DNA of 64,000 nt from an uncultured Spirochaetota bacterium (GTDB lineage Bacteria; Spirochaetota; UBA4802; UBA5550): positions 1 through 64,000 of the forward strand of contig CALMRZ010000078.1 of NCBI GenBank assembly GCA_937872225.1. The letters run 5' to 3'. Under the pieces are notes generated by a model. That model worked only from the letters and a program-made list of their open reading frames with translations. It had not been told where the DNA came from and did no database searches. The translations under genes and the position numbers were made by a program. Below are positions 1 to 64,000 of the stretch, one piece after another; within the stretch, counting starts at the first letter, position 1; each line of letters starts with the position of its first letter.

Positions 1-894
1 AACCAGAACCTGTCACAGCGCACCAGCGAACAGGCCTCCAGCCTCGAGGAGATCGCGTCGACCATAGAGGAGGCGACGGCCACCATCAACCAGAACGCGG
101 AGAACGCGGGCCGGGCCCGGGAGCTCACGGAGACCGGCTCGGTCAAGGCCCTGGAAGGGAACCGGGTGGCCGTGGACGCGGTGAATGCCATCGTTGAGAT
201 GAACGAGTCGAGCAAGAAGGTGGCGGATATCATATCGACCATTAACGAGATCGCGTTCCAGACCAACCTGCTGGCCCTGAACGCGGCCGTGGAAGCCGCG
301 CGCGCCGGCGAGCAGGGACGGGGCTTCGCGGTCGTGGCGGGCGAGGTGCGGAACCTGGCCCAGCGTTCGGGCAACGCGGCCAAGGAGATCGAGGGCCTGA
401 TCAGGGACGCCCTGGGCAAGGTGGAGAAGAGCACGGAGCTGGTCAACCGGACCGGGATCTCGCTGACCGAGATCACGGAGGCCGCTAAGACGTCCGCCCA
501 GATCATCAACGAGATCGCGGCCGCGTCGCAGGAGCAGAAGCAGGGGATCAACCAGATCAACAACGCCATAGCGGAGATGGACACCATGACGCAGCAGAAC
601 GCGTCGCTGGTCGAGGAGACCGCGTCCGCGAGCGAGGAAATGGCCAACCAGGCCCAGGACCTCCTGGACATGGTGCAGAAGTTCAAGATACGGGACCAGC
701 TGAAGGACGAGACCTACAGCAAGAAGCACCGGGAAGTGCATCTCCGCGCAGCGGAAACCGCGAAGCGGGTAATTGCCGCTAGTGGCGGCGGCAACGGCGA
801 CGGCCGCAGGAACACCGAAGGTCGGGAGATGAAATCGGTATCTGGAGACCAGATGAAGGAGATACTTCAGAAAGAAGGGTTCGAGGAATTCTAG
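1..894 (+). CDS. Methyl-accepting chemotaxis protein, C-terminal part (truncated by window edge)
   Basis: The frame is open from base 1, so only the last 297 residues of a chemoreceptor are seen. They form the cytoplasmic signalling coiled coil that binds CheW and CheA; the hairpin tip reads [20 protein letters not shown], the most conserved stretch of the family, followed by [18 protein letters not shown]. Any sensor domain lies upstream of the window. The chain ends in a flexible tail and the residues EGFEEF. The MCP at 16384-18249 ends in DGFSEF, so both have a matching aromatic C-terminal tail that could play the part of the CheR/CheB docking pentapeptide of enteric receptors (inference). 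A strong hairpin follows the stop codon. Confidence 0.95.
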   Translation, partial: NQNLSQRTSEQASSLEEIASTIEEATATINQNAENAGRARELTETGSVKALEGNRVAVDAVNAIVEMNESSKKVADIISTINEIAFQTNLLALNAAVEAARAGEQGRGFAVVAGEVRNLAQRSGNAAKEIEGLIRDALGKVEKSTELVNRTGISLTEITEAAKTSAQIINEIAAASQEQKQGINQINNAIAEMDTMTQQNASLVEETASASEEMANQAQDLLDMVQKFKIRDQLKDETYSKKHREVHLRAAETAKRVIAASGGGNGDGRRNTEGREMKSVSGDQMKEILQKEGFEEF

Positions 895-897
895 TAA

Positions 898-934
898 CAA
901 TCGCCGGCGGGGTTGAACCGCCGGCGATTTATTT
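898..934 (+). terminator. Intrinsic terminator after the MCP gene
   Basis: A 12-bp perfect stem (left arm 899-910, right arm from 918) with a 7-nt loop is followed by TTTATTTT. It sits 4 nt after the MCP stop codon, so it probably ends MCP transcription before the next small gene. Confidence 0.8.
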
Positions 935-963
935 TAAGGCAGCGTGGATCGAAGGAGACACCC

Positions 964-1170
964 ATGAAAGAGAACGTGATATACCTGGCAGAACTGGCCA
1001 AAAAACTGGAGGACCTGGGAAACGGTGTGGCCAGAGGGGAAATGGGGGGACTGGAGCCACATGAAGTCGATCTGCTGCTTGAAAAGGTCCGGGACCTCTT
1101 TATCGCCATGGAGGAGAGGCTTGATTTCGTTGCCCGCGTCCTTGAATCCAGGGGCGGTATCATCCATTAA
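964..1170 (+). CDS. Small helical protein of unknown function (68 aa)
   Basis: An AAGGAG ribosome binding site lies 7 nt before ATG 964, which is why this start is preferred to the longer frame from 913. The product is short, charged and probably all alpha-helical (LAELAKKLEDLG, LLLEKVRDLFIAMEERLDFV), with no cysteines and no signal peptide. Its TAA shares one base with a possible ATG (1170) of the following histidine kinase, so the two are probably co-translated. I do not recognise the family. A role as an accessory to the kinase or to the chemoreceptor upstream is only suggested by position. Confidence 0.7.
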   Translation: MKENVIYLAELAKKLEDLGNGVARGEMGGLEPHEVDLLLEKVRDLFIAMEERLDFVARVLESRGGIIH

Positions 1171-1196
1171 TGCAGCGTTACGGACCGGGGGAAACC

Positions 1197-2126
1197 ATGG
1201 GTTCTGAGCGCATGACCATATACCGATACGACCAGGTACAGAAGCGGCTCTTCGTGAGCGGGCGTCCGGAGATCGGGAGCATTCTTCCAGTCCCCGGCGT
1301 CATTAATGATGATTCGATCGAATCATTGTTCGAAGAAGTTCTCCGCGTCGGCGTGCCTGCCGAGCGAACAGTCATCCGAGAAAACAACGGCAGTTCCCAT
1401 ACCCTTGAAGTAAGCTTCGTGCCGGAATACGGCCCAGACGGGACAATGATCTCCGTCATAGGCATTGCCCGGGAGAAGAGCGGCGGAAGCGGCGACGGCA
1501 TGAGCATGGTCGAGAGGCTGGAGGAAGAGAAGAGGGCCCTGGTGAAAGAAGTCCATCACCGCGTGAACAACAACCTGCAGATCGTCGAGAGTCTCCTTCG
1601 GCTCCAGGCGGAGCGCTTCGGCGACTCCAAGTACTTGGACATGCTGGGCAGGTATATTGACCGCATCCACGCCATCGCCATGATCCAGAAGAACCTGTGC
1701 CGTGAAGACCGGCTGGAGCCCCTCAATTTTGCCAAATACGTGGCCGAGTTCGCCGACTACATCCGTGACCAGCACCCCGAGATTACGGACCACGTCGAAA
1801 TCATCCGGTCCGTGGAGGAGGCGGGGCTCAGGATCGAAACCGCCGTCCCCTGCGCCCTGATCCTGAACGAGCTGGTGGAAAATTCCCTGATGCATGCCTT
1901 TCCCGGGAAACGGAAGGGCCGTGTTGAGATCATTTTCAGGGTGTACGGTCAGTACTGCGTGCTTGAGGTCCTTGACAACGGTATCGGCTTTGACGCGGAC
2001 GCGCCGGAAAACCGGCGCGGCTTCGGCCTGGAGCTGGTGCGAATCCTCACCGGTCAGCTCCGGGGCTCGGCGGTATTCAATGATCCGGGCGGCGCCTGCT
2101 GCACCATTGCCTTCAGGCACCGGTAA
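1197..2126 (+). CDS. Soluble sensor histidine kinase, HisKA_2 type
   Basis: This kinase has a short PAS-like N-terminus and a HisKA_2 phosphoacceptor helix with HHRVNNNLQIVESLLRLQ (His codons at 1554-1559). A GHKL ATPase domain follows, with N box NELVENSLMHAF, G1 DNGIGF and G2 GFGLELV. It has no membrane segment, so it should sense a cytoplasmic signal. ATG 1197 follows GGGGG at 5 nt; ATG 1170 and ATG 1212 are alternatives. The N-terminus (IYRYDQVQKRLFVSG) resembles that of the kinase at 18309-19250 (IFRYDNERDKIFFSE), so the two are paralogues. No response regulator is adjacent; it may phosphorylate a regulator elsewhere. Confidence 0.92.
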   Translation: MGSERMTIYRYDQVQKRLFVSGRPEIGSILPVPGVINDDSIESLFEEVLRVGVPAERTVIRENNGSSHTLEVSFVPEYGPDGTMISVIGIAREKSGGSGDGMSMVERLEEEKRALVKEVHHRVNNNLQIVESLLRLQAERFGDSKYLDMLGRYIDRIHAIAMIQKNLCREDRLEPLNFAKYVAEFADYIRDQHPEITDHVEIIRSVEEAGLRIETAVPCALILNELVENSLMHAFPGKRKGRVEIIFRVYGQYCVLEVLDNGIGFDADAPENRRGFGLELVRILTGQLRGSAVFNDPGGACCTIAFRHR

Positions 2127-2142
2127 GCCCGGCCGTCCCGTA

Positions 2143-3618
2143 TCACCGCGCCTTGATGTACTCCATCTCGCCCCGGGAATTCTCGTCCTTCGGGGAGAAG
2201 AGACAGTAGATGCCCCGCGTGGGAAAGTTGCCGCTCTGCACGGCCTCGATCTTGCTTGACACCGTCTCGCCGTCGATCAAGAGCTTCGCGTACCTTCCGT
2301 CGTCGCTTGAGAGCATGAAATCGTGCCAGTCGGTGGTCCGAAGCGGGATGGTCCTTCCGCACACCTCCACCCGGTCCGCCGTCAGTTTCACGTAGTAGGC
2401 GCCGGTCCCGGCCGGGGAATAGGCGAAAACGGTCAGGCCGTCGCCGCCGGTGAAGCGGGCCCGGGCAAGTATGGAAAAGGCCCGGGAAGCGTTGAAGCGG
2501 CTGAAAAGCCCCGAGATGGAACCCTTGGCGGAATTGAGCTCCGCGATTTTCTTCCCGCCCTTGGCGGAAAAATTAATTCCCGCGGCGTCGCCGCCGGGTA
2601 TCTGCGTCCAGTTGGCGGGGGTGTGGGAATCGCTCCACTCCGTGAAGTTCTCCTCCATGGTCCATTTCTCCTCGGTCTCCGCGTCCTTGTATTGCGACAT
2701 GTCGATGGGGGCGAGGAACTTGCCGAAGATCCATCCCTTGGGCCCTTTCAGGCTGGCCACGCGGTACCAGTAGTCGCGCACGTCCCCGACCTGTGTCGTG
2801 TCCATTGATTTTTCGAGCTGGATGAGGATCTCATTTTGCGCGATCTTCCCGACCAGCTTGCCGTCGACGCCCGGGGAATTGCGGAGGTTCACGTTGTCCC
2901 CGGTGCAGGAGAAGAGCTTGTTCGTCTCCGGGCTCGTGGGATAGCGCTTCACGTAGGCGATGATGATCTCCCAGAGGACGTCCTCGTTGCCGGACGCCTT
3001 GAGCTTGCCCGACTGCAGGCCGTCGAAGAGTATCTTCACGATGCTGGATATGTAATCGGTGTTGGGGTACTTGTTGTAGAAGTTGATCATGGCCGGTACC
3101 AGGCGGTCGGGATCGGTCTTGCCCAGGTTCTGGACTTCCTCGAACTGGAGGTCCTCGATGAGGCCGCTGCCGCGGTACCGCGCCATGAACTCTTCATAGA
3201 ACTTGCCGCGGGGCACGATGCGGCTTTTTTTGAGGGCCGGCACCAGGGCGAGGTCGCCCTCGATTTTTTTATTCATGTCGGATAGGTATTCCTCGATCTC
3301 CTGCCGGGCCTCCTTGTAGTTTTCCCTGTTCTTCTTTTCCTGGGCCGCTTCAACAAGCTCGTCGCTGAATTTTTCCTCAAGCTTCGACGCGAGGCGGTTG
3401 ATGGCGCGGCACCGGTAATAGTATACCTTTTCTCCCTTGTCGTAATCCGCCGTTTTGGCGAGGCGGTTCAGCATGATGATCGCGTCCTTGTAGTCCCCGC
3501 TCTCGAATTCGTCTATGGCCTTGTCAATATCATTCTTTGAGAAGATAAAATACCCTGCTATGGTCAACGCGATGACTGCCGCCGCGACGATGAATCCTAT
3601 GATTGCGCCTTTTCTCAT
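2143..3618 (-). CDS. Membrane-anchored protein with helical repeats, SH3b domain and LamG-like C-terminus
   Basis: The 491-aa product begins with a short basic start and one transmembrane segment (about residues 4-26). A helical region of TPR character follows (AIDEFESGDYKDAIIMLNRLA). Around residues 235-305 is a bacterial SH3 domain (DNVNLRNSPGVDGKLVGKI, then YWYRVASLKGPKGWIFGKFL). The last 160 residues are beta-rich and resemble a LamG/DUF1080-like jelly roll (LLIDGETV, GIYCLFSP). It is probably an envelope protein with the SH3 part outside the membrane, perhaps binding peptidoglycan or another ligand. I do not know the substrate. The gene converges with the kinase at 1197-2126 and stands alone on its strand; a G/C-rich repeat lies upstream at 3656. 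Confidence 0.8.
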   Translation of the reverse strand: MRKGAIIGFIVAAAVIALTIAGYFIFSKNDIDKAIDEFESGDYKDAIIMLNRLAKTADYDKGEKVYYYRCRAINRLASKLEEKFSDELVEAAQEKKNRENYKEARQEIEEYLSDMNKKIEGDLALVPALKKSRIVPRGKFYEEFMARYRGSGLIEDLQFEEVQNLGKTDPDRLVPAMINFYNKYPNTDYISSIVKILFDGLQSGKLKASGNEDVLWEIIIAYVKRYPTSPETNKLFSCTGDNVNLRNSPGVDGKLVGKIAQNEILIQLEKSMDTTQVGDVRDYWYRVASLKGPKGWIFGKFLAPIDMSQYKDAETEEKWTMEENFTEWSDSHTPANWTQIPGGDAAGINFSAKGGKKIAELNSAKGSISGLFSRFNASRAFSILARARFTGGDGLTVFAYSPAGTGAYYVKLTADRVEVCGRTIPLRTTDWHDFMLSSDDGRYAKLLIDGETVSSKIEAVQSGNFPTRGIYCLFSPKDENSRGEMEYIKAR

Positions 3619-3655
3619 GGTGGCTTCCTCTGCTGTCAGTGTAATGATGCTGTCG

Positions 3656-3742
3656 CAAAATACCCCCCCAACCCCCCGGAGGGGGGCTTAAGCTAGTTAT
3701 GGTGATAATAAGTCCCCCTCCGGGGGATTTAGGGGGCCTGCG
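3656..3742. repeat. Dispersed G/C-run repeat, family A, copy 1
   Basis: Runs of C and G form two hairpin-capable blocks, one around CCCCCCGGAGGGGGGCTT and one around AGTCCCCCTCCGGGGGATTT. Similar blocks occur at 24547-24622 and 33994-34034, always between genes. No transposase is nearby. It looks like a short non-coding repeat rather than a regulatory site of one gene. Confidence 0.65.
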
Positions 3743-3815
3743 GGACAGGCTTGATATACGGCATAAATGGGCATCGGATTGATAATTTCAAATAAAAAAA
3801 TGAATTTTTTTATTG

Positions 3816-3845
3816 CGAAGGCGGGGTCGCGTGACCCCGCCTTCG
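3816..3845 (-). terminator. Strong hairpin after apgM, likely terminator
   Basis: This is a perfect 13-bp stem (3816-3828 with 3833-3845) and a 4-nt loop, 2 nt beyond the apgM stop codon. There is no clean U-run on the minus strand, although A/T-rich sequence follows. A hairpin of the same type (AAGGCG-GGTC / GACC-CGC-TT) lies just after the MCP stop at 16350-16375, so this may be a recurrent 3' end element. Confidence 0.5.
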
Positions 3846-3847
3846 AA

Positions 3848-5080
3848 TTACAATTTCTTATACAACATCAGCTCGATCAGCCGATGGCCTTCCGGTACGA
3901 AGAGGCCGGTGGCAGCGGCATTTTTTTCATTGAAGAAGGAGCCGCTTTTTCCCTCGTAGGGAGTGCCCTTCCATCCGCCTGAGGAATAGATGGCGAAGGG
4001 GACCGGGTCGGCGGAGTGGGTCCGTATGCTTATGGGCGTGGGGTGGTCCGGCATCATGAGCACGGTGTAGTTGTCGTACGACGATATTCCGTCCATCACG
4101 GGCCCCACGATCTTCCGGTCGAAGTCTTCTATGGCCCTGAGCTTGTGCTCCAGGTTGCCCTCGTGACCTGATTCATCGGGTGACTCCACGTGGAGGAATA
4201 TGAAGTTCACGCCGGGAAGGGCCCGGAGCAGCGCCTGCGCCTTGCCCTCGTAGTTGGTGTCGATGAAGCCCGTCGCGCCGGGTACCGGTATCGGGGTAAG
4301 GCCGGCGGCCCTGCCGAGGCCGTGCACTAGGTCCACCGCCGAGATGGTGTGGCCGCGCAGGCCGAAGCGGTCAAAGAGGGTGGTCATGGCCGGCTTTTTG
4401 CCGCAGCCCCAGAGCCACACCGAGGTAGGCGTGCCCTTGTATGACGACCGTGCTTCACCGACGGCCCGCGATGATGCTATGATCCCGGCGGATCTCACCA
4501 TGATGTCGTTCAGCACGTCGGCCCCGGCGCCGCGGGGAAGATGGGGCTTCACGGGTTTGCCCTGTATGTCGTGGGGCGGCGTCGTTTCCGGCAGCGCTGC
4601 ATGGGGATAGTTCCTCCAAACCACGATGTTACGGTACGACACGCCCGGGTGGTATTCCATGTTGGCGGCGTCAATATTGGCACCCAGTTCCTTCATTATC
4701 ACGGCGGAAAATTCCGAGGCTATGTGGCCGGCGCTGAAGTCCTCCATGACGCCGTCCCGGATGTCGACCATGTTGCACCGGATCGCGAGGTCCTTCGGTC
4801 CGAGGTCAATGCCCATGTTGAGGGCCTCCAGGGGCGCGCGGCCGGAGAAGAAGTTCCGGGGATCATAGCCGAGGATGGACAGGTTGGCGATGTCGCTGCC
4901 GGGCTGCATGCCGTCCGGCACGGTGCGGGCCACGCCCATGATGCCGCCGGCGGCAAGGCGGTCCATGTTGGGGGTGCCGGCATATTCCAGGGGGGTCCTG
5001 CCGCCGAGGGCCTCGATGGGCAGGTCCGCCATGCCGTCTCCCAGGAGTATCACGTATTTGGCGTCGTTATTCTTTTCCAT
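3848..5080 (-). CDS. apgM: Cofactor-independent phosphoglycerate mutase, archaeal (ApgM) type
   Basis: This 410-aa enzyme interconverts 3- and 2-phosphoglycerate in glycolysis and gluconeogenesis. It belongs to the alkaline-phosphatase superfamily and binds two metal ions. Visible motifs are ILLGDGMADLP at the N-terminus, PGSDIANLSILGYDP with the presumed nucleophile serine, FIFLHVESPDESGHEG and MMPDHPTPISIRTHS, all metal or phosphate ligands. Length is normal for the family. Its ATG lies inside moaE, giving a 14-nt overlap, so it is translationally coupled to the molybdopterin synthase genes; no metabolic reason is obvious. Some family members are annotated as homoserine-kinase-like, but the motifs fit the mutase. 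Confidence 0.93.
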   Translation of the reverse strand: MEKNNDAKYVILLGDGMADLPIEALGGRTPLEYAGTPNMDRLAAGGIMGVARTVPDGMQPGSDIANLSILGYDPRNFFSGRAPLEALNMGIDLGPKDLAIRCNMVDIRDGVMEDFSAGHIASEFSAVIMKELGANIDAANMEYHPGVSYRNIVVWRNYPHAALPETTPPHDIQGKPVKPHLPRGAGADVLNDIMVRSAGIIASSRAVGEARSSYKGTPTSVWLWGCGKKPAMTTLFDRFGLRGHTISAVDLVHGLGRAAGLTPIPVPGATGFIDTNYEGKAQALLRALPGVNFIFLHVESPDESGHEGNLEHKLRAIEDFDRKIVGPVMDGISSYDNYTVLMMPDHPTPISIRTHSADPVPFAIYSSGGWKGTPYEGKSGSFFNEKNAAATGLFVPEGHRLIELMLYKKL

Positions 5081-5483
5081 TTATCCAGCTGGAGCCGTCT
5101 GAATAGAATTCCTTTTTCCAGATGGGGACATCGGCCTTGATCGTGTCGATGATGTACTGTACGGCCTGAAATGCCGCGCCGCGGTGCGGGGCGGATGCGG
5201 CGATGATGATGCTGGCTTCGCCCACCATGACCGGGCCGAAACGGTGCACCACGCAGCAGGAATTGAGCGACCAGCGCGCCACTGCCTCGTCGACGATTTT
5301 CCGGAGCTGTTTTCGGGCCATCTCGGTATAGGCCTCGTACTCGATGTGGGTGACGGTCTTCCCGCGGGAGTTGTCGCGGACGCGGCCGATGAAACTCACC
5401 ACGGCGCCGTCGGCGGCGGTCCCCGCTTCGGCCTGCACCCGGGCGGCATCGATCGGTTCCTGCTGGAGTAGGATGGAGATCAT
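5067..5483 (-). CDS. moaE: Molybdopterin synthase catalytic subunit MoaE
   Basis: This 138-aa large subunit of molybdopterin synthase inserts the dithiolene sulfurs into cyclic pyranopterin monophosphate, receiving sulfur from the MoaD thiocarboxylate. Family features are GAVVSFIGRVRDNSRGK, EYEAYTEMA, HRFGPVMVGEASI and the active-site region KADVPIWKKEFYSDG with its conserved lysines. The gene follows moaD by 9 nt and overlaps apgM by 14 nt, so the three form one minus-strand operon. Confidence 0.96.
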   Translation of the reverse strand: MISILLQQEPIDAARVQAEAGTAADGAVVSFIGRVRDNSRGKTVTHIEYEAYTEMARKQLRKIVDEAVARWSLNSCCVVHRFGPVMVGEASIIIAASAPHRGAAFQAVQYIIDTIKADVPIWKKEFYSDGSSWINGKE

Positions 5484-5492
5484 GGCTGCCTT

Positions 5493-5738
5493 TTAACCGC
5501 CGCTGACCGGGGGGAAGATGGCGAGGGTGTCCTCGTCAGAGAGTTCTGCGGCTTCGCGGCAGTATTCTTCATTGATGGCGAAGAGGAGCGAGCCGTTGAA
5601 TTTGTCCAGCGGGGGATGGCTTTTCTTGAGCTGGTGAACGATGTCCTTAACGGTGATGCCTTCGGAAACGGTGAGTTCCTTTTCTTCGAATCCGACCGCT
5701 TCCCTGACGCTGGCAAAGGCCTTGACTTTTATCTTCAT
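5493..5738 (-). CDS. moaD: Molybdopterin synthase sulfur carrier subunit MoaD
   Basis: This 81-aa ubiquitin-like sulfur carrier ends in FPPVSGG; the terminal Gly-Gly is the residue pair that is adenylated and thiocarboxylated. The fold is apparent from the start KIKVKAFASVREAVG and from DEDTLAIFPP. It is the first gene of the moaD-moaE-apgM unit. The moaA/moaC/moeB functions are not in the window, while mobB lies 56 kb away at 61804. Confidence 0.93.
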   Translation of the reverse strand: MKIKVKAFASVREAVGFEEKELTVSEGITVKDIVHQLKKSHPPLDKFNGSLLFAINEEYCREAAELSDEDTLAIFPPVSGG

Positions 5739-5821
5739 GTTGTTCCGTCGGTTGAGAAATCCACGTTATAGTTCTACCGGGATAGGTCCGGCTTTCGGAT
5801 TAAAAACCCTGACCGTTTTCC

Positions 5822-6160
5822 TCAGGCTTTCTTGATCCTCTTGTTCCTTCGTGTGAGGAACAGATAGTGCTTGATGTAAGGCTGAAGGCTGTCGCTGAAA
5901 TCGGTAACGGTAACATTCTTGGGCTCCTTGAGGATCAGGAGCAGGCTTTTTTTCGTTATATCCTCTTCAATGGTGTCGATGATGATTTTAAAACGCTTTA
6001 TCACTTCTTTGTCCACGGCATCGTTGGACATCTTGTTCATTTCCGAATACAGCTTGAGCAGGTTGACCTTTTTCGTTTTTACCTTGGAAGGTCTCACCTC
6101 GCTTTTGCGGGGCTCTGTTTTTTTGGTACTTGTAACTCCGCTTTTTGTTTTTGATGGCAT
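5822..6160 (-). CDS. Lysine-rich protein of unknown function (112 aa)
   Basis: ATG 6160 follows GAGGGA at 4 nt; the frame extends to a TTG at 6172. The first 35 residues are basic and disordered (KTKSGVTSTKKTEPRKSEV), then comes a helical part (LLKLYSEMNKMSNDAVDKEVIKRF) and a basic C-terminus ending RRNKRIKKA. No signal peptide, cysteine or known motif is seen. The basic tails suggest nucleic acid or ribosome binding, but that is a guess. The gene stands 84 nt upstream of moaD on the same strand. Confidence 0.6.
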   Translation of the reverse strand: MPSKTKSGVTSTKKTEPRKSEVRPSKVKTKKVNLLKLYSEMNKMSNDAVDKEVIKRFKIIIDTIEEDITKKSLLLILKEPKNVTVTDFSDSLQPYIKHYLFLTRRNKRIKKA

Positions 6161-6435
6161 GGCATCCCTCAATCAAACGATAATGAAAACACGTGCTGTC
6201 CCAGCACCGCCTTCTGCGACGGAGGACCGCACACACTTCTAAATTAGTTAGCTCCGCCGATGTTAGAACACACCGATTTACTGTAAACACAAATTTAAAA
6301 AAATTTAGCGCAAGATATATACAGTTTTGCTGGATTTTTTAGAAAGAGTTGCGTTGCGTGTGTATACAATTGAAATCGATGGTCCACGGGGCGTGGGCCC
6401 GAGCTTTTTCATTTATATATGAAGGATTTATGCCG

Positions 6436-6606
6436 ATGATAGTAAGGGATCCGTACGCCGGCCGGGCAGTGTTCAATGGGTACACCGGTTTGCCTGGCAG
6501 CACGAGAGCTCGCACCGGCTATGAAGCGGACCGGAAGAGATTAACAAATACTCGGGAGATGTTGTATGAAATGTTCACGATGCGGCAGGGAGATAAACGA
6601 GCTTAA
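6436..6606 (+). CDS. Doubtful small open frame (56 aa)
   Basis: ATG 6436 follows GAAGGA at 9 nt, and the frame gives a basic, tyrosine-containing peptide with no recognisable motif. Its last 41 nt overlap the better supported zinc-ribbon frame that starts at 6566. It may be a real upstream leader peptide or chance. The 260 bases before it are A/T-rich and show nothing else. Confidence 0.25.
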   Translation: MIVRDPYAGRAVFNGYTGLPGSTRARTGYEADRKRLTNTREMLYEMFTMRQGDKRA

Positions 6607-6697
6607 CCATCACTATATTCCGCAGAAAAACCGGCGGGAGGGGCTCCGGTACTGCATTGCGTGCGCGCGGGAAGAGCATATCGTGACCCTCATCTAA
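6566..6697 (+). CDS. 43-aa zinc-ribbon protein
   Basis: Reading ATG 6566 gives a 43-codon frame starting MKCSRCGREINELNHHYIP and containing RYCIACAREEH, so two CxxC knuckles lie about 24 residues apart. That is the spacing of a small zinc ribbon. GGGAG lies 9 nt before the ATG. The stop is TAA at 6695. The frame is below usual gene-caller cut-offs. A GC-rich 9-bp palindromic hairpin follows at 6713-6742. Function is unknown; comparable mini zinc ribbons bind nucleic acid or act as adaptor domains. It precedes the uptake operon but is probably a separate unit. Confidence 0.6.
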   Translation: MKCSRCGREINELNHHYIPQKNRREGLRYCIACAREEHIVTLI

Positions 6698-6712
6698 TGA
6701 GAAAGCCCCTGA

Positions 6713-6742
6713 TCGGCCCGGCGCATTGCCCGCCCGGGCCGA
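6713..6742 (+). terminator. GC-rich hairpin between the zinc-ribbon gene and the uptake operon
   Basis: Arms 6713-6721 and 6734-6742 pair over 9 bp around a 12-nt loop. It lacks a U-run, so termination would be inefficient or Rho-assisted. It could also be a structured leader of the downstream binding-protein gene. I do not see a cobalamin riboswitch here. Confidence 0.4.
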
Positions 6743-6804
6743 CGCAATAATTGTTGACATGCCTGCCGCCATGGAAGACCTTCTCGGTATTGCTCTTCCA
6801 GGCC

Positions 6805-7734
6805 ATGAAAAAGAACCCGATACAGTATCTGCTCCTGTGCTGCAGCCTGGCACTGCCGGCGGCGTTTTCATTGTATTGCTCCCCTGAAAAGGAAGGAACG
6901 GCGCCTCTCCCTGCTGCCCCGAGGATCGTATCCCTGTCCCCGTCGATTTCGCGGCAGATCGACGACCTGGGACGGCGGGAGGTCCTGACGGGGGTCACCT
7001 CTTACGATGACTTCAGCCGTACCGGAATTGAGATCGTGGGGACCCTGGTCCAGCCGAACCTGGAGGCCATAATCCGGCTCGGACCGGACATCGTTCTCCT
7101 TTCCAGCGAGGACGGGCCGGTGCAGAACATCGACCGGCTGAACGACGCCGGTGTGAGGGTGTACCGGTTCGGACGGAACAGGAATTTCAGCGATATCTGC
7201 CATAACTATCTGCGTCTTGCCGCCATGCTGGGAAAGGAGCCTGAGGCGAGGAAAAATATTGCGCGCTACTCCGGAATGCTCGACCGGTACGGGACGCGGC
7301 GCCGCTCCGCGAAGCGGGGGAGGCCGGCCGCCGTGGCCTTTTTCCTTTCGCATCGGCCCCTTATCGCGGCGTCGGAGGGGTCTTTCATCGCTCAGGTGAT
7401 CAGGGACGCCGGCGGCGTCTGCGTCTATTCCGGAACGCGCGGCTCGTATCCGCCGGTGTCGCTGGAATCCCTGGTCGAATATGACCCGGACGTGATCATT
7501 TACATGGCGGGTGATGACGAAGGAAACGATTTTTTCAGCCGCCTGTCCCGGGACTTCAGGAGCCTCAGGGTCGTGAAAAATGGGACTTTCTACATCATCG
7601 ATCCTGACACGATTCCCTATTATACACCGGCCGATTACGTGAAGTCCGTGGAAAGGGTGGCGGAGATACTCGATACTTCCCATGTGACCCCGCCCCCTCG
7701 GTTTCCCTCTCCCACAAAAAGAGGGGGAAAATAA
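6805..7734 (+). CDS. ABC transporter periplasmic binding protein, FecB/BtuF family
   Basis: This protein captures a corrinoid or ferric siderophore for the permease and ATPase encoded downstream. ATG 6805 opens a signal sequence (KKNPIQYLLLCCSLALPAAF) ending near a cysteine, so it may be a lipoprotein, although SLYC is a poor lipobox. The mature part follows the PF01497 pattern: PRIVSLSPSISRQIDDLG, then DIVLLSSEDG, VRVYRFG and a second lobe with VEYDPDVIIYMAG. The substrate cannot be told from sequence. The last 14 or so codons (from about 7690) are not typical of the family and match a dispersed repeat that has replaced the original 3' end and supplies the stop codon. Confidence 0.88.
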   Translation: MKKNPIQYLLLCCSLALPAAFSLYCSPEKEGTAPLPAAPRIVSLSPSISRQIDDLGRREVLTGVTSYDDFSRTGIEIVGTLVQPNLEAIIRLGPDIVLLSSEDGPVQNIDRLNDAGVRVYRFGRNRNFSDICHNYLRLAAMLGKEPEARKNIARYSGMLDRYGTRRRSAKRGRPAAVAFFLSHRPLIAASEGSFIAQVIRDAGGVCVYSGTRGSYPPVSLESLVEYDPDVIIYMAGDDEGNDFFSRLSRDFRSLRVVKNGTFYIIDPDTIPYYTPADYVKSVERVAEILDTSHVTPPPRFPSPTKRGGK

Positions 7735-7808
7735 TAAAAGTAATTAGTTCGTAGCCCTCTCCTGAGGGAGAGGGCGCGCCGGAGGCGGGGCGAGGTCGAG
7801 CGGGGAAT
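7688..7808. repeat. Dispersed repeat, family B, copy 1 (two blocks)
   Basis: Block one (about 7690-7734) reads TTTCCCTCTCCC, then AGAGGGGGAAAA; block two (7756-7795) reads CCCTCTCC, GGAGAGGGCGCG, GGAGGCGGGGCGAGG. Block two matches 14691-14732 almost base for base, and block one matches part of 14480-14522. The repeat lies between the binding-protein and permease genes of one operon and runs into the 3' end of the former. Confidence 0.75.
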
Positions 7809-7862
7809 ATTTTTACGCCGTAATTAGTATTTGACCATAATCCATTTTAATGAATATATATA

Positions 7863-8849
7863 ATGCAACCATTTATGAAAACACCCTATAAAATCCTGAT
7901 CTTTCTGATCGTGGCCATGGCGCTGCTGCTGGTTTCCCTTTCACTGGGCACCCGGACCATATCGCCGGCCGAGATGGCCGGCATTGTTCTCGGCGGGCCC
8001 GGCAGCGCCGACTACACCATCCTGGTGAAGCTGCGCCTGCCCCGGGCTGTCCTTGCCATGGTGGTCGGTGCGTCCCTGGCCGTGAGCGGCACGGTGTTCC
8101 AGTCCGTTTTGAAAAATCCCCTGGCGGACCCCTATATCATCGGCGTTTCCGGCGGCGCGGCCCTGGGCGCGACCGTCGCCATCGTCCTGGACGCCGGGCA
8201 GTTCGCGGTTGCGGCAGCCGCCTTCGCCGGGAGCATAGCCGCCATCAGCGCCGTGTACCTGCTGTCGAGGCGCATGAGCCTGGGGTCCACGGCCCTCATC
8301 CTGTCGGGGATAGCCCTCGGCTTCATCCTGTCCGCGGCGGTGCTCCTCGTATACGCCCTGTCGCGCTCCGACCAGGTCCACCGGGCCATGCTCTGGCTCA
8401 TGGGGGACCTCTCCGGCGCGCGGTACGGCATGCTGAACTGGCTCGGCGCCGCGACGCTGCTCCTCATGGCGGCCGTGATGGCGTTCCACAAGCACCTGGA
8501 TATCGTTTCCCTAGGCGCGCGGTTCTCGAAGAACCTCGGAGTCACCGGGGGGAACCTGAGGGCCCTGTTCTGGATCGCGTCGCTTCTCGCCGCCGTTTCG
8601 GTTTCCCTGGCCGGCGTCGTCGGCTTTGTGGGCCTCATCGTCCCGCACCTGATGCGGAACGTCTTCGGTCCGCGGCACCTCCGCCTCGTTCCGGCCGCCG
8701 CCGCCGCCGGCGCGCTGTTTCTCCTCGCCTCCGACACCATCGGCCGGTCACTCGTTCCGCCCTACGAGGTGCCGGTGGGCATCATCACCGGGTTCCTGGG
8801 TGGCGCCTTTTTCCTGGTATTCATGGTCCGCAGGGAGGCCGGCCGGTGA
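7863..8849 (+). CDS. ABC transporter permease, FecCD/BtuC family
   Basis: This 328-aa inner-membrane permease has many hydrophobic segments and the family landmarks RLPRAVLAMVVGASLAVSG, FQSVLKNPLADPYIIGVSGG near the N-terminus and GVVGFVGLIVPHLMR before the last helices. Two such subunits form the channel of type II importers for vitamin B12, heme or siderophores. ATG 7875 (MKTPYK) is an alternative start; no clear ribosome binding site is visible. The 128 bases upstream hold a family B repeat. Its stop overlaps the GTG start of the ATPase gene by 3 nt. Confidence 0.94.
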   Translation: MQPFMKTPYKILIFLIVAMALLLVSLSLGTRTISPAEMAGIVLGGPGSADYTILVKLRLPRAVLAMVVGASLAVSGTVFQSVLKNPLADPYIIGVSGGAALGATVAIVLDAGQFAVAAAAFAGSIAAISAVYLLSRRMSLGSTALILSGIALGFILSAAVLLVYALSRSDQVHRAMLWLMGDLSGARYGMLNWLGAATLLLMAAVMAFHKHLDIVSLGARFSKNLGVTGGNLRALFWIASLLAAVSVSLAGVVGFVGLIVPHLMRNVFGPRHLRLVPAAAAAGALFLLASDTIGRSLVPPYEVPVGIITGFLGGAFFLVFMVRREAGR

Positions 8850-9631
8850 ACGTCTTCGAGCTTGATTCGATAACCGCCGGCTACGGCGGAGCGCCTGTCC
8901 TAAATGACCTGGGCCTGCGGATCGCCGGGGGCGAGTTCGTGGCCATGATCGGCCCCAATGGCGCGGGCAAAAGCACGCTCCTCAAGGTCATGGCGGGGGA
9001 CATCGTCCCCGACGCGGGATCGGTCAGCTTCAACGGCCGGCCCCTCGGCGGCTACCGTCCGCGGTCCTTGGCCCGGATGCTTTCAGTGGTCCACCAGGCC
9101 GCCGAGGCCCGCGCCGCCTTCTCGGTGCGCGAGTTCATACGGATGGGCAGGTTCCCCCACCAGAGTGCCCTGGCGATTGAAGATGACCGGGACCGCGAGG
9201 TGATCGAATGGGCCGCGGAAACAACGGGCGTGGGCCATCTCTTGGCCCGGCGCCTCACCGAGCTTTCCGGCGGCGAACTCCAGCTGGTCCGCATAGCCCA
9301 CGCCCTGGCGCAGAACAGCAGCGTCATCCTTCTGGACGAGCCGGTGTCCCACCTCGACATCCAGCACGCGGTCATGATTATGGACATACTCTGGAAACTC
9401 AACCGCGACGGGGCAACGGTGATGGCGGTGCTCCATGACATCAATCTGGCTTCGGATTACGCGGGCAGGATAATCGGCATGAAGCAGGGGAGGGTCTTTT
9501 TCAGCGGGGCGCCCCGCGATGTGCTCCGGTACGACCTCGTCGAGTCCCTCTTCGGCACGGCCTGCATCGTCATGGAGAATCCCACGACCGGCAGGCCCTT
9601 CGTGTACCCGGTGCCGGGATACATCAAATAA
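8846..9631 (+). CDS. ABC transporter ATPase, FecE/BtuD family
   Basis: This 261-aa ATPase energises the importer encoded just upstream. It shows Walker A GPNGAGKST (residues 36-44), signature LSGGELQLVRIAHALAQ, Walker B VILLDEP and the switch histidine in VLHDINLA. It starts with GTG at 8846, whose last two bases and the next base form the permease TGA stop, so translation is coupled. The C-terminal extension after the core (residues 230-261) is normal for the family. The gene ends the operon and is followed by a terminator. Confidence 0.95.
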   Translation: MNVFELDSITAGYGGAPVLNDLGLRIAGGEFVAMIGPNGAGKSTLLKVMAGDIVPDAGSVSFNGRPLGGYRPRSLARMLSVVHQAAEARAAFSVREFIRMGRFPHQSALAIEDDRDREVIEWAAETTGVGHLLARRLTELSGGELQLVRIAHALAQNSSVILLDEPVSHLDIQHAVMIMDILWKLNRDGATVMAVLHDINLASDYAGRIIGMKQGRVFFSGAPRDVLRYDLVESLFGTACIVMENPTTGRPFVYPVPGYIK

Positions 9632-9664
9632 AAAAGCGGCGCGACGCCCGCCGCTTTTCTTTCA
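9632..9664 (+). terminator. Terminator after the uptake operon
   Basis: Arms 9632-9641 (AAAAGCGGCG) and 9649-9658 (CGCCGCTTTT) form a 10-bp stem followed by CTTTC. The A-run/T-run flanks let it work in both directions, so it may also terminate the convergent flaA gene. Confidence 0.8.
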
Positions 9665-9682
9665 CCGCATGGACATCCTGTT

Positions 9683-10366
9683 TTACCATTCATCGCTCTG
9701 CTTGTCGTCGTAGCGCTCCCTCACCGTGGCGGTGATATCGTCAAGGTAGAGGTATTCCCACTGGGACGGCTTCCTCCGGGAGGTGGCGCTCTTGTACTGG
9801 ATGTTGATGATCTTCATGGTCTTTCTCTGGTTCAGAAAATCGTCGTCCTGGGCGATGTTGTTGCGCAGGGGAACGGTGATCTGCTTCCAGCCCGAAAAAT
9901 TAATCGTCTGCGCCAGCATGATGACGTGGTTGTCCTTTTTCGTGTCCTGGAGCATGAAGGTGAGCTCGCCGTTGGTTTTCCTTCCGTACACCCAGAAGGA
10001 AATGGACTTGCAGTATTTATCGATGATCAGCTCCTTGGCGGGCTTGATGACGAAGATATCGCCCCCCTTGGTCTTGAACTTGAGCCCCAGGTATTTCTTT
10101 GAATTGGCGGTGGCCGGGAGCTGGTCCCGCACGGTGAGCTTTGCCTCCTGGTCCGACGTAACGTTGTAGGTGATATTTTTATTCGAGTAGGGGGTCGTTT
10201 CAAAATCCTCCAGGACAATTTCCTGCCATACCGTCACTTTTTTGTCTGCCGCGGGCTTTTTCGCTTCGGCGGCCTTTTCGTCCTTTCCTTTCTCTTTCTT
10301 CTCCTGCGCGTAGAGGGGCGCAATGAATGCCAGCGCCATGATGGCTAGTATGAATTTCTTGAACAT
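9683..10366 (-). CDS. flaA: Flagellar filament outer layer (sheath) protein, FlaA family
   Basis: This 227-aa secreted protein has a clear signal peptide (MFKKFILAIMALAF, cleavage near LYAQ) and a lysine-rich linker. The FlaA-type beta domain follows: EIVLEDFETTPY, SISFWVYGRKTNGELTFMLQ, NFSGWKQITVPL and EYLYLDDITATV. FlaA proteins coat the core of the periplasmic flagellum in spirochaetes and affect its stiffness. The start follows GGAGGA. Leptospira-like species usually carry two such genes; only one is in this window. It is the best single taxonomic marker here. Assignment rests on pattern, not on a search. Confidence 0.82.
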   Translation of the reverse strand: MFKKFILAIMALAFIAPLYAQEKKEKGKDEKAAEAKKPAADKKVTVWQEIVLEDFETTPYSNKNITYNVTSDQEAKLTVRDQLPATANSKKYLGLKFKTKGGDIFVIKPAKELIIDKYCKSISFWVYGRKTNGELTFMLQDTKKDNHVIMLAQTINFSGWKQITVPLRNNIAQDDDFLNQRKTMKIINIQYKSATSRRKPSQWEYLYLDDITATVRERYDDKQSDEW

Positions 10367-10414
10367 CCCGGATCCTCCATGAATAATTTGATAATCCCTT
10401 CAATTACATATATT

Positions 10415-10443
10415 ATGGTAACACCTGTCGCAGGGAGTGTCAA
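10415..10443 (-). promoter_or_regulatory. Predicted sigma-70 type promoter of flaA
   Basis: On the minus strand TTGACA (10438-10443) and TACCAT (10415-10420) are 17 bp apart, about 50 bp upstream of the flaA start. The -35 is a perfect match and the -10 matches in four of six positions. Confidence 0.5.
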
Positions 10444-10587
10444 TACATTCTTTAAAGGCGTTTCAAAAAGTTTTCGGGAAAATAACACGGCGCAGGTAAT
10501 TTACTTGAAAATAATATATTGCTGTTGTAGTACGATGAAGGCCGATACAACACCTGTGGCGGCACTAACATCGGGACGGTCCCTGTC

Positions 10588-10968
10588 ATGAACATGAGAG
10601 AAGCTGAACGATATACCGGAGGGGGCCCGGCGGGCGGGAAGCCCGGGGCCGTTATCGCTCGATGCAGTTTTGATTTCAACCGGGAACTGGCCGGCGACGT
10701 GGTGGACGTGAGCCTGAAGGGGTTCGGCATCGAGATCCGAAACATTACCGGTTCGCTCATGGAGGAATTGAAAACGGCCGGGAATTTCATAATCACCGTG
10801 GATTTCGGCGGCGAGACGGTAATGGCCGCGGTGAGGAACGCCTGGAACATGGTCCGCTTCGAGGACGGCGTCATGATCTTCAGGGGGGGCGTGGCGATCG
10901 ATGTCATGTCGCCGGGAGACAGGATCATCCTGTCGAACATAATCGAAAAACTGCGATCCGGCCGTTAA
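10588..10968 (+). CDS. PilZ-like domain protein (126 aa)
   Basis: The core DVVDVSLKGFGIEIRN resembles the DxSxxG strand of PilZ domains, which bind cyclic-di-GMP and alter motility or exopolysaccharide output. An arginine pair (REAER) near the N-terminus could be the RxxxR switch, but spacing is loose. The C-terminal part (VAIDVMSPGDRIILSNIIEKL) ends in a helix as in PilZ proteins. There is no membrane segment. It stands alone, just upstream of the WPFF repeat protein and divergent from flaA. The call as PilZ is moderate; c-di-GMP binding should not be assumed. Confidence 0.6.
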   Translation: MNMREAERYTGGGPAGGKPGAVIARCSFDFNRELAGDVVDVSLKGFGIEIRNITGSLMEELKTAGNFIITVDFGGETVMAAVRNAWNMVRFEDGVMIFRGGVAIDVMSPGDRIILSNIIEKLRSGR

Positions 10969-10977
10969 TAAACCCCC

Positions 10978-12732
10978 ATGCATCCACGGATTGTAATCTG
11001 CACTATCATGAAGAGAAAAGGCGGCGCCGATGCCGCGGGCGGCCCGCGGGCGCCGTTCCTGACGCCGGTCCTGCTCTGCGCCGCGCTGCTGTTTTCCGTC
11101 GTGCCGGCCATGGCCGGGCAGGGCGGTAAGCCGGCGCCGAAGACCGCCGCGGCCCGACAGTGGTACGGCGGCGGTCTCGGGCCGGTGAAGGAATTCGACT
11201 GGTTCTGGTTCCTCTATGAAAACGAGAGGGCGGGGAACGTGAAGACCCTGGCGGTCCGTCCCTTTTATTTGAAGACCGGCACCGATCTCAAGTATTTCCA
11301 GGCCTCCCTGATGCCGGTCCTTTTCTGGCGCTACTACACGCCGGAATACGACCGGTGGAAATGGCTCTTCGGGTTCGGACAGGTTGACGATGTCAAGAAG
11401 GGCGGTAAAAGGGATTTCGACTTCGGATTTTTCCCCCTCCTGTTCTTCGGCTTCGGAACGGACCGGGCCGGGGAAAACTATTTCATGCTATGGCCCTTCG
11501 GCGGCACCCTCAAGGGAAAGTTCGTGACGGATAAGATATCGGCCTATATTTTCCCCGGGTTTCTCCTCTTCATATTTTTCCCGCCGGCCGGGATCACCAC
11601 CGCCGCGGGCATATACACCGCCCTCGGCTGGGGCATACTGTCCCTGGTGCCGGTGTACCTCTATTACGAGGTGCATGATTTCAAGGCATGGAACATACTG
11701 TGGCCGTTCCTCTACTACGGCCGCGGGGGCCGCCGGGAGGAATTCAGGATATTCCCCTTTTATTCGCATTTCCACAAAGAGGGATGGTACGATAAATACT
11801 CATTTCTCTTTGTCGTCAATTACCAGCGCTATTATTTCACCAACGACCTCCACCAGACATTCTTTCTCTTTCCCCTCTTCGGGAGGAAGTGGAGCCGGTC
11901 GGGGAGGATGTCGTCGGTAACGCTCCTGTGGCCCTTTTTCTCGTGGGGTTACGACAGGAGGATCGGCGACTGGGAGCTCAATATACCCTGGCCGCTGGTC
12001 ATGCTGAAGGACACGGAGCGTCCGAAGATACGGAAACGCATATTCTTTCCGGTGTACGGCGAATACCGGTACGAGGACAACGAGACCATGTTCATCACGC
12101 CCCTCTATATCCGGCTGAAGAAAAAATCGGACCTCTTCGATTCGCAGGAGCATATCAGCTTCGCCATCTTCTGGTTCTTCCGGAGAAGCTATCACGGCGA
12201 ACCCGACCCCTACTACGGCAGGGAATGGCGCTATTTCAAGATGTGGCCCCTGTTCAGCGTCGAGTATAACGACAGGGGCGACCGGGCCTTCAACATGCTC
12301 ACCGTCTTTCCCTTCCGCGACCGCGAGGGCTACGAGAAAATGTACCAGCCCTTCTGGTCAATCGTTGAATATTCACGCTTCCGCGACGGCGAACGGCGCC
12401 TGGGGCTCCTCATGCGCCTCTGGTACCAGCGCTGGGGCGACCGGTTCTTTTACTGCAAGGTCCCCTTCCTGGTCTCCGTGGGGCGGCAGGCCGGCAAGCT
12501 GACCGAGCTCGCTTTCTTCGAATACATGTTCGGCTATTCCGAGAAGCGGAAAGGCCGCTACATCCGGATATTCTGGATCCCGGTCCGCATCGGCGACAGC
12601 GAGGACATGCCCCCCGACGCGGCCGAGGAGGACGATGGACGGTCAAGAAATATCGCCAGCGAATCACTTTTGCTGATTGACAGGCCGCTGGATTCTGTTA
12701 GCATTACGCATCATTTCAACTGGGGGAAATGA
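10978..12732 (+). CDS. Aromatic-rich WPFF-repeat protein, probably outer-membrane or envelope
   Basis: The 584-aa product begins with a signal peptide (FLTPVLLCAALLFSV, cleavage near AMAGQ); ATG 11008 is an alternative start. The rest is a run of 20-25 residue units that end in an aromatic-proline knot: LMPVLFW, GFFPLLFFG, MLWPFGG, NILWPFLYYG, RIFPFYSH, FFLFPLFGRKW, TLLWPFFSWGY, NIPWPLVML, KMWPLFSVEY, TVFPFRDRE. Between knots are polar turns rich in D, G, R and Y. This looks like an all-beta, hairpin-rich protein, possibly a barrel, with one strongly hydrophobic insert (FPGFLLFIFFPPAG). I do not know the family's function. It lies upstream of the mlaE-mlaF-mlaD lipid transport genes on the same strand, so a link to the outer membrane is plausible. 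Confidence 0.7.
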   Translation: MHPRIVICTIMKRKGGADAAGGPRAPFLTPVLLCAALLFSVVPAMAGQGGKPAPKTAAARQWYGGGLGPVKEFDWFWFLYENERAGNVKTLAVRPFYLKTGTDLKYFQASLMPVLFWRYYTPEYDRWKWLFGFGQVDDVKKGGKRDFDFGFFPLLFFGFGTDRAGENYFMLWPFGGTLKGKFVTDKISAYIFPGFLLFIFFPPAGITTAAGIYTALGWGILSLVPVYLYYEVHDFKAWNILWPFLYYGRGGRREEFRIFPFYSHFHKEGWYDKYSFLFVVNYQRYYFTNDLHQTFFLFPLFGRKWSRSGRMSSVTLLWPFFSWGYDRRIGDWELNIPWPLVMLKDTERPKIRKRIFFPVYGEYRYEDNETMFITPLYIRLKKKSDLFDSQEHISFAIFWFFRRSYHGEPDPYYGREWRYFKMWPLFSVEYNDRGDRAFNMLTVFPFRDREGYEKMYQPFWSIVEYSRFRDGERRLGLLMRLWYQRWGDRFFYCKVPFLVSVGRQAGKLTELAFFEYMFGYSEKRKGRYIRIFWIPVRIGDSEDMPPDAAEEDDGRSRNIASESLLLIDRPLDSVSITHHFNWGK

Positions 12733-12763
12733 TGCAGCTTGTTGACAATTTTGTAATGCTGAA

Positions 12764-12864
12764 GGGGGCCAACGCTGCTCCCGCTTACCCGCCAAAATAG
12801 TACGTCCTGTACTCTGGCGGGCGGGGGCATCCTGTCCCCTGTGCGCGTGAGCGGCTTGGCCCCC
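12764..12864 (-). ncRNA. Structured element with two GGA-loop hairpins (possible CsrA-binding RNA), copy 2
   Basis: Outer arms 12764-12772 and 12856-12864 pair over 9 bp (GGGGGCCAA/TTGGCCCCC). Inside, read on the minus strand, are a hairpin GGGG-ACAGGATG-CCCC (12823-12840) and a second with base CCCGCCA/TGGCGGG (12788-12821) and apex AGTACAGGACGTACT. Both loops hold CAGGA(T/C)G, the form of the CsrB repeat. The topology equals that of the element at 37627-37728. It runs antisense to the flanking genes, so it is not simply their terminator or leader. Expression is unproven. Confidence 0.4.
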
Positions 12865-12913
12865 TTGTATGTTGAAATTGGTCCGGACCAGCATATTGGA
12901 GGACAGAATCAGG

Positions 12914-13705
12914 ATGAAAGGCCTCGCGGACATCGTCACATATCTCGGCAGGAGCATCCTCCACATCCTGGGATTCTCCGGATACACCATTCTCCTTTTT
13001 TTCCGCTCCATGGGGTACCTGCGCAATATCGTCAGGCGGCGCCATGAGATCGCCCGGCAGATGTTCAACGCCGGCGCGCGGACCTTCGGCGTCATCACCG
13101 TGGTGTCCCTGTTCACCGGCATGATCCTCACCCTCCAGACCGGCATTGCCCTGAAGGACTACGGCATGGAGGAGAACATCGGCAACATCGTCATCGCCAC
13201 GCTGACCCGCGAAATGGGGCCGTTCAGCGCGGCCATCATCCTGATAGCGTCCATCGGCTCCGCCATGGCGGCGGAGCTGGGCACCATGAAGGTCTCTGAA
13301 GAGATCGACGCCCTCCAGGTGATGTCGATCCATCCCGAGGACTACCTGGTGATGCCCCGCGTCGTGGCCCTTACCGTGATGATGCCGGTCGCGACGATTT
13401 ACGTCAACACCCTGGGCGTCATCGGGGGCGCCGTGATCGCCGAGTCGCACCTGGGCGTCTCCTTCCAGACCTTTTACCTCCACGTGCTGGAGTCCCTCTG
13501 GTTCAAGGCGACCTACGTGGGGCTTTTCAAGGCCCTGGTCTTCGGGATGGCCATTTCGTCCATCAGCTGCGCCCACGGACTCCGGGCGGAGAACGGCGCC
13601 CGCGGGGTGGGCCGCGCCACGCGGAACAGCGTGGTCGCGTCGTTCCTGGTGATCCTGATAATCGGGTATTATATCACCGACATGTTCTTCCGGGAGGGCC
13701 TGTGA
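12914..13705 (+). CDS. mlaE: Phospholipid ABC transporter permease MlaE
   Basis: This 263-aa integral membrane permease belongs to the MlaE/YrbE family (PF02405). Family marks are FTGMILTLQTGIALKDYG, LTREMGPFSAAIILIA and GSAMAAELGTMKVSEEIDAL, the last being the highly conserved cytoplasmic loop. The start ATG 12914 is preferred because GGAGG lies 11 nt upstream; ATG 12869 would add 15 residues. MlaE works with the MlaF ATPase and the MlaD MCE protein to move phospholipids between inner membrane and envelope. The stop overlaps the GTG of mlaF. The 180 bases upstream hold the GGA-hairpin element. Confidence 0.95.
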   Translation: MKGLADIVTYLGRSILHILGFSGYTILLFFRSMGYLRNIVRRRHEIARQMFNAGARTFGVITVVSLFTGMILTLQTGIALKDYGMEENIGNIVIATLTREMGPFSAAIILIASIGSAMAAELGTMKVSEEIDALQVMSIHPEDYLVMPRVVALTVMMPVATIYVNTLGVIGGAVIAESHLGVSFQTFYLHVLESLWFKATYVGLFKALVFGMAISSISCAHGLRAENGARGVGRATRNSVVASFLVILIIGYYITDMFFREGL

Positions 13706-14448
13706 TAGAGCTGGTGGGAGTGCGCAAGAGCTTCGAGGGAAGGACGGTGCTGGACGGCGTGTCCCTCTCCCTGGACCGGGGCGAGACCTTCGTCATCATC
13801 GGCATGTCCGGCACGGGCAAGACCGTCACCCTCAAGCATATCGCCGGGCTCCTGGACCCGGACGGGGGTGACGTCTTCATCGGGGGCGTGAAAATGAACG
13901 GCGCGGCGGAGGACGTGAAGGAGCGGCTCCGCATGAAGATGGGCATCGTGTTCCAGTCCGGCGCCCTCATCAACTGGCTCACGGTGTTCGACAACATCGC
14001 CCTTCCGCTGGTGGAGCGCCGTCTTCTGCCGGCCGCGGACATCGAGGCAATCGTCGACGAAAAGCTCCGCCTCCTGGGCCTTTCCGAGGCCAAGTACAAG
14101 ATGCCCGGGGAGCTTTCCGGCGGAATGAAGAAGAGGGTCTGCCTGGCGCGGGTCCTGGTGCGCAACCCGGAGATCATCCTCTACGACGAGCCCACCGCCG
14201 GACTTGACCCGGTCATGTCGCGCACCATCAACAACCTCATCAGGCAGATGAAGCGGGATTTCGGCGTCACCTCCATGGTCGTCACCCATGACATGCACAG
14301 CGCCTACGATATCGCGGACCGGATCGCCATGCTGTACAACGGCTCGATCATCCAGTGTGACGTCCCGGAGAGGATCAAGGATTCCGACAATCCCATCGTG
14401 CGGCAGTTCGTCAGGGGGATGGTGGAAGGTCCTATCGTGGTGGAGTGA
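13702..14448 (+). CDS. mlaF: Phospholipid ABC transporter ATPase MlaF
   Basis: This 248-aa ATPase has Walker A GMSGTGKT (residues 34-41; serine and threonine replace the usual PNGAG, as is common in MlaF), Q-loop FQSGALINWLTVFDN, signature LSGGMKKRVCLARVL, Walker B IILYDEPTAGLDP and switch VVTHDMHS. It starts at GTG 13702, sharing 4 nt with the end of mlaE. It ends 295 bases before mlaD, an unusually long gap inside this operon because of inserted repeats. Confidence 0.96.
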   Translation: MIELVGVRKSFEGRTVLDGVSLSLDRGETFVIIGMSGTGKTVTLKHIAGLLDPDGGDVFIGGVKMNGAAEDVKERLRMKMGIVFQSGALINWLTVFDNIALPLVERRLLPAADIEAIVDEKLRLLGLSEAKYKMPGELSGGMKKRVCLARVLVRNPEIILYDEPTAGLDPVMSRTINNLIRQMKRDFGVTSMVVTHDMHSAYDIADRIAMLYNGSIIQCDVPERIKDSDNPIVRQFVRGMVEGPIVVE

Positions 14449-14461
14449 TTAGCTCCCGAAC

Positions 14462-14611
14462 CAATTGACACCCTCACCCCCATTCCCCCTCTCCCGTAAA
14501 AAATGAAGAAAGGAGAGGGGGAATGCACAGGACCGTTGGTGCGCAAACCCTCTCCTTTCTTCCACGCTTAATGGGAGAGGGCGCCGCGGAGTGGCGGGTG
14601 AGGGGAAGGAA
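14462..14611. repeat. Dispersed repeat, family B, copy 2
   Basis: The block carries an inverted pair, CCCCCTCTCCCGT (from 14485) against GGAGAGGGGGAATG (from 14511), then CCCTCTCC (from 14551) and GGGAGAGGGCGCCGCGGAGTGGCGGG. It shares its modules with 7688-7808 and 14691-14732. Together with the next copy it fills the mlaF-mlaD gap; the A/T-rich 14612-14690 between them shows nothing recognisable. Confidence 0.7.
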
Positions 14612-14690
14612 AATAAGAACTTCGATTGCAATAAAAAATTGTTTTGCATTAGCAACGCACTTTTGTTATAATTGAAATGCCATATCAACT

Positions 14691-14734
14691 AGCCCTCTCC
14701 AGGGGAGAGGGCGCGACGGAGGCGGGGAGAGGGA
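14691..14734. repeat. Dispersed repeat, family B, copy 3
   Basis: CCCTCTCCAGGGGAGAGGG forms a hairpin, followed by CGCGACGGAGGCGGGGAGAGGG. It ends 9 bases before the mlaD start codon. The purine-rich end might help ribosome binding, though the spacing is long. Confidence 0.7.
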
Positions 14735-14743
14735 ATATATTCC

Positions 14744-15406
14744 ATGGAAGGAAAATACAGAAGCGAAATAGTGGTGGGAATCATCTTCCTCGCGGCAATG
14801 ATCCTGCTGGGATACTATACGATCATCATGTCCCGCAAGTTCCTGGAGCCGCCGACCGCCTATTACATGACGGTGGTGTTCCCCACCATCGAGGGGCTCG
14901 AGGCGGCGAACAAGGTGAAGATCAACGGCGTCGACGCGGGCAGGGTCGAGGAGATGGGGCTGAGGGGCCACCAGGTGCTGGTCAAGCTGAAGATGTACAC
15001 CCGCTTCACCATGTACGACAATTTCTCGATCAAGATCAAGAGCGACTCCCTCCTGGGCAAGAAGTTCGTCGCCATCTCGCCCGGCTCACCCTATGACCGG
15101 AACGGGATCGCCCAGGGGGTGATCACCGAGCGGGAGAACCTCCCGGGAAGGTACGAGGACGTCATGGGCGCCGTGAGCGAAATCATCGACGACAACCGGG
15201 AAAACATTTACGCCTCCATCCGTAACATGCGGGAAATAACGGAAAAGCTCAACGCTGGCAAGGGGACCTTCGGAAAGCTCATAAACGACGACAAGGTCCA
15301 CGGCCAGACCGAATCGCTGGTGAAAGAACTGCGCGAGACCATCGAGGACGCGCGCGAACAGGCCCCCATCACGAGCTTTATCCGCGCCGCCCTTACCGCC
15401 TTTTAA
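14744..15406 (+). CDS. mlaD: MCE-family lipid-binding protein MlaD
   Basis: This 220-aa protein has one N-terminal membrane anchor (EIVVGIIFLAAMILLGYY) and an MCE domain (PTIEGLEAANKVKINGVDAG, DSLLGKKFVAISPG) that forms a hexameric ring for lipid passage in the periplasm. A helical tail follows (MREITEKLNAGKGTFGKLIN, a motif typical of MCE C-termini). It completes the permease-ATPase-MCE set. MlaB and MlaC genes are not next to it, so the partners in this organism are unknown; the WPFF protein upstream is a candidate. Confidence 0.94.
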   Translation: MEGKYRSEIVVGIIFLAAMILLGYYTIIMSRKFLEPPTAYYMTVVFPTIEGLEAANKVKINGVDAGRVEEMGLRGHQVLVKLKMYTRFTMYDNFSIKIKSDSLLGKKFVAISPGSPYDRNGIAQGVITERENLPGRYEDVMGAVSEIIDDNRENIYASIRNMREITEKLNAGKGTFGKLINDDKVHGQTESLVKELRETIEDAREQAPITSFIRAALTAF

Positions 15407-15521
15407 TCAATGCCTCTGTCTCTTGGAACGGAGCAAGAAAAATGTATCCAGCTAGCAGATAAGCTTCGGGAAAAAGAGCGGAGCGGCCGAGGACTGTCTG
15501 AGTCTTCAGCTTATGGGGGGG

Positions 15522-15542
15522 TTAAGGGGCGAAGCCCCTTAA
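15522..15542. terminator. Palindromic hairpin between mlaD and the TetR gene
   Basis: TTAAGGGGC (15522-15530) and GCCCCTTAA (15534-15542) pair around GAA. It lies between convergent genes. Neither strand has a proper U-run after the stem, so it may be a repeat remnant rather than a true terminator. Nothing else is seen in 15407-15551. Confidence 0.4.
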
Positions 15543-15551
15543 AAAACAACC

Positions 15552-16139
15552 CTAATCATGTTTGAACAATGTGAGGATGAATTCGATCAGCTTCGGGGTG
15601 TCGACGTTGATGGGGTCGATGTATTCCAGGATGCCGGCGAAGAGGAGGATGACCTGGGTTATCCTGCCTATGAACTGGGCCTCGGATTCCGCCACCTCGA
15701 CGCCGCTCTTCAGGTCCCTAATGGTGGTGGCATAGAGGTTCAGGTGGTTCCTGATGAACTTTTTGATTATATCCCGGATCTTCTCGTCTTCGAAACCGTA
15801 GAGTATGATGTTTATCAGTATCCGCATGTTCTTCTTGTCGAGGAGGAACTTCTCGATGCCGAAGAGCGTCGTTATGAGCGCCTTGTCGTTTTTATCAAGG
15901 TCGAGTCCCTGGACCACGCCTATCTGGTCCCTCTGTATCTGGTTGAAAAAATTCTCAATGAGGGCCACGTACAGCTCTTCCCTCGTTGGGAAGTAGTGCC
16001 GGAGACCGCCCTTGGAAAAGCCCGCCTCCTTGGCCACGTCCTCCAGGGAAACCTGGGAGTACACATCCTGCTCAAGGCAGCGTTTCAGCGCCTCGATGAT
16101 GTGTTTCTTTTTCTTGATGACTTTGAGTTCTTTTTTCAT
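15552..16139 (-). CDS. TetR family transcriptional regulator (195 aa)
   Basis: The N-terminal helix-turn-helix is clear (VYSQVSLEDVAKEAGFSKGG followed by LRHYFPTREELYVALI). The C-terminal ligand domain is helical and unassigned. ATG 16139 starts MKKELKVIKKKKH. Direct repeats ATGATACTTT at 16196-16205 and 16217-16226, 21 bp apart and about 60-90 bp upstream, are a candidate operator. Its targets are unknown; it converges with mlaD. Confidence 0.92.
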   Translation of the reverse strand: MKKELKVIKKKKHIIEALKRCLEQDVYSQVSLEDVAKEAGFSKGGLRHYFPTREELYVALIENFFNQIQRDQIGVVQGLDLDKNDKALITTLFGIEKFLLDKKNMRILINIILYGFEDEKIRDIIKKFIRNHLNLYATTIRDLKSGVEVAESEAQFIGRITQVILLFAGILEYIDPINVDTPKLIEFILTLFKHD

Positions 16140-16195
16140 TGCCGTGTTTTTGATCGGTTTCCCGTTTTAGCCCGTAACTGATAACTGGATATGAT

Positions 16196-16308
16196 ATGAT
16201 ACTTTTCGACACCGGGATGATACTTTCTATACCATTAAATTCCCGGGATTACAAAAATTGGACGAAATACAGCCCAATTGGATGGAATTGTATATTTTAC
16301 GGGAATTT
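16196..16308. promoter_or_regulatory. Candidate operator region upstream of the TetR gene
   Basis: The A/T-rich gap 16140-16383 holds direct repeats ATGATACTTT spaced two helical turns apart and, further on, an inverted pair AAATTCCCG (16237-16245) / CGGGAATTT (16300-16308). Such repeats are common in autoregulated TetR promoters, but no binding has been shown. Confidence 0.35.
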
Positions 16309-16349
16309 TGTAAATAAAAATTTTTATTTTCTTGGAGGGAATGATACTG

Positions 16350-16375
16350 AAGGCGCGGTCATGGGACCGCGCTTT
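16350..16375 (-). terminator. Hairpin after the Cache chemoreceptor gene
   Basis: The stem GCGCGGTC/GACCGCGC, extended by AA/TT pairs, lies 9 nt past the MCP stop on the minus strand. It resembles the hairpin after apgM at 3816-3845, so both probably end transcription. Confidence 0.5.
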
Positions 16376-16383
16376 CGGGGAGT

Positions 16384-18249
16384 CTAAAACTCGCTGAAGC
16401 CGTCATTTTTCATGATTTCGCTGATCGGCTTTTTCTCGGCGTTCAGGATCGCGGCATGGCCAGCGGTACCGTGCTTTCTGCCGTTGCCGTTGCCGCCGCC
16501 GTGAACGGGCCTCCGGGTGTCCATACGTTTCAGGTTTTCCATGTTCATGGCGTACTGCCGTTCGGCCGCCTCGTCCATGATCTGTCCCTCGTTGATCTTG
16601 AACTTCTGGACCAGTTTCATCAGGTCCGTTGCCTGGTTCACCAGCATTTCGCTGGCGGAAGCGGTCTCCTCGACCAGGGAGGCGTTCTTCTGGGTCGTCG
16701 CGTCGATCTCGGTTATGGCCGTGTTTATCTGCTCAATGCCCTGGCGCTGCTCGACGCCCGCCGCGGCGATTTCGGATATCAGCTGGCCCACCATGCCGAC
16801 GGCGGCTATGACGCGCTCCAGGGCCTCGCCGTTCAGCTTCGCGGACTCGATGATGCTTGACAGGGACTCGCCGCTTTTGGCCACGAGCTCGGTGCCGAGC
16901 TCAACCTTGTTGATGGAATCGGTGATCATGTCGCTGATCTCGTTCGCGGCCCCGGCGGAACGCTGCGCCAGGTTGCGCACCTCGCCGGCGACCACCGCGA
17001 AGCCCCGGCCCTGGTCGCCGGCCCGGGCCGCCTCGACCGCCGCGTTAAGGGCGAGGAGGTTGGTCTGGAACGCGATATCGTTGATCACCTTCAGTATGTC
17101 CGCGATCTTCTTGCTTGACTTGTTCACCTCGTTGATCGACTCGATGGCCCGGGAAACGACCGTGCCCCCGCTTTCAGCCAGCTGTATCGACTTGATGGAC
17201 TGGTCTTTCGCCTCCTGCACCACCCGGGCCGCCTCCTCGGCCTTCTTGTTCGCCTCCTCGGAATTCTCGGAGTTCTGCTTGATGGTGGCCACCGCCTCCT
17301 CTATGATGGTGGCGATCTCCTCGAGCGCCGACGCCTGCTCCGAGGTGCGCTGCGACAGGTTCTGGTTCCCGCTCGATATCTGCTCGATGGTCTGGGCCAG
17401 GTGCGTGGCGTTGACGGAGACCTGGGCCACGATGTCATGGATGTCGTTGATGAACCTGTTGATCCAGGTGCCGAGGTCGCCTATCTCGTCCTTTGTCGAT
17501 ATTTCAATCCGCTGCGTCAGGTCGCCGTTCCTCTCGGCGATGTCCTTCATCATTTCCGTGATGCCGTTGATGGGCGTCGTGATCATACGGGAAATGCCGT
17601 AGAAGACCCCGAACATGATGGCGATCACGCCGGCGAAGACGCCAATGATAACGAACAGAATGGACCATATCTCGTCGTTCACGTCGTTGATGTAGATCCC
17701 GGTGCCTATGATCCATCCCCACTGGTTGAAGGACTGCACGTATGATATCTTGGGCACGATCTTGTCCTTCTGGTCCTTCCACTGCCACATGTAATCAACG
17801 TATCCCTTCCCCTTCTCCTTGCAGACCTTCACGAATTCGACGAAAATGGCCTTCCCGTGTGGGTCCTTGTAATCCGACAGGTCGGTGCCGTTGAGGGCGG
17901 TGTTGAAGGGGTGCATGATCATGGTCGGATGGAAGTCGTTGATCCACAGATAGTCTTTTCCTTCGGGGCCGTAGCGCAGGGCGTTGATCAGGTCGATCGC
18001 CTGGGCCTGGGCCTCCTCCTCGGTCAGCGTGCCGTTTTTCGATTTCATGTAGCAGTTCTGCAGAATGCTGATGCCGACCTCGGTGACCTCTTTAAGCTTC
18101 TGCTTTTTCTGGTCCACGATGCAGGTCCTTATCCTGGGTAACAGGAACAGCCCGAGGGCGCTGATGAAAAGCAGGATAATGACCGCGCTTGAAATGAAGA
18201 TTTTCGTTTTTATCCGCAGATTTCCGAGAAAGGCTGTTTTTGTTTTCAT
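16384..18249 (-). CDS. Methyl-accepting chemotaxis protein with single Cache sensor
   Basis: The 621-aa receptor has membrane segments at about residues 16-36 and 205-230 bounding a periplasmic sCache_2-type sensor. The marks are [40 protein letters not shown] and [19 protein letters not shown] domain and a long signalling coiled coil follow, with the tip [20 protein letters not shown]. sCache_2 sensors usually bind small organic acids. The tail ends [12 protein letters not shown], matching the tail of the MCP at 1-894. The gene precedes, on the same strand, nothing but the TetR gene; the HisKA_2 kinase is 59 bases upstream and may be co-transcribed with it. Confidence 0.96.
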
Positions 18250-18308
18250 GTCCGAATCCCCCTGTTTGATTTTCTTTTTATCGATAATCTATCTGATCCG
18301 GTGCCCCC

Positions 18309-19250
18309 TTAAAACTTGATGCGATAGTGGGTACCGTTGCTTCGTGATATGATGAGTTTTCCCTTGATCTGGCGCACGAGGGCCTGCACAAGTTCGAGGC
18401 CCATCGTCGACGGATTGTAGCAGTCCACGTACTCCGGCAGCCCTATCCCGTTGTCGGAAATTTCAAGCAGGTGCGCCATCTCATTGAAATCCCATGAGAA
18501 CAGTATGGATATGCGCCCCGGCCTTCCGTCAGGGAACGCGTGCTGCAGCGAGTTTATCACCAGCTCGTTGATTATGAGGGCGCACGGTATGGCCACGGTC
18601 AGTTCAAGCCTGTCGATATCGGTGGTGTAGTCGATCTGGATGTTTTTCGCGTCGTACGACTTGTTTTTACCGACCGTCTCGACGAAGTCGCCGATATACG
18701 CGCCGATATCGACCATCTCCATGTTGTTTTCCTGGTACAGCCTGTTCTGTATGAGGGCGATCGAGTGGATGCGGTTGACGTAGTTCTCGTAGAGAGAGTA
18801 ATAATTGAAGTCATGGATGCGGTCTGCCTGAAGGCGGAGAAGGCTTTCGATGATCTGGAGGTTGTTCTTGACCCGGTCGTGCATCTCACGGAGTATCGTC
18901 TCCTTTTCCTTCTGCAGCACGCACACCGTGTCGATGATGTTCATCATTTCCGTGATGTCCTGGGAGATGCAGATGATGGATACGATCTTGCCGGTGCCGT
19001 CGAATTCGGGCAGAAGGTGGCATTTGAATATCCTCGCGCCGGAATCGTCATAGAACATGATGGGGCTTGCCAGCCGCGTTTGTTCGTTTGCCAGCTCGCG
19101 GAACACCGACTCCAGGCGGTCATAATGCCCCGCTACGCCGCACTCTTCCTGGATCGCGTGGATATGACGTTCAAAGGCCCCGCGGTCGTTCGGCTCCAGG
19201 GTTTCGCTGAAAAAGATCTTGTCCCGCTCGTTGTCGTATCGGAAAATCAT
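18309..19250 (-). CDS. Soluble sensor histidine kinase, HisKA_2 type
   Basis: This 313-aa kinase is a paralogue of the one at 1197-2126. An N-terminal PAS-like domain (MFYDDSGARIFKCHLLPEFD, then VSIICISQDITEM) precedes the phosphoacceptor helix MHDRVKNNLQIIESLLRLQ and a GHKL ATPase with NELVINSLQHAFPD and DNGIGLPE. No membrane segment is present. ATG 19250 has GGGAG at 5 nt and aligns with the paralogue's start; ATG 19290-19292 would add 14 residues. A NarL-type regulator lies 387 bases upstream on the same strand and is a possible partner, though HisKA_2 kinases usually pair with other regulators. Confidence 0.92.
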   Translation of the reverse strand: MIFRYDNERDKIFFSETLEPNDRGAFERHIHAIQEECGVAGHYDRLESVFRELANEQTRLASPIMFYDDSGARIFKCHLLPEFDGTGKIVSIICISQDITEMMNIIDTVCVLQKEKETILREMHDRVKNNLQIIESLLRLQADRIHDFNYYSLYENYVNRIHSIALIQNRLYQENNMEMVDIGAYIGDFVETVGKNKSYDAKNIQIDYTTDIDRLELTVAIPCALIINELVINSLQHAFPDGRPGRISILFSWDFNEMAHLLEISDNGIGLPEYVDCYNPSTMGLELVQALVRQIKGKLIISRSNGTHYRIKF

Positions 19251-19334
19251 CCATACTCCCGTTGTGCCGGGCATAGGGGAAGGGCGCCGCATGGAAGGAG
19301 CCGGTGAGGATTGCTGTTCGGTGTGAGGTCATGT

Positions 19335-19372
19335 GACAGGTGATGTATGTTGCGCGATTATACATCACTGTC
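19335..19372. promoter_or_regulatory. Inverted repeat upstream of the HisKA_2 kinase
   Basis: GACAGGTGATGTAT (19335-19348) and ATACATCACTGTC (19360-19372) are near-perfect complements around an 11-nt spacer, 85 bp upstream of the kinase start. It could be an operator or a terminator of the upstream regulator gene; no U-run follows. Confidence 0.4.
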
Positions 19373-19576
19373 CCGGTGATGAATCGGGCTGCACCGGATT
19401 GCTTTTTCATCTGTGACAGCATCCATGCACTCTTCCACTGAAGCATGTCATGAACCACGTAAACCCGTCACTCTGCTATCTATCAATAAAGAACAGTAAA
19501 CCCGGAAACAACAATGTGCCTTTAAAATACGCTTGAACGGCGGTCGTGTCAATTAGGGGAGGGTCTTATTTTTGTA

Positions 19577-19590
19577 TAGGAATATTCCTA
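19577..19590. promoter_or_regulatory. Perfect 14-bp palindrome
   Basis: TAGGAATATTCCTA lies 46 bases beyond the stop of the NarL-type regulator, in the 386-base gap before the kinase gene. It may be a dimer binding site, perhaps for that regulator acting on the kinase promoter. The rest of 19251-19636 shows no gene. Confidence 0.3.
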
Positions 19591-19636
19591 GGGAATTGTT
19601 AGGGCATTTGCCTGAAGGGGAGCGTCGCCGGGTCTG

Positions 19637-20314
19637 TCACAGCATGGGGGGTGGAACCGGATGTCCGTGGGAGGACCATTCCCTGGCAAAGCGGTTCAGG
19701 TCATCGTTGCTGGTGAGGAGCAGTTTCTTCCGTATATTGTCCCGGTGGGCCTCCACGGTTTTGATGCTTATGTTGAGCTTCTTCGCGATGTTGCCGCTCT
19801 TCAGTTCCTGGCCGATAAGCTGGAAGATTTCAAGCTCCCTGTTGGAGAGCCTGTTCAGGGGGATCTCGTATTCCTCGTGGCCCACGTTGACGAGCTTGCC
19901 GAGTATCTTCATGGTGACGTCTTCGCTGAAGTAGAGCTTGCCGGCCAGGACCTTCCGGATCGCCTCAACCAGCTTCTCCACCGGCAGGTCCTTCATTACG
20001 TAGCCCCGCGCCCCGGCGCGGAGGGCGCGCTCGGCGTATATGGATTCATCGTGCATTGAGAAGACCAGGGTGGGGATATCGGGGTGGCGCGTCCTGAGGG
20101 CCTTGACCAGGTCGAGCCCGTTCGAGCTTTTCAGCTCGATGTCTATGACCATCAGGTCGGGCCGCTGTGACGCGGCCGTCTCAAGGGCCGAATTGACGTC
20201 GTCGGCGTCGCCGCATACCTGGATGTCCGGCGCCTTCTTGGTTATCATGAGGGCCAGCCCCTTGCAGATCAGGGGATGGTCATCGACGATCAGGATGCGT
20301 TTTGTTTCGCCCAT
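19637..20314 (-). CDS. Response regulator, NarL/LuxR family
   Basis: This 225-aa regulator has a receiver domain (ILIVDDHPLICKGLALMITK, phosphoacceptor Asp in LMVIDIEL, switch residues in LVFSMHD and the final Lys in GYVMKDLP). A LuxR helix-turn-helix follows (LSNRELEIFQLIGQELKSGN, IAKKLNISIKTVEAHRDNIR). It should bind DNA as a dimer after phosphorylation. A short frame that looks like a kinase C-terminus overlaps its start by 25 nt, so its original partner kinase may have been lost. Confidence 0.95.
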   Translation of the reverse strand: MGETKRILIVDDHPLICKGLALMITKKAPDIQVCGDADDVNSALETAASQRPDLMVIDIELKSSNGLDLVKALRTRHPDIPTLVFSMHDESIYAERALRAGARGYVMKDLPVEKLVEAIRKVLAGKLYFSEDVTMKILGKLVNVGHEEYEIPLNRLSNRELEIFQLIGQELKSGNIAKKLNISIKTVEAHRDNIRKKLLLTSNDDLNRFAREWSSHGHPVPPPML

Positions 20315-20496
20315 TGCTTATCACCAATCAGTACAACTGATGTTGCGGTTGTGCGAATTGTAATGAGTACGGTGGCCCCCCCATCGTAACTCTGGCTGCG
20401 GATGATGTTTTCCATACCCTGCAGCTTTTTTATTATATTATTATAATGCACCAAATTGGCTTGGCCGTCAAATATTATTTCAATGAAATCATCCAT
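20290..20496 (-). pseudogene. Short frame upstream of the NarL-type regulator, possible kinase remnant
   Basis: The 68-aa frame contains LQGMENIIRSQSYDGGATVL followed by ITIRT. This resembles the G2 box and last strand of NarX-like kinases (a G-M/L-x-N-I helix followed by G-x-T-V-x-I). No ribosome binding site precedes ATG 20496, and the same frame stays open for another 14 codons upstream without a start, which suits a 5'-truncated gene. Its overlap with the regulator start is the usual kinase-regulator arrangement. It may instead be a small alpha/beta protein or chance. Confidence 0.35.
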
Positions 20497-20623
20497 GAAC
20501 TGTTTAAAATTGGTTTTATGTTCAATATATTCGCCATTTTAAAGCGGCGATCGGCGTGGGAGCGGGGGCCGTCCGTTTATTGTCTCACTTGTGTAAATTT
20601 ACCAGTATTATACACTATTTTAA

Positions 20624-20653
20624 TTGACAAATATTCTGGACAAAAATTGTAAT
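20624..20653 (+). promoter_or_regulatory. Predicted promoter of carB
   Basis: TTGACA (20624-20629) and TGTAAT (20648-20653) are 18 bp apart, and the ribosome binding site AAGGAG (20668-20673) precedes ATG 20678. There is no room for a PyrR-type attenuator in the 24-base leader. Confidence 0.55.
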
Positions 20654-20677
20654 TCGTAGGTTGATATAAGGAGTTTT

Positions 20678-23600
20678 ATGCCCAAACGCACAGATATTAA
20701 GAAAATACTCATCATAGGTTCCGGGCCGATAGTTATCGGCCAGGCCTGCGAATTCGACTATTCCGGGTCGCAGGCATGCAAGGCCCTGAAGGAGGAAGGC
20801 TACCAGGTCGTCCTCATCAATTCCAATCCGGCAACCATCATGACCGACCCGGAGCTGGCGGACCGCACCTACATCGAGCCGATCACGCCGGACGTCGTTG
20901 AAAAAATCATTGCCATCGAAAAACCGGACGCCGTGCTGCCGACCGTCGGGGGACAGACGGCCCTGAACGTGACCCTGGCCCTGGGGGAGCGCGGCGTGTT
21001 CGATCGCCACGGCATCGAGCTCATCGGGGCCAACATCAATTCCATCAAGAAAGCAGAAGACCGCGACCTCTTCAAGCAGGCAATGGTCGCCATCGGCATG
21101 GACGTGCCCAAGTCGGGCCTTGCCTCGTCGATCGAAGAGGCCCTTGCCGTACTGGAAAGGATCAGCCTTCCCATCATCATCCGGCCCGCCTTCACCCTGG
21201 GCGGCACCGGCGGCAACATCGTGTACAACCGCGAGGACTTCATCGACCTGGTGGCGCGGGGGCTCGACGAGTCGCCCATCAGCCAGGTGCTCCTCGAAGA
21301 GTCCGTGATCGGGTGGAAGGAGTTCGAGCTCGAGGTGATGCGCGACCGCAAAGACAACGTGGTCATCATCTGCTCCATCGAGAACATCGACCCGATGGGG
21401 ATCCACACCGGGGATTCCATCACCGTGGCGCCGCAGCAGACCCTTTCGGACCGCGAGTACCAGAACCTGAGGAACATGGCCATCAAGATCATCCGCGAAA
21501 TCGGCGTCGACACCGGCGGGTCCAACATCCAGTTCGCGGTCAATCCCGCCGACGGGCGGGTGATCATCATAGAAATGAACCCCCGCGTGAGCCGCTCCAG
21601 CGCCCTGGCCTCCAAGGCGACCGGCTTTCCCATCGCGAAGATAGCGGCGAAGCTCGCCGTGGGGCTCACCCTGGACGAGATACCGAACGACATCACCCGG
21701 GAGACGCCGGCGTCCTTCGAGCCCACCATAGACTACGTCGTGGTCAAGACGCCGCGCTGGGCCTTCGAGAAGTTCGAGGGCGCCGATTCCCGCCTGGGCA
21801 CCCAGATGAAGTCCGTCGGCGAGGCCATGGCCATCGGCCGCACCTTCAAGGAGGCCTTCCAGAAGGCGCTCCGCTCCCTCGAGATCGACCGCTACGGCTT
21901 CGGCTCCGACGGCGTGGTCAAGATAATCGAAATGCTGAAGCGGCTGCCGGACCGGCACAAGCGCGACATCATCGAGAAGGAGCTCATCAACACCCGCGAG
22001 GACCGGATGTTCTACCTCAACGTCGCCTTCAAGATGGGGTGGAGCGTCGACCGGGTCCATGCCCTGACCGGCATCGACCGGTGGTTCCTTGAGCAGATCC
22101 ACGAAATAACGGCGGCGGCGCAGCGCTTCGCCGAGGAGAGCAAGACTCAGGGCCTGGACGCCGCCGCGGTGCGGCGCATGAAGCAGCTCGGCTTCTCGGA
22201 CCGCCAGCTCGGGTACCTGTCCCACCGCGACGACCTGATCCGCCTGTACGAGCGCGGCCCCGATTCCCAGAAGGAGTACGCGAAGACGCTGAAGTCGAGG
22301 GAGGACGAAGTGAGGAGATTCCGCTTCGACCACGGCATCGTGCCGGGCTTCCGCCTCGTGGACACCTGCGGCGGCGAGTTCGCGGCCTACACCCCCTACT
22401 ATTACTCGTCACATGACGCCGGCGACGAGGCGGCCGTCTCGGACAGGAAAAAAATCATGATCCTCGGCGGCGGGCCCAACCGGATAGGCCAGGGGATCGA
22501 GTTCGACTACTGCTGCTGCCACGCCTCCTTCGCCCTCCGGGAAGAGGGGATCGAGTCGATCATGGTCAACTCCAACCCCGAGACCGTTTCCACCGACTAT
22601 GACACGTCGGACCGGCTCTACTTCGAGCCGCTCACCCTGGAGGACGTCCTCCACATATACAACCGCGAGAACCCCGACGGCGTCATCGTGCAGTTCGGCG
22701 GCCAGACGCCCCTGCGCCTGGCGCGCGCCCTGGAGGAGAACGGCGTGAGGATAATCGGCACGTCGCCCGATTCCATCGACCGCGCCGAGGACCGCGAGCG
22801 CTTCGCCGAGGTGGTGCGCAAGCTCGGCCTGCTGCAGCCGGAAAACGGCATAGCCTTCGCCGAGGAGGAGGCGATCCGCATCGCCGGCTCGATCGGTTAC
22901 CCGGTCCTGGTGCGGCCCAGCTACGTCCTGGGCGGCAGGGCCATGGCCATCATCTACGACGAGGACAGCCTGCGGGACTACATCGCCACGGCGGTGGAGC
23001 TCTCGCCGGAGCACCCGATCCTCGTGGACGACTTTCTCGAGGACGCCATCGAGGTGGACGTCGACGCGATCTCCGACGGCGCGGACGTGTTCATCGGGGC
23101 CATCATGGAGCACGTTGAGGAGGCCGGGATCCATTCGGGGGATTCCGCCTGCATCATCCCGCCCCTTTCGCTTTCCGACGACATGATCACTGCCATAGCC
23201 GAAACGACGGAGGCCCTGGCCCGGGAGCTGAACGTGATCGGCCTCCTGAACATCCAGTTCGCCATCAAGGACAACCGCCTCTACGTCATCGAGGTGAACC
23301 CCCGGGCGTCGCGGACCGTGCCCTTCGTCTCCAAGACGACCGGCGTTCCCCTGGCGAAGATGGCCGTCCGGGTGATGCTGGGAAAGAAGCTCGCGGAGTA
23401 TGGCCTGACCAAAATGAAGAAGATCCCCTTCGTAAGCGTGAAGGAGGCGGTGCTTCCCTTCAACAAGTTCCCCGGCGTGGACACCCTCCTGTCGCCGGAG
23501 ATGAAATCCACCGGCGAGGTGATGGGCATATCGCACAATTTCGGCGAGTCTTTCTACAAGGCCACCCTGGCCGCCGGCGACTCGCTCCCCCTGTCGGGAA

Positions 23601-24001
23601 CGGTGCTCCTCTCCATCAGCAGCAGATACCGCGACGAGCTGCTCCACGAGGTGCGGAGCCTCCATGAAAGCGGCTTCAAGTTCATCGCCACCGAGGGCAC
23701 GGCGCAGTATTACAACGAGCTGGGCATCCCCTGCGGCCAGGTGCACAAGGTGAGCGAGGGCCGTCCCAACATCATCGACCTTATGAAGAACAAGCAGATT
23801 GACATGATCATCAACACGCCCTCCGGCAAGGTGTCCAAGGACGACTCGTACCTGATCCGGCAGGCCGGCGTGCGCTACCATATACCCTACATGACCACGG
23901 TGCAGTCGGCGCGCGCGGCGATCAGGGGCCTCCTTGAAATAAAAAAGAACAGGGACTATGCCGTCAGGCCGATCCAGGAATACCACAAAGAGGTTGTTTG
24001 A
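20678..24001 (+). CDS. carB: Carbamoyl-phosphate synthase large subunit
   Basis: This 1107-aa synthetase makes carbamoyl phosphate from bicarbonate, ATP and glutamine-derived ammonia for pyrimidine and arginine synthesis. Two homologous ATP-grasp halves are visible: the first begins [20 protein letters not shown], the second [20 protein letters not shown]. Each has the TxxFEPL/TYIEPI region and an NPR metal-binding motif ([36 protein letters not shown]). The C-terminal MGS-like allosteric domain follows ([25 protein letters not shown]). The length is slightly above average. carA is not in the window. pyrR follows by 3 nt. Confidence 0.98.
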
Positions 24002-24004
24002 GTT

Positions 24005-24544
24005 ATGGAAAAGACAGTACTGCTCCAAAGCAGGGATATAGCCGAAATTATCGACCGCCTATCCGGTCAGATTTACAAAGATCTTGACGACATCGATAAG
24101 TTCGCCGTCGTCGGCCTCCAGACCGGCGGTGTGGAGCTGGCCCGGCGCATACGGAACCGCATCGAGGAGCTGTCCGGCAAGCAGGTCAGGAGCGGGACCC
24201 TGGACATAACCTTCTACCGCGACGACCTCGCCACGCGGGGCGTCCTCCCGTCGATTAAGGAGACGTCTATCGCCTTTGACATTGCCAACATGACCATTCT
24301 CCTGGTGGATGACGTGATATTCACCGGCCGCACCACCAAGGCGGCCCTCGAGACCCTTACCTCCTTCGGGAGGCCTAAGGCGATACGGCTGTTCGTCATG
24401 GTTGACCGGGGGAACCGGGAGCTCCCCATCCAGCCTGACTATTGCGGGTACCGGATCAAAACCGGGATCAAGGATGCGATTGAGGTCGTTCTTTCGGCCG
24501 AGACCCCGGCCGGGGACAGCGTGGTATTTCATAAGGAAGAATAA
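24005..24544 (+). CDS. pyrR: Bifunctional pyr operon regulator / uracil phosphoribosyltransferase
   Basis: This 179-aa phosphoribosyltransferase-fold protein has the PRPP loop MTILLVDDVIFTGRTTKAAL and the PyrR marks LQTGGVELARRI and DITFYRDDL. In Bacillus PyrR binds pyr mRNA in response to UMP; many homologues keep only transferase activity. It is co-transcribed with carB, 3 nt downstream. I see no PyrR binding loop in the carB leader, so RNA-binding regulation of this operon is unsupported here. A family A repeat starts directly after the stop codon. Confidence 0.95.
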   Translation: MEKTVLLQSRDIAEIIDRLSGQIYKDLDDIDKFAVVGLQTGGVELARRIRNRIEELSGKQVRSGTLDITFYRDDLATRGVLPSIKETSIAFDIANMTILLVDDVIFTGRTTKAALETLTSFGRPKAIRLFVMVDRGNRELPIQPDYCGYRIKTGIKDAIEVVLSAETPAGDSVVFHKEE

Positions 24545-24546
24545 AG

Positions 24547-24622
24547 CCCACCACCCCCCCCCCGGATGGGGCTCTGGGTGCCGGTTTGACAAGTCCCCCT
24601 CCGGTTGGTGGGGGGCCTGTAC
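24547..24622. repeat. Dispersed G/C-run repeat, family A, copy 2
   Basis: A C-run (CCCCCCCCCC then GGATGGGG) is followed by AAGTCCCCCTCCGG and GGTGGGGGGCCTG. The second block matches 3711-3740. It lies between the convergent pyrR gene and the coiled-coil gene and could act as a weak bidirectional terminator. Confidence 0.6.
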
Positions 24623-24638
24623 AAAACAGCTAACTGTT

Positions 24639-25829
24639 TTACCCGGCCTCTTCCAGGATTTTCCGCAGATAGTTCTCGATCAGCTTGCCGTTTTCTATGT
24701 TCCGTTCCGATCCCTCGATGGGATACCGGGTCGCCTCGGTCATGCTCTGCACCTGCTGCCTGATCCACTCGAAATACTCCATCTCGGTCCTGGTGAGGTC
24801 CACCGATTTTTTCTCGATGTCGGCGTTCAGCTTGATGCTGTCCGTCATGTCGAAGTTGAGGTTCGAAACGTACAGGATGTCGCGGCAGGCGATGGTCGCG
24901 TAGGACACCAGGTTGCTCGCCAGGCGTCGGACGTCGGCCGGAAGGCTGGCTTCGCGGCACAGGCCGTTCACCAGCTCGCCGGCGGGGAGGTAGTCCTTGA
25001 TCTCAAGGGAGAGGATGACGGTCAGCTCCGTCGAGAGCTCCAGGTTGCGGGAGAAGAGCTTGTGCTTTTCGACGACCAGGTCGCGGATGGCCTCCGAGTC
25101 TTCATGGAGCCGCGCGGTGAATTGCCCGACCTGCTCGGCGAAGATCATCTGGGTCGCCGAGCTCCTGTTAACGGCCGCGGCGATGTTCCATCCCGTGTGG
25201 GCCTCGTCGATGAGCCGTCTGATCTCGTCGCTGTTCTTTTCCGACAGGTGCCGCTTCGCGTCGGCAATGCGCTCGACCAGCCGGAGGCCCCGCTTGAGGT
25301 TGGATGACGACCCGCGGATGGCGCTGTCGGCGTCTTCCATGGTGCGGAAGGCCAGCTTCTTGAGCCGGCCGAGGGAGTCCCGCTGGAATTTTTTCCGGTT
25401 GATTATGAGGTTGTCCATCAGGATGATCTCGTTGTCGTTCTCGATGAGCATGTGGAGGAGGATGATCGCCTTGTGCACGGCTTCGGAGAGGCCGCGCACC
25501 ATCTCTTCCATCTGGCGCAGGACCGCCTGGTTTACGTGGGCGTTGTCCCTGAGGGCGTCGATTATCTCCTTCTGGCGGGCCGAGTTCGAATCGAGGATGT
25601 GGCAGCAGTTCTGGATCGCGGTGTCCTGGTCGCGCATCGTGTGGTTCGCCCGCGATATGATCTCGAACTCGTGGTTGAGGATGTCCCCGATTTCGAGGGA
25701 CTGCTTGATCAGGGTTATGGATTCCTCGGAATACTTTTTCCTGAGCCGCGACGACTCGCTCACGAGCCGCTCGATTGACCCGAACTCCTCGGCCTTGTTG
25801 TGGAGGTCGGTGAATATGCTTTCATCCAT
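24639..25829 (-). CDS. Soluble coiled-coil protein of unknown function (396 aa)
   Basis: ATG 25829 is the first good start; the frame continues to TTG 25892. The protein is almost wholly helical with long heptad stretches (LHNKAEEFGSIERLV, EMVRGLSEAVHKAIILLHML, MDNLIINRKKFQRDSLGRL). There is no membrane segment and no MCP tip sequence. Mid-region runs such as VERIADAKRHLSEKNSDEI recall methyl-accepting-like helices and the alternating hydrophobic pattern suggests a four-helix bundle dimer. It may be a cytoplasmic scaffold or sensor, but no family was recognised. It stands alone. Confidence 0.75.
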   Translation of the reverse strand: MDESIFTDLHNKAEEFGSIERLVSESSRLRKKYSEESITLIKQSLEIGDILNHEFEIISRANHTMRDQDTAIQNCCHILDSNSARQKEIIDALRDNAHVNQAVLRQMEEMVRGLSEAVHKAIILLHMLIENDNEIILMDNLIINRKKFQRDSLGRLKKLAFRTMEDADSAIRGSSSNLKRGLRLVERIADAKRHLSEKNSDEIRRLIDEAHTGWNIAAAVNRSSATQMIFAEQVGQFTARLHEDSEAIRDLVVEKHKLFSRNLELSTELTVILSLEIKDYLPAGELVNGLCREASLPADVRRLASNLVSYATIACRDILYVSNLNFDMTDSIKLNADIEKKSVDLTRTEMEYFEWIRQQVQSMTEATRYPIEGSERNIENGKLIENYLRKILEEAG

Positions 25830-26010
25830 GGCAAACCTGTCTGCGGGGCCCGGTGTTTGGATTGACCATACGCGGGCGATGTCATTTTTCAATCCTTTTT
25901 TTATGGCGCCCTCTGACCCGTAATCGTTATGATCCCTCTTGTGCGGGGAGGGGCGATTGTAAAGAAGGCCCTCTTTAACCCGCCGGGGTCCATCATTTTG
26001 CAGGATTTTC

Positions 26011-26040
26011 TTGAATGGTTGGCCTGTTTTGTGTTATATT
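26011..26040 (+). promoter_or_regulatory. Predicted promoter upstream of the small membrane protein
   Basis: TTGAAT (26011-26016) and TATATT (26035-26040) are 18 bp apart and about 45 bp before ATG 26087. Confidence 0.4.
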
Positions 26041-26086
26041 ATAAAGAGAATGATATGGTGATCGGAAGGGGCTCGATTTGATTTTG

Positions 26087-26680
26087 ATGAAGAAAAGCAG
26101 GGGAACCGCCTTCAGGAACCGCGACCGTGAGCCGGTGACGCCGGCGCGGGAAGTTACGGTTCAATCCGGGGGAAAATCAGGCCGGTTCAAGGCTTACCTT
26201 GCCGCGGCCGGTGCGCTTATTATCCTGATGCTGCTGATTCTACCATGCCAGTACCGCCGGTGCGGCGGTCCCGCCGGCGGGGTGACGCGTGCCTACCGCT
26301 GGGTTGCCACGGGCGTTCCTTCGGGGACCATGAAGCGGAGGCAGGACCATGGGCGTAACAACGGTTATTATCCGGCAGGCGTCATGCGGCATGAAAACAG
26401 GCGCGCGGCCCCTCACCGGGACGCGGTCCCGGCGTATAAAAAAGGGATTCATGGTCCCGGCAACGCGGAAGAGAAGAATGCCGTTAAGCCCGCGGACAGG
26501 TCCGGTCAGCCGGGTAAGATCGAACCCGCCGAACGGCGCGCCCGTAAGCCGGATGATGACCGGGAACACAGGGAGGGCCGCGGCGCCGGGGACAGGGCTG
26601 GTGAAAAAAAACCTGAAAAGCCGGAGGTGTACGATTTCGGAACCAAGCTGGAGCTGGTCCCGGCGCCGTCAAACCGATGA
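26087..26680 (+). CDS. Small membrane protein with basic low-complexity tail (197 aa)
   Basis: One transmembrane helix is evident (FKAYLAAAGALIILMLLILP). The N-terminal 35 residues are basic; the tail after the helix is rich in R, G, P, E and K with no fold apparent. ATG 26087 lies a few codons after a TTG at 26078. A second frame overlaps part of it, and the tail composition is what random GC-rich sequence would give, so the C-terminal limit is uncertain. Function unknown. It precedes the large hybrid kinase but is separated by 180 bases without a recognisable signal. Confidence 0.45.
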   Translation: MKKSRGTAFRNRDREPVTPAREVTVQSGGKSGRFKAYLAAAGALIILMLLILPCQYRRCGGPAGGVTRAYRWVATGVPSGTMKRRQDHGRNNGYYPAGVMRHENRRAAPHRDAVPAYKKGIHGPGNAEEKNAVKPADRSGQPGKIEPAERRARKPDDDREHREGRGAGDRAGEKKPEKPEVYDFGTKLELVPAPSNR

Positions 26681-26859
26681 GGAACCCGATGGCGTGTCGC
26701 CCGGAGAAAATGTAATTGACTGAAACCCTGATATTTTGCTCTGCTTAATGTGAGGGCGTTTCCAGATGGCAGTGTACGGACGGTTGCATGTTTCGGCAGG
26801 GGCTTGACCATGACAAGAGGCGGGAACATTTTTCGGGGAACTGAAAGATAGATATCCAT

Positions 26860-29800
26860 ATGTCAAAGACGAAAATCCTAATCGTCGAAGATGAAGCCAT
26901 CGTCGCAATGCATATTCAGGGCAGTCTGGAGAAGCTCAACTACGAGGTCTGCGGTTGCGTTAAGTCGGGAGAGGAGGCGGTCAGCCTGGCCGCGGAGCTC
27001 AAGCCCGACCTGATCCTCATGGACATCGTCCTCAAGGGCCCTATGGACGGCATCGAGGCCGCGAAGATCATCAAGGACACCCTCGCCATCCCCGTGGTGT
27101 ACATGACCGGCAACGCCGACCTCCCCACCATCACCCGCGCCAGGGAGACAAACCCCTACGGCTATATCCTGAAGCCGGTCAATATACTCCACCTGTATTC
27201 GATGATAGATACCGCTCTCCACCGCTACATGCTCGAGTCCAGCCTTGGGGAAAGCGAGAAGAAGTACCGTTTTCTCACCGACAAGATGAGCGACATGGTC
27301 TGGATGATGGATATGGACCTTCGGACCACCTATGCCTCGCCTTCAATGGAGAAGATCCTCGGCTTTACCCCTGAAGAAAGATATGCCCAGAAGCTTGAGG
27401 ACATGCTCACGCCGGAGTCGATGAAAACGGCCCTGGAAAAGTGGGCCGAAGAGCTGAAGGTGGAAGGGACGCCGGGCGTTGATCCTGACAGAATCATAGT
27501 CATGGAGTTGGAATACTATCACAAGAAAGGCCACACGGTCTGGGTCGAAAACAAGATGAGGCCGATCCGGGACCATGAGGGACGCGTGATCGGCATTCAC
27601 GGCGTCTCCCGGGACATCACCGGCCAGAAGCAGGCCGAGGAAGCGCTCAGGCAGAGCGAGCGGCGCTTTCGCGCCCTGGTGGACAACCTCGAGGATTTCA
27701 TACTCATCGTGGACGGGAACGGCGTCATCACGTATGAAAACCCGATAACAAGCGTTGACCTGGGGTTCTCGACCATCGGCCGCAACGCTTTTGAACTCAT
27801 CCATCCCGATGATGCGCCGAAGGTGCTGAATGATTTCAAGGAGGCGGTGCGGGGCGTAAACCCTCACACGCCGACTTTTTTCAGGATCCGGAAGAATGAC
27901 GGGTCGTTGCTGTACCTTGAGGCGCTGGCGGCAAACATGCTCGATGACCCCGGCATCAAGGGAATCCTCGTGGCATGCCATGATGTTACCCAGCGGGTCA
28001 ATGCCGAAAATACCCTGCGCGACAGGGAAGAGCGGTACCGGGCCCTCTTTGACCAGTCGCCCGTCGGCGTGTTCACCTATGACCGGGACATGAAGATTAC
28101 CGATTGCAATGAAGTCCTGGCCCGCATGATGAAGGTGAAAAGGGAGAACCTGATAGGCCTTGATCTGAACGACCAGAAGGACGAACGTCTGCTTCAGGGT
28201 CTGCGGCGGGTGCTCGGGGGAGCCCATGCATCCTACGAGGGGCCGTACCGCAGCACCCTGGCCGATTTCCAACTCTGGGTTTCGGTCAGGGGGAACCCCC
28301 TGCGGGACGAATCGGGGGCCATCATCGGCGGCATGATCGTGATGGAGGACGTGACGGAGCGCAACATCGCCCAGGAGAAACTGAAGGCGTCCGAGGAGCG
28401 CAACCGCCTCCTCGTCGAAAACGCCAACGAGGGCATCGTGGTCCTCCAGGACTGGCGCTTCGTGTTCGTCAATCCGCGCTTCGTCAGCCTTGCCGGGTAC
28501 CCGCGGGAATACCTCCGTTCGCGGGACTTCACGGAATTCGTGCATCCCGATGACCGGGAAATGATCGCCGACCGGTACCGGAGAAGGCTGGACGGCGACC
28601 GCACACCCTTTATCTACGAGGCGCGCCTGGTCGACCGGGCCGGCGTGATCAGGTGGGTGGAACTCAACTCGGTGCTCTTCAGCTGGGAAGGGAAGCCGGC
28701 GGTCCTTCTTTTCATCCGCGACATCGGCGAGCGCAAGCAGGCCGAGGAAGAGCGCTCGAAGATGGAAGCGCAGATCCAGCAGACGCAGAAACTGGAAAGC
28801 CTGGGCGTCCTCGCCGGCGGCATCGCCCACGATTTCAACAATCTCCTCATGGCGATACTGGGCAACATAGACCTCGCCCTTCTTGACCTGTCTCCGTCCT
28901 CGCCGTCGCGGGGGAACCTGATGGAGGCGGCGAAGGCCTCCCAGCGCGCCGCTGACCTGTGCCGCCAGATGCTCGCCTATTCGGGAAAGGGGCGGTTCAT
29001 GAACGAGCTTATCAACCTGAATGAAATAATTGAAGACATGAAGCATATGCTGGAAGTCTCCGTCTCGAAGAAGGCCATGCTGCGTTACAATTTCGTCCCG
29101 AACCTGCCGTCCATCGAGGCGGACGCCACCCAGGTGCGGCAGATCATCATGAACCTGGTCATCAACGCATCGGACGCCATCGGGGAGAAGAGCGGCTTTA
29201 TTTCCCTCTCGACGGGCGTGATGATGTGCGACCGCGCGTATCTTTCGGAGACCTGGCTGAACGAGGGGCTCCCCGAGGGGGCCTATGTCTATATCGAGGT
29301 CGCCGACACCGGCTGCGGGATGGACCCGGTGATGCTTCCGAAGATATTCGACCCCTTCTTCACCACCAAGTTCACCGGCCGGGGCCTGGGACTCGCGGCG
29401 GTCCTCGGCATTGTCCGGAGCCACCGGGGGGCGATAAAGCTGTTCAGCGAAAGGGGCAGGGGGACCACCTTCAGGATACTGCTGCCCGCTGTCGAGGGAG
29501 CGGCCGAGCGCGCGGAGGAGACCCGCGCCATGGCGCAGGGCTGGCAGGGAAGCGGGACGGTGATGCTGGTCGACGACGAAGAGACGATCCGCGCCCTCGG
29601 GAAGCGCATGCTGGAGCGGCTGGGGTTTACGGTCGTCACCGCGTCGAACGGGAAGGAGGCCCTGGACCTGTACCGGGAGCGTCCCGGCGTGTTCGGGTGC
29701 ATCATCCTGGACCTGACCATGCCCCACATGGACGGCGATGAGGCCTTCCGCGAGTTTCGTAAAATCAGGAACGACGTGCGCGTGATAATGTCGAGCGGCT

Positions 29801-29913
29801 ATAACGAACAGGAGATCACCCGCCGGTTTTCCGACCAGGGCCCGTCTGGCTTTATACAGAAGCCGTACCAGATGGAAAGTCTGGCGGCCACGTTAAAAGA
29901 GGTCCTTGGATAG
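26860..29913 (+). CDS. Hybrid sensor kinase: REC - four PAS - HisKA - HATPase - REC
   Basis: This 1017-aa cytoplasmic kinase starts with a receiver (ILIVEDEAIVAMHIQGSLE, Asp55 in LILMDIV). It continues with PAS domains at about 130-260, 265-385, 385-510 and 510-640, each ending in a RDIT-type linker. Next come a HisKA helix with GGIAHDFNNLLMAILGNI (His657), an ATPase domain (NLVINASDAIGE, ADTGCGMDP, GRGLGLAAVLGIV) and a C-terminal receiver (Asp951 in IILDLTM). The third PAS belongs to the same YEGPYRST subfamily that is repeated in the next gene. Such proteins integrate redox or ligand signals through PAS cofactors. Its phosphate could pass to its own receivers or to the neighbouring kinase. 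Confidence 0.95.
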   Translation: MSKTKILIVEDEAIVAMHIQGSLEKLNYEVCGCVKSGEEAVSLAAELKPDLILMDIVLKGPMDGIEAAKIIKDTLAIPVVYMTGNADLPTITRARETNPYGYILKPVNILHLYSMIDTALHRYMLESSLGESEKKYRFLTDKMSDMVWMMDMDLRTTYASPSMEKILGFTPEERYAQKLEDMLTPESMKTALEKWAEELKVEGTPGVDPDRIIVMELEYYHKKGHTVWVENKMRPIRDHEGRVIGIHGVSRDITGQKQAEEALRQSERRFRALVDNLEDFILIVDGNGVITYENPITSVDLGFSTIGRNAFELIHPDDAPKVLNDFKEAVRGVNPHTPTFFRIRKNDGSLLYLEALAANMLDDPGIKGILVACHDVTQRVNAENTLRDREERYRALFDQSPVGVFTYDRDMKITDCNEVLARMMKVKRENLIGLDLNDQKDERLLQGLRRVLGGAHASYEGPYRSTLADFQLWVSVRGNPLRDESGAIIGGMIVMEDVTERNIAQEKLKASEERNRLLVENANEGIVVLQDWRFVFVNPRFVSLAGYPREYLRSRDFTEFVHPDDREMIADRYRRRLDGDRTPFIYEARLVDRAGVIRWVELNSVLFSWEGKPAVLLFIRDIGERKQAEEERSKMEAQIQQTQKLESLGVLAGGIAHDFNNLLMAILGNIDLALLDLSPSSPSRGNLMEAAKASQRAADLCRQMLAYSGKGRFMNELINLNEIIEDMKHMLEVSVSKKAMLRYNFVPNLPSIEADATQVRQIIMNLVINASDAIGEKSGFISLSTGVMMCDRAYLSETWLNEGLPEGAYVYIEVADTGCGMDPVMLPKIFDPFFTTKFTGRGLGLAAVLGIVRSHRGAIKLFSERGRGTTFRILLPAVEGAAERAEETRAMAQGWQGSGTVMLVDDEETIRALGKRMLERLGFTVVTASNGKEALDLYRERPGVFGCIILDLTMPHMDGDEAFREFRKIRNDVRVIMSSGYNEQEITRRFSDQGPSGFIQKPYQMESLAATLKEVLG

Positions 29914-29955
29914 CCTTGCGCTGAATGATTGCGACCTATCGTTACGGGAGTTTGA

Positions 29956-30687
29956 ATGAAAAAGAATCGCATTCTCATCGTTGAGGATGAGGCAATAATA
30001 GGCATGCACCTGAAATCCTCCCTTGCCGGTCTCGGCTACGATGTCGTCGGCCTGGTTAAAAACGCCGAAGAGGCCCTCAGGGAGTGCGGCGCGCAACGGC
30101 CGGACCTTATCCTCATGGACATCGTGATGCCGGGGGCCATGGACGGCATCGAGGCGGCCCGGGTAATAATGAAAACCTATGACATCCCGGTGGTGTATCT
30201 CACCGGCAATGCCGACATGGCAACGGTCGCGCGGGCGCGGGAGACCAATCCTTACGGCTATGTCATCAAGCCGATCAACGCGCAGCACCTTTTTTCCACC
30301 ATCGATACCGCGCTGCACCGGCGTGCACTGGAAATGGAACTGCGCGACAGCGAGGAAAAGTACCGCCGCATTGCCGAGAACATGGTCGATCTCATAAGCT
30401 GGGTCGACCGTGATGATAACTTCACCTACGTGAGCCCCTCCCATCGGAAGATACTGGGGTATGATCCCGCTGACCTGTGCCGGATGAAGTTTTTTGACGT
30501 GGTCCATCCTGAAGATAAAAAAATGGTCGTGGACGCCTACCGCCATTTCATCGGCAAAGAGCCCTTCATCAGGGGAGAATACCGGTGCCGCGCCGCCGGG
30601 GGGGGGGTATCTCTGGATGGAATCGACCACCACCTACCTGTTCGCGCCCGACGGAACGTTCGACGGCGCCGTTTTCTCCTCCCGTGA
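29956..30687 (+). CDS. REC-PAS protein, N-terminal part of a frameshifted multi-PAS kinase
   Basis: GGGAG precedes ATG 29956. The frame encodes a receiver (RILIVEDEAIIGMHLKSSLA, Asp55 in LILMDIVM), closely related to the receiver that opens the gene upstream, and most of one PAS domain (YRRIAENMVDLISWVDRDDN). At the G10 tract (30598-30607) the PAS pattern leaves this frame. The last 25 or so residues (from VSLDGID) are arginine-rich out-of-frame sequence. With nine Gs, it would continue directly into the frame ending at 33976, giving about 1339 residues. As read, the product would be a short REC-PAS protein of 243 aa. Confidence 0.8.
   Translation: MKKNRILIVEDEAIIGMHLKSSLAGLGYDVVGLVKNAEEALRECGAQRPDLILMDIVMPGAMDGIEAARVIMKTYDIPVVYLTGNADMATVARARETNPYGYVIKPINAQHLFSTIDTALHRRALEMELRDSEEKYRRIAENMVDLISWVDRDDNFTYVSPSHRKILGYDPADLCRMKFFDVVHPEDKKMVVDAYRHFIGKEPFIRGEYRCRAAGGGVSLDGIDHHLPVRARRNVRRRRFLLP
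30598..30607. repeat. Poly-G tract (10 G) at the frameshift
   Basis: Ten consecutive Gs split a PAS domain between two frames. Removing one G restores the reading AAGGG-YLWMESTTTYLF, which fits PAS consensus. This is either a slipped-strand phase-variation tract or a homopolymer sequencing error. Confidence 0.85.
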
Positions 30688-33600
30688 CATCACGGAGCGC
30701 AAGAAGGCCGAGGAGGCCGTCCGCGAGAGCGAGGAGCGCTATAACTCGCTGTTCAACCATTCCCTGGACTGCATATACCTCCATGATTTCGCGGGAAATT
30801 TCATTGACGCCAACGATGCCGCCCTGGCCCTGCTGGGATACACCAGGGACGAAATTAAAACCATAAGCTTTCAGTCCCTGCTTTCCGAAGACCAGCTCCC
30901 CATGGCCATGGACATGGCCCATGAAATAATCGCCACCGGCATCCAGAAGGAAAAGAAGGAATACCGCCTCAGGACAAAAGATGGCGGCATAAAACATATC
31001 GAGGCCCTGGGATCGATGGTCTACCGCGGCGGAAAACCCTTCGCCATACAGGGCATTGCCCGGGACATCACGGAGCGCAAGTCGTCCGAGGAGGCGCTGC
31101 GAAAAAGCGAGGCCCTGCACCGCCTCGTCACCGACATGATGAGCGATGTCGTGTGGACCGCCGACACCGATTTCAACGTCACCTATATGAGCCCCTCCGT
31201 CGAGAAGGTGATCGGCTACACGGTGGAGGAGCGCATGTCGCACGGGATAAGCGATATCGTGAAACCGGAGACGCTCGCGAGGCTCATGAAGATATTCAAG
31301 GATGAGATGGCGAGGGAAGAGTCGGGCGGGGCCGATCCTGACAGGACCGTTACCGTGGAATTCGAGCATGTCCGCAAGGACGGCTCGACGGTGATGATGG
31401 AGAACACCATAAAGGCCATCCGCGACGACGCCGGCCGCATCATCGGCTTCCACGGGGTGTCCCGTGATATATCCAGACGCAACATGGTGCTCGGCGCCTT
31501 GCGAGAGGCCGAGGAGAAATTCAACGCCGCGTTCCACAAGAGCCCCGTCGGTCTTTCCATCCTGTCCCTTCCCGGGGGCGTGTATCTCGACGTCAATGAC
31601 GAGTTCCTGAAGCTTTCGGGGTTAAAACGGGAAGAGGTCGTCGGCCATACGGCCCCCGATCTGGACGTACTGGCGGACGAGGAGGAACGGGAGCGGATAT
31701 TAAAGATGATGACGGAGCACGGCGCGGTCCGCGATTTTGCCATCACCATGAAAACCAAATCGGGGTCACGGAGGACAGTCATATGGTCCGGCGAGATCAT
31801 CCGTTTCGGCGGCAGGGACCATATCCTCGCGTCGGCCTATGACGTGACCGAGCACCGTGACGCCCTCGAGGCCCTGAAACAGAGCGAAGAGAAGTTCCGC
31901 GCCCTCTTCGACCAGTCGTCGGCCGGGGTCTTCATGTATGACCGGGACCTGGTCGTCCTCGACTGCAACCAGCAGTTTGCCGATATCATCCAGGCCCCGC
32001 GGGAGCGGGTCATCGGCCTCAACCTGAACTTATTGAAAGAAAAAGGGATAATCACGGGCATCAGGGAAGCCCTCGAGGGAAAGCCGGCCTATTACGAAGG
32101 GCCGTATCTTTCGACCCTGACCGGATCGGTGCCGTGGATTTCCTCCACCGTCAGCCCCCTGCGCGGGGCCGGGGGGGAGGTCGTCGGGGGCATCGGCGTC
32201 GTCATCGATCTCACGGAACTGAGAATTGCCGAGGAGGCGCTGAGGGAACGGGAGGAGAGCTTCAAGGCGGTTTTCGAACAGTCAACGGTGGGCATCGTCC
32301 TGTATTCGCCGGAGCTCAGGGTGACGGACTGCAACAAGCGTTTTGCCGACATGCTGGGTTCCAGCCGGAAGAGGATGATAAACTACGATATCACGCAGCT
32401 GCGGGACAAGAACATCATCCCTTACCTCAGGGAGGCCCTTGCCGGGAAGGCCGCCTACTACGAGGGCCCGTACCGCGCGACAACCAGCGATGCCGCGCTC
32501 TGGGTCTCCAGCAGCATCAGCCCCATACGGGGGGCCGACGGCACGGTGAAAGGGGGGCTCTTGGTCATTGTCGACCTTACCGAGCGGAGGGAGGCGGAGA
32601 TCGCCCTGCGCGAGCGCGACGAGATATTCCGGGCCGTCTTCGAACAGTCCTCGGTGGGCATCATCCTGTATTCTTCCGATTTAAGGGTCCTGGACTGCAA
32701 TAAGAACTTTGCCGACATGATTGAATCGACGCGGGAGAAGATCATCGGCCTAGACCTGACCAGGCTCCGGGAGAAGGCGGTCATCCCGACAATACAGGAA
32801 GCCATTATCGAGGGGAAGATGTCCTATTATGAAGGCCCCTACCACGCGACAACCTCGGACGCGTACCGCTGGGTTTCTTTCAGCGCGAGCCCGCTCCGGG
32901 ACGATGACGGGGAAGTCAGGAACGGATTGCTGGTCGTCATCGACATCACCGAGCGCTGGAAGGCCGAGAAGGCCCTGCGGGAGAGCGAGGAGCGGTACCG
33001 GTATCTCTTCGACAATGCCAATGATTTCGTCTTTACCATTGACCTCGAAGGCAGGTTCACGTCGTTCAACCGGGCGGCCCTGGAAAAGACGGGGTATGCC
33101 CCAGAGGAGGCCGTCAATCTTACCATGAATGATATACTTGCCCCCGAGTTCAGGGACCTCGCCCGGTCGATGCTCAGGAAAAAACTGGAGGACGGCGATC
33201 CCACGGTCTACGCGGTCGAGATCGTGACCAGGAACGGCAGGCGCATAGCCCTGGAGATCAACAGCCAGGTGATGGTCCTGGACGGCAGGCCCGTCGGCAT
33301 ACAGGGGATCGGCCGTGACATTACCGAGCGAAGGCAGATGGAGGAACAGATACGGAATTCCCTCAGGGAAAAGGAAACCCTCCTCAGGGAGGTGCACCAC
33401 CGGGTAAAGAACAATTTCCAGGTGATCCTGAGCCTGCTCAATCTCCAGTCGGCAAACATAGAGGACCCCGGCATGAAGAAATATTTCATCGACGCGCAGA
33501 ACCGCATACGGTCGATGGCCCTGGTCCACGAGCTGCTGTACCAGTCCGTGGACATTTCGCGACTGGATATTTCCCGGTATATCACGACCATCGTCAACGA

Positions 33601-33976
33601 ACTCCATGCCAGCTTTCACCATGCCGTGCCGTCATGCGAGCCGCGCGTCGAGGTTGGGAGGATAGAGCTGACCATAGACCAGGCGATCCCCTGCGGCCTG
33701 ATCATCAACGAGCTTCTGACCAACGCCCTGAAATACGCCTTCCCGCCGGGCTGGGAAGGAAAGCCGGAGATACTGATCTCCATGAGCGAGAGGGAAGGCA
33801 TGATCGAGCTTGTCGTCGGCGATAACGGCGTCGGGCTGCCTGAGTCTTTCGATATCAGCAGTACCCAGACCCTGGGGCTGTCCCTGACGCCGATGCTGGC
33901 GAAGCAGCTGCTCGGCACTTTTCAGATTGGCCGTTCAAGGGGGACCCTTTTTACCGTCAGGTTCCCGAAGAAATGA
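30617..33976 (+). CDS. Multi-PAS sensor kinase of HisKA_2 type, C-terminal part of a frameshifted gene
   Basis: The frame is open from before the G-tract; ATG 30617 is the first start after it. After the rest of the first PAS come PAS domains ending in GIARDITERK, GVSRDISRRN and SAYDVTEHRD. Three near-identical units of 122 residues follow (starting at nt 31892, 32258 and 32624), each with a YYEGPY motif. A last PAS (FVFTIDLEGRFTSFNRAALE) precedes the kinase core VHHRVKNNFQVILSLLNLQ and a GHKL ATPase (INELLTNALKYAFPP, GDNGVGLPE). There are no membrane segments. In the intact form a receiver at the N-terminus would place this kinase downstream of another kinase, perhaps the hybrid upstream. 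Confidence 0.85.
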   Translation: MESTTTYLFAPDGTFDGAVFSSRDITERKKAEEAVRESEERYNSLFNHSLDCIYLHDFAGNFIDANDAALALLGYTRDEIKTISFQSLLSEDQLPMAMDMAHEIIATGIQKEKKEYRLRTKDGGIKHIEALGSMVYRGGKPFAIQGIARDITERKSSEEALRKSEALHRLVTDMMSDVVWTADTDFNVTYMSPSVEKVIGYTVEERMSHGISDIVKPETLARLMKIFKDEMAREESGGADPDRTVTVEFEHVRKDGSTVMMENTIKAIRDDAGRIIGFHGVSRDISRRNMVLGALREAEEKFNAAFHKSPVGLSILSLPGGVYLDVNDEFLKLSGLKREEVVGHTAPDLDVLADEEERERILKMMTEHGAVRDFAITMKTKSGSRRTVIWSGEIIRFGGRDHILASAYDVTEHRDALEALKQSEEKFRALFDQSSAGVFMYDRDLVVLDCNQQFADIIQAPRERVIGLNLNLLKEKGIITGIREALEGKPAYYEGPYLSTLTGSVPWISSTVSPLRGAGGEVVGGIGVVIDLTELRIAEEALREREESFKAVFEQSTVGIVLYSPELRVTDCNKRFADMLGSSRKRMINYDITQLRDKNIIPYLREALAGKAAYYEGPYRATTSDAALWVSSSISPIRGADGTVKGGLLVIVDLTERREAEIALRERDEIFRAVFEQSSVGIILYSSDLRVLDCNKNFADMIESTREKIIGLDLTRLREKAVIPTIQEAIIEGKMSYYEGPYHATTSDAYRWVSFSASPLRDDDGEVRNGLLVVIDITERWKAEKALRESEERYRYLFDNANDFVFTIDLEGRFTSFNRAALEKTGYAPEEAVNLTMNDILAPEFRDLARSMLRKKLEDGDPTVYAVEIVTRNGRRIALEINSQVMVLDGRPVGIQGIGRDITERRQMEEQIRNSLREKETLLREVHHRVKNNFQVILSLLNLQSANIEDPGMKKYFIDAQNRIRSMALVHELLYQSVDISRLDISRYITTIVNELHASFHHAVPSCEPRVEVGRIELTIDQAIPCGLIINELLTNALKYAFPPGWEGKPEILISMSEREGMIELVVGDNGVGLPESFDISSTQTLGLSLTPMLAKQLLGTFQIGRSRGTLFTVRFPKK
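31888..32985 (+). repeat. Three tandem PAS units with an exact 366-nt period
   Basis: Equivalent FR/FK codons occur at 31892, 32258 and 32624, so the spacing is 366 nt (122 codons) twice. Units two and three share long DNA-level identity (for example TTCGAACAGTC and GGTGGGCATC), which points to recent internal duplication. Confidence 0.85.
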
Positions 33977-33993
33977 GGATGAAATCGAGCTGT

Positions 33994-34034
33994 CCCGCAA
34001 TGCCCCCACACCCCGGAGGGGGGCTTTCAGGTGG
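33994..34034. repeat. Dispersed G/C-run repeat, family A, copy 3
   Basis: AATGCCCCCACACCCCGGAG and GGGGGGCTTTC match the first block of the copy at 3656 (AATACCCC..., CCGGAGGGGGGCTT). Located between the kinase and hemerythrin genes. Confidence 0.6.
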
Positions 34035-34105
34035 CTTCGTTGAGGTATTGTAGCGAGATTTCACAATTGTCTTTATTTAATAGATGAATTCAGGAGGGAC
34101 ATGAT

Positions 34106-34513
34106 ATGGCCTTTGTGATCTGGGACACAACTCTCGATGTGGGTGTATCACATTTCAACGAGGACCACCGCCGACTGGTCGGTTTCATCAACGATCTCCA
34201 CGGAGGAATCGTCTCGGGCCTCGGGATATCACAGATGACCTATATCCTTGACGGTCTGATAGATTACACGAAAAATCACTTCGCGCGCGAAGAGGATCTG
34301 ATGGCGAAGCACGAGTATCCCGACATTAAGGCGCACCGCCGCGAGCATTATGACCTGATGAAGCAGGTGGCCGAGTTCAGCGCGCGCCTCAGGGAAGGGA
34401 AGGCGTCTTTTTCCCTGGAGCTGATGAGCTTCCTGAAAGACTGGCTGGTCAACCACATCAAGGGTACGGACATGAAGTACCGGGATTTCTTCTCCGCCAA
34501 GGGCCTGTCGTGA
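34106..34513 (+). CDS. Bacteriohemerythrin
   Basis: This 135-aa four-helix protein binds dioxygen at a non-heme di-iron centre. The ligand set is visible: WDTTLDVGVSHFNEDHRRLV (H21 region), NHFAREEDLM, HRREHYDLM and NHIKGTDMKY, in the canonical order. A good AGGAGG site precedes the ATG. In motile bacteria, single-domain hemerythrins store or sense oxygen and often serve aerotaxis. Its position after two PAS-rich kinases suggests a shared oxygen theme, but it is separated by a repeat and may have its own promoter. Confidence 0.96.
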   Translation: MAFVIWDTTLDVGVSHFNEDHRRLVGFINDLHGGIVSGLGISQMTYILDGLIDYTKNHFAREEDLMAKHEYPDIKAHRREHYDLMKQVAEFSARLREGKASFSLELMSFLKDWLVNHIKGTDMKYRDFFSAKGLS

Positions 34514-34528
34514 CCGTCCGGGCCGCGG

Positions 34529-35719
34529 TCAGGCCCTGCGGCCCATCATCTTCCTGATCGATACGCCCAGCCTCCGTATCCCTTCCTCGATGAGACCCTC
34601 GTCGGAATTCGAGAAATTGAGGCGCATCGTGTTTTCCCCGCCCCCGCACGCGTAGAAGGGGATGCCGGGCACGAAGGCCACCTTCTCCCCGATGGCTATC
34701 TCGAAGAGCTCCATCGACGAAAGCCCCGCGGGCAGGGTGATCCAGAGAAACATCCCGCCCTCCGGCTCGGTGTACCGCACCTCCTCCGGGAAATGCTCCC
34801 GGATCATCCGCACCATGGCGTTCCGCTGCCTGCCGTAGGCCTCCCGTATGACGGCGATGTGCCGGTCGATGTCGTTATCCGCGAGGCACTGCGACAGGAT
34901 GCGCTGGGACAGGTAGTTGGTGTGGAGGTCGGATGCCTGTTTGGCGATGATCATCTTGTCCATGATATTCCGCGACGCGCAGATCCAGCCGAGCCTGAAG
35001 GACGGCGCCGTGATTTTCGAGAATGACCCCAGCAGTATCGTCCGGTCGGGCAGGTAGCGCCTGACCAGCGGAACGTCGGAGCCGATAAAGCGGAGCTCGC
35101 CGTAAGGATTGTCCTCGATGAAAAATGCCGAATGCCGCCCCATGACTTCGGCGATTTCCTTTCTCGTTTCAACCGAGTAGGTTGCCCCGGTGGGGTTCTG
35201 GAAGTTCGGAACGCCGTAAAAAACCTTGATGGGGAATGATTTCAGCGCATCGCCGAGCTCATCGACGTCGATGCCGTCTTCGCGGAGCGTGACCGGGTGA
35301 AATACCGATTTGTAGACGGCAAAGGCCTGGATTGCACCGAGGTATCCGGGATTCTCGATACCGATGTGGCTTCCTTCGTTCAGGAGCGTTTTGCCTATAA
35401 GGTCAAGGCCCTGCTGGGAGCCGTTGGTGATGATGATTTCGTCCGGATCGATATCGATGCCCTGCCGGTCGCGGTAGCGTTTGGCGATGAACGCGCGGAG
35501 GGGAGGGTATCCCTCCGAGGTGCTGTACTGCAGCGCGGTCTTGCCGTCGCTGTCGAGGACCTTGACGCAGGCTTCTTTTATCTCCTTCACCGGGAAGTAA
35601 TCGCGGTTCGGCAGTCCCCCCGCGAAGGATATGATGTCAGGATCGGCGGTCACCTTCAGAATTTCCCGTATGAATGAACGGGGCACGTCGCTGATTCTGT
35701 CGGCAAAGATGTTCTCCAT
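34529..35719 (-). CDS. PLP-dependent aminotransferase, class I/II (2-aminoadipate type)
   Basis: This 396-aa enzyme has a PLP-binding lysine in LLGSFSKITAPSFRLGWI and the family marks ISFAGGLPNRDYFP, ALQYSTSEGYPPLRAFIAKR, NGSQQGLDLIGKTL, PNFQNPTGATYS and RLNFSNSD. This pattern is that of the LysN/ARO8-like branch, which transaminates 2-aminoadipate, branched-chain or aromatic amino acids. The substrate cannot be fixed. AGGAG precedes the ATG. The alkD-like gene ends 9 nt upstream, so they are co-transcribed. Confidence 0.92.
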   Translation of the reverse strand: MENIFADRISDVPRSFIREILKVTADPDIISFAGGLPNRDYFPVKEIKEACVKVLDSDGKTALQYSTSEGYPPLRAFIAKRYRDRQGIDIDPDEIIITNGSQQGLDLIGKTLLNEGSHIGIENPGYLGAIQAFAVYKSVFHPVTLREDGIDVDELGDALKSFPIKVFYGVPNFQNPTGATYSVETRKEIAEVMGRHSAFFIEDNPYGELRFIGSDVPLVRRYLPDRTILLGSFSKITAPSFRLGWICASRNIMDKMIIAKQASDLHTNYLSQRILSQCLADNDIDRHIAVIREAYGRQRNAMVRMIREHFPEEVRYTEPEGGMFLWITLPAGLSSMELFEIAIGEKVAFVPGIPFYACGGGENTMRLNFSNSDEGLIEEGIRRLGVSIRKMMGRRA

Positions 35720-35728
35720 GTCCGTCTC

Positions 35729-36427
35729 CTATCTCGTCATGTACGACCGGCGCAGTTTTTCCGGGAACCGTTCGACGGCATACCGGAGCATGGTCCTCGG
35801 CATTGCGGCCGCGTGCTTGTCGAGAAAGAGCCTCTCGGTTCCAATGTCGCGCTTGCCCACCTCGCGGAGCATCCACCCGACGGCCTTGTGTATCAGGTCG
35901 TGGCCGTCATCGAGGAGCAGCTCCGCCAGCTCCAGGGTAATATCATACTCGCCCTTCTTTATAGAATAATAGGTGGAGACGATGGCTATCCTCCGTTCCC
36001 AGAGGCTGGAGGATCGGGCCAGTTTCTTGAGTATCTTCATGTTCCCGCCGTGGAGATGCCTTCCCAGCAGCTGCGGCGCGGACAGGTCCACCAGGTCCCA
36101 GTTGTTTATGTTGCGCGTGTTGGCCAGGTAGAGACCGATTATCTTGTCCCTGCCGGCGTCGTCGGCCCTGTTGTAGTTCTCTATGAGAATCATGAGCGAC
36201 ACCAGGCGCTCTTCGTGGACCGGAGATGCCATGAGCTTCTTCACGTCTCCCAGCGAAATGTCACGGTGCTTTTTCGCTACGGCCCTCTGGACCGGAACCT
36301 TGATGCCCAGGAACCGGTCCCCCTCTCCGTACTGACCCGGTCCGGTCTTGAAAAAGCGCATGAGGACCTCGGCCTGGCGCGGCTTCGCAAGGGCGCGCAA
36401 TTCAGCCCGCAGTTCTTTCAGCGGCAT
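35729..36427 (-). CDS. DNA alkylation repair glycosylase, AlkD family
   Basis: The start at ATG 36427 (MPLKELRAELRALAKPRQAE) gives 232 residues, the usual size; the frame extends upstream without coding character. AlkD enzymes excise bulky cationic alkylpurines using HEAT-like helical repeats. Conserved features are FFKTGPGQYGEGDRFLGIKV, INNWDLVDLSAPQLLG (with the tryptophan-aspartate pair) and SSLWERRIAIVSTYYSIKKG. The gene precedes the aminotransferase by 9 nt; no functional link is evident. Confidence 0.93.
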   Translation of the reverse strand: MPLKELRAELRALAKPRQAEVLMRFFKTGPGQYGEGDRFLGIKVPVQRAVAKKHRDISLGDVKKLMASPVHEERLVSLMILIENYNRADDAGRDKIIGLYLANTRNINNWDLVDLSAPQLLGRHLHGGNMKILKKLARSSSLWERRIAIVSTYYSIKKGEYDITLELAELLLDDGHDLIHKAVGWMLREVGKRDIGTERLFLDKHAAAMPRTMLRYAVERFPEKLRRSYMTR

Positions 36428-36909
36428 GTCCCTTTTCCTGAATTTTGATTTCTGGCATTTCTCCGGGGGTGCGGGGAAAATTGCAATCATTTTTGTTCGC
36501 GGTTCAACGGTTTGATTGTGCTGAACTTGATAATAACCATAAAAAGAATGTCGCTTGCAGGGACGCAGGGGCGCAGTGGTTTGGTGATTTATCGCGGTTC
36601 TCCATTTTTTTCCCCGCGTCTTCACGACTCTGTTGGAACAATTAGTATGTTTTTGATTGACGCAGGCATGAAAAAATACTTGCAAAATGCAAATATATCT
36701 TGATTTATGCGGCGTTTCTTGCTATGCCTGCAGTTGATATGTTGATCGTCTAAATTCGTCTTTTCGAACCACGCCTGCCGCGGTGAGAAATCTTCATCAA
36801 ACACTTCCAGATCAAGATTCCTCCTCGTCCCGGATTACCGGGATTCGTCGAAATGACAGGTTATAACATATCTGATGAATTATCAGTCCATATAGAAAGG
36901 AGACGACCA
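36428..36909. other. Intergenic region of 482 bases without a gene
   Basis: It separates divergent alkD-like and acetoacetate-decarboxylase-like genes, so it should contain both promoters. On the minus strand TTGAAC and TGCAAT are 16 bp apart near 36485-36515, a weak candidate. At 36816-36860 the sequence TTCCTCCTCGTCCCGG, then GGGATTCGTCGAAATGACAG resembles half of the inverted repeat at 56912-56998 (family C). No tRNA or conserved RNA was recognised. Confidence 0.5.
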
Positions 36910-37572
36910 ATGAAAAAGAAAACGAAAAAAATCCCCGCGCCGTGGAGCCTTACCGGGAACGGATATATTTTCATATACAAATTCCCGGATGAATTCAAGA
37001 AGAGCCCCTTTTTCCGCATAAGCCTGAGCGACAGGGTTGCCAGCGGCTTCGGCACCATCATGCTGGTCGATTATGAAAAATCAGACGCCGGTCCCTACCG
37101 GGAACTGCTCTTCATCCCGGGGGAGTTCGATTATCTTTACAAGAAGTTCTACTCCATCACGAAGATATACGTTTCCACGAAGGAGAGCGTTGACAACGGC
37201 CGGGCGAACTGGGGAATCCCCAAGGAGCTTGCCGATTTCGAGGCCATCAGGATCGATAAAAGAAGGGAGCGCATTATCGTCCGGAAGGACGGGACAATCG
37301 TGTTCGACGCGATCCTCAAGAAGCGCTCTATTCCCTTCAGGGTCAGCACCAGGTACTTTTCCCATGCCCTGGTGCAGAAGCTCGAGGGTAAAACAGTATT
37401 TTTCACCGAGTTCAACGGAGCGGGCCGCGGCAGGCTGGCGACGCTGGAGTCTCTCTACTGTAATCCGCACTATTTCCCGGAGGTTTGCTCCCTGAAGCCG
37501 ATCGCGGTCACCGCGGTTGAGGATTTTCGCATAACCTTCCCGGTTGCAGCGACATTGTTTGAAAATACTTAA
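36910..37572 (+). CDS. Acetoacetate decarboxylase-like protein (220 aa)
   Basis: GAAAGGAG precedes ATG 36910, so this start is preferred to 36853. The fold is suggested by YRELLFIPGEFDY, KIYVSTKESVDNGRANWGIP and KELADF, the pattern of the ADC superfamily (PF06314). The basic start MKKKTKKIPAPWSLTGNGYI carries no signal peptide. Many members are not acetoacetate decarboxylases; the catalytic lysine is not certain here, so the activity is open. A CsrA-like RNA element follows 55 bases after the stop. Confidence 0.75.
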   Translation: MKKKTKKIPAPWSLTGNGYIFIYKFPDEFKKSPFFRISLSDRVASGFGTIMLVDYEKSDAGPYRELLFIPGEFDYLYKKFYSITKIYVSTKESVDNGRANWGIPKELADFEAIRIDKRRERIIVRKDGTIVFDAILKKRSIPFRVSTRYFSHALVQKLEGKTVFFTEFNGAGRGRLATLESLYCNPHYFPEVCSLKPIAVTAVEDFRITFPVAATLFENT

Positions 37573-37626
37573 ATGTATTCTCCGGGTTCGGTTTAAAATG
37601 TTCATATGCTCATAGAGCACAGAAAC

Positions 37627-37728
37627 AAGCCGGGATATGCCCCGGCGAGCAGGCGACATGGATGTCGCCGATTCCGCCGAGTCAACATGGATGTTATGCG
37701 AGGCGGACGAGTGGGGCATTCCCGGCTT
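37627..37728 (+). ncRNA. Structured element with two GGA-loop hairpins (possible CsrA-binding RNA), copy 1
   Basis: Outer arms 37627-37643 and 37713-37728 pair over 16 bp with one bulge. Inside are hairpin P2, GGCGACA-TGGA-TGTCGCC (37652-37669), and hairpin P3 with base TCCGCC/GGCGGA (37673-37678/37702-37707) and apex AACA-TGGA-TGTT (37684-37695). Both apices match ACANGGANGU, the CsrA/RsmA consensus with GGA in the loop. The 3' arm is followed by CTTTCATATT, a weak terminator tail. It lies between the ADC-like and Nudix genes, on the same strand. It could be a stand-alone sRNA, a 3' UTR element or a dispersed repeat. Confidence 0.5.
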
Positions 37729-37888
37729 TCATATTAAGAATAAGCCCGTTATCTTGTAACGGAATTTATATTGACATTCCCCTTTCGTCCGGTTATACAT
37801 ACTCAAAATGGCGTCGTTGGATTCCCCGGCCTGTACAGGCGACCATTATTACTCTTCGCGAATAATTTTATACCGCAAGGACAACCCT

Positions 37889-38383
37889 ATGCCACAGATG
37901 CGATTCTGCCCCTGGTGCGGAAGCCAGCTCGGAAAAAAAGAAATCGAAGGAAAGGAATACGCGGCCTGCGCGGCCGGCGGGTGCGGTTATGTCTTCTGGG
38001 ACAGCCCCCTGACGGTCGTGGCCGCCATCGTGGAGCATGAAGGGTCGGTCATCCTGGCCCGGGGGAGGGGGTGGCCCGAAAAGATGTTCGGACTCGTGAC
38101 GGGGTTCCTTGAAAAGGGGGAATCGCCCGAGGACGCCGTGGTCCGCGAGGTCCGCGAGGAACTGGGCCTCACCGCCGCCGTGCGGGGCCTTGTCGGCATA
38201 TATCCTTTCTTCCAGAAAAACCAGCTTATCCTCGCATACGATCTGGTCGCCGAGGGCGAGATCTCCCTCAACGAGGAACTGGAGGAGATACGACGCGTCA
38301 GTCCCGACAAGCTGCGGCCCTGGCCCTTCGGCACCGGCATCGCGGTGGAGGACTGGCTCAAAAAAAGACAAGCGGAAGGTTGA
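37889..38383 (+). CDS. Nudix hydrolase with N-terminal zinc ribbon
   Basis: ATG 37889 follows AAGGA at 7 nt and gives 164 residues. A zinc ribbon opens the protein (RFCPWCGSQL and later CAAGGCGY). The Nudix box spans residues 72-94: GFLEKGESPEDAVVREVREE followed by LGL, a perfect GX5EX7REUXEEXGU. This layout resembles the NADH pyrophosphatase (NudC) branch, but the upstream domain of NudC and its SQPWPFP signature are missing (a PWPFG is seen near the C-terminus). Substrate: some nucleoside diphosphate derivative. The TGA is one base before the acylase start, so they form an operon. Confidence 0.92.
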   Translation: MPQMRFCPWCGSQLGKKEIEGKEYAACAAGGCGYVFWDSPLTVVAAIVEHEGSVILARGRGWPEKMFGLVTGFLEKGESPEDAVVREVREELGLTAAVRGLVGIYPFFQKNQLILAYDLVAEGEISLNEELEEIRRVSPDKLRPWPFGTGIAVEDWLKKRQAEG

Positions 38384-38384
38384 C

Positions 38385-40820
38385 ATGAAACTGAATGCGG
38401 TGGTCCTCAAGCGTGTTGCCGCAGGCATTATCGCCGCCATTGCCCTGGGCTTCATCGGCGCAATTATTTTCGCCAGCTGCCTGAAGGGGAGGGGGGTTCC
38501 CGATTACAACAGGAACCTTGTCCTCGACGGGCTCCGGGACGAGGTCGCGGTGTACCGCGACCGCTACGCGGTGCCCCATATCTATGCGAAGAACGAGCAC
38601 GACCTCTACCTTGCCACCGGCTACTGCATGGCCCAGGAGCGCCTCTGGCAGATGGACCTGATCCGGCGCGTTACCCAGGGAAGGCTGTCGGAAATTTTCG
38701 GCGAGGACATGGTGGACGTCGACCTCCTCCTGCGCGCCCTCAATATCGAAAAGAAATCCACGGAGGTGATAGCGAAGACCGACGCGGTCGTTGCGGCCGC
38801 CGGCATCGCTTTCTGCGAAGGGGTCAATCAATACATACAGAAAAACAGGGGGAACCTGCCCCTTGAATTCACCATCCTGGGGTACGAGCCGGAGGAATGG
38901 AAGCCGGTCCATTCGGTCAACCTGATCGGCTACATGGCCTGGGACCTCACCATGCCCTGGGGCATCGAGACGGTCCTCCACCAGGTGAGGAAGAAGGTCG
39001 GTGATGCAATGTATGACGATATCGTGCCCCATGTCGAGAAGACCAGGTCGTGCATTTACGGCCGCGGCGGCGTCATGGACGCGGACAGCGAGTATGCCAA
39101 TGTCCTGTTCAACTCCATGAAGGTGCTCGGTGACATGGGCCTCACGGTATTCAACGCGAGCAACAACTGGGCCGTTTCCGGGGCCCGGAGCGCCTCGGGG
39201 AAGCCGCTCCTGTCGAACGACATGCACCTGGGACTGAACGCCCCGGGAATATGGATGCAGATGCACCAGTGCATCGAGGGGAAGGACGGAGCGGAGCCGC
39301 TCCTCGATGTCACCGGCGTTGCGGTCCCCGGCGCGGCCTTCGTGGTGTCCGGCCACAACGGGAAGATAGCCTGGGGCTTGACCAACGTCATGATCGACGA
39401 CATGGATTTTTTCATGGAGAAAACGGACCCGTCAAAGCCGGACAAATACCTGTACCAGGGCCAGTGGCGGGACATGGAAGTGCGGAAGGAAACCATCAGG
39501 ATAAAGGGTGGCCGCTCCGTGGAGAAGAAACTCCGCTTCACCGTGCACGGGCCGGTGGTCTCGGAGTTCAGAAACATCAAGGACGCCGTGGTGACCATGC
39601 ACTGGGCGGGAAACTATTTCAGCAACGAGGTCGAGACGTTGTACCGTATCAACCGGGCTTCCGACTGGGAGAGCTTCAAGGCGGCCCTCCGCACCTTCAG
39701 GGCCCTCAGCCAGAACATCGCCTATGCCGACGTGAAGGGGAACATCGGCCTCTTTTGCGCCTCGGCGATCCCCATCAGGAAGAAGGGGGACGGCATGGGC
39801 CTTGTGCCGGGCTGGACCGACGAATACGAATGGAGCGGCTTTGTCCCCTTCGAACAGCAGCCGTTCCTCTATAACCCCCCGTCGAACATGGTCGTATCCG
39901 CAAACAACAGGACGTCGCCGACGTTCCCCCATTACATCAGCCGCTGGTACTATCCGCCGTATCGATACGACCGTATCCGCGAAATGATCAGTGAAAAGGA
40001 TAAGCTCACGGTGGAGGACTACACCAGGATGCATAACGACAAGAAATCGGCCCTGGTGGCGATGATGAAGCCGGGAATCCTGGCCGTGGTCGAAAAGCTG
40101 AGCAGTCTCGATGAAGTGGAATTGAAGGCCCTGGACCTGCTGCGGAAATGGGACGGGACCATGGACAAAGACAGCGCCGAAGCGGCCCTGTTTGAGCAGT
40201 TTTACAACGAGTTTATCGTGAATACCTTCAGGGACAGGATGGGACAGGAGCTCTTTGACAGCTATGCCGGCGAACGGGTCCTCGTCGCCTACGCAACCGA
40301 ACAGCTGTGGAGCAATCATGATTCGGGCTGGTTTGACGACCCTGCCACAAAAAACAGGAAGGAAACCTTCGATGATGCCGTGGTAAAAAGTTTCCGCGGC
40401 GCCGTGGCGCGTCTTGAAGGCCTTTTCGGCGGCAATACGAAACGGTGGCGCTGGGGCGAAATGCACACCCTTACGCTCAAGCATCCCCTCGGCAGCGTGG
40501 CCGTCCTCGATATGCTGCTGAACCTTAACCGCGGCCCGTTCCAGGTAGGCGGCAGTTACCACACGGTGTGTCCTTACAGTTACAAGCCGGGCAAGCCATT
40601 TACGTCGGACGACGGCGCGTCCCAGCGGCACGCCTATGATCTGGCGGACTGGGACCGGTCGCTCACGGTCATCCCGACCGGTACGTCGGGTATTGCCGGC
40701 AGCAGGCATTACTGCGACCAGACGGAACTGTACATAAACGGGAAGTATCACCCTGATTATTTCAGCAAAGAGAAGGTGGTGAAAAACGCGGTATATACGA
40801 TGAAATTCGTGAAGAAATAG
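38385..40820 (+). CDS. Penicillin/acyl-homoserine-lactone acylase (Ntn hydrolase)
   Basis: This 811-aa precursor has an N-terminal membrane anchor or signal (VAAGIIAAIALGFIGAIIFA). The alpha part shows VAVYRDRYAVPHIYAKNEHD and ATGYCMAQERLWQMDLIRR, and the processing site NASNNWAVSG sets Ser259 as the nucleophile after self-cleavage. The beta part has PLLSNDMHLGLNAPGIWMQM, VPGAAFVVSGHNGKIAWGLT and YADVKGNIG. Enzymes of this group hydrolyse amide bonds of beta-lactams, N-acyl-homoserine lactones or acylated peptides in the periplasm. The substrate cannot be told. A quorum-quenching role is possible. The start directly follows the Nudix stop. Confidence 0.92.
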   Translation: MKLNAVVLKRVAAGIIAAIALGFIGAIIFASCLKGRGVPDYNRNLVLDGLRDEVAVYRDRYAVPHIYAKNEHDLYLATGYCMAQERLWQMDLIRRVTQGRLSEIFGEDMVDVDLLLRALNIEKKSTEVIAKTDAVVAAAGIAFCEGVNQYIQKNRGNLPLEFTILGYEPEEWKPVHSVNLIGYMAWDLTMPWGIETVLHQVRKKVGDAMYDDIVPHVEKTRSCIYGRGGVMDADSEYANVLFNSMKVLGDMGLTVFNASNNWAVSGARSASGKPLLSNDMHLGLNAPGIWMQMHQCIEGKDGAEPLLDVTGVAVPGAAFVVSGHNGKIAWGLTNVMIDDMDFFMEKTDPSKPDKYLYQGQWRDMEVRKETIRIKGGRSVEKKLRFTVHGPVVSEFRNIKDAVVTMHWAGNYFSNEVETLYRINRASDWESFKAALRTFRALSQNIAYADVKGNIGLFCASAIPIRKKGDGMGLVPGWTDEYEWSGFVPFEQQPFLYNPPSNMVVSANNRTSPTFPHYISRWYYPPYRYDRIREMISEKDKLTVEDYTRMHNDKKSALVAMMKPGILAVVEKLSSLDEVELKALDLLRKWDGTMDKDSAEAALFEQFYNEFIVNTFRDRMGQELFDSYAGERVLVAYATEQLWSNHDSGWFDDPATKNRKETFDDAVVKSFRGAVARLEGLFGGNTKRWRWGEMHTLTLKHPLGSVAVLDMLLNLNRGPFQVGGSYHTVCPYSYKPGKPFTSDDGASQRHAYDLADWDRSLTVIPTGTSGIAGSRHYCDQTELYINGKYHPDYFSKEKVVKNAVYTMKFVKK

Positions 40821-40860
40821 CGGTGACGGCCCGGGGTGCCGGAGGAATTCCCCGGCTCCG

Positions 40861-41298
40861 TCAATTTACCCTGAAGCGGGAGAGGTCAACCGGTACCAGG
40901 TACTCCCTGACGCGGAGTATGTCGGCGATCCATTCGGCCGCATCGGCATTTTCCATGTTGTCGAGGATGTCCGGGATTATGAAGTCCCGGGCGAAGTCCG
41001 CGCTGGCCGATCCGTCCGAGAGAATGGCCGTGTAGCGCCTGGTGAGATATGACCGTGACCGGGCCTGGTCTTCGCTTTCCCACCGGTGGCAGTTCTTCAG
41101 GCCGGAGCCGTTGATCCATTCCACGGTGCCGTGGACGTCCGATGAAAAGAAAATACCGGTAATGATATTGTTTCCGTCGATATATATGACCAGGGATTTG
41201 GCGACGTAATCCTTCCTCAGGAACGATGCGAAGGCGATTTTTTTCCCTGATTCGGTATCCTCGACTGCGACCAGTTTTATTTTGTCTGAATCTTCCAT
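40861..41298 (-). CDS. Hypothetical soluble protein (145 aa)
   Basis: ATG 41298 (MEDSDKIKLVAVEDTESGKK) or ATG 41310 may start this acidic protein. It has beta strands in the first half (LVIYIDGNNIITGIFF, TVEWINGSGL) and helices in the second (ADFARDFIIPDILDNM). No motif or signal is recognised. It converges with the acylase gene. Upstream, 41311-41539 is A/T-rich and holds presumed divergent promoters but nothing definite. Confidence 0.6.
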   Translation of the reverse strand: MEDSDKIKLVAVEDTESGKKIAFASFLRKDYVAKSLVIYIDGNNIITGIFFSSDVHGTVEWINGSGLKNCHRWESEDQARSRSYLTRRYTAILSDGSASADFARDFIIPDILDNMENADAAEWIADILRVREYLVPVDLSRFRVN

Positions 41299-41539
41299 TG
41301 AACAGTGCAATTGTTTTTATCGGATAATACCCGGCCGGTCAAGTAATAAAATTGACGCAGATTCCATTATTTGGCGCCGGTGCGGATATAATTATTGACT
41401 AATAGATCCGCCCGGCTATCATTCAAGCGAAGGTTTTCACAGGGGGGAATCCTGCCATGGTATCTTCGGAATCCGGCTTTCTCATGTGGCCGTCTTCAGA
41501 CAGTGACAACGAATCACCGTTCACGGCGAGGGGGCCTGC

Positions 41540-42112
41540 ATGCCTCTGAAACAGGAAAAAAGCGCCGGAGAAAAGGGCCGCGAGATGACCGATGAACGGA
41601 TGTTCAGCCTGGAGTGCAGGGCCAAGAAGATGTGCTATGTCCATATCAACGAGACCGTGGTCAAGGACGAAAGCCACGTTATCCATGTGGACCTCGGCTC
41701 ATGCGTTTCGGTGATCCTGTGCGGCATGGATGACGGGGGGAGGGTGTGGTTCGGCGTAAACCACCTGTTCAAGTCGCGCGAGGAAAACAGCGATATGGCT
41801 CTGGAGCAGATTGTCCGGCTCCAGGACATGATGACCGAAGCCGGAGCGAAAAGGATCTGCTGTCTGGGCCTCTTCGGCGCCGCGTACCGGGAAAAGAGCC
41901 TGGCGCGCAGCGTGGCCCAAAAAAACGTCCTCACCGTGGTCGAGGCCCTGCACTTGTTTAACCTGAACGTCGAAATATTCCAGACCGGGTACAGCCAGGC
42001 CATTGTCGTGCTCAAGTCGGATGCCCGGGAAAGCTTTCTCATCCAGCAGAGGGACCTGAAGGACCTGAAGACGCACCTCATAGAGATACCCGTCATACAG
42101 CTGTTCCGATAA
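41540..42112 (+). CDS. cheD: Chemoreceptor glutamine deamidase CheD
   Basis: This 190-aa enzyme deamidates glutamines of MCP signalling helices to make methylatable glutamates. The active-site cysteine is in HVDLGSCVSVIL (C55) and the histidine in FGVNHLF (H75); the family pattern continues with CLGLFGAAY. A GAGGGG site precedes ATG 41540; ATG 41585 is an alternative. The N-terminal 15 residues are probably disordered. It lies apart from any che operon, yet three MCP genes are in this window. In several bacteria CheD also interacts with CheC, which is not seen here. Confidence 0.93.
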   Translation: MPLKQEKSAGEKGREMTDERMFSLECRAKKMCYVHINETVVKDESHVIHVDLGSCVSVILCGMDDGGRVWFGVNHLFKSREENSDMALEQIVRLQDMMTEAGAKRICCLGLFGAAYREKSLARSVAQKNVLTVVEALHLFNLNVEIFQTGYSQAIVVLKSDARESFLIQQRDLKDLKTHLIEIPVIQLFR

Positions 42113-42326
42113 CTCGCGTTTGTCGGGGAAATCACGCGACCGCTCCCCGCGCGCGGCATATATTTCACCTCACGCGACATAACCCGCGCAAAAGTATTAA
42201 TGCGATGATCTCTCCCCGGTCGATTTATTAACCATGACGGCGACGGGCCGGATCGGGAAAGACCTGTCCGGCAACGCCGCTTTTCAGCCGCACCCGCTCG
42301 GGCGGGTCCACAGGAGGAATGTCGTC

Positions 42327-44255
42327 ATGGTCCCGGAAAACCGGTTCGTCACCCTTGATGAAACGGCGTCACTGCTCGCGGTTTCTTCCGCCACGGTGCG
42401 CAACTGGATAAAGCATGATTACCTGCGGCCTGCGGACCGCGTCCCCGGCATGCTCTTTCGGTACGAAGAGGTGCGCAGCCTCCACGAACGGATAGCCGAG
42501 GGTTCTATACCGCGTCTCGCGCGCAGGGCCAACAAGGCGTCGGCGAAGCGGTCATTCATTCCCGAGGAGTACCTGGGCGAAAAAAGCGGCCGCGGATCGG
42601 TAGAGAGGATCGTCGCGTATATCGGCGGCGCTGGACTGGACATTGACCGGGCGTTTTTCGCGCTGGCGCTGAGCAGGCTGTGTGCGGAGGGACTCTGCGG
42701 CGACCGGGACCTCGGACGCTTCATAAAAAACGGCTTTCACATCCCGGGCAGAAGCTTCCTCGGCCGCGAGCTCCGTTCATGGCACCGCGAGCTGGGGAAT
42801 TTCCGCTTAACGGAAGAGTACAATCCCCTCTTCGGCCATGACCTGCCGCGCCAGCGGGACGTCCTGGGTCTGATATACCAGTCCCTCATGAGCGAAGGGG
42901 ACAAGGCCGGCAGCGGCTCCTATTACACGCCGGACCGCATCGTTGATGACATAGCGGCAACGGCCCCGGGGAGGGGAGCCAGGATACTCGATCCCTGTTG
43001 CGGCACCGGGCAGTTTCTCCTCGCCTTTGCCGAAAGGACGGGCGACCCCTTTTCGCTGTACGGAAGCGATATCGACGGGCTGGCCGTGCACATCGCCAGG
43101 ATCAATATGATGGTGATGTTCCGCGACATCGACTTTGACCCGCGCATCCGCCGGAGCGATTTTCTCCTGGACCGGCGCCCCTCGGGCGACGGGAGCGGCG
43201 GCTTTGACATGATAGCGACGAACCCGCCATGGGGGCTCCACTATTCCCCCGGCGAGCTGGCGCGGCTTAAGGAGCTGTATCCGGACATCCGTTCCCTTGA
43301 ATCATTCTCGTATATGCTGAAGAAATCCATCGACCTCCTGCGGGAAAGCGGCTCCCTGTCGTTCATCCTTCCCGAGTCGCTGCTTCACGTGAAGGCCCAT
43401 CGCGACATCAGGAGCTATATCCTCAATCACGCGCGTATCGAGCGCATCGTGCACCTGGGGCGCGTGTTTAAGAATGTCTTCACCCCGGTCATCCGTCTTG
43501 ACCTGGCGCGGCGGCAGGGCCCCGGGCGGTGCGTATTCGTCTCGGGGAAGGAGTCACGCGCGGTCGACCAGGGACGGTTCGCGAGGAACGGCGACTGCGT
43601 CTTCGATGTCAATGTCGGCCGCGCCGATGAGCGCATCATCGGAAAGGTCTTCGGACAGAAGCACGCGCTCCTCCGGGGCGCGGCGGAATGGGCCCTGGGC
43701 ATCGTGACGGGAGACAACGGTAAATACCTCCGCGATACCATGGAGGACCAGGGCTATGAGCCGATTTACACGGGCAAGGAGGTGCGCCCGTATCGCCTCG
43801 GGAATCCTTCCAAATTCATACGGTTCATGCCGGAAAGGTTCCAGCAGGCGGCCCCGGAATGGAAGTACCGGGCGGAGGAAAAGCTGATATACCGGTTCAT
43901 TTCCAGGAACCTGGTCGTGTCCTATGATGACCGGCGGTGCCTGACCCTCAACAGCGCCAACGTGCTGATCCCCCGTGCCGAATGCTACCCGGTCAAGGCG
44001 GTGCTGGCGCTTTTCAACTCTTCACTGTACCAGTTTATATTCCAGAAAAAGTTCTCATCGATCAAGGTGCTCCGCGGCCACCTCGAACAGCTGCCGCTTC
44101 CCCTCTGGGGCGGCAGGGTGCTGGGACAGCTGGTGTCGCTGGCTGACGGCGTCCTCGGAGAGACCCGGTCACCGGAGGAAGTCGATGCCTTTGTCATGGA
44201 GCATTTCCGGCTGAACGCCGCCGAGATGAAGCACATACAGACTTCCCTGCTGTAG
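42327..44255 (+). CDS. Solitary N6-adenine DNA methyltransferase with N-terminal HTH
   Basis: GGAGGA precedes ATG 42327, giving 642 residues. A MerR/excisionase-like helix-turn-helix opens the protein (FVTLDETASLLAVSSATVRN). The methylase core shows motif I DPCCGTGQF (residue 222 on) and motif IV TNPPW (residue 298 on), the gamma/N6-adenine order. The C-terminal 250 residues resemble the TaqI-type target recognition domain (YTGKEVRPYRLG, LNSANVLIPR, LFNSSLYQFIFQKKFSS). There is no nuclease motif and no restriction or specificity gene nearby. It may be an orphan, epigenetic methylase. The fused HTH is unusual. Confidence 0.88.
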   Translation: MVPENRFVTLDETASLLAVSSATVRNWIKHDYLRPADRVPGMLFRYEEVRSLHERIAEGSIPRLARRANKASAKRSFIPEEYLGEKSGRGSVERIVAYIGGAGLDIDRAFFALALSRLCAEGLCGDRDLGRFIKNGFHIPGRSFLGRELRSWHRELGNFRLTEEYNPLFGHDLPRQRDVLGLIYQSLMSEGDKAGSGSYYTPDRIVDDIAATAPGRGARILDPCCGTGQFLLAFAERTGDPFSLYGSDIDGLAVHIARINMMVMFRDIDFDPRIRRSDFLLDRRPSGDGSGGFDMIATNPPWGLHYSPGELARLKELYPDIRSLESFSYMLKKSIDLLRESGSLSFILPESLLHVKAHRDIRSYILNHARIERIVHLGRVFKNVFTPVIRLDLARRQGPGRCVFVSGKESRAVDQGRFARNGDCVFDVNVGRADERIIGKVFGQKHALLRGAAEWALGIVTGDNGKYLRDTMEDQGYEPIYTGKEVRPYRLGNPSKFIRFMPERFQQAAPEWKYRAEEKLIYRFISRNLVVSYDDRRCLTLNSANVLIPRAECYPVKAVLALFNSSLYQFIFQKKFSSIKVLRGHLEQLPLPLWGGRVLGQLVSLADGVLGETRSPEEVDAFVMEHFRLNAAEMKHIQTSLL

Positions 44256-44277
44256 GGCCCGTAAAAACAGCCGGGCC
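44256..44277 (+). terminator. Hairpin after the methylase gene
   Basis: GGCCCG (44256-44261) pairs with CGGGCC (44272-44277) across an A-rich loop directly after the TAG stop. No U-run follows. The rest of the gap to 44487 shows TTGACA at 44345 without a good partner -10. Confidence 0.35.
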
Positions 44278-44487
44278 GTCGCGGGACGCGCGCCATACTT
44301 CCGATGACGGGAATGGAGTTTTTCCGCAGCGGCACATAAACCTGTTGACAGCATTGATAAAAAGCGTAACCTGTTAGGGTCTGGTCAACCGGCGTTTGTT
44401 TGTACAGATTTATACTACGTTACGGCCATCCTGATGTTTCAGGATTTTACAAGATTGAAATTGAATTAGTTTACAGGGTGATTGTGG

Positions 44488-44832
44488 ATGATCAGCATCA
44501 ATACTGAAAGATTCGGGCCTGTCATTGTCATGCATTTGCATGGGACCCTGACCCGGGAAGTCCTGAAAGAGCTGGAGGACGCGTGGACCGACGAGGTCGA
44601 TGCCGGGCCGGAAGTGATCGGCCTTGACTTCCGGGACGTGGCCCAGATAGATTCCATTTGCATCAACCACATCTTCAAGATGGCCCGGACCGCCGAGGAA
44701 AACAACATCACCCTGGTCATCTTCGACGTCTTTGAATCGCTGAAGAAAATTTTCGAGGTAATCAAACTGAACAAGATCATTCCCGTTATGACGAGGCAGC
44801 AGTTCGAAAAGGTCCATCTGAAGGGCCTCTAG
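44488..44832 (+). CDS. STAS-domain protein (anti-sigma factor antagonist type)
   Basis: This 114-aa protein has the STAS fold pattern ISINTERFGPVIVMHLHGTL, EVIGLDFRDVAQIDSICINH, then LVIFDVFESLKKIFEVI. The serine in QIDSICI is at the position phosphorylated in SpoIIAA-like antagonists. Its partner, an anti-sigma kinase or a SpoIIE phosphatase, is not encoded nearby. It may instead be a regulator of a transporter or enzyme. ATG 44488 is preferred to TTG 44482. Confidence 0.88.
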   Translation: MISINTERFGPVIVMHLHGTLTREVLKELEDAWTDEVDAGPEVIGLDFRDVAQIDSICINHIFKMARTAEENNITLVIFDVFESLKKIFEVIKLNKIIPVMTRQQFEKVHLKGL

Positions 44833-44849
44833 CCGGCGGCGCCGGCACA

Positions 44850-45605
44850 TCAGTTGTCCCGGGACCCGCTCCTCTCCAGCATCGCGACAGTGCCGCGCTG
44901 AAGGCCGCGCATCACTTCCTCGAAATCCGCAACCGCCTCGTCAAGGGCGCCTTCCTGGTAGCCGGTGGTCGGTATCGGCTTCCCGATGGACACATGGATG
45001 GTGCCGCTGTGTATCAGCAGTGAATCCGGCTTCATGATGTTCCCGGTGCCGTGGATGTAGATGGGTATCACGGGCACCCGCGTTTTAAGGCAGAGATGGA
45101 ACAGTCCTTTTTTGACCGGCTGAAGCCGGCCGTCCCTGCTGCGGGTGCCTTCGGGGAAGATGATGATCCTGCTTCCGCTGCGGATCTGTTCCGCAGCCTG
45201 GTCCATGCTGGCAAGGGACCTCTCGCGGTTGCTCCGGTCGATGGTCACATAGCCCATGATCTTCATGTGGGCGTTGAGGAAAGGGATTTTCTTCAGCTCC
45301 TTCTTGATGATCCACCCGAACCTGACGGGTATGATGCTGCAGAGTACCCAGATGTCGAAGAAACTCTGGTGGTTCGAGGCGAAAATCTGGACCTGGTCGG
45401 GGCGAATGTTTTCAAGGCCGGTAACGTTCACCCTGATGCGGCAGGCCCACAGGATGGTGCGGCCCCATGATTTTTCGCAGAATTTCGAAAGGGTCCCCCC
45501 GGGGCTGATGAATATGGAAAGAATGGACAAGGTGCCCCAGAAGGCCGTATCTGCAATGATAAAGGCCCAGCAGAGGATTGAATAGACATATCGCACGATG
45601 ATCAT
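44850..45605 (-). CDS. plsC: 1-acyl-sn-glycerol-3-phosphate acyltransferase
   Basis: This 251-aa membrane enzyme adds the second acyl chain to lysophosphatidic acid to make phosphatidate. It has an N-terminal hydrophobic segment (SILCWAFIIADTAFWGTLSI), the catalytic HX4D motif in NHQSFFDIW, the glycerol phosphate site FPEGTRSRDG and VIPIYIHGTG. GAGGAA precedes the ATG. The gene converges with the STAS gene and shares an upstream A/T-rich region with the divergent DISM kinase. Confidence 0.94.
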   Translation of the reverse strand: MIIVRYVYSILCWAFIIADTAFWGTLSILSIFISPGGTLSKFCEKSWGRTILWACRIRVNVTGLENIRPDQVQIFASNHQSFFDIWVLCSIIPVRFGWIIKKELKKIPFLNAHMKIMGYVTIDRSNRERSLASMDQAAEQIRSGSRIIIFPEGTRSRDGRLQPVKKGLFHLCLKTRVPVIPIYIHGTGNIMKPDSLLIHSGTIHVSIGKPIPTTGYQEGALDEAVADFEEVMRGLQRGTVAMLERSGSRDN

Positions 45606-45709
45606 CCGCAGATTCCTCTTTTTTTAGTTTCACTGCCCCGGCGCAGGCTGGCAGCGTGGGAAAACACAATTTTGCGGCAACAGGTATAGTTATTCAGTTG
45701 ATTTTTTTG

Positions 45710-45748
45710 TGTCAATATAATATAGTAACCATTGTCAATTTATTGACA
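45710..45748. promoter_or_regulatory. TGTCAAT sites between plsC and the DISM kinase gene
   Basis: TGTCAAT occurs at 45710-45716 and 45733-45739, and its complement ATTGACA at 45742-45748, so the last two form a palindrome with a 2-bp centre. A TATAAT lies at 45715-45720. They sit between divergent genes and could be an operator or overlapping -35 boxes. The rest of 45606-45881 shows nothing else. Confidence 0.35.
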
Positions 45749-45881
45749 GGGAGACGGTTGTTTTGAAGGGATTGTTACGGCAATGGTTGGCATTTTTCAT
45801 TGACCGGCCATGGCTTTGGCGGGACTACCGATTTTGTTCTATGTTATAACATATATCCGGGGACGGCGCAGACCGGGAATC

Positions 45882-48800
45882 ATGGCGACAGCGGCGTGCC
45901 TCCTTGTTTTGATTCTTGTTGCCGGCATTGCTTTGCCGGCGGCCGGTGCGGGCGCCGCATCAGCGGGACCGGCACTAGAAAGGGCCATTACCCTGGACGA
46001 GCCGGTGAAGGCCATGAACATAGGGGCCCTCGTTGACTACCTCGAAGACCGTGATTCCCGGCTCTCCATTGGAAGCGTTTCATCTCCCGGGCTTGCACCG
46101 CATTTCAGAAAGTCGACAACCGAATTCCCGAACTTCGGATTGACCTCTTCGGCCTACTGGATGCGTTTTACGTTCCTGAACCCGAAGGACAGGGCCATTT
46201 CCTTCGATCTCGTGATCAGCTATCCCCTCCTTGACGATATCATGCTGTATGTTCCGGAGGGTAGCGGGGGGTTCAGGGTAAAGAAAACCGGCGACCGGTA
46301 TCCCTTCAAAGAGCGGGAGCTGAAACACACCAACTTTATCTTCCCCCTTGTCATGGGACCGGGGAGAACGACCTGCTACTTGAGAGTGAAAACCGTTTCC
46401 GCCATGTCCATTCCCCTGTCGATAATGTCCCGGGCGGAATTATACCGCCTGACGATGGCGGATAATTGGGTCAACGGCCTGTTCTACGGGATGCTGATCA
46501 TCATGCTGGTATACAACCTGTTTCTGTTTCTTTCGATACGGGGAAAGGATTATCTTTTTTACTCGCTCTATATCGCTGCCTTTCTCATGGCGTCGGTGGC
46601 CATTCGGGGGCACGGCGCGCAGTATCTCTGGCCGGGCGCGCCGCTCCTGTCAGACACGAGCCTGTATAATTATCTCTTCCTGTCGTGCTACATCCTGTTT
46701 ATCAGGGAATTCATGAGCACGAGGCTGCTGTCCCCTCTCCTGGACAGGGCGTGCCTGGCGGTGGCGGCCATGGGCGCGGCTGGTATCGCGCTGACCCTGG
46801 TGTTCATCAACAGCATGACGGTCATGGTCCTCTCCATCGTGATGGCGTTCCTGACGGTGTTCCTGACCCTCCTTGTTTCCGTTGTCGGCCTCTACCGGAA
46901 GACCCGCCAGGCGAATTTTTTCCTGGCCTCGTGGGCCATCATCATCACCGGCATACTGGTGTACGCCTTCAGGGCCCTGGGGATAATTCCCATGAACATC
47001 GTCACCATGTCGTATTTCAGGTTCGCGATGCTGGGACAGATCATGATATTTTCCTTCGGCCTCTCTGACCGGATAAACACGATGAAGAAGAAACTCGAGA
47101 TCCTCAACGCGAACATCGTCCGGGAAATGTCGGAGCACATACGCGACAAGGAGGCGCTCAGGAGGAGCGAGGAGCGATTCCGCGGCGTCATCGAGAGGAA
47201 TTTCGACATCATATTCATGATGGATGCCGAGGGACGCATAACCTACATGTCGCCGTCCATCACCGCCCTGTCGGGCTACCGGGTTGACGAGGTGGTGGGG
47301 AACAATTTCAAGAACTATGTTTCCGAGGATATGATGGGCCTCGGCATGCTGGTTTTCGGCGACCTTCTGAAGGGAAAGGAGATTATCGGCTACGAGACCT
47401 CTTTCAGAAAGAAGGACGGGACCAGATTCAGCGTGGAGATCAATCTTTCGCCCATCATGAAAGACGGGGTGGTGACCGGGGTCCAGGGGATTGCCCGCGA
47501 CATATCGGAGCGGAAGATGGCGGAGGAGGCGCTCCTGGAGGAAAAGGAACGGCTCGCCATCACCCTGCGCTCGATCGGGGAGGGCGTCATTGCCACGGAC
47601 ATCAAGTGGCGCGTCCACCTTATGAACAAGGCCGCGGAAGACCTGACCGGCTGGCGGCAAGATGAGGTCCGGGGGAAAAATGTTTCCGATGTCATGGTCC
47701 TGAGAGATCAGAAAACAGGCGTCCCCCGGGACCTGGCAAAGGGCGGCGCGGCCAGCTATGGAACCGACGGGTTCCGGTCAAACACCGTCCTTGTCCGGAG
47801 GGACGGATCCGAGAGGACCGTTTCTGAACGCGTGGCGCCGATTTTTGACCGCGCCGCCAAGACGATCGGGTATGTCATTGTCGCCAGGGACATCACCGAT
47901 GAAGTCAAGTTCCACAACGAACTCCTGAAGGTTGAAAAGCTTGAATCGATCGGCATCCTTGCCGGCGGCATCGCCCATGACTTCAACAATATCCTTACCG
48001 CCATCATAGGCAACATCAACCTGGCGAAACTGACCGCGCAGGAAAACCCCCGGCTGCTGGACATCCTTGATGACGCGGAGAAGGCGTCCCATCGGGCCCA
48101 GGAACTGACCCATCAGTTCCTCACGTTTTCCAAGGGCGGGGCCCCGGTGCGCCAGATCGCGTCGATTGAGGATATCATCAGGGACTCGGCCCGCTTCATA
48201 CTGCGGGGCTCCAACGTCCGGTGCGTCTATAACTTCCAGGACGGCCTCTGGCCCGTTAACGTTGACGTGGGGCAGTTCAGCCAGGTGATACAGAACCTGG
48301 TCATAAACGCGGACCAGGCGATGCCCGAAGGGGGCGACCTCACCATAATCACGGAAAATGTCGTCATGGCGGCGGACAGCGGACTTCCGGTCAGGCCGGG
48401 GCGGTATGTGAGGATAACGATCGCGGACACCGGCATAGGGATACCGCTTGAAAACCAGTCGAAGATCTTCGACCCCTATTTCACGACAAAGGGATCAGGC
48501 AACGGCCTGGGCCTCACCAGTTCCTACTCCATCGTCAAGCGCCATGACGGGTATATCTTCGTGGATTCACAGCCCGGGACCGGTACGTCCTTCTTTATCT
48601 ATCTGCCGTCTTCGGATGCGGCGGCGGTGGCGGAAAAGGATGACGCACGGTCGTCCCCAACGGGATCGGGAAGCATCCTTTTCATGGATGATGACCAGGC
48701 GGTAAACACCACGGCCACGAAGATGCTGAGGCACCTGGGGTACACCGTCGATATCGCCCTGGACGGCGACATGGCGGTCACCATGTTCGAGCATTCCCTG

Positions 48801-49055
48801 CGTGATGGCCCCCGGTACGACCTTGTCATACTTGACCTGACCATCCCCGGCGGCATGGGAGGGAAAAAAACCATTGAAAAACTCCTCGCGCTGGACAGCG
48901 GCGTCAGGGCCATTGTTTCCAGCGGGTACTCCAATGACCCGATCATGGCCAATTTCCGCGACTACGGGTTCAGCGGCGTCATAGCAAAACCCTACCGGAT
49001 CGACGAGCTGGCCCGCGTGGTGCAGCAGATACTGCAGGAGAAGAAGGCCGGTTAG
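45882..49055 (+). CDS. 7TMR-DISM hybrid histidine kinase with PAS domains and receiver
   Basis: ATG 45882 opens a clear signal peptide (MATAACLLVLILVAGIALPA); ATG 45810 is the alternative. A periplasmic 7TMR-DISM extracellular domain (FPNFGLTSSAYWMRFTFLNP, FPLVMGPGRTTCYLRV) is followed by seven membrane helices starting at VNGLFYGMLIIMLVYNLFLF. Two PAS domains come next (about 430-550 and 550-680), then a HisKA helix with GGIAHDFNNILTAIIGNI (His699), a GHKL ATPase (NLVINADQAMPEGG, ADTGIGIP) and a receiver (Asp985 in LVILDLTI). The DISM head is of the type that binds carbohydrate or lipid-like ligands. The same head is attached to a chemotaxis domain at 58932-61103. Confidence 0.95.
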   Translation: MATAACLLVLILVAGIALPAAGAGAASAGPALERAITLDEPVKAMNIGALVDYLEDRDSRLSIGSVSSPGLAPHFRKSTTEFPNFGLTSSAYWMRFTFLNPKDRAISFDLVISYPLLDDIMLYVPEGSGGFRVKKTGDRYPFKERELKHTNFIFPLVMGPGRTTCYLRVKTVSAMSIPLSIMSRAELYRLTMADNWVNGLFYGMLIIMLVYNLFLFLSIRGKDYLFYSLYIAAFLMASVAIRGHGAQYLWPGAPLLSDTSLYNYLFLSCYILFIREFMSTRLLSPLLDRACLAVAAMGAAGIALTLVFINSMTVMVLSIVMAFLTVFLTLLVSVVGLYRKTRQANFFLASWAIIITGILVYAFRALGIIPMNIVTMSYFRFAMLGQIMIFSFGLSDRINTMKKKLEILNANIVREMSEHIRDKEALRRSEERFRGVIERNFDIIFMMDAEGRITYMSPSITALSGYRVDEVVGNNFKNYVSEDMMGLGMLVFGDLLKGKEIIGYETSFRKKDGTRFSVEINLSPIMKDGVVTGVQGIARDISERKMAEEALLEEKERLAITLRSIGEGVIATDIKWRVHLMNKAAEDLTGWRQDEVRGKNVSDVMVLRDQKTGVPRDLAKGGAASYGTDGFRSNTVLVRRDGSERTVSERVAPIFDRAAKTIGYVIVARDITDEVKFHNELLKVEKLESIGILAGGIAHDFNNILTAIIGNINLAKLTAQENPRLLDILDDAEKASHRAQELTHQFLTFSKGGAPVRQIASIEDIIRDSARFILRGSNVRCVYNFQDGLWPVNVDVGQFSQVIQNLVINADQAMPEGGDLTIITENVVMAADSGLPVRPGRYVRITIADTGIGIPLENQSKIFDPYFTTKGSGNGLGLTSSYSIVKRHDGYIFVDSQPGTGTSFFIYLPSSDAAAVAEKDDARSSPTGSGSILFMDDDQAVNTTATKMLRHLGYTVDIALDGDMAVTMFEHSLRDGPRYDLVILDLTIPGGMGGKKTIEKLLALDSGVRAIVSSGYSNDPIMANFRDYGFSGVIAKPYRIDELARVVQQILQEKKAG

Positions 49056-49083
49056 ATTCTGGAATTCCGGAAGGACGGTGGTG

Positions 49084-49773
49084 ATGAAGATCGTGTTTAT
49101 CCATGGCGCCGGAGGATGCGGCGAACTTTGGCATTACCAGGCGAAGCATTTCCGGGACTGCGATGCGGTGACCCTGCCCGGGCATCCCGACGGGACGCCC
49201 CGCGCCAGCGTTGATGAATACCGGCAATGGCTCCATGGCCATATAACCGGGAACAATTACGGAAACGTGGTCCTGGCGGGTCAGAGCATGGGCGGCGCCA
49301 TCGCGCTTTCCTACGCGCTGGAACATCCCGCGGACGTCGCGGGACTCGTCCTCATCGGCACCGGTGCCAGGCTCAGGGTGAACCCGACCTTTCTCAAGGT
49401 CCTCGCCGAAAACACCGACCGCCAGCCGTCATGGTACCGGGAGATCGCCGCTCCCCTGTACGGCGGCGTCGATCCCGGGGTCCTCGGCATGGTCCTTGAC
49501 AGGGTGTGCTCGTTTCCCGTGAGCACGCACCTGAACGACTTCCTCTGCTGTGACCGCTTTGACGTCATGGATCGGGTCCCGGAAATAAAGGCGCCCGTCC
49601 TGCTCCTGTGCGGCGACAAGGATGTCATGACGCCGGTAAAGTATTCGCAGTACCTGGCGGACCGGATCCCCGGGTCCCGCATGGTGATCATACCCGGCGC
49701 GGGACACATGGTCTTCCTGCAAAAACCTGAAGAAGTTAACAGAGAGATAGATGATTTTGTCATGGGATTATAG
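49084..49773 (+). CDS. Alpha/beta hydrolase
   Basis: AAGGA precedes ATG 49084; two GTG codons lie just upstream. The 229-aa protein has FIHGAGGCGELWHYQAKHF (oxyanion loop), nucleophile elbow GQSMGGAIALSYAL, acid GDKDVMTP and histidine GAGHMVFLQ, a complete Ser-Asp-His triad. There is no signal peptide. The substrate is unknown; the family includes esterases, C-C hydrolases and haloperoxidases. It follows the DISM kinase by 28 bases and may be co-transcribed. Confidence 0.92.
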   Translation: MKIVFIHGAGGCGELWHYQAKHFRDCDAVTLPGHPDGTPRASVDEYRQWLHGHITGNNYGNVVLAGQSMGGAIALSYALEHPADVAGLVLIGTGARLRVNPTFLKVLAENTDRQPSWYREIAAPLYGGVDPGVLGMVLDRVCSFPVSTHLNDFLCCDRFDVMDRVPEIKAPVLLLCGDKDVMTPVKYSQYLADRIPGSRMVIIPGAGHMVFLQKPEEVNREIDDFVMGL

Positions 49774-49868
49774 GGGTCCCTTCAGTAGACGCGGTTCCAA
49801 GCGCGCTTTCAAAGAATGATATGCCTGCCTTGATGCCTGTTTATGGATATATTTACTGCTCGGCTCCT

Positions 49869-50141
49869 GCTCTGACCCCGGTTTGGGGTTGATATCGGTT
49901 AAATAGGGCCTATTCTCAGATTTTACAGGTTTTGCTCTGACCCCGGATTTACAAAAATTTTCATAATGAACATATTTTGGAAATCATCCAATTTTTTATA
50001 ACATTTCTGCCAATTATGCAATTTTTTGACAGAAAGGTATCCTTGTAAAAGCTGGTTCCTGTTTCATACTCCCACTTTTATATAAAGAAACCGATAGTTA
50101 GCGTTTATTAATGATAGAAGTCAATATGTTGCTCTGACCCC
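49869..50141. repeat. Three copies of GCTCTGACCCC
   Basis: The 11-mer GCTCTGACCCC (complement GGGGTCAGAGC) is found at 49869-49879, 49934-49944 and 50131-50141. Spacing is irregular (65 and 197 bases). I recall similar GGGGTCAGAG motifs beside REP-type and IS200-like transposases, so this may be the scar of such an element; no transposase is left. Confidence 0.55.
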
Positions 50142-50187
50142 AAATATTATTAATTTTTCAGAATACCAAAAAATCTGTAAAAACTTA

Positions 50188-50254
50188 TTGACATATTGTA
50201 ATACATATTAAATAATCCGTCCATCCGGTTAATAATCTGAACAGTCGGATTATT
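50188..50254 (+). promoter_or_regulatory. Promoter and operator cluster of the TetR-led lipid operon
   Basis: TTGACA (50188-50193) and AATAAT (50211-50216) are 17 bp apart. AATAATCCG (50211-50219), AATAATCTG (50231-50239) and the complement CGGATTATT (50246-50254) form three half-sites, the last two a palindrome with a 10-bp centre. This is typical of TetR autoregulation. The leader to ATG 50396 is about 170 nt. Confidence 0.5.
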
Positions 50255-50395
50255 GAACATCCATCCAATAATTTTGAATTGTTTTCATTTTTTCGTCGCG
50301 CGTCAAAGGGAGCACTGAAGGGGCTATCTCATAGGGGGGAACGTTCCTTTTTAACCTCGCCATATGAGTTATATCACAACTTGGGATAGATATCT

Positions 50396-51004
50396 ATGAA
50401 TAAAAAAGTCACCCTGGAACAGATCAGGAAGTCCCAGATTATCGAGGCCACGTTCAAGAAAATAACGGAGATTGGAATACAGAACATAACCCTGGACGAT
50501 ATCGCGGCCGAGGCCGGATTATCCAAGGGCGGCATCGCTTATTATTATTCAACGAAGGACTTCCTCATCAAGGACGCTTTTAAGGAATTCTTCACCATGA
50601 TTTTTCTCCGCGGTAAAACGATCATGGATCAGTATCTGGATCCCGTCGATAAACTCCTCTCGTTCACATGGCTCTACAACTGGGATGATCCTCTGGTCTA
50701 CATCGGGTATTCGATGCTTTTCGACGCCATGTCCATGGCCGGCCATGACAGGGAATACCGCGAGCTTTTCCACGACTGGTTTGACGGTTGGATAGAACTC
50801 CTGGGGAGCGCCTTGGAAGAGGGCGTGGCTTCGGGGATTTTCAATATAACGGATATCAAGGGCACCGCGAGGGCGGTCTCGTCCATCTATCAGGGCGTGG
50901 CAACGCGGTGGTTCCTTGATAAGGACACACATTCGACGGAGTGGGCCATCGCGTATTCAAAGAAGTCGATTATCGCTCTGCTGGGGGAAATCAAAAAATC
51001 ATAA
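50396..51004 (+). CDS. TetR family regulator of the lipid catabolism operon
   Basis: This 202-aa regulator has the helix-turn-helix NITLDDIAAEAGLSKGGIAY, then YYYSTKDFLIKDAF, and a helical ligand domain rich in aromatic residues (SFTWLYNWDDPLVYIGYSML). It heads a run of eight closely spaced genes for acyl-CoA metabolism, so it probably represses them and responds to an acyl-CoA or sterol-like ligand. The gene lacks a strong ribosome binding site; GGGATAG lies upstream. The next gene begins 19 nt later. Confidence 0.93.
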   Translation: MNKKVTLEQIRKSQIIEATFKKITEIGIQNITLDDIAAEAGLSKGGIAYYYSTKDFLIKDAFKEFFTMIFLRGKTIMDQYLDPVDKLLSFTWLYNWDDPLVYIGYSMLFDAMSMAGHDREYRELFHDWFDGWIELLGSALEEGVASGIFNITDIKGTARAVSSIYQGVATRWFLDKDTHSTEWAIAYSKKSIIALLGEIKKS

Positions 51005-51023
51005 CCAACAAAGGAGGCGTCTC

Positions 51024-51431
51024 ATGGCTGTTTTCGAGAATACTGAAAAGATGTACACTATTCTGGGCGCGCTGTTCAATAAGCTGGTGAAGGACCCCGC
51101 GGTCGGTCCGCAGTTTGTTGAGGCCAATATTATCATCAAGTTCGCCATCGACAATCCGAGCGGCGAGATATGGCTTTCTCCCCATAACGGCGGGGAAGTC
51201 ATCTGCGGACCATCGGGCCTGACTGCCACGATAGATATGTCGCTGTCGGGGGACACCTGCCACAAGTTCTGGCTTCAGGAGGTCTCGATGCCGGTCGCCC
51301 TTGCCAAGGGACTGATCAAGGCGAAGGGCCCCCTCCCCAAGGTCCTGAAGCTCCTGCCGCTGCTCAAGCCGGCCTATGAGGCCTATCCGTCCATTGCGAA
51401 AGAAAACGGTCTGGCCGTTGCCGACAAATAA
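51024..51431 (+). CDS. SCP2-domain sterol/lipid carrier-like protein
   Basis: AAAGGAGG precedes ATG 51024. The 135-aa product fits the SCP2 fold (PF02036): a helix-strand start (KMYTILGALFNKLVKDPAVG), strands IWLSPHNGGEVICG and TATIDMSLSGDTCHKFW, and helices VALAKGLIKAKGPLPKVLKL. Such proteins hold hydrophobic chains and often deliver acyl-CoA or sterol intermediates to enzymes. In animals the domain is fused to a thiolase (SCP-x); here the matching thiolase is a separate gene at 55655-56899 in the same operon. Confidence 0.85.
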   Translation: MAVFENTEKMYTILGALFNKLVKDPAVGPQFVEANIIIKFAIDNPSGEIWLSPHNGGEVICGPSGLTATIDMSLSGDTCHKFWLQEVSMPVALAKGLIKAKGPLPKVLKLLPLLKPAYEAYPSIAKENGLAVADK

Positions 51432-51443
51432 AGGGGGTGCGGT

Positions 51444-52121
51444 ATGAGTATAGAGAGATCATTGAAGCAATACGAGCTTGACCGGAGAGAGGCGGTGAAG
51501 CTCGCGGCGAAGCTTCTTCTCGCGTCGGGGACCACGTCGCCGCGGGTGGGCGGCGTTGGAGAGTGTACCATCCATATCATCGATGACGAATGCGAGATAG
51601 ACGAGCTGGCGCACAAGGTTGAGGCCCTTGCGGAAGAGAACAAGGCGTGGAAGATGTTCAAGCGCGACGCGGCCATGCTCCGCGACGCGGACGCGGTCCT
51701 GGTCATTACATCACTCCGCTGCCTGACCGACCCCGCGGACATCAACTGCAACATGTGCGGCCGCCTGACCTGCGAGTACTACCGCAAGGTGGAGCGTATC
51801 CCGGCCGGACCGGGCGTTGCCTTCACGGGTCCCCTCTGCGTCTTCAGGGCGAACAACATGGCCTATGCCATTGACGCCGTCATACAGCAGGCGCGCGCCA
51901 TGGGGATCGACTACGGCGTGTTCTGGTCGGCCGGCGTCGCGGCCATGCGGATGAAGATCGTGCCCCGGGACGCCGGTTTCTGCGTGGCAGTGGCGATTTC
52001 TGTCACCGAGAAGAGCCCCTTCCGCGACGTGCCGGTGAAGTATGACGAGATGAACGAGCGGACCATGAACGACCGGATCATCAAGAGGCTCTGGCCGCAG
52101 TTCCGTTCCATTTACAGTTAA
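51444..52121 (+). CDS. DUF2148 ferredoxin-domain protein, paralogue 1
   Basis: This 225-aa protein of the COG4739/DUF2148 group contains a cysteine cluster DINCNMCGRLTCEYY (C-x2-C-x4-C), likely to bind an iron-sulfur cluster, and an acidic helical N-terminus (LKQYELDRREAVKLAAKLLL). A fourth cysteine occurs in GPLCVFRANNMAYAID. No redox partner is known for this family. Its neighbours suggest that it takes electrons from the acyl-CoA dehydrogenase, or helps another step of lipid oxidation (inference). GGGGG precedes the ATG at 8 nt. Confidence 0.85.
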   Translation: MSIERSLKQYELDRREAVKLAAKLLLASGTTSPRVGGVGECTIHIIDDECEIDELAHKVEALAEENKAWKMFKRDAAMLRDADAVLVITSLRCLTDPADINCNMCGRLTCEYYRKVERIPAGPGVAFTGPLCVFRANNMAYAIDAVIQQARAMGIDYGVFWSAGVAAMRMKIVPRDAGFCVAVAISVTEKSPFRDVPVKYDEMNERTMNDRIIKRLWPQFRSIYS

Positions 52122-52132
52122 GGAGGATATCC

Positions 52133-52780
52133 ATGGCAGTTAAAAATATGAATGATATGCTTCAGGACGGCCTGGACCGCGCCGTGGAGCTCATGATGGT
52201 GGCGGCCCACAACAGCTACCGGTTCGGCAACCGCAACACGATAACGTGCGTGAGCGTCGGCAAGGAGGAAATGGAGCAGATCGCGGAGTTCGCCTATTCC
52301 CTGGGAGACATGTCGCCCCTGGCGGCGCGTGACGGTCGGTTTCTCCGCGACCTGATCAAGGAACCCTGCGCCCTTCTCGTGTTCGGGGACCGGCGCAAGT
52401 CGGACCTCAACTTCAACTGCGGGGCCTGCGGCTACCGAACCTGCGCGGAGCTCAACAAGGCCGAGGAGATGGAGTCCCTCACGGCCCGCGGCCCGAGCTG
52501 CCAGTTCAAGAACATTAGCCTGAACATAGCTGCGAACGCGGCGGCGTCCCTGGCATGGCGGCTGGGGCTCCACTGCCGGGTCTTCAGCACGCTGGCGATG
52601 GCGGCCTTCGCCCTGCAGATAATTCCCGACGTGGACGTGGTGACGAGCGTTGCCGTGAGCACGGCCCGGGTTGACCCGTTCTTCGATCGGCACAAGTTCT
52701 GGACACAGGAGCACTGGGACGAGACCTTCTCCAGGGAGTTCCCGACCTTCACCCGCGGCTTCATCGGCGCGATAGAATAG
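52133..52780 (+). CDS. DUF2148 ferredoxin-domain protein, paralogue 2
   Basis: The 215-aa product is a divergent paralogue of the protein encoded just upstream. Its cysteine cluster is LNFNCGACGYRTCAEL (C-x2-C-x4-C) with a further cysteine in ARGPSCQFKNISLN. AAGGAGGA precedes the ATG and 11 nt separate it from the upstream stop. The two may form a heterodimer, each giving part of a cluster site. They are consecutive and translated together, which argues for a joint function. Confidence 0.85.
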   Translation: MAVKNMNDMLQDGLDRAVELMMVAAHNSYRFGNRNTITCVSVGKEEMEQIAEFAYSLGDMSPLAARDGRFLRDLIKEPCALLVFGDRRKSDLNFNCGACGYRTCAELNKAEEMESLTARGPSCQFKNISLNIAANAAASLAWRLGLHCRVFSTLAMAAFALQIIPDVDVVTSVAVSTARVDPFFDRHKFWTQEHWDETFSREFPTFTRGFIGAIE

Positions 52781-52790
52781 GAGGCGGACC

Positions 52791-54401
52791 ATGGCAAAAG
52801 CCCATTTAAACCCGGTCATTGCCTCGCACCTGGTGGAGATAAAGGCCGAGGAAGTTCCCGATACCCAGATATATGTCTTTGAGCGCGGCGAACACGGTGA
52901 GGACATAGTGACCTACAAAGACCTGCATGAAAAAGCGAACAGGATTGCACGCCTTCTCCTCGACAGCGGCATCAAGACCGGCGACACCTTCGGCGTCTTT
53001 ATGCGCAATTACCCCGAGTTTGTCTACAGCCTGATGGCGGGCACGACCATCGGCGCGATCATGGTGCCCATCGACCCGCGTTCCCGCGGCGACCGGCTGA
53101 AGTACCTGCTGACCAACAGCGGGGCCAAGGCGGTCATCGTGTCCATCGAGTGCCTGGAACAGCTTGAGGAAGTCGTGCAGGACGTTCCCGGCCTGAAGTT
53201 CATTACCGTGGCGTACCAGCGCGACCTGAACATGCCCGTGTCCCCGAAGTATCACGTGCTGAATGAGACCCTGGAAAAGGACACGTGGCAGACGGTCGAC
53301 CAGATGATCATGGACGTGCGCCACCCCATGCAGATAATCTACACCTCGGGAACGACCGGCGACCCCAAAGGCGTCGCCATCCGGAACAACCGCACGGGGC
53401 TCTTCAACATCCTCAACATGATCGTGTGGAAGTACAAGAAGGATGATATTCTCTACAACGGCCTGTCCCTGACACACGGCAACGCCCAGGCGGTGACCCT
53501 GTTCCCCGCCCTGGCCCTGGGGATCAAGGCGGTCTTCAGCCCGCGCTTCACCAAGAGCCGCATCTGGGACATATGCCGCAAGTACGGGTGCACCTCCTTC
53601 TCGTCCCTCGGCGGGATGCTCGCCGGCATCTACAACGAGCCGGACAAGCCCGATGACGGGGACAACCCGGTGAAGGTCGTGATCAGCGCCGGAACGCCGC
53701 AGCCGATTTGGGAAAACTTCGAGAAGCGCTTTAATGTCAAGATCCTCGAATGGTACGGATCGGTCGAGGGCGGGTTCGCGTACAAGCCGATCGGCCAGGG
53801 CCCCATAGGCTCTTTCGGGAAGCCGGTGCCGGGCGTCATGGAGTTCAAGGTCGTCGACGATGAGGACAGGGAAGTGCCGGTCGGGCAGACGGGCGAACTT
53901 ATCTGCCGCATGATGAAGGGCGAAACGAAAGTGGACTACCTGGGCAAACCGGACGATTCCGAGAAAAAGACCAGGGGCGGATGGCTCCGCACCGGCGACA
54001 TGGTGCACCGCGACGCCCAGGGATGGTACTTCTTCGATTTCCGGAAGGGCACTGAACTCCGTCGCGCCGGGGACTTTATTCAGCCGGAATACGTAGAGTC
54101 GGTCATCGGCAAGCACCCGGGTGTAAGCGAGGTGTGCGTCTTCGGCATACCGGCTGCTTCGGGGGCACCGGGCGAAAGCGACCTGGTGGCGGCCCTGGAG
54201 CCCTTTGACGGCAAGACGATCGACCCGGCCTCGGTTTATGAGCTCTGCAAAAGCAGTCTCGAGAAAAACTTTATCCCGTCATATCTGTTCGTGGTCGGCC
54301 ATATTCCGAAGACCATTACCGAGAAGGCCATACCGCGTCTGCTGAAAGAGATGTTCGATAAGGGTGAAGGAACGACGCACAAATACCAAGATCACGCATA
54401 A
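52791..54401 (+). CDS. AMP-forming acyl-CoA synthetase (ligase)
   Basis: This 536-aa enzyme activates a carboxylic acid to its CoA thioester through an acyl-adenylate. The P-loop-like motif is YTSGTTGDPKGVAIRNNR; LEWYGSVEGGFAYKPIG forms the A5 region and GGWLRTGDMVHRDAQGW the A8 hinge. The catalytic lysine region is ITEKAIPRLL. Such enzymes resemble the crotonobetaine/carnitine-CoA ligase branch or medium- to long-chain ligases; the substrate is not evident. It opens the enzyme part of the operon. Confidence 0.93.
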   Translation: MAKAHLNPVIASHLVEIKAEEVPDTQIYVFERGEHGEDIVTYKDLHEKANRIARLLLDSGIKTGDTFGVFMRNYPEFVYSLMAGTTIGAIMVPIDPRSRGDRLKYLLTNSGAKAVIVSIECLEQLEEVVQDVPGLKFITVAYQRDLNMPVSPKYHVLNETLEKDTWQTVDQMIMDVRHPMQIIYTSGTTGDPKGVAIRNNRTGLFNILNMIVWKYKKDDILYNGLSLTHGNAQAVTLFPALALGIKAVFSPRFTKSRIWDICRKYGCTSFSSLGGMLAGIYNEPDKPDDGDNPVKVVISAGTPQPIWENFEKRFNVKILEWYGSVEGGFAYKPIGQGPIGSFGKPVPGVMEFKVVDDEDREVPVGQTGELICRMMKGETKVDYLGKPDDSEKKTRGGWLRTGDMVHRDAQGWYFFDFRKGTELRRAGDFIQPEYVESVIGKHPGVSEVCVFGIPAASGAPGESDLVAALEPFDGKTIDPASVYELCKSSLEKNFIPSYLFVVGHIPKTITEKAIPRLLKEMFDKGEGTTHKYQDHA

Positions 54402-54416
54402 AACAAGGAGGATGAT

Positions 54417-55655
54417 ATGTCCTATACTGAACTGGATCTGAGCCTCACCGAGGACCATGTGGCCCTGAAGGAGGCTGTGCATAAATTCGCGATGGGCGTG
54501 CTGCGCCCGGCCGCGATCGAGCTCGACAGGATGACGCCCGAGCAGGTCGTTGAAAAAAATTCCCTCTACTGGAAGTGCATGAAGCAGATGTACGAGCTCA
54601 ACTATCACACCGTGCTCATTTCAGACGCCTACGGCGGACTGGGTCTTGACCCGCTGGCCACCCATATCGTCTGGGAGGAGCTGTCGTACGGCAGCGTCGG
54701 CTTCGCCGTGTCCCTGGGCTGCAGCTGCTTTAACGCTTTTTATGCCTCCATGATGGCCGATGACTACATGATCGACAAGTTCATCGTCCCCTTTGTCGAG
54801 TGCCGCGACGCGAGCGTCATGAGCTGCTGGGGCATCACCGAGCCGGACCACGGATCGGATATTCTCATGTCCGGAACCGACAATTTCCACAACCCGAAGG
54901 TCACCCAGCAGGTCAAGGTGACAAAAAAAGGCGGCGACTACGTGCTTAACGGGCAGAAGTCCTCGTGGATCTCCAACGGACCGGTGGCGAGCAACATATC
55001 CCTCTTCGTGAACCTCGAGCCGAGCATGGGGATGGCCGGCGGCGGTATTTGTCTGGTGGACCTGAACCAGCCCGGCATCAGCAGGGGCAAGCCCCTCAAC
55101 AAGATGGGACAGCGGGAGCTTCCCCAGGGGGAGATATTCTTTGATAACGCCGTGTGCCCGGGGCCGCACATGATCATCGACCAGGAGAGCTATGAACTCA
55201 TGACGGACCTAACCCTGGCCCACGCCAACGCGACCATGGGGGCGTATTTCACCGGCGTGGCCCAGGCGGCCTATGACATGGCGGTCCAGTATTCCACGGA
55301 GCGCGTGCAGGGGGGCAAGCGCCTCTGCGACCATCAGTTCGTGCAGAAGAAGCTCTTCGAGATGTTCTGCAAAACGGCGACGGCCCGGTCCTTCTCGCGC
55401 GACGCCATGTGTTACAACATGAACACGACGCCGCCGGACGTGAAATACTCCATAGCGTCGAAGGTGTACTGCACCCAGGCGGCCATGGAAGTGACCCATG
55501 ACGCGGTCCAGATCTTCGGCGGCTACGGGCTGTCCAAGGAATTTCCCATTGAGAAACTCTTCCGTGACGCCCGGGCAGGCCTCATCGAGGACGGATCAAA
55601 CGATTCCCTGGCGATTACGGCAGGGAACATGATCGTCAAGGAGGCCGTGGCGTAA
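54417..55655 (+). CDS. Acyl-CoA dehydrogenase family protein
   Basis: This 412-aa flavoenzyme should oxidise an acyl-CoA to the 2-enoyl-CoA. Family marks are MSCWGITEPDHGSDIL, YVLNGQKSSWISNGPVASN and VHDAVQIFGGYGLSKEFPIEK (shorter: QIFGGYGLSKEFP). The usual catalytic glutamate of the YEGT motif near the C-terminus is replaced: the sequence here is LIEDGSNDS, with Asp where Glu is expected. An Asp could still act as base, or the substrate geometry may differ. AAGGAGG precedes ATG 54417. The last base of the stop is shared with the next gene's ATG. Confidence 0.92.
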   Translation: MSYTELDLSLTEDHVALKEAVHKFAMGVLRPAAIELDRMTPEQVVEKNSLYWKCMKQMYELNYHTVLISDAYGGLGLDPLATHIVWEELSYGSVGFAVSLGCSCFNAFYASMMADDYMIDKFIVPFVECRDASVMSCWGITEPDHGSDILMSGTDNFHNPKVTQQVKVTKKGGDYVLNGQKSSWISNGPVASNISLFVNLEPSMGMAGGGICLVDLNQPGISRGKPLNKMGQRELPQGEIFFDNAVCPGPHMIIDQESYELMTDLTLAHANATMGAYFTGVAQAAYDMAVQYSTERVQGGKRLCDHQFVQKKLFEMFCKTATARSFSRDAMCYNMNTTPPDVKYSIASKVYCTQAAMEVTHDAVQIFGGYGLSKEFPIEKLFRDARAGLIEDGSNDSLAITAGNMIVKEAVA

Positions 55656-56899
55656 TGGGAAACATTTACATCATAGGATCGGGGATGATCCGGTTCAACA
55701 AGTACCCGGACAAGACCGTCAAGACCATGGCCGAGGAGGCAATCAACCTCGCCCTCGCGGACGCCGGCCTGTCCGGCAGGGACATCCAGTCCGCCTTCTT
55801 CTCCAATACCTTCTGGGGAATGTTCGATAACCAGCATTCAATCAGGGGGCAGGTGGTCTTCCGCGGCATGGGCATCGACAAGATACCGGTGGTCAACGTG
55901 GAGAACGCCTGCGCCGGCGCGTCAACGGCGCTCCATCTGGCCTACACCGGGATACGGGCCGGCATGTGGGACGTTGCCATCGCGGTCGGCTCGGAGAAGA
56001 TCACCAGTCCCAACAAGGCCCAGTCCCTCGGCGCGTACGCGTCGTGCATGGACGTGGGCAATCTTCAGAAGCATATCAACATGATCATGGAAGTGGGCAA
56101 AACCTTCAAGAACCTGAAGATCCCCGGCCACGACGAGTCGAAGCCGGGGGAAGGGCGCAGCATTTTCATGGACGCCTATGCCATGGGCGCCCGGTGGCAC
56201 ATGGACCGCTTCGGCTCCACCCAGAAACAGCTCGCGGTAATCTGCTCGAAGAACCATTTTCACGGATCCCTCAACCCGCTGTCGCAGTACCAGCAGCTGA
56301 TGTCCGTGGAGGAGGTGCTGGCGGACAAGGAGGTGGCATGGCCCCTCACGCGGGCGATGTGCGCTCCCGTGGGCGACGGCGCCGCGGCCTGCATCGTCTG
56401 CTCCGAATCGTTTCTGAAAAAGCTCCCGGGCGCGCGGCCGGTGAAGATCATCGCGTCGGTGTGCGGCCAGGGGAGCGACCGGGAGCTGGACGGCGAGGAC
56501 ATCGGCGAGCGCCTGTCGAAGCAGGCCTACAGCATGGCCGGAGTGGGGCCGAAGGACATCAGCCTGGCGGAGCTCCATGACGCGACCTCCTGGGGCGAGC
56601 TGCACCAGTCAGAGGTGATGGGCTTCTGCCCGGTCGGGGAAGGAGGCCCTTACGCGGAAACCGGGGCGACGCGCCTCGGCGGCGAACGGCCCATCAACAC
56701 GAGCGGCGGTCTCGAGTGCCGGGGGCACCCCATCGGCGCGTCGGGATTAGCGCAGATCCACGAGCTGGTGCTGCAGCTCCGGGGCGAGGCTGGCAAGCGG
56801 CAGGTGGAAAAGGCCCGCATCGGCCTCGCCGAGAACGGCGGCGGCAACATCCACGTGGAAGAGGCGGCGATGTGCGTCCACATACTGGAAAAGGCGTAG
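55655..56899 (+). CDS. Thiolase-like protein, SCP-x type
   Basis: The 414-aa product has the thiolase fold with the reactive cysteine in VENACAGASTALHLA (C-A-G-A-S) and a C-terminal GLECRGHPIGASG plus ENGGGNIHVEEAAMC. This belongs to the SCP-x/lipid-transfer branch, which cleaves 3-ketoacyl-CoA of branched or sterol side chains, and some members act as aldolases with DUF35 partners. The start overlaps the dehydrogenase stop by one base. The SCP2 protein at 51024 may serve as its lipid carrier. No DUF35 gene is adjacent. Confidence 0.88.
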   Translation: MGNIYIIGSGMIRFNKYPDKTVKTMAEEAINLALADAGLSGRDIQSAFFSNTFWGMFDNQHSIRGQVVFRGMGIDKIPVVNVENACAGASTALHLAYTGIRAGMWDVAIAVGSEKITSPNKAQSLGAYASCMDVGNLQKHINMIMEVGKTFKNLKIPGHDESKPGEGRSIFMDAYAMGARWHMDRFGSTQKQLAVICSKNHFHGSLNPLSQYQQLMSVEEVLADKEVAWPLTRAMCAPVGDGAAACIVCSESFLKKLPGARPVKIIASVCGQGSDRELDGEDIGERLSKQAYSMAGVGPKDISLAELHDATSWGELHQSEVMGFCPVGEGGPYAETGATRLGGERPINTSGGLECRGHPIGASGLAQIHELVLQLRGEAGKRQVEKARIGLAENGGGNIHVEEAAMCVHILEKA

Positions 56900-56911
56900 G
56901 CGAGGACATCA

Positions 56912-56998
56912 ATAACGGAATGTCACTTCGACGAGTCCCTTGCAAGGGATGAGGAGAAAAACTAAAAAAAGGATTTCTCCCTTCGTTCGAAATGATAC
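56912..56998. repeat. Inverted repeat element, family C
   Basis: GGAATGTCACTTCGACGAG (from 56918) pairs roughly with CTTCGTTCGAAATGATACC, and GGAGAAA (56953-56959) with TTTCTCC (56974-56980). The unit CTTCGTTCGAAATGA belongs to a short inverted element; a half copy is at 36816-36860. It separates the thiolase gene from the SDR gene, so it may interrupt the operon. Confidence 0.6.
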
Positions 56999-57015
56999 CA
57001 TTGTTATGTCATGAT

Positions 57016-57050
57016 CTCTCAGGGATGAGAGGGATTTGTGACAAGAGGAG
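57016..57050 (+). promoter_or_regulatory. GGA-loop hairpin and GGA-containing ribosome site before the SDR gene
   Basis: CTCTCA (57016-57021) and TGAGAG (57026-57031) form a perfect 6-bp stem with loop GGGA, and the apex CAGGGATG matches the CsrA consensus CANGGANG. A second GGA lies in the ribosome site AGAGGAG (57044-57050). A pair 20-25 nt apart is a usual CsrA repression layout. Inference only. Confidence 0.35.
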
Positions 57051-57052
57051 CC

Positions 57053-57865
57053 ATGAAAAAATACAACCTGAAAGAAAAGTATGTGCTCATTACCGGGGCT
57101 TCGTCAGGCATTGGGAAGGAACTGGCCCGTTGTTTCGCCGAAGCCGGGTCTCACTGCGTGCTTCATTCGATACCGAGGGAGCGTGACGCGCTGATTGAGT
57201 GGGGTCGCGAGCTCCAGAACCGGTACTCGGTCAGGACATGGTGTCTGATCGAAGATTTTGCCGACGATGAGGGACCGGGAAATCTCGTCCGGAATATAAT
57301 GGAGCACGTTCCGCGCGTGGATGTCCTGGTCAATAACGCGGGGACGATGGTGTATGGTAATGTTCACGAGGCCTCCCTGAAGAGCCAGGTCGACCTGGTG
57401 AAGGTCAATATCGGCGGCTACCTGGCGCTGATGCGTCTTCTGATACCCGATATGGTGAAGCGCGGAGACGGCCGGGTCCTCAATATCAGCTCCGTTTCGG
57501 CCTTTCAGCCCTGTCCCCATCACGCGGTTTATGGCGCGTCAAAATCCTTCATCCAGAGCCTGTCCGAGGCGGTCAGTCAGGAATTGCGGGGCACCGGCGT
57601 CAAGGTCACGGCCTTTTGCCCCTCCTATACCAAGACGCCTCTTCTCCAGGTGAAGGATTTTCCCGAAAAAGTATGGTGGTACAAAATCAGCGGGCTCAGC
57701 GATCCGGCGGAGGTCGCCCGCCAGGGAATGGAGGCCCTGGTGAAGGGCAAAACGGTGGCCGTTCCCGGACTGATGAGCAAGTTTGTCCACCTGGTCCTGA
57801 ACCGGTTCCTGCCGCGGAGCATTGTGGCTGTCATTTCAAATTTCGTGCTGCGCGGCGCTAAATAA
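57053..57865 (+). CDS. Short-chain dehydrogenase/reductase
   Basis: This 270-aa Rossmann protein has the cofactor loop LITGASSGIGKELARCF, LVNNAGTMVYG and the catalytic Ser-Tyr-Lys in ISSVSAFQ and HHAVYGASKSF. It probably acts as a 3-hydroxyacyl-CoA or hydroxysteroid dehydrogenase in the same lipid pathway as the genes upstream. The C-terminus is hydrophobic (HLVLNRFLPRSIVAVISNFV), suggesting membrane association. ATG 57053 is close to its AGAGGAG site; GTG 57038 is an alternative start. A hairpin precedes it. Confidence 0.92.
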   Translation: MKKYNLKEKYVLITGASSGIGKELARCFAEAGSHCVLHSIPRERDALIEWGRELQNRYSVRTWCLIEDFADDEGPGNLVRNIMEHVPRVDVLVNNAGTMVYGNVHEASLKSQVDLVKVNIGGYLALMRLLIPDMVKRGDGRVLNISSVSAFQPCPHHAVYGASKSFIQSLSEAVSQELRGTGVKVTAFCPSYTKTPLLQVKDFPEKVWWYKISGLSDPAEVARQGMEALVKGKTVAVPGLMSKFVHLVLNRFLPRSIVAVISNFVLRGAK

Positions 57866-57954
57866 AAGACCGATCGGCGCGCTCTTCCGCTTTCGAAAGC
57901 ATGGCCAGTGTGTAGTCGTTCCATGATTTCATTGTTGCACGGGGGCATGTCAAT

Positions 57955-58905
57955 ATGAAAAGGATCCTCATAACCGGCTCTTCCGGTTATATCGGCGCGA
58001 AGCTGACCGCCTTTCTTTCAGACAAACAGGATGTTGGGTTGATTGTCGGGCTGGATGTGAAAGGACCCGGTTACTACGGGAACAAGTTTGTTTTTTATGA
58101 AAGGGATGTCCGGGAGCCGGTGGACGATATCATCAATACGCATTCAATAGACACGGTCATCCATGCCGCTTTTATCCTGCCCCCCATTCATGACAGGAAA
58201 CTGATGGAGGACATCAATATCAACGGCACCAGGTCCGTCCTGGACTCGTGCGTCAGGGCGGGAGTGAAGCGGGTTCTCTATACCAGTTCCACGACCGCCT
58301 ACGGCTTTCATCCGGACAATGACCGTCCCCTTGTTGAGGAGAGTCCCCTGCGGGGCAATGATGATGTCACCTACAGCAAGTCAAAAAAAATCATCGAAGG
58401 CATTTTCGCTGAATACAGCAGTCAATATCCGGATATAAGCTTCATTATTATCCGGCCCTGCTTCGTGGTGGGTCCGGGCTTCGATAATCCCCTGGCCCGT
58501 TTTTTGCAGTTGAAAATTGTTCCCATTCCCGTCAGGACGGAACCAATGCAATTTATCCATGAGGACGACCTTGTCGAGATCATGTGGATCCTTTTGCTGC
58601 GGGGGAAGGGCGGAGCCTATAATGCGGCCGGCGACGGCGTCATGACGATACGTGAGATGGCATCGGCCCTCGGCAATATAACGCTGCCCCTGCCGTATCG
58701 CCTGGTATATCTGCTGAACAACATTGCCTGGCTTCTTCGGCTGACCTTCCTGAGTGAATTCCCCAGCCCGTACCTGGCAATGATACGGTACAGCTGGGTG
58801 GCGTCCTGCGAGAAATTAAAGCGCTCAACTGGGTATTCTTTTCGGTATGATACTCGGCAGGCCTTTGCCGATTTCGCACGTCATATAGCGTCTTTAAAAA
58901 ATTAG
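57955..58905 (+). CDS. NAD-dependent epimerase/dehydratase (extended SDR)
   Basis: This 316-aa extended SDR has the GxxGxxG loop in RILITGSSGYIGAKL, the catalytic Ser-Thr region in YTSSTTAYGFHPDN and YxxxK in VTYSKSKKII, and the substrate end RPCFVVGPG. A C-terminal hydrophobic segment (RLVYLLNNIAWLLRLTFL) may anchor it to the membrane, as in 3-beta-hydroxysteroid dehydrogenases. Together with the SCP2 and SCP-x genes this favours a steroid-like or isoprenoid substrate. It lies 89 bases after the SDR and ends the operon. Confidence 0.9.
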   Translation: MKRILITGSSGYIGAKLTAFLSDKQDVGLIVGLDVKGPGYYGNKFVFYERDVREPVDDIINTHSIDTVIHAAFILPPIHDRKLMEDININGTRSVLDSCVRAGVKRVLYTSSTTAYGFHPDNDRPLVEESPLRGNDDVTYSKSKKIIEGIFAEYSSQYPDISFIIIRPCFVVGPGFDNPLARFLQLKIVPIPVRTEPMQFIHEDDLVEIMWILLLRGKGGAYNAAGDGVMTIREMASALGNITLPLPYRLVYLLNNIAWLLRLTFLSEFPSPYLAMIRYSWVASCEKLKRSTGYSFRYDTRQAFADFARHIASLKN

Positions 58906-58931
58906 CGTTTCCCGGGGAGCAGGCGCCCGGT

Positions 58932-61103
58932 TCATTGACCGGGGGTTTGCTCCAGGTTCTGAATGATGCCTTTGAGCTCGCCGGCTTTTTCGTTCAGCAC
59001 TTTGATAAAGCGCAGGATTTTCGTGTTGGACACGGCGATGTCGTTGGCCATGTTTGCCAGGGTCTGGATCGTGGTCGCTCCCTCCATCATGCCGTTTTTC
59101 TGCTCGCCCGTGGCGATGGAAATGACCCGGGACTGCTCCTTGATGACATCGGACTGGTTCACCAGTTCCTGAATCGCGCTTTCCTGTTTGCCCATCGCCG
59201 ATTTCACGGTTTCGATCTGATTGTTGATGCCGGTGACAAGCTTGGCCACGTCGCTGGTTGAAAGTTTCGTCTGGTTGACGATTTCAATGCCCCGGCGTAT
59301 GTCCACTGAAATTTTCTCGATCTGGCTGGATATCTGCTTGGAGTTGTCCGATGTGGCGGTGGCGAGCTTACCGATTTCGTCTGCAACGACGGCGAAGCCC
59401 CTCCCGTGCTCTCCTGCCCGCGCCGCCTCGATTGCGGCGTTAAGTGAAAGGAGATTGATCTTGTCAGAAATGTCATTGATCAGGGATATGATGTTCGTGA
59501 TTGACTGGCCGCCTTCGTTGATGATCTTCATCATGTCGGTCATGCGGGTAAGGTCCACGTCGGTTTTTTCTGTGAAATGAATTATATTCTTCATGCTGTC
59601 CACCACGGCGAGGCTGGTGTTCTGCACATCGCGCTGTGTGGAGTTCAGGATGTCTACCATGCGGCGGATTTTTTCTCCTTCCTGGGCAAGCCGCGCCATG
59701 GACTGGTCGATGGAATCCGTTGACGATGTCAGCTCTTCATAGGATGCCGCCATTTCTTCGGCATGGGCAGCCTGGTTCTGCGCAACGTGGGAAAAAGTAT
59801 CAACGATTTCCTTGTGTTCGTTACTCATCGTGATAAGCTCGGTTGACATTGTTTCCGCTTTTTCAAAAATTGAAAGGAGTGATTCGGTGCGTTGTTCCAG
59901 GTCTTTTTTTGTTCTCCTGAGAGACTCGGTCATCATGTTGATGCGGTCAGCCATGGCGATGGATAGCAGGATTGACTGGAAAGCCGCCCCCAGGAGGACC
60001 CCATACTTGGTGATCAACAATTCGGGGAGAAGGCCGAAGGTCTTGAACCCGTACAGCAGGGTCCCCGCGCTGAGGGCGAACCAGGATATAAGGAAATAGA
60101 TGGCGGGACGATATCCCTTTTTCCATTGAATGAAGGCTGCGATGATGAGCGCCGGCGCATAGAGCACGCAGAGGACAACGGCATAGATGATGGCGATGAA
60201 ATAACCGGCGGCAAGGGCAAGGCAGAGACCGATAATCCCGAGGGCGCAGAATCCGAGGATGACCCTGTCGATCTTCGGGTTCAGGGCCTTTGTCTGGAGG
60301 AACCTGCGGGCAAAAAGAGAACTCCATATCGTCACCATGCTTACTGAAAAGGGGACTACACGCTTGCCCCACCAGGGCAATCCCGGCCAAAGGTATTGAT
60401 ATGAGATGCCGTTTTCAGAAGTAATATAAATAACAAAGGCGGTCATGTAAAGGATGAGGAAGAGATAACCCAGGTCCCTGGTCATAAGGAAAATGAACAG
60501 GTTGTACAGGATCATGACTATGATAAACCCGTAAAAGATGCCCAGGAACAGGTGGACCATGGTGCTCTGTTCGGTGAATGCCTGGCTAGTGACTAGTTTC
60601 ATGGGAACGGCGAAGGAATCCTGCGTTTCTATTCTTAAGTAAAAGGTGCTGGTGGTGCCGGGGGCGATATTCAAGTTAAAAACGAAATTTTCATTTTTGA
60701 TGTCCCTTTCGGTAAACGGCAGCATCTGTCCCTGCCTCTTTTCCTCATATCCTTTTTTGCCTGGGATAAAAAGTGTAATGTGGTCAAGCAGGGCATAGTT
60801 GATGACCAGGAGCCATTTTTCTTTCGTTTCACCTCCATCGATGCTGAATGAGAGCCAGTATGCGGAGCGGGTGTAGCCGAAGTTAGGCGTATCTTTTATA
60901 TCGTGTTTGAACTTGCTCCTGTATTCGGGAGATGATACCTGGTCTATCGTCAATTTTCTTTCACTGTCTTCAAGATATGACAGCAGCTGACCTGAGATAT
61001 CATACTCCCCGGTGTCGTCATGTACGATAAGACTCTTTTGTGCGACTAACTGCGAGCAGGTTAGTAGGAAGAGAATAATAGATAATGTTATTTTCATGTT
61101 CAT
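58932..61103 (-). CDS. 7TMR-DISM methyl-accepting chemotaxis protein
   Basis: This 723-aa receptor begins with a signal peptide ([20 protein letters not shown]), then the periplasmic DISM domain ([38 protein letters not shown]) and seven membrane helices starting at [20 protein letters not shown]. The cytoplasmic part is an MCP signalling coiled coil with tip [20 protein letters not shown] and [16 protein letters not shown]. The head is homologous to that of the kinase at 45882-49055, yet the output is chemotactic. Its C-terminus (NLEQTPGQ) lacks the GF-EF tail of the other two MCPs. The gene stands alone and converges with the epimerase gene. Confidence 0.95.
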
Positions 61104-61226
61104 ACAGTTTGAATAAAATTTAATTATAGATTAAGATATGTCTATAGTATTTGTAAATAACAAATTAATGGTTGGATTCAATCCAATGATTTGGTTTTTG
61201 TTTTATTATAGGCTATTTGTGGAATT

Positions 61227-61661
61227 TTAGATGATTTTTTCTATGTTTGGTGGATAACCCCAGATAAAAATCCAGCAAGGAACTGAATCGATTCGTCTTT
61301 CCATGATAATATAATTTTTGTAGCGATAGTTATCGGTATAATCTTTTTTAAATAACTTATTGAGATATTTCCTTACAGCATAAGAAAGAATTAATGACAC
61401 AGACATCTTGAGGAGCTTCTTGAGGTCCAGAAAATACTCATAATCGTCGGGACGAACCGCCAGGTGGAACCTGTGCCACTCATGCGGTTTTCTCCTTTGC
61501 TGGTATTTGACCAACTTGCAGAGACAGTCGGGCCTTGCAGCGTCATCCATGGCTTTCTTCAGCAGGATTACGATCAATTCCGACCGGCTAATGCCCAGGG
61601 CCTTTGCAGCCCCCGTGATTTGGTTCAGGATATCCAGATGCACATTGATAGTGGTTTCCAT
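61227..61661 (-). CDS. Protein with two ribbon-helix-helix-like segments (144 aa)
   Basis: The N-terminus reads TTINVHLDILNQITGAAKAL followed by GISRSELIVILLKKA, a strand-helix-turn-helix pattern of CopG-like DNA-binding proteins. After a basic spacer (KYQQRRKPHEWHRF) a second, similar unit follows (HLAVRPDDYEYFLDLKKLLK, then MSVSLILSYAVRKYLNKL). Two RHH segments in one chain would act as a built-in dimer. A GAGGGGAA site precedes ATG 61661. The protein is basic and of low GC at its end. It stands alone; its targets are unknown. Confidence 0.65.
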   Translation of the reverse strand: METTINVHLDILNQITGAAKALGISRSELIVILLKKAMDDAARPDCLCKLVKYQQRRKPHEWHRFHLAVRPDDYEYFLDLKKLLKMSVSLILSYAVRKYLNKLFKKDYTDNYRYKNYIIMERRIDSVPCWIFIWGYPPNIEKII

Positions 61662-61803
61662 GGTTCCCCTCGTCCCATGTCGTATATGCTTTCATGTGGT
61701 AACGAATGGCCCCCGCGTTTCTTAAAAAATATTTTAGGTTCTTTTTTTATTGAATTTTTTCCATAATGTCTTGTCATGGGAACTGATGACGCAAGGAGTC
61801 CCG

Positions 61804-62295
61804 ATGGTCCCGATAATTTCATTCGTTGGCTGGTCCGGAATCGGAAAGACAACATTGCTGGAGAAACTGATCCCGGAGCTGGTGCGGCGCGGCTACCGCG
61901 TTGCCACGGTGAAGCACGTCCATCATTTTTCCATAGACCATGAAGGCAAGGATACCTGGCGCCATCGGAAGGCCGGGGCAGCCTGCACCATAATATCTTC
62001 TGCGGAACAGCTGGCGATGATCCGGGACGTTGATCATGACGCGTCTCTCGATGAAATCCGTGAAAAATACGCCGGCGACGTGGACATCATAATCACCGAG
62101 GGCTTCAAGCAGGAGCGGGCGCCCAAAATTGAAGTCTTTCGTGCCGGCGAGCACCCGTCCCCTGTCTTTGCCGATGGCCGTGACCTGGTCGCCCTGGTGA
62201 CTGATACGGATTTCAGCCTGGGTGTTCCCTCCATCGGTATTGCTGAAATTGACAGGCTTGCCGATTTCATCGAAGATAAGTTTTTAAAACATTAG
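61804..62295 (+). CDS. mobB: Molybdopterin-guanine dinucleotide biosynthesis protein MobB
   Basis: AAGGAG precedes ATG 61804. The 163-aa GTPase-like protein has Walker A GWSGIGKTTLLEKLIPEL, the VKHVHHFSIDHEGKDTWRHR motif typical of MobB, and DVDIIITEGFKQERAPKIEV. It assists MobA in attaching GMP to molybdopterin. MobA is not in the window. The moaD-moaE pair at 5067-5738 belongs to the same pathway. coaE follows after 28 bases. Confidence 0.95.
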   Translation: MVPIISFVGWSGIGKTTLLEKLIPELVRRGYRVATVKHVHHFSIDHEGKDTWRHRKAGAACTIISSAEQLAMIRDVDHDASLDEIREKYAGDVDIIITEGFKQERAPKIEVFRAGEHPSPVFADGRDLVALVTDTDFSLGVPSIGIAEIDRLADFIEDKFLKH

Positions 62296-62323
62296 GAACA
62301 GCCGTCCTGGAGGTTTTTTATAT

Positions 62324-62956
62324 ATGTCCGGAACTGGAGATTTTCTGAAAAAATGTTTTGCCTTGACCGGCGCCATCGGCACCGGCAAATCGGCCGTTGC
62401 CTCGATGCTGGCGGAAATGGGGGCCCATATCATAGATACCGATCTTATCGCCCGGGAGGTGGTTGAGCCAGGTCAGCCGGCGCTACGTGACATAGAGGAT
62501 TATTTCGGCAAGGACGTGATACATGCGGACGGGACCCTGAACCGTGAAAAGGTCCGTGAACAGATAATCCGGGACCCTGAAAAGCGCAATAAGCTCAACA
62601 GCTTCACCCACCCGCGCATCAACCGGATCGTGATGGAAAGAATCGGCAAGTTCAATGGCATGAATGACGGGATGCCCATCATCATCGATGTTCCGCTTCT
62701 TTACGAATCGGGATGGGACAGGTTCTTCCCGGACGCCATCCTCGTCTATGTGCCGGTTGCATTACAGGTCGAGCGCCTCATGGCGCGGGACCGCCTTGAC
62801 CGTCACACGGCCGAGCTTACCATAGCCGCCCAGATGAGCATCGAGGATAAAAAAGGCAGAGCTCGTTTTATTGTTGATAATTCCGGAACGTTAGAGGAAA
62901 CCAGAAGGCAAGTGGCGGCCCTATTTGAAAAGCTTCGCGCTGCTGTTGAATGCTGA
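62324..62956 (+). CDS. coaE: Dephospho-CoA kinase
   Basis: This 210-aa kinase phosphorylates the 3'-hydroxyl of dephospho-CoA, the last step of CoA synthesis. Motifs are the P-loop LTGAIGTGKSAVASMLAEMG, IIDTDLIAREVVEPG, FTHPRINRIV and VPLLYESGWDRFFPDAILVY. Length and motif order are normal. GGAGG precedes the ATG. It is downstream of mobB on the same strand, perhaps co-transcribed. Confidence 0.96.
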   Translation: MSGTGDFLKKCFALTGAIGTGKSAVASMLAEMGAHIIDTDLIAREVVEPGQPALRDIEDYFGKDVIHADGTLNREKVREQIIRDPEKRNKLNSFTHPRINRIVMERIGKFNGMNDGMPIIIDVPLLYESGWDRFFPDAILVYVPVALQVERLMARDRLDRHTAELTIAAQMSIEDKKGRARFIVDNSGTLEETRRQVAALFEKLRAAVEC

Positions 62957-63001
62957 TGCGCTGAGGCTGTCTTTTGCGGTGGTAACTACCGGTTCCCGCG
63001 A

Positions 63002-63217
63002 TCAGTACAAACCCTTCCAGATATTCTTTTCCGGGTCATCGTTGCATTTCCGGCAGAACACGTGGGGGTCCCCGCTGCCGCACCCGTTGCACCAGATGTC
63101 GAAGACGCGGCACTCCTGGCAGAGGGGCTTGTCGCACCCGTCGCATAGGACCACGGCCTCATTCCTGCCGCAGATCCCGCAGGTTTCTCCTTTATTGGCG
63201 AGTCGGATCCGGTTCAT
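63002..63217 (-). CDS. Small cysteine-rich zinc-binding protein (71 aa)
   Basis: The short product has many CxxC knuckles: ETCGICGRNEAVVLCDGCDK, LCQECRVFDIWCNGCGSG, VFCRKCNDD. Ten cysteines and one histidine suggest two or more structural zinc sites in a cross-brace similar to B-box or FYVE fingers. No membrane segment. It stands alone between coaE (convergent) and a small exported protein. Function unknown; it might be a protein-interaction adaptor. Confidence 0.75.
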   Translation of the reverse strand: MNRIRLANKGETCGICGRNEAVVLCDGCDKPLCQECRVFDIWCNGCGSGDPHVFCRKCNDDPEKNIWKGLY

Positions 63218-63266
63218 GGTTTCTCTGCAAGCCGCGCCGTCTGCCGGCGCGGCTCAGTGAACTATC

Positions 63267-63917
63267 CTACTTCTCGTCAGGCCCCACCCAGGGTGTCTTC
63301 TCGCCTGACAGGACAAAGGGCATCGGATTGATGGTTCCCCCGCTGGCCGCCATGGCGCCCATGCCGAGGTAGAGATTGTCGTTGATTTTCCTGATCTCGT
63401 CGCGCATGGAATGAAGAAGGCCGCCGTTGAACGAGCTGTAGTCGAGGTGGAATGAATCCTTCCCGTCGTACTGCGATTTTCCGATGAAGGTCTTCATCTT
63501 TTTCGTGCGCTTGACGAGGTCTTTCTCGTCCCTGGTGCTCTTGAAAATATTGTAACCGAAACCGTCTTTCGGCGAGAATGCCTTTCCGTCCCATTTGCCG
63601 GGGCCGAACAGGAAGGCCACATAGAGGTTCGACGCCGGCCCCAGGATGCCGCCGCCGGCCATGCCCGCCTTGAACTCTCCGTCCATTTCATCGTAGAGGG
63701 GAGCCGGAGCGGCGTAGAACAGTTGCACAACCTGGGCGCGGGAAAGCTTCTCTATGTCCGCAACGGTTGCTTTTTCAGCAGGGACGCCTAGTATCTGTTC
63801 AACGGTCTGTCCCTGGTAACCGCCGCAACCCTTCTGGGCTATATTGATGCCGGTGAGGGAAATCGTGATAGCGGCAATGACCGCAAGGGCGATGAAGATT
63901 TTTTTCAATGCATTCAT
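63267..63917 (-). CDS. Exported protein of unknown function (216 aa)
   Basis: AAGGAGT precedes ATG 63917, so the longer frame to 63998 is not used. The N-terminus is a signal peptide or anchor (LKKIFIALAVIAAITISLTG). The mature part has helices (AEKATVADIEKLSRAQVVQL) and a glycine-rich region (AGMAGGGILGPASNLYVAFL, then GPGKWDGKAFSPKDGFGYNI) that recalls small lipid-binding GXWXG-like proteins, but I cannot assign the family. It may be periplasmic. The promoter region is cut by the window edge. Confidence 0.75.
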   Translation of the reverse strand: MNALKKIFIALAVIAAITISLTGINIAQKGCGGYQGQTVEQILGVPAEKATVADIEKLSRAQVVQLFYAAPAPLYDEMDGEFKAGMAGGGILGPASNLYVAFLFGPGKWDGKAFSPKDGFGYNIFKSTRDEKDLVKRTKKMKTFIGKSQYDGKDSFHLDYSSFNGGLLHSMRDEIRKINDNLYLGMGAMAASGGTINPMPFVLSGEKTPWVGPDEK

Positions 63918-64000
63918 CAGACTACTCCTTTTTGTGATGGGTATATTGTTTTTTAAGAAATCCTTCGGTGCTTTTTTCTTTGCCGGGATGAGGCTCATGG

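Follow-up and report, generated by a model that had tools for sequence, protein, structure and literature searches.

The Locus and Its Predicted Fold

The window analyzed here, i.e., the whole stretch of 64,000 nucleotides, belongs to the genome of an uncultured Spirochaetota bacterium (G000; 4.69 Mb in 95 contigs, 97.7% complete). Between two genes on its forward strand lies an element of about 100 nt, in which a long closing stem (P1) encloses two hairpins (P2 and P3; Table 1).

Table 1. Features at the locus and second copy of the element in the window.
Feature	Position	Strand	Remarks
Upstream gene, 239 aa	36853..37572	+	Element begins 55 nt past its stop codon, in sense orientation
P1, 5' arm of closing stem	37627..37649	+	Ends in GCGAG, predicted to form tandem G.A pairs with CGAG of the 3' arm; from fold and covariation
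P2 hairpin	37652..37669	+	GGCGACA-UGGA-UGUCGCC, first CsrA-type loop; from fold
P3 hairpin	37673..37707	+	Internal GAG/CGA motif; its loop, ACA-UGGA-UGU, is the second of the CsrA type; from fold
P1, 3' arm of closing stem	37708..37728	+	From fold and covariation
Sigma-70-type promoter	37771..37799	+	TTGACA (37771-37776), 17-nt spacer, TATACA; directed away from the element, to the NUDIX-like gene
Downstream gene, NUDIX-like	37890..38383	+	Nudix box recognized by eye; own promoter 3' of the element
Second, diverged copy of the family	12756..12869	-	33.7 bits, E 1.1e-5; loops ACAGGATGC and TACAGGACGTA, GGA in both

The initial annotation had described an intergenic structure with a 16-bp outer stem, two ACA-UGGA-UGU hairpins and a terminator-like tail. 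Gene calls confirmed the intergenic location, and folding recovered the stem and both hairpins. The minimum free energy of positions 37607-37760 was -63.1 kcal/mol, as compared to -44.8 ± 4.4 kcal/mol for dinucleotide shuffles (z = -4.2), and none of 200 shuffles was equally stable. The sequence ACATGGATGT occurred twice in the window (37656-37665 and 37685-37694), both times within the element, with 0.13 occurrences expected. The tail turned out to be merely CTTTCATATT and was not conserved among the other copies described below. Since the reverse strand of the element was nearly as foldable (z = -4.25), fold stability alone cannot assign the strand. No Rfam family, CsrB and RsmX/Y/Z included, matched anywhere in the window.

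Because the element is oriented in sense to the upstream gene, read-through from this gene would yield RNA of the GGA strand. Its position between the upstream stop codon and the TTGACA promoter places it outside the leader of the NUDIX-like gene, so that it would be transcribed only via this read-through or from some unseen promoter.

A Dispersed Intergenic Repeat Family

Far from being a single-copy RNA gene, the element belongs to a repeat family whose copies are dispersed and strictly intergenic. A covariance model built from 27 copies (R1) yielded at least 24 matches in G000, at least 37 in G004, at least 15 in G003, at least 9 in G005 and at least 5 in G001, all genomes of one genus; these counts are lower bounds. 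For G002, of the same genus, there was no R1 match among the matches listed. Diverged copies were found by R1 in G033, G020, G015, G023, G011 and G042, genomes of the same order but of different genera or families. When 393 genomes of the phylum were searched at reduced sensitivity, the family appeared in this genus and one relative only. The public collection contained four exact core matches, from 'Spirochaetes bacterium isolate Zod_Metabat.30', and the core pattern was absent from the viral contigs, plasmids and phages searched.

In longer copies (about 170 nt), the tip of P3 is replaced by two further GGA hairpins, and some long copies carry inverted inserts with TCC on the sense strand. 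Composite copies were also seen at L028, L046, L074, L116 and L146-L148, where extra inverted hairpins with TCC loops lie in P2 or replace the 5' part. In three copies from two genomes (L064, L070 and L022), the P3 loop is swapped for a stretch of about 38 nt, AATCCCGAT...GGTTTCGGGATT, without GGA.

A different type of intergenic repeat was noted in G000 (contigs C28 and C64) at L186 11430-11660, L187 960-1420, L188 290-480, L212 2000-2200 and L215 15350-15680. In it, CCCGCGRCANGGANGYCGCGGG and a subsequent GGCGYKCGWSTCTGCAGGAGGCTGCATACGAACGCC make up a GGA double hairpin that resembles P2-P3 and is in some cases present on both strands of a single element; the P1 stem of the family is lacking. 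At the related loci L187 4930-5130 and L224 8230-8400, upstream of long genes, a further GGA hairpin (GCGACAGGATGTCGC or GCCGGCAGGATGCCG) comes after GCAAACAGGATGTTTGC.

Insertion Upstream of Promoters

Coding-potential gene calls placed all of about 99 copies outside genes. Between tandem genes, 43 of 57 copies were antisense and 14 sense; 31 copies lay in divergent and five in convergent pairs. Outward-directed TTGAC (-35) boxes clustered sharply at 40-60 nt from P1 on either side (left side, 26 copies; right side, 17). Within 35-80 nt of P1, 43 TTGAC boxes were directed outward and 6 inward, a pattern present in every genome group. Counts of inward promoter-like sites near the copies were 19 on the left (15.0 expected) and 17 on the right (11.7 expected), revealing no promoter into the element, and a conserved U-tract or terminator was not found across copies.

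Part of the ISKra4 group of insertion sequences (ISs) is known to insert upstream of sigmaA promoters with duplications of 8-9 bp (PMC3942029), and the family shows both properties, the duplications in a subset of its copies. Targeting of this kind accounts for most of the placement, but not fully for the antisense excess between tandem genes. This excess had been considered as selection against GGA in mRNAs, an idea that was dropped after promoter-upstream targeting emerged; given the 26 to 17 split of the outward -35 boxes between left and right, the antisense bias is no longer evidence of RNA function.

An empty site was found in G004, where the same two genes are adjacent, about 100 nt apart, and the element is missing. 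The upstream protein is 83% identical, and a matching TTGACA promoter directly follows its gene. The comparison suggests that the promoter at 37771..37799 is the likely insertion target of the window copy.

The initial annotation had proposed a dedicated sRNA gene of about 100 nt that sequesters CsrA. The fold with its covariation, the two SELEX-like loops and their conservation, and a csrA gene in the genome all speak for such an RNA, and these parts of the proposal stood (see below). The discrete sponge gene did not: the element is a multi-copy transposable repeat with a locus empty in a sister genome, the flanking promoters are directed away from it, no terminator is conserved, and the Rfam families of CsrB/RsmZ-type sponges are unmatched. 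A dedicated sponge gene is thus regarded as very unlikely.

Terminal Repeats, Target Duplications and an ISKra4-Type Partner

The family very probably represents a non-autonomous MITE of the ISKra4 type, judging from its short, non-coding and widely dispersed copies and from their ends. In the best-preserved subset, the terminal repeats GGTAGCAGT...ACTGCTACC are common to remnants of ISKra4-family ISs. In G004, and also in certain other copies, a further inverted repeat, GGTAGCAGT-ATAATTTTA ... TAATTTACG-ACTGCTACC, flanks P1, and 9-bp direct repeats lie outside it. These duplications were exact in GTGAAATGA, TATAAAATA, TATTATTAA and GCTCCTAAT, and others had one mismatch. Six G004 copies (L066, L076, L107, L110, L111 and L038) combined clear GGTAGCAGT ends with 9-bp duplications. 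A combined score of at least 16 was reached by five copies and by none in five re-pairings, and the same ends occurred 22 times in G004 and G000, with no control matches. The window copy has no recognizable GGTAGCAGT end or duplication; it is assigned to the family on the basis of its core, its promoter spacing and the empty site.

At L174 3001, a GGTAGCAGT-type end precedes a broken transposase gene that is similar to the ISKra4 family (NF033572, E 7.9e-11); the match stays under the curated cut-off, as the search used a fragment only. A related ISKra4-like remnant with the same end was present in G002 (L182 1418). The transposase genes seen were broken remnants, and an intact ISKra4-like copy was not found. 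At L174 3764-5395, the ISKra4-like remnant stops about 300 bases before an ORF of 543 amino acids that by eye resembles an IS66-type transposase.

Interior-less derivatives of about 54-67 bp were found at L171 3001-3054, L172 3001-3067 and L173 3001-3058. Since they share the ends and 9-bp duplications, the GGA interior is dispensable for transposition. These findings also bear on the idea that the loops, in the form of single-stranded DNA, are recognition sites for a recombinase or transposase when the element moves. Hairpin loops are recognized in this way in HUH and integron systems, which gives the idea some appeal; the 9-bp duplications and terminal repeats, in contrast, point to a transposase of the DDE type that works on double-stranded ends, and the interior-less derivatives have moved. 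Recognition of the loops as DNA is hardly to be expected. An integron attC site or an IS200/REP (RAYT) element, both considered for the variable palindrome, were ruled out by the 9-bp duplications, the terminal repeats and the missing GTTRRRY ends.

Conservation of the Structure and Preference for the GGA Strand

Compensatory change, which had been proposed as a check on the structure, was evident in the alignment of the 27 copies. Overall, 85.8% of cells were paired, as compared to about 40% in slid controls. Two-sided changes affected 24 pairs, versus 13.2 in shuffles, and the covariation score was 0.268, versus 0.131 in shuffles and at most 0.099 in slid controls; none of 500 shuffles reached either value. 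P1 differs widely in sequence between copies and holds most of the covariation, with 19 of its 20 pairs changed on both sides. Caution is required here: as replication-associated (quasipalindrome) correction can keep long near-palindromes complementary, P1 covariation alone is not proof of RNA function.

With regard to the strand, P1 contained 54 G.U versus 29 A.C combinations (p 0.008), and the sense fold was the more stable one in 67 of 98 copies; both observations would favor the GGA strand. In addition, the conserved CGAG/CGAG junctions at the base of P1 and inside P3 could form tandem G.A pairs on this strand only.

The opposite strand might instead be functional, its UCC loops serving in 3' regions as anti-Shine-Dalgarno sequences or as terminator hairpins. 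The antisense orientation of 43 of the 57 copies between tandem genes fits this, as the mRNAs then carry UCC, often within about 50 nt after the stop codon; read-through would mostly make the UCC strand, which counts against a sense RNA. Against a role of UCC stand the position N that separates U from UCC, which varies or is absent and so breaks a contiguous anti-Shine-Dalgarno match, the G.U and stability bias, the tandem CGAG/CGAG motifs that are meaningful on the GGA strand only, the missing conserved U-tract, and the rarity of copies in convergent pairs, where terminators are expected. A function of the UCC strand is judged highly improbable.

GGA Loops of the Csr/Rsm Type

The hairpin loops of 98 distinct copies contained GGA 173 times, TCC 7 times and neither 40 times. 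Conservation of GGA, which the initial annotation had suggested as a check, was confirmed for both loops across diverged copies. Among 76 short copies, it was present in P2 of 73, in P3 of 68 and in both hairpins of 66; after grouping into 22 clusters (below 0.72 similarity), the respective numbers were 20, 18 and 16. With stricter loop boundaries, 19 of 22 P2 loops had GGA, versus 4.1 expected after shuffling the loop letters. Loop positions flanking GGA vary or drop out, but with few exceptions the loops read C-A(N)GGA(X)-G. Some copies no longer have GGA and show CGA or AAA loops.

A loop-masked model with both loops as N (R2) guarded against circularity. In 843 kb of G000, R2 recovered the same elements and no GGA-less look-alikes except known decayed copies. 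In a model-free scan of the same 843 kb, GGA was the commonest loop of intergenic perfect hairpins. A loop-less model of P2 and P3 only (A3) was dropped due to poor alignment.

The CsrA-type loop form claimed at the outset equals that of the RsmZ stem-loops bound by RsmE, i.e., A(N)GGAX closed by a C-G pair, which leaves loops of 5 nt if N is missing; the hexaloop ANGGAX set directly on the stem is the high-affinity form (PMC4005645). Judging from loop form and conservation, there is an even chance that the loops are CsrA sites which would be exposed on transcription.

Alternatively, the loops may belong to an ordinary MITE of the ISKra4 type. Its hairpins would then play no role as RNA, GGA would have been kept by descent from a few master copies, and P1 would have been compensated by palindrome repair in replication. 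No RNA is required to account for location and spread, for which terminal repeats, 9-bp duplications, the transposase partner and promoter targeting suffice, and the reverse strand folds equally well. However, the P2 and P3 stems diverge across subfamilies and families while GGA and the A(N)..(X) frame persist and neighboring loop positions vary. Moreover, the interior-less derivatives indicate that the interior is unneeded for movement, and the extra hairpins acquired by long copies again bear GGA. An ordinary MITE is therefore a possible, though rather doubtful, explanation.

A Putative Mobile CsrA Decoy

The csrA gene expected from the initial annotation is present in G000 as a single copy (C28, positions 71190-71345; E 3e-24) that encodes a canonical protein and adjoins an ORF in the position of fliW. 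In bacteria with the fliW-csrA arrangement, FliW is regarded as the main determinant of CsrA activity, in place of sponge RNAs. Among the genomes of the order that were tested, 22 of 23 have csrA, including those bearing the element. Due to this near-universal occurrence, the presence of csrA is permissive and not diagnostic.

The explanation that fits the evidence best is a MITE family moved by ISKra4-type transposases whose conserved RNA-like interior carries Csr/Rsm-type loops that bind CsrA; its chances as a whole are about even. The non-autonomous MITE would be mobilized by a transposase of the ISKra4 group (prokaryotic Mutator, p-MULT4), and its insertion sites lie upstream of sigma-70 promoters. 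The interior is an RNA-like three-way junction with a long closing stem and two hairpins, each with a C-A(N)GGA(X)-G loop. Transcription of the GGA strand may result from read-through of the upstream gene where a copy is in sense, or else start in antisense at a neighboring promoter; both loops would then bind CsrA, probably as one dimer spanning the two hairpins. Together, the many copies could serve as scattered decoys for CsrA or, in sense copies, recruit it locally to 3' ends, and the CsrA-related activity would have kept the loops conserved in the replicating lineage of the element.

A physiologically relevant decoy effect of the copies is rather unlikely. Likewise only tentatively can it be proposed that a CsrA-binding RNA module arose in a transposable element, which spreads it as a multi-copy mobile decoy of a global translational regulator. 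Relief of transposase or host mRNAs from repression by CsrA would perhaps favor the movement of the element itself. Should CsrA bind to dozens of GGA hairpins carried by a transposon, a mobile element would be changing how much of a global regulator is free, and a route for the origin of Csr sponge RNAs and CsrA sites would be given. A GGA-conserving interior is unusual for a MITE, and the family presents a case in which the interior is better conserved than the ends.

Comparison with Known Systems

Among repeats with a comparable architecture are the BOX elements of Streptococcus pneumoniae, which are not known to have GGA loops. They share with the family the arms that close a variable number of inner hairpins and the intergenic dispersal (PMC10969869), but differ in sequence and mobilizer. 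QMITE1 and QMITE2 of Coxiella burnetii are likewise bacterial MITEs with a structured transcript, some of which gave rise to sRNAs, and QMITE2 has target duplications of 7-9 bp (PMC5896051, PMC10969869). In contrast to the family, a CsrA-type loop module is unreported in the text consulted, and organism and sequence are unrelated.

The ISs and MITEs of the ISKra4 group (p-MULT4) are closest with respect to mobility: duplications of 8-9 bp and insertion upstream of sigmaA promoters agree (PMC3942029), and the terminal repeats are common to the family and the ISKra4-like transposase remnant. Unlike the IS remnants, the family is non-autonomous, about 100-170 bp long and endowed with a conserved structured interior that the remnants lack. 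In the open-licence papers searched on CsrA with MITEs, palindromic repeats, ISs or spirochaetes, no precedent for a MITE with Csr-type hairpins was found, an absence that is weak evidence. The nearest remark concerns the IS200-derived 5'tnpA RNA, which holds three GGA copies and might merit a CsrA-binding test (PMC12594629).

With the CsrA-sequestering RNAs of the RsmZ/CsrB/McaS type, the element shares the display of A(N)GGAX in hairpin loops on a C-G pair, in 5- and 6-nt forms like those of RsmZ SL2-SL4 (PMC4005645). It differs from them in that it has two sites in its basic form and three to four in long copies, that its CsrA binding is putative and that it has no visible promoter or terminator of its own. 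Unlike these RNAs, it is a multi-copy, transposable element inserted upstream of the promoters of other genes.
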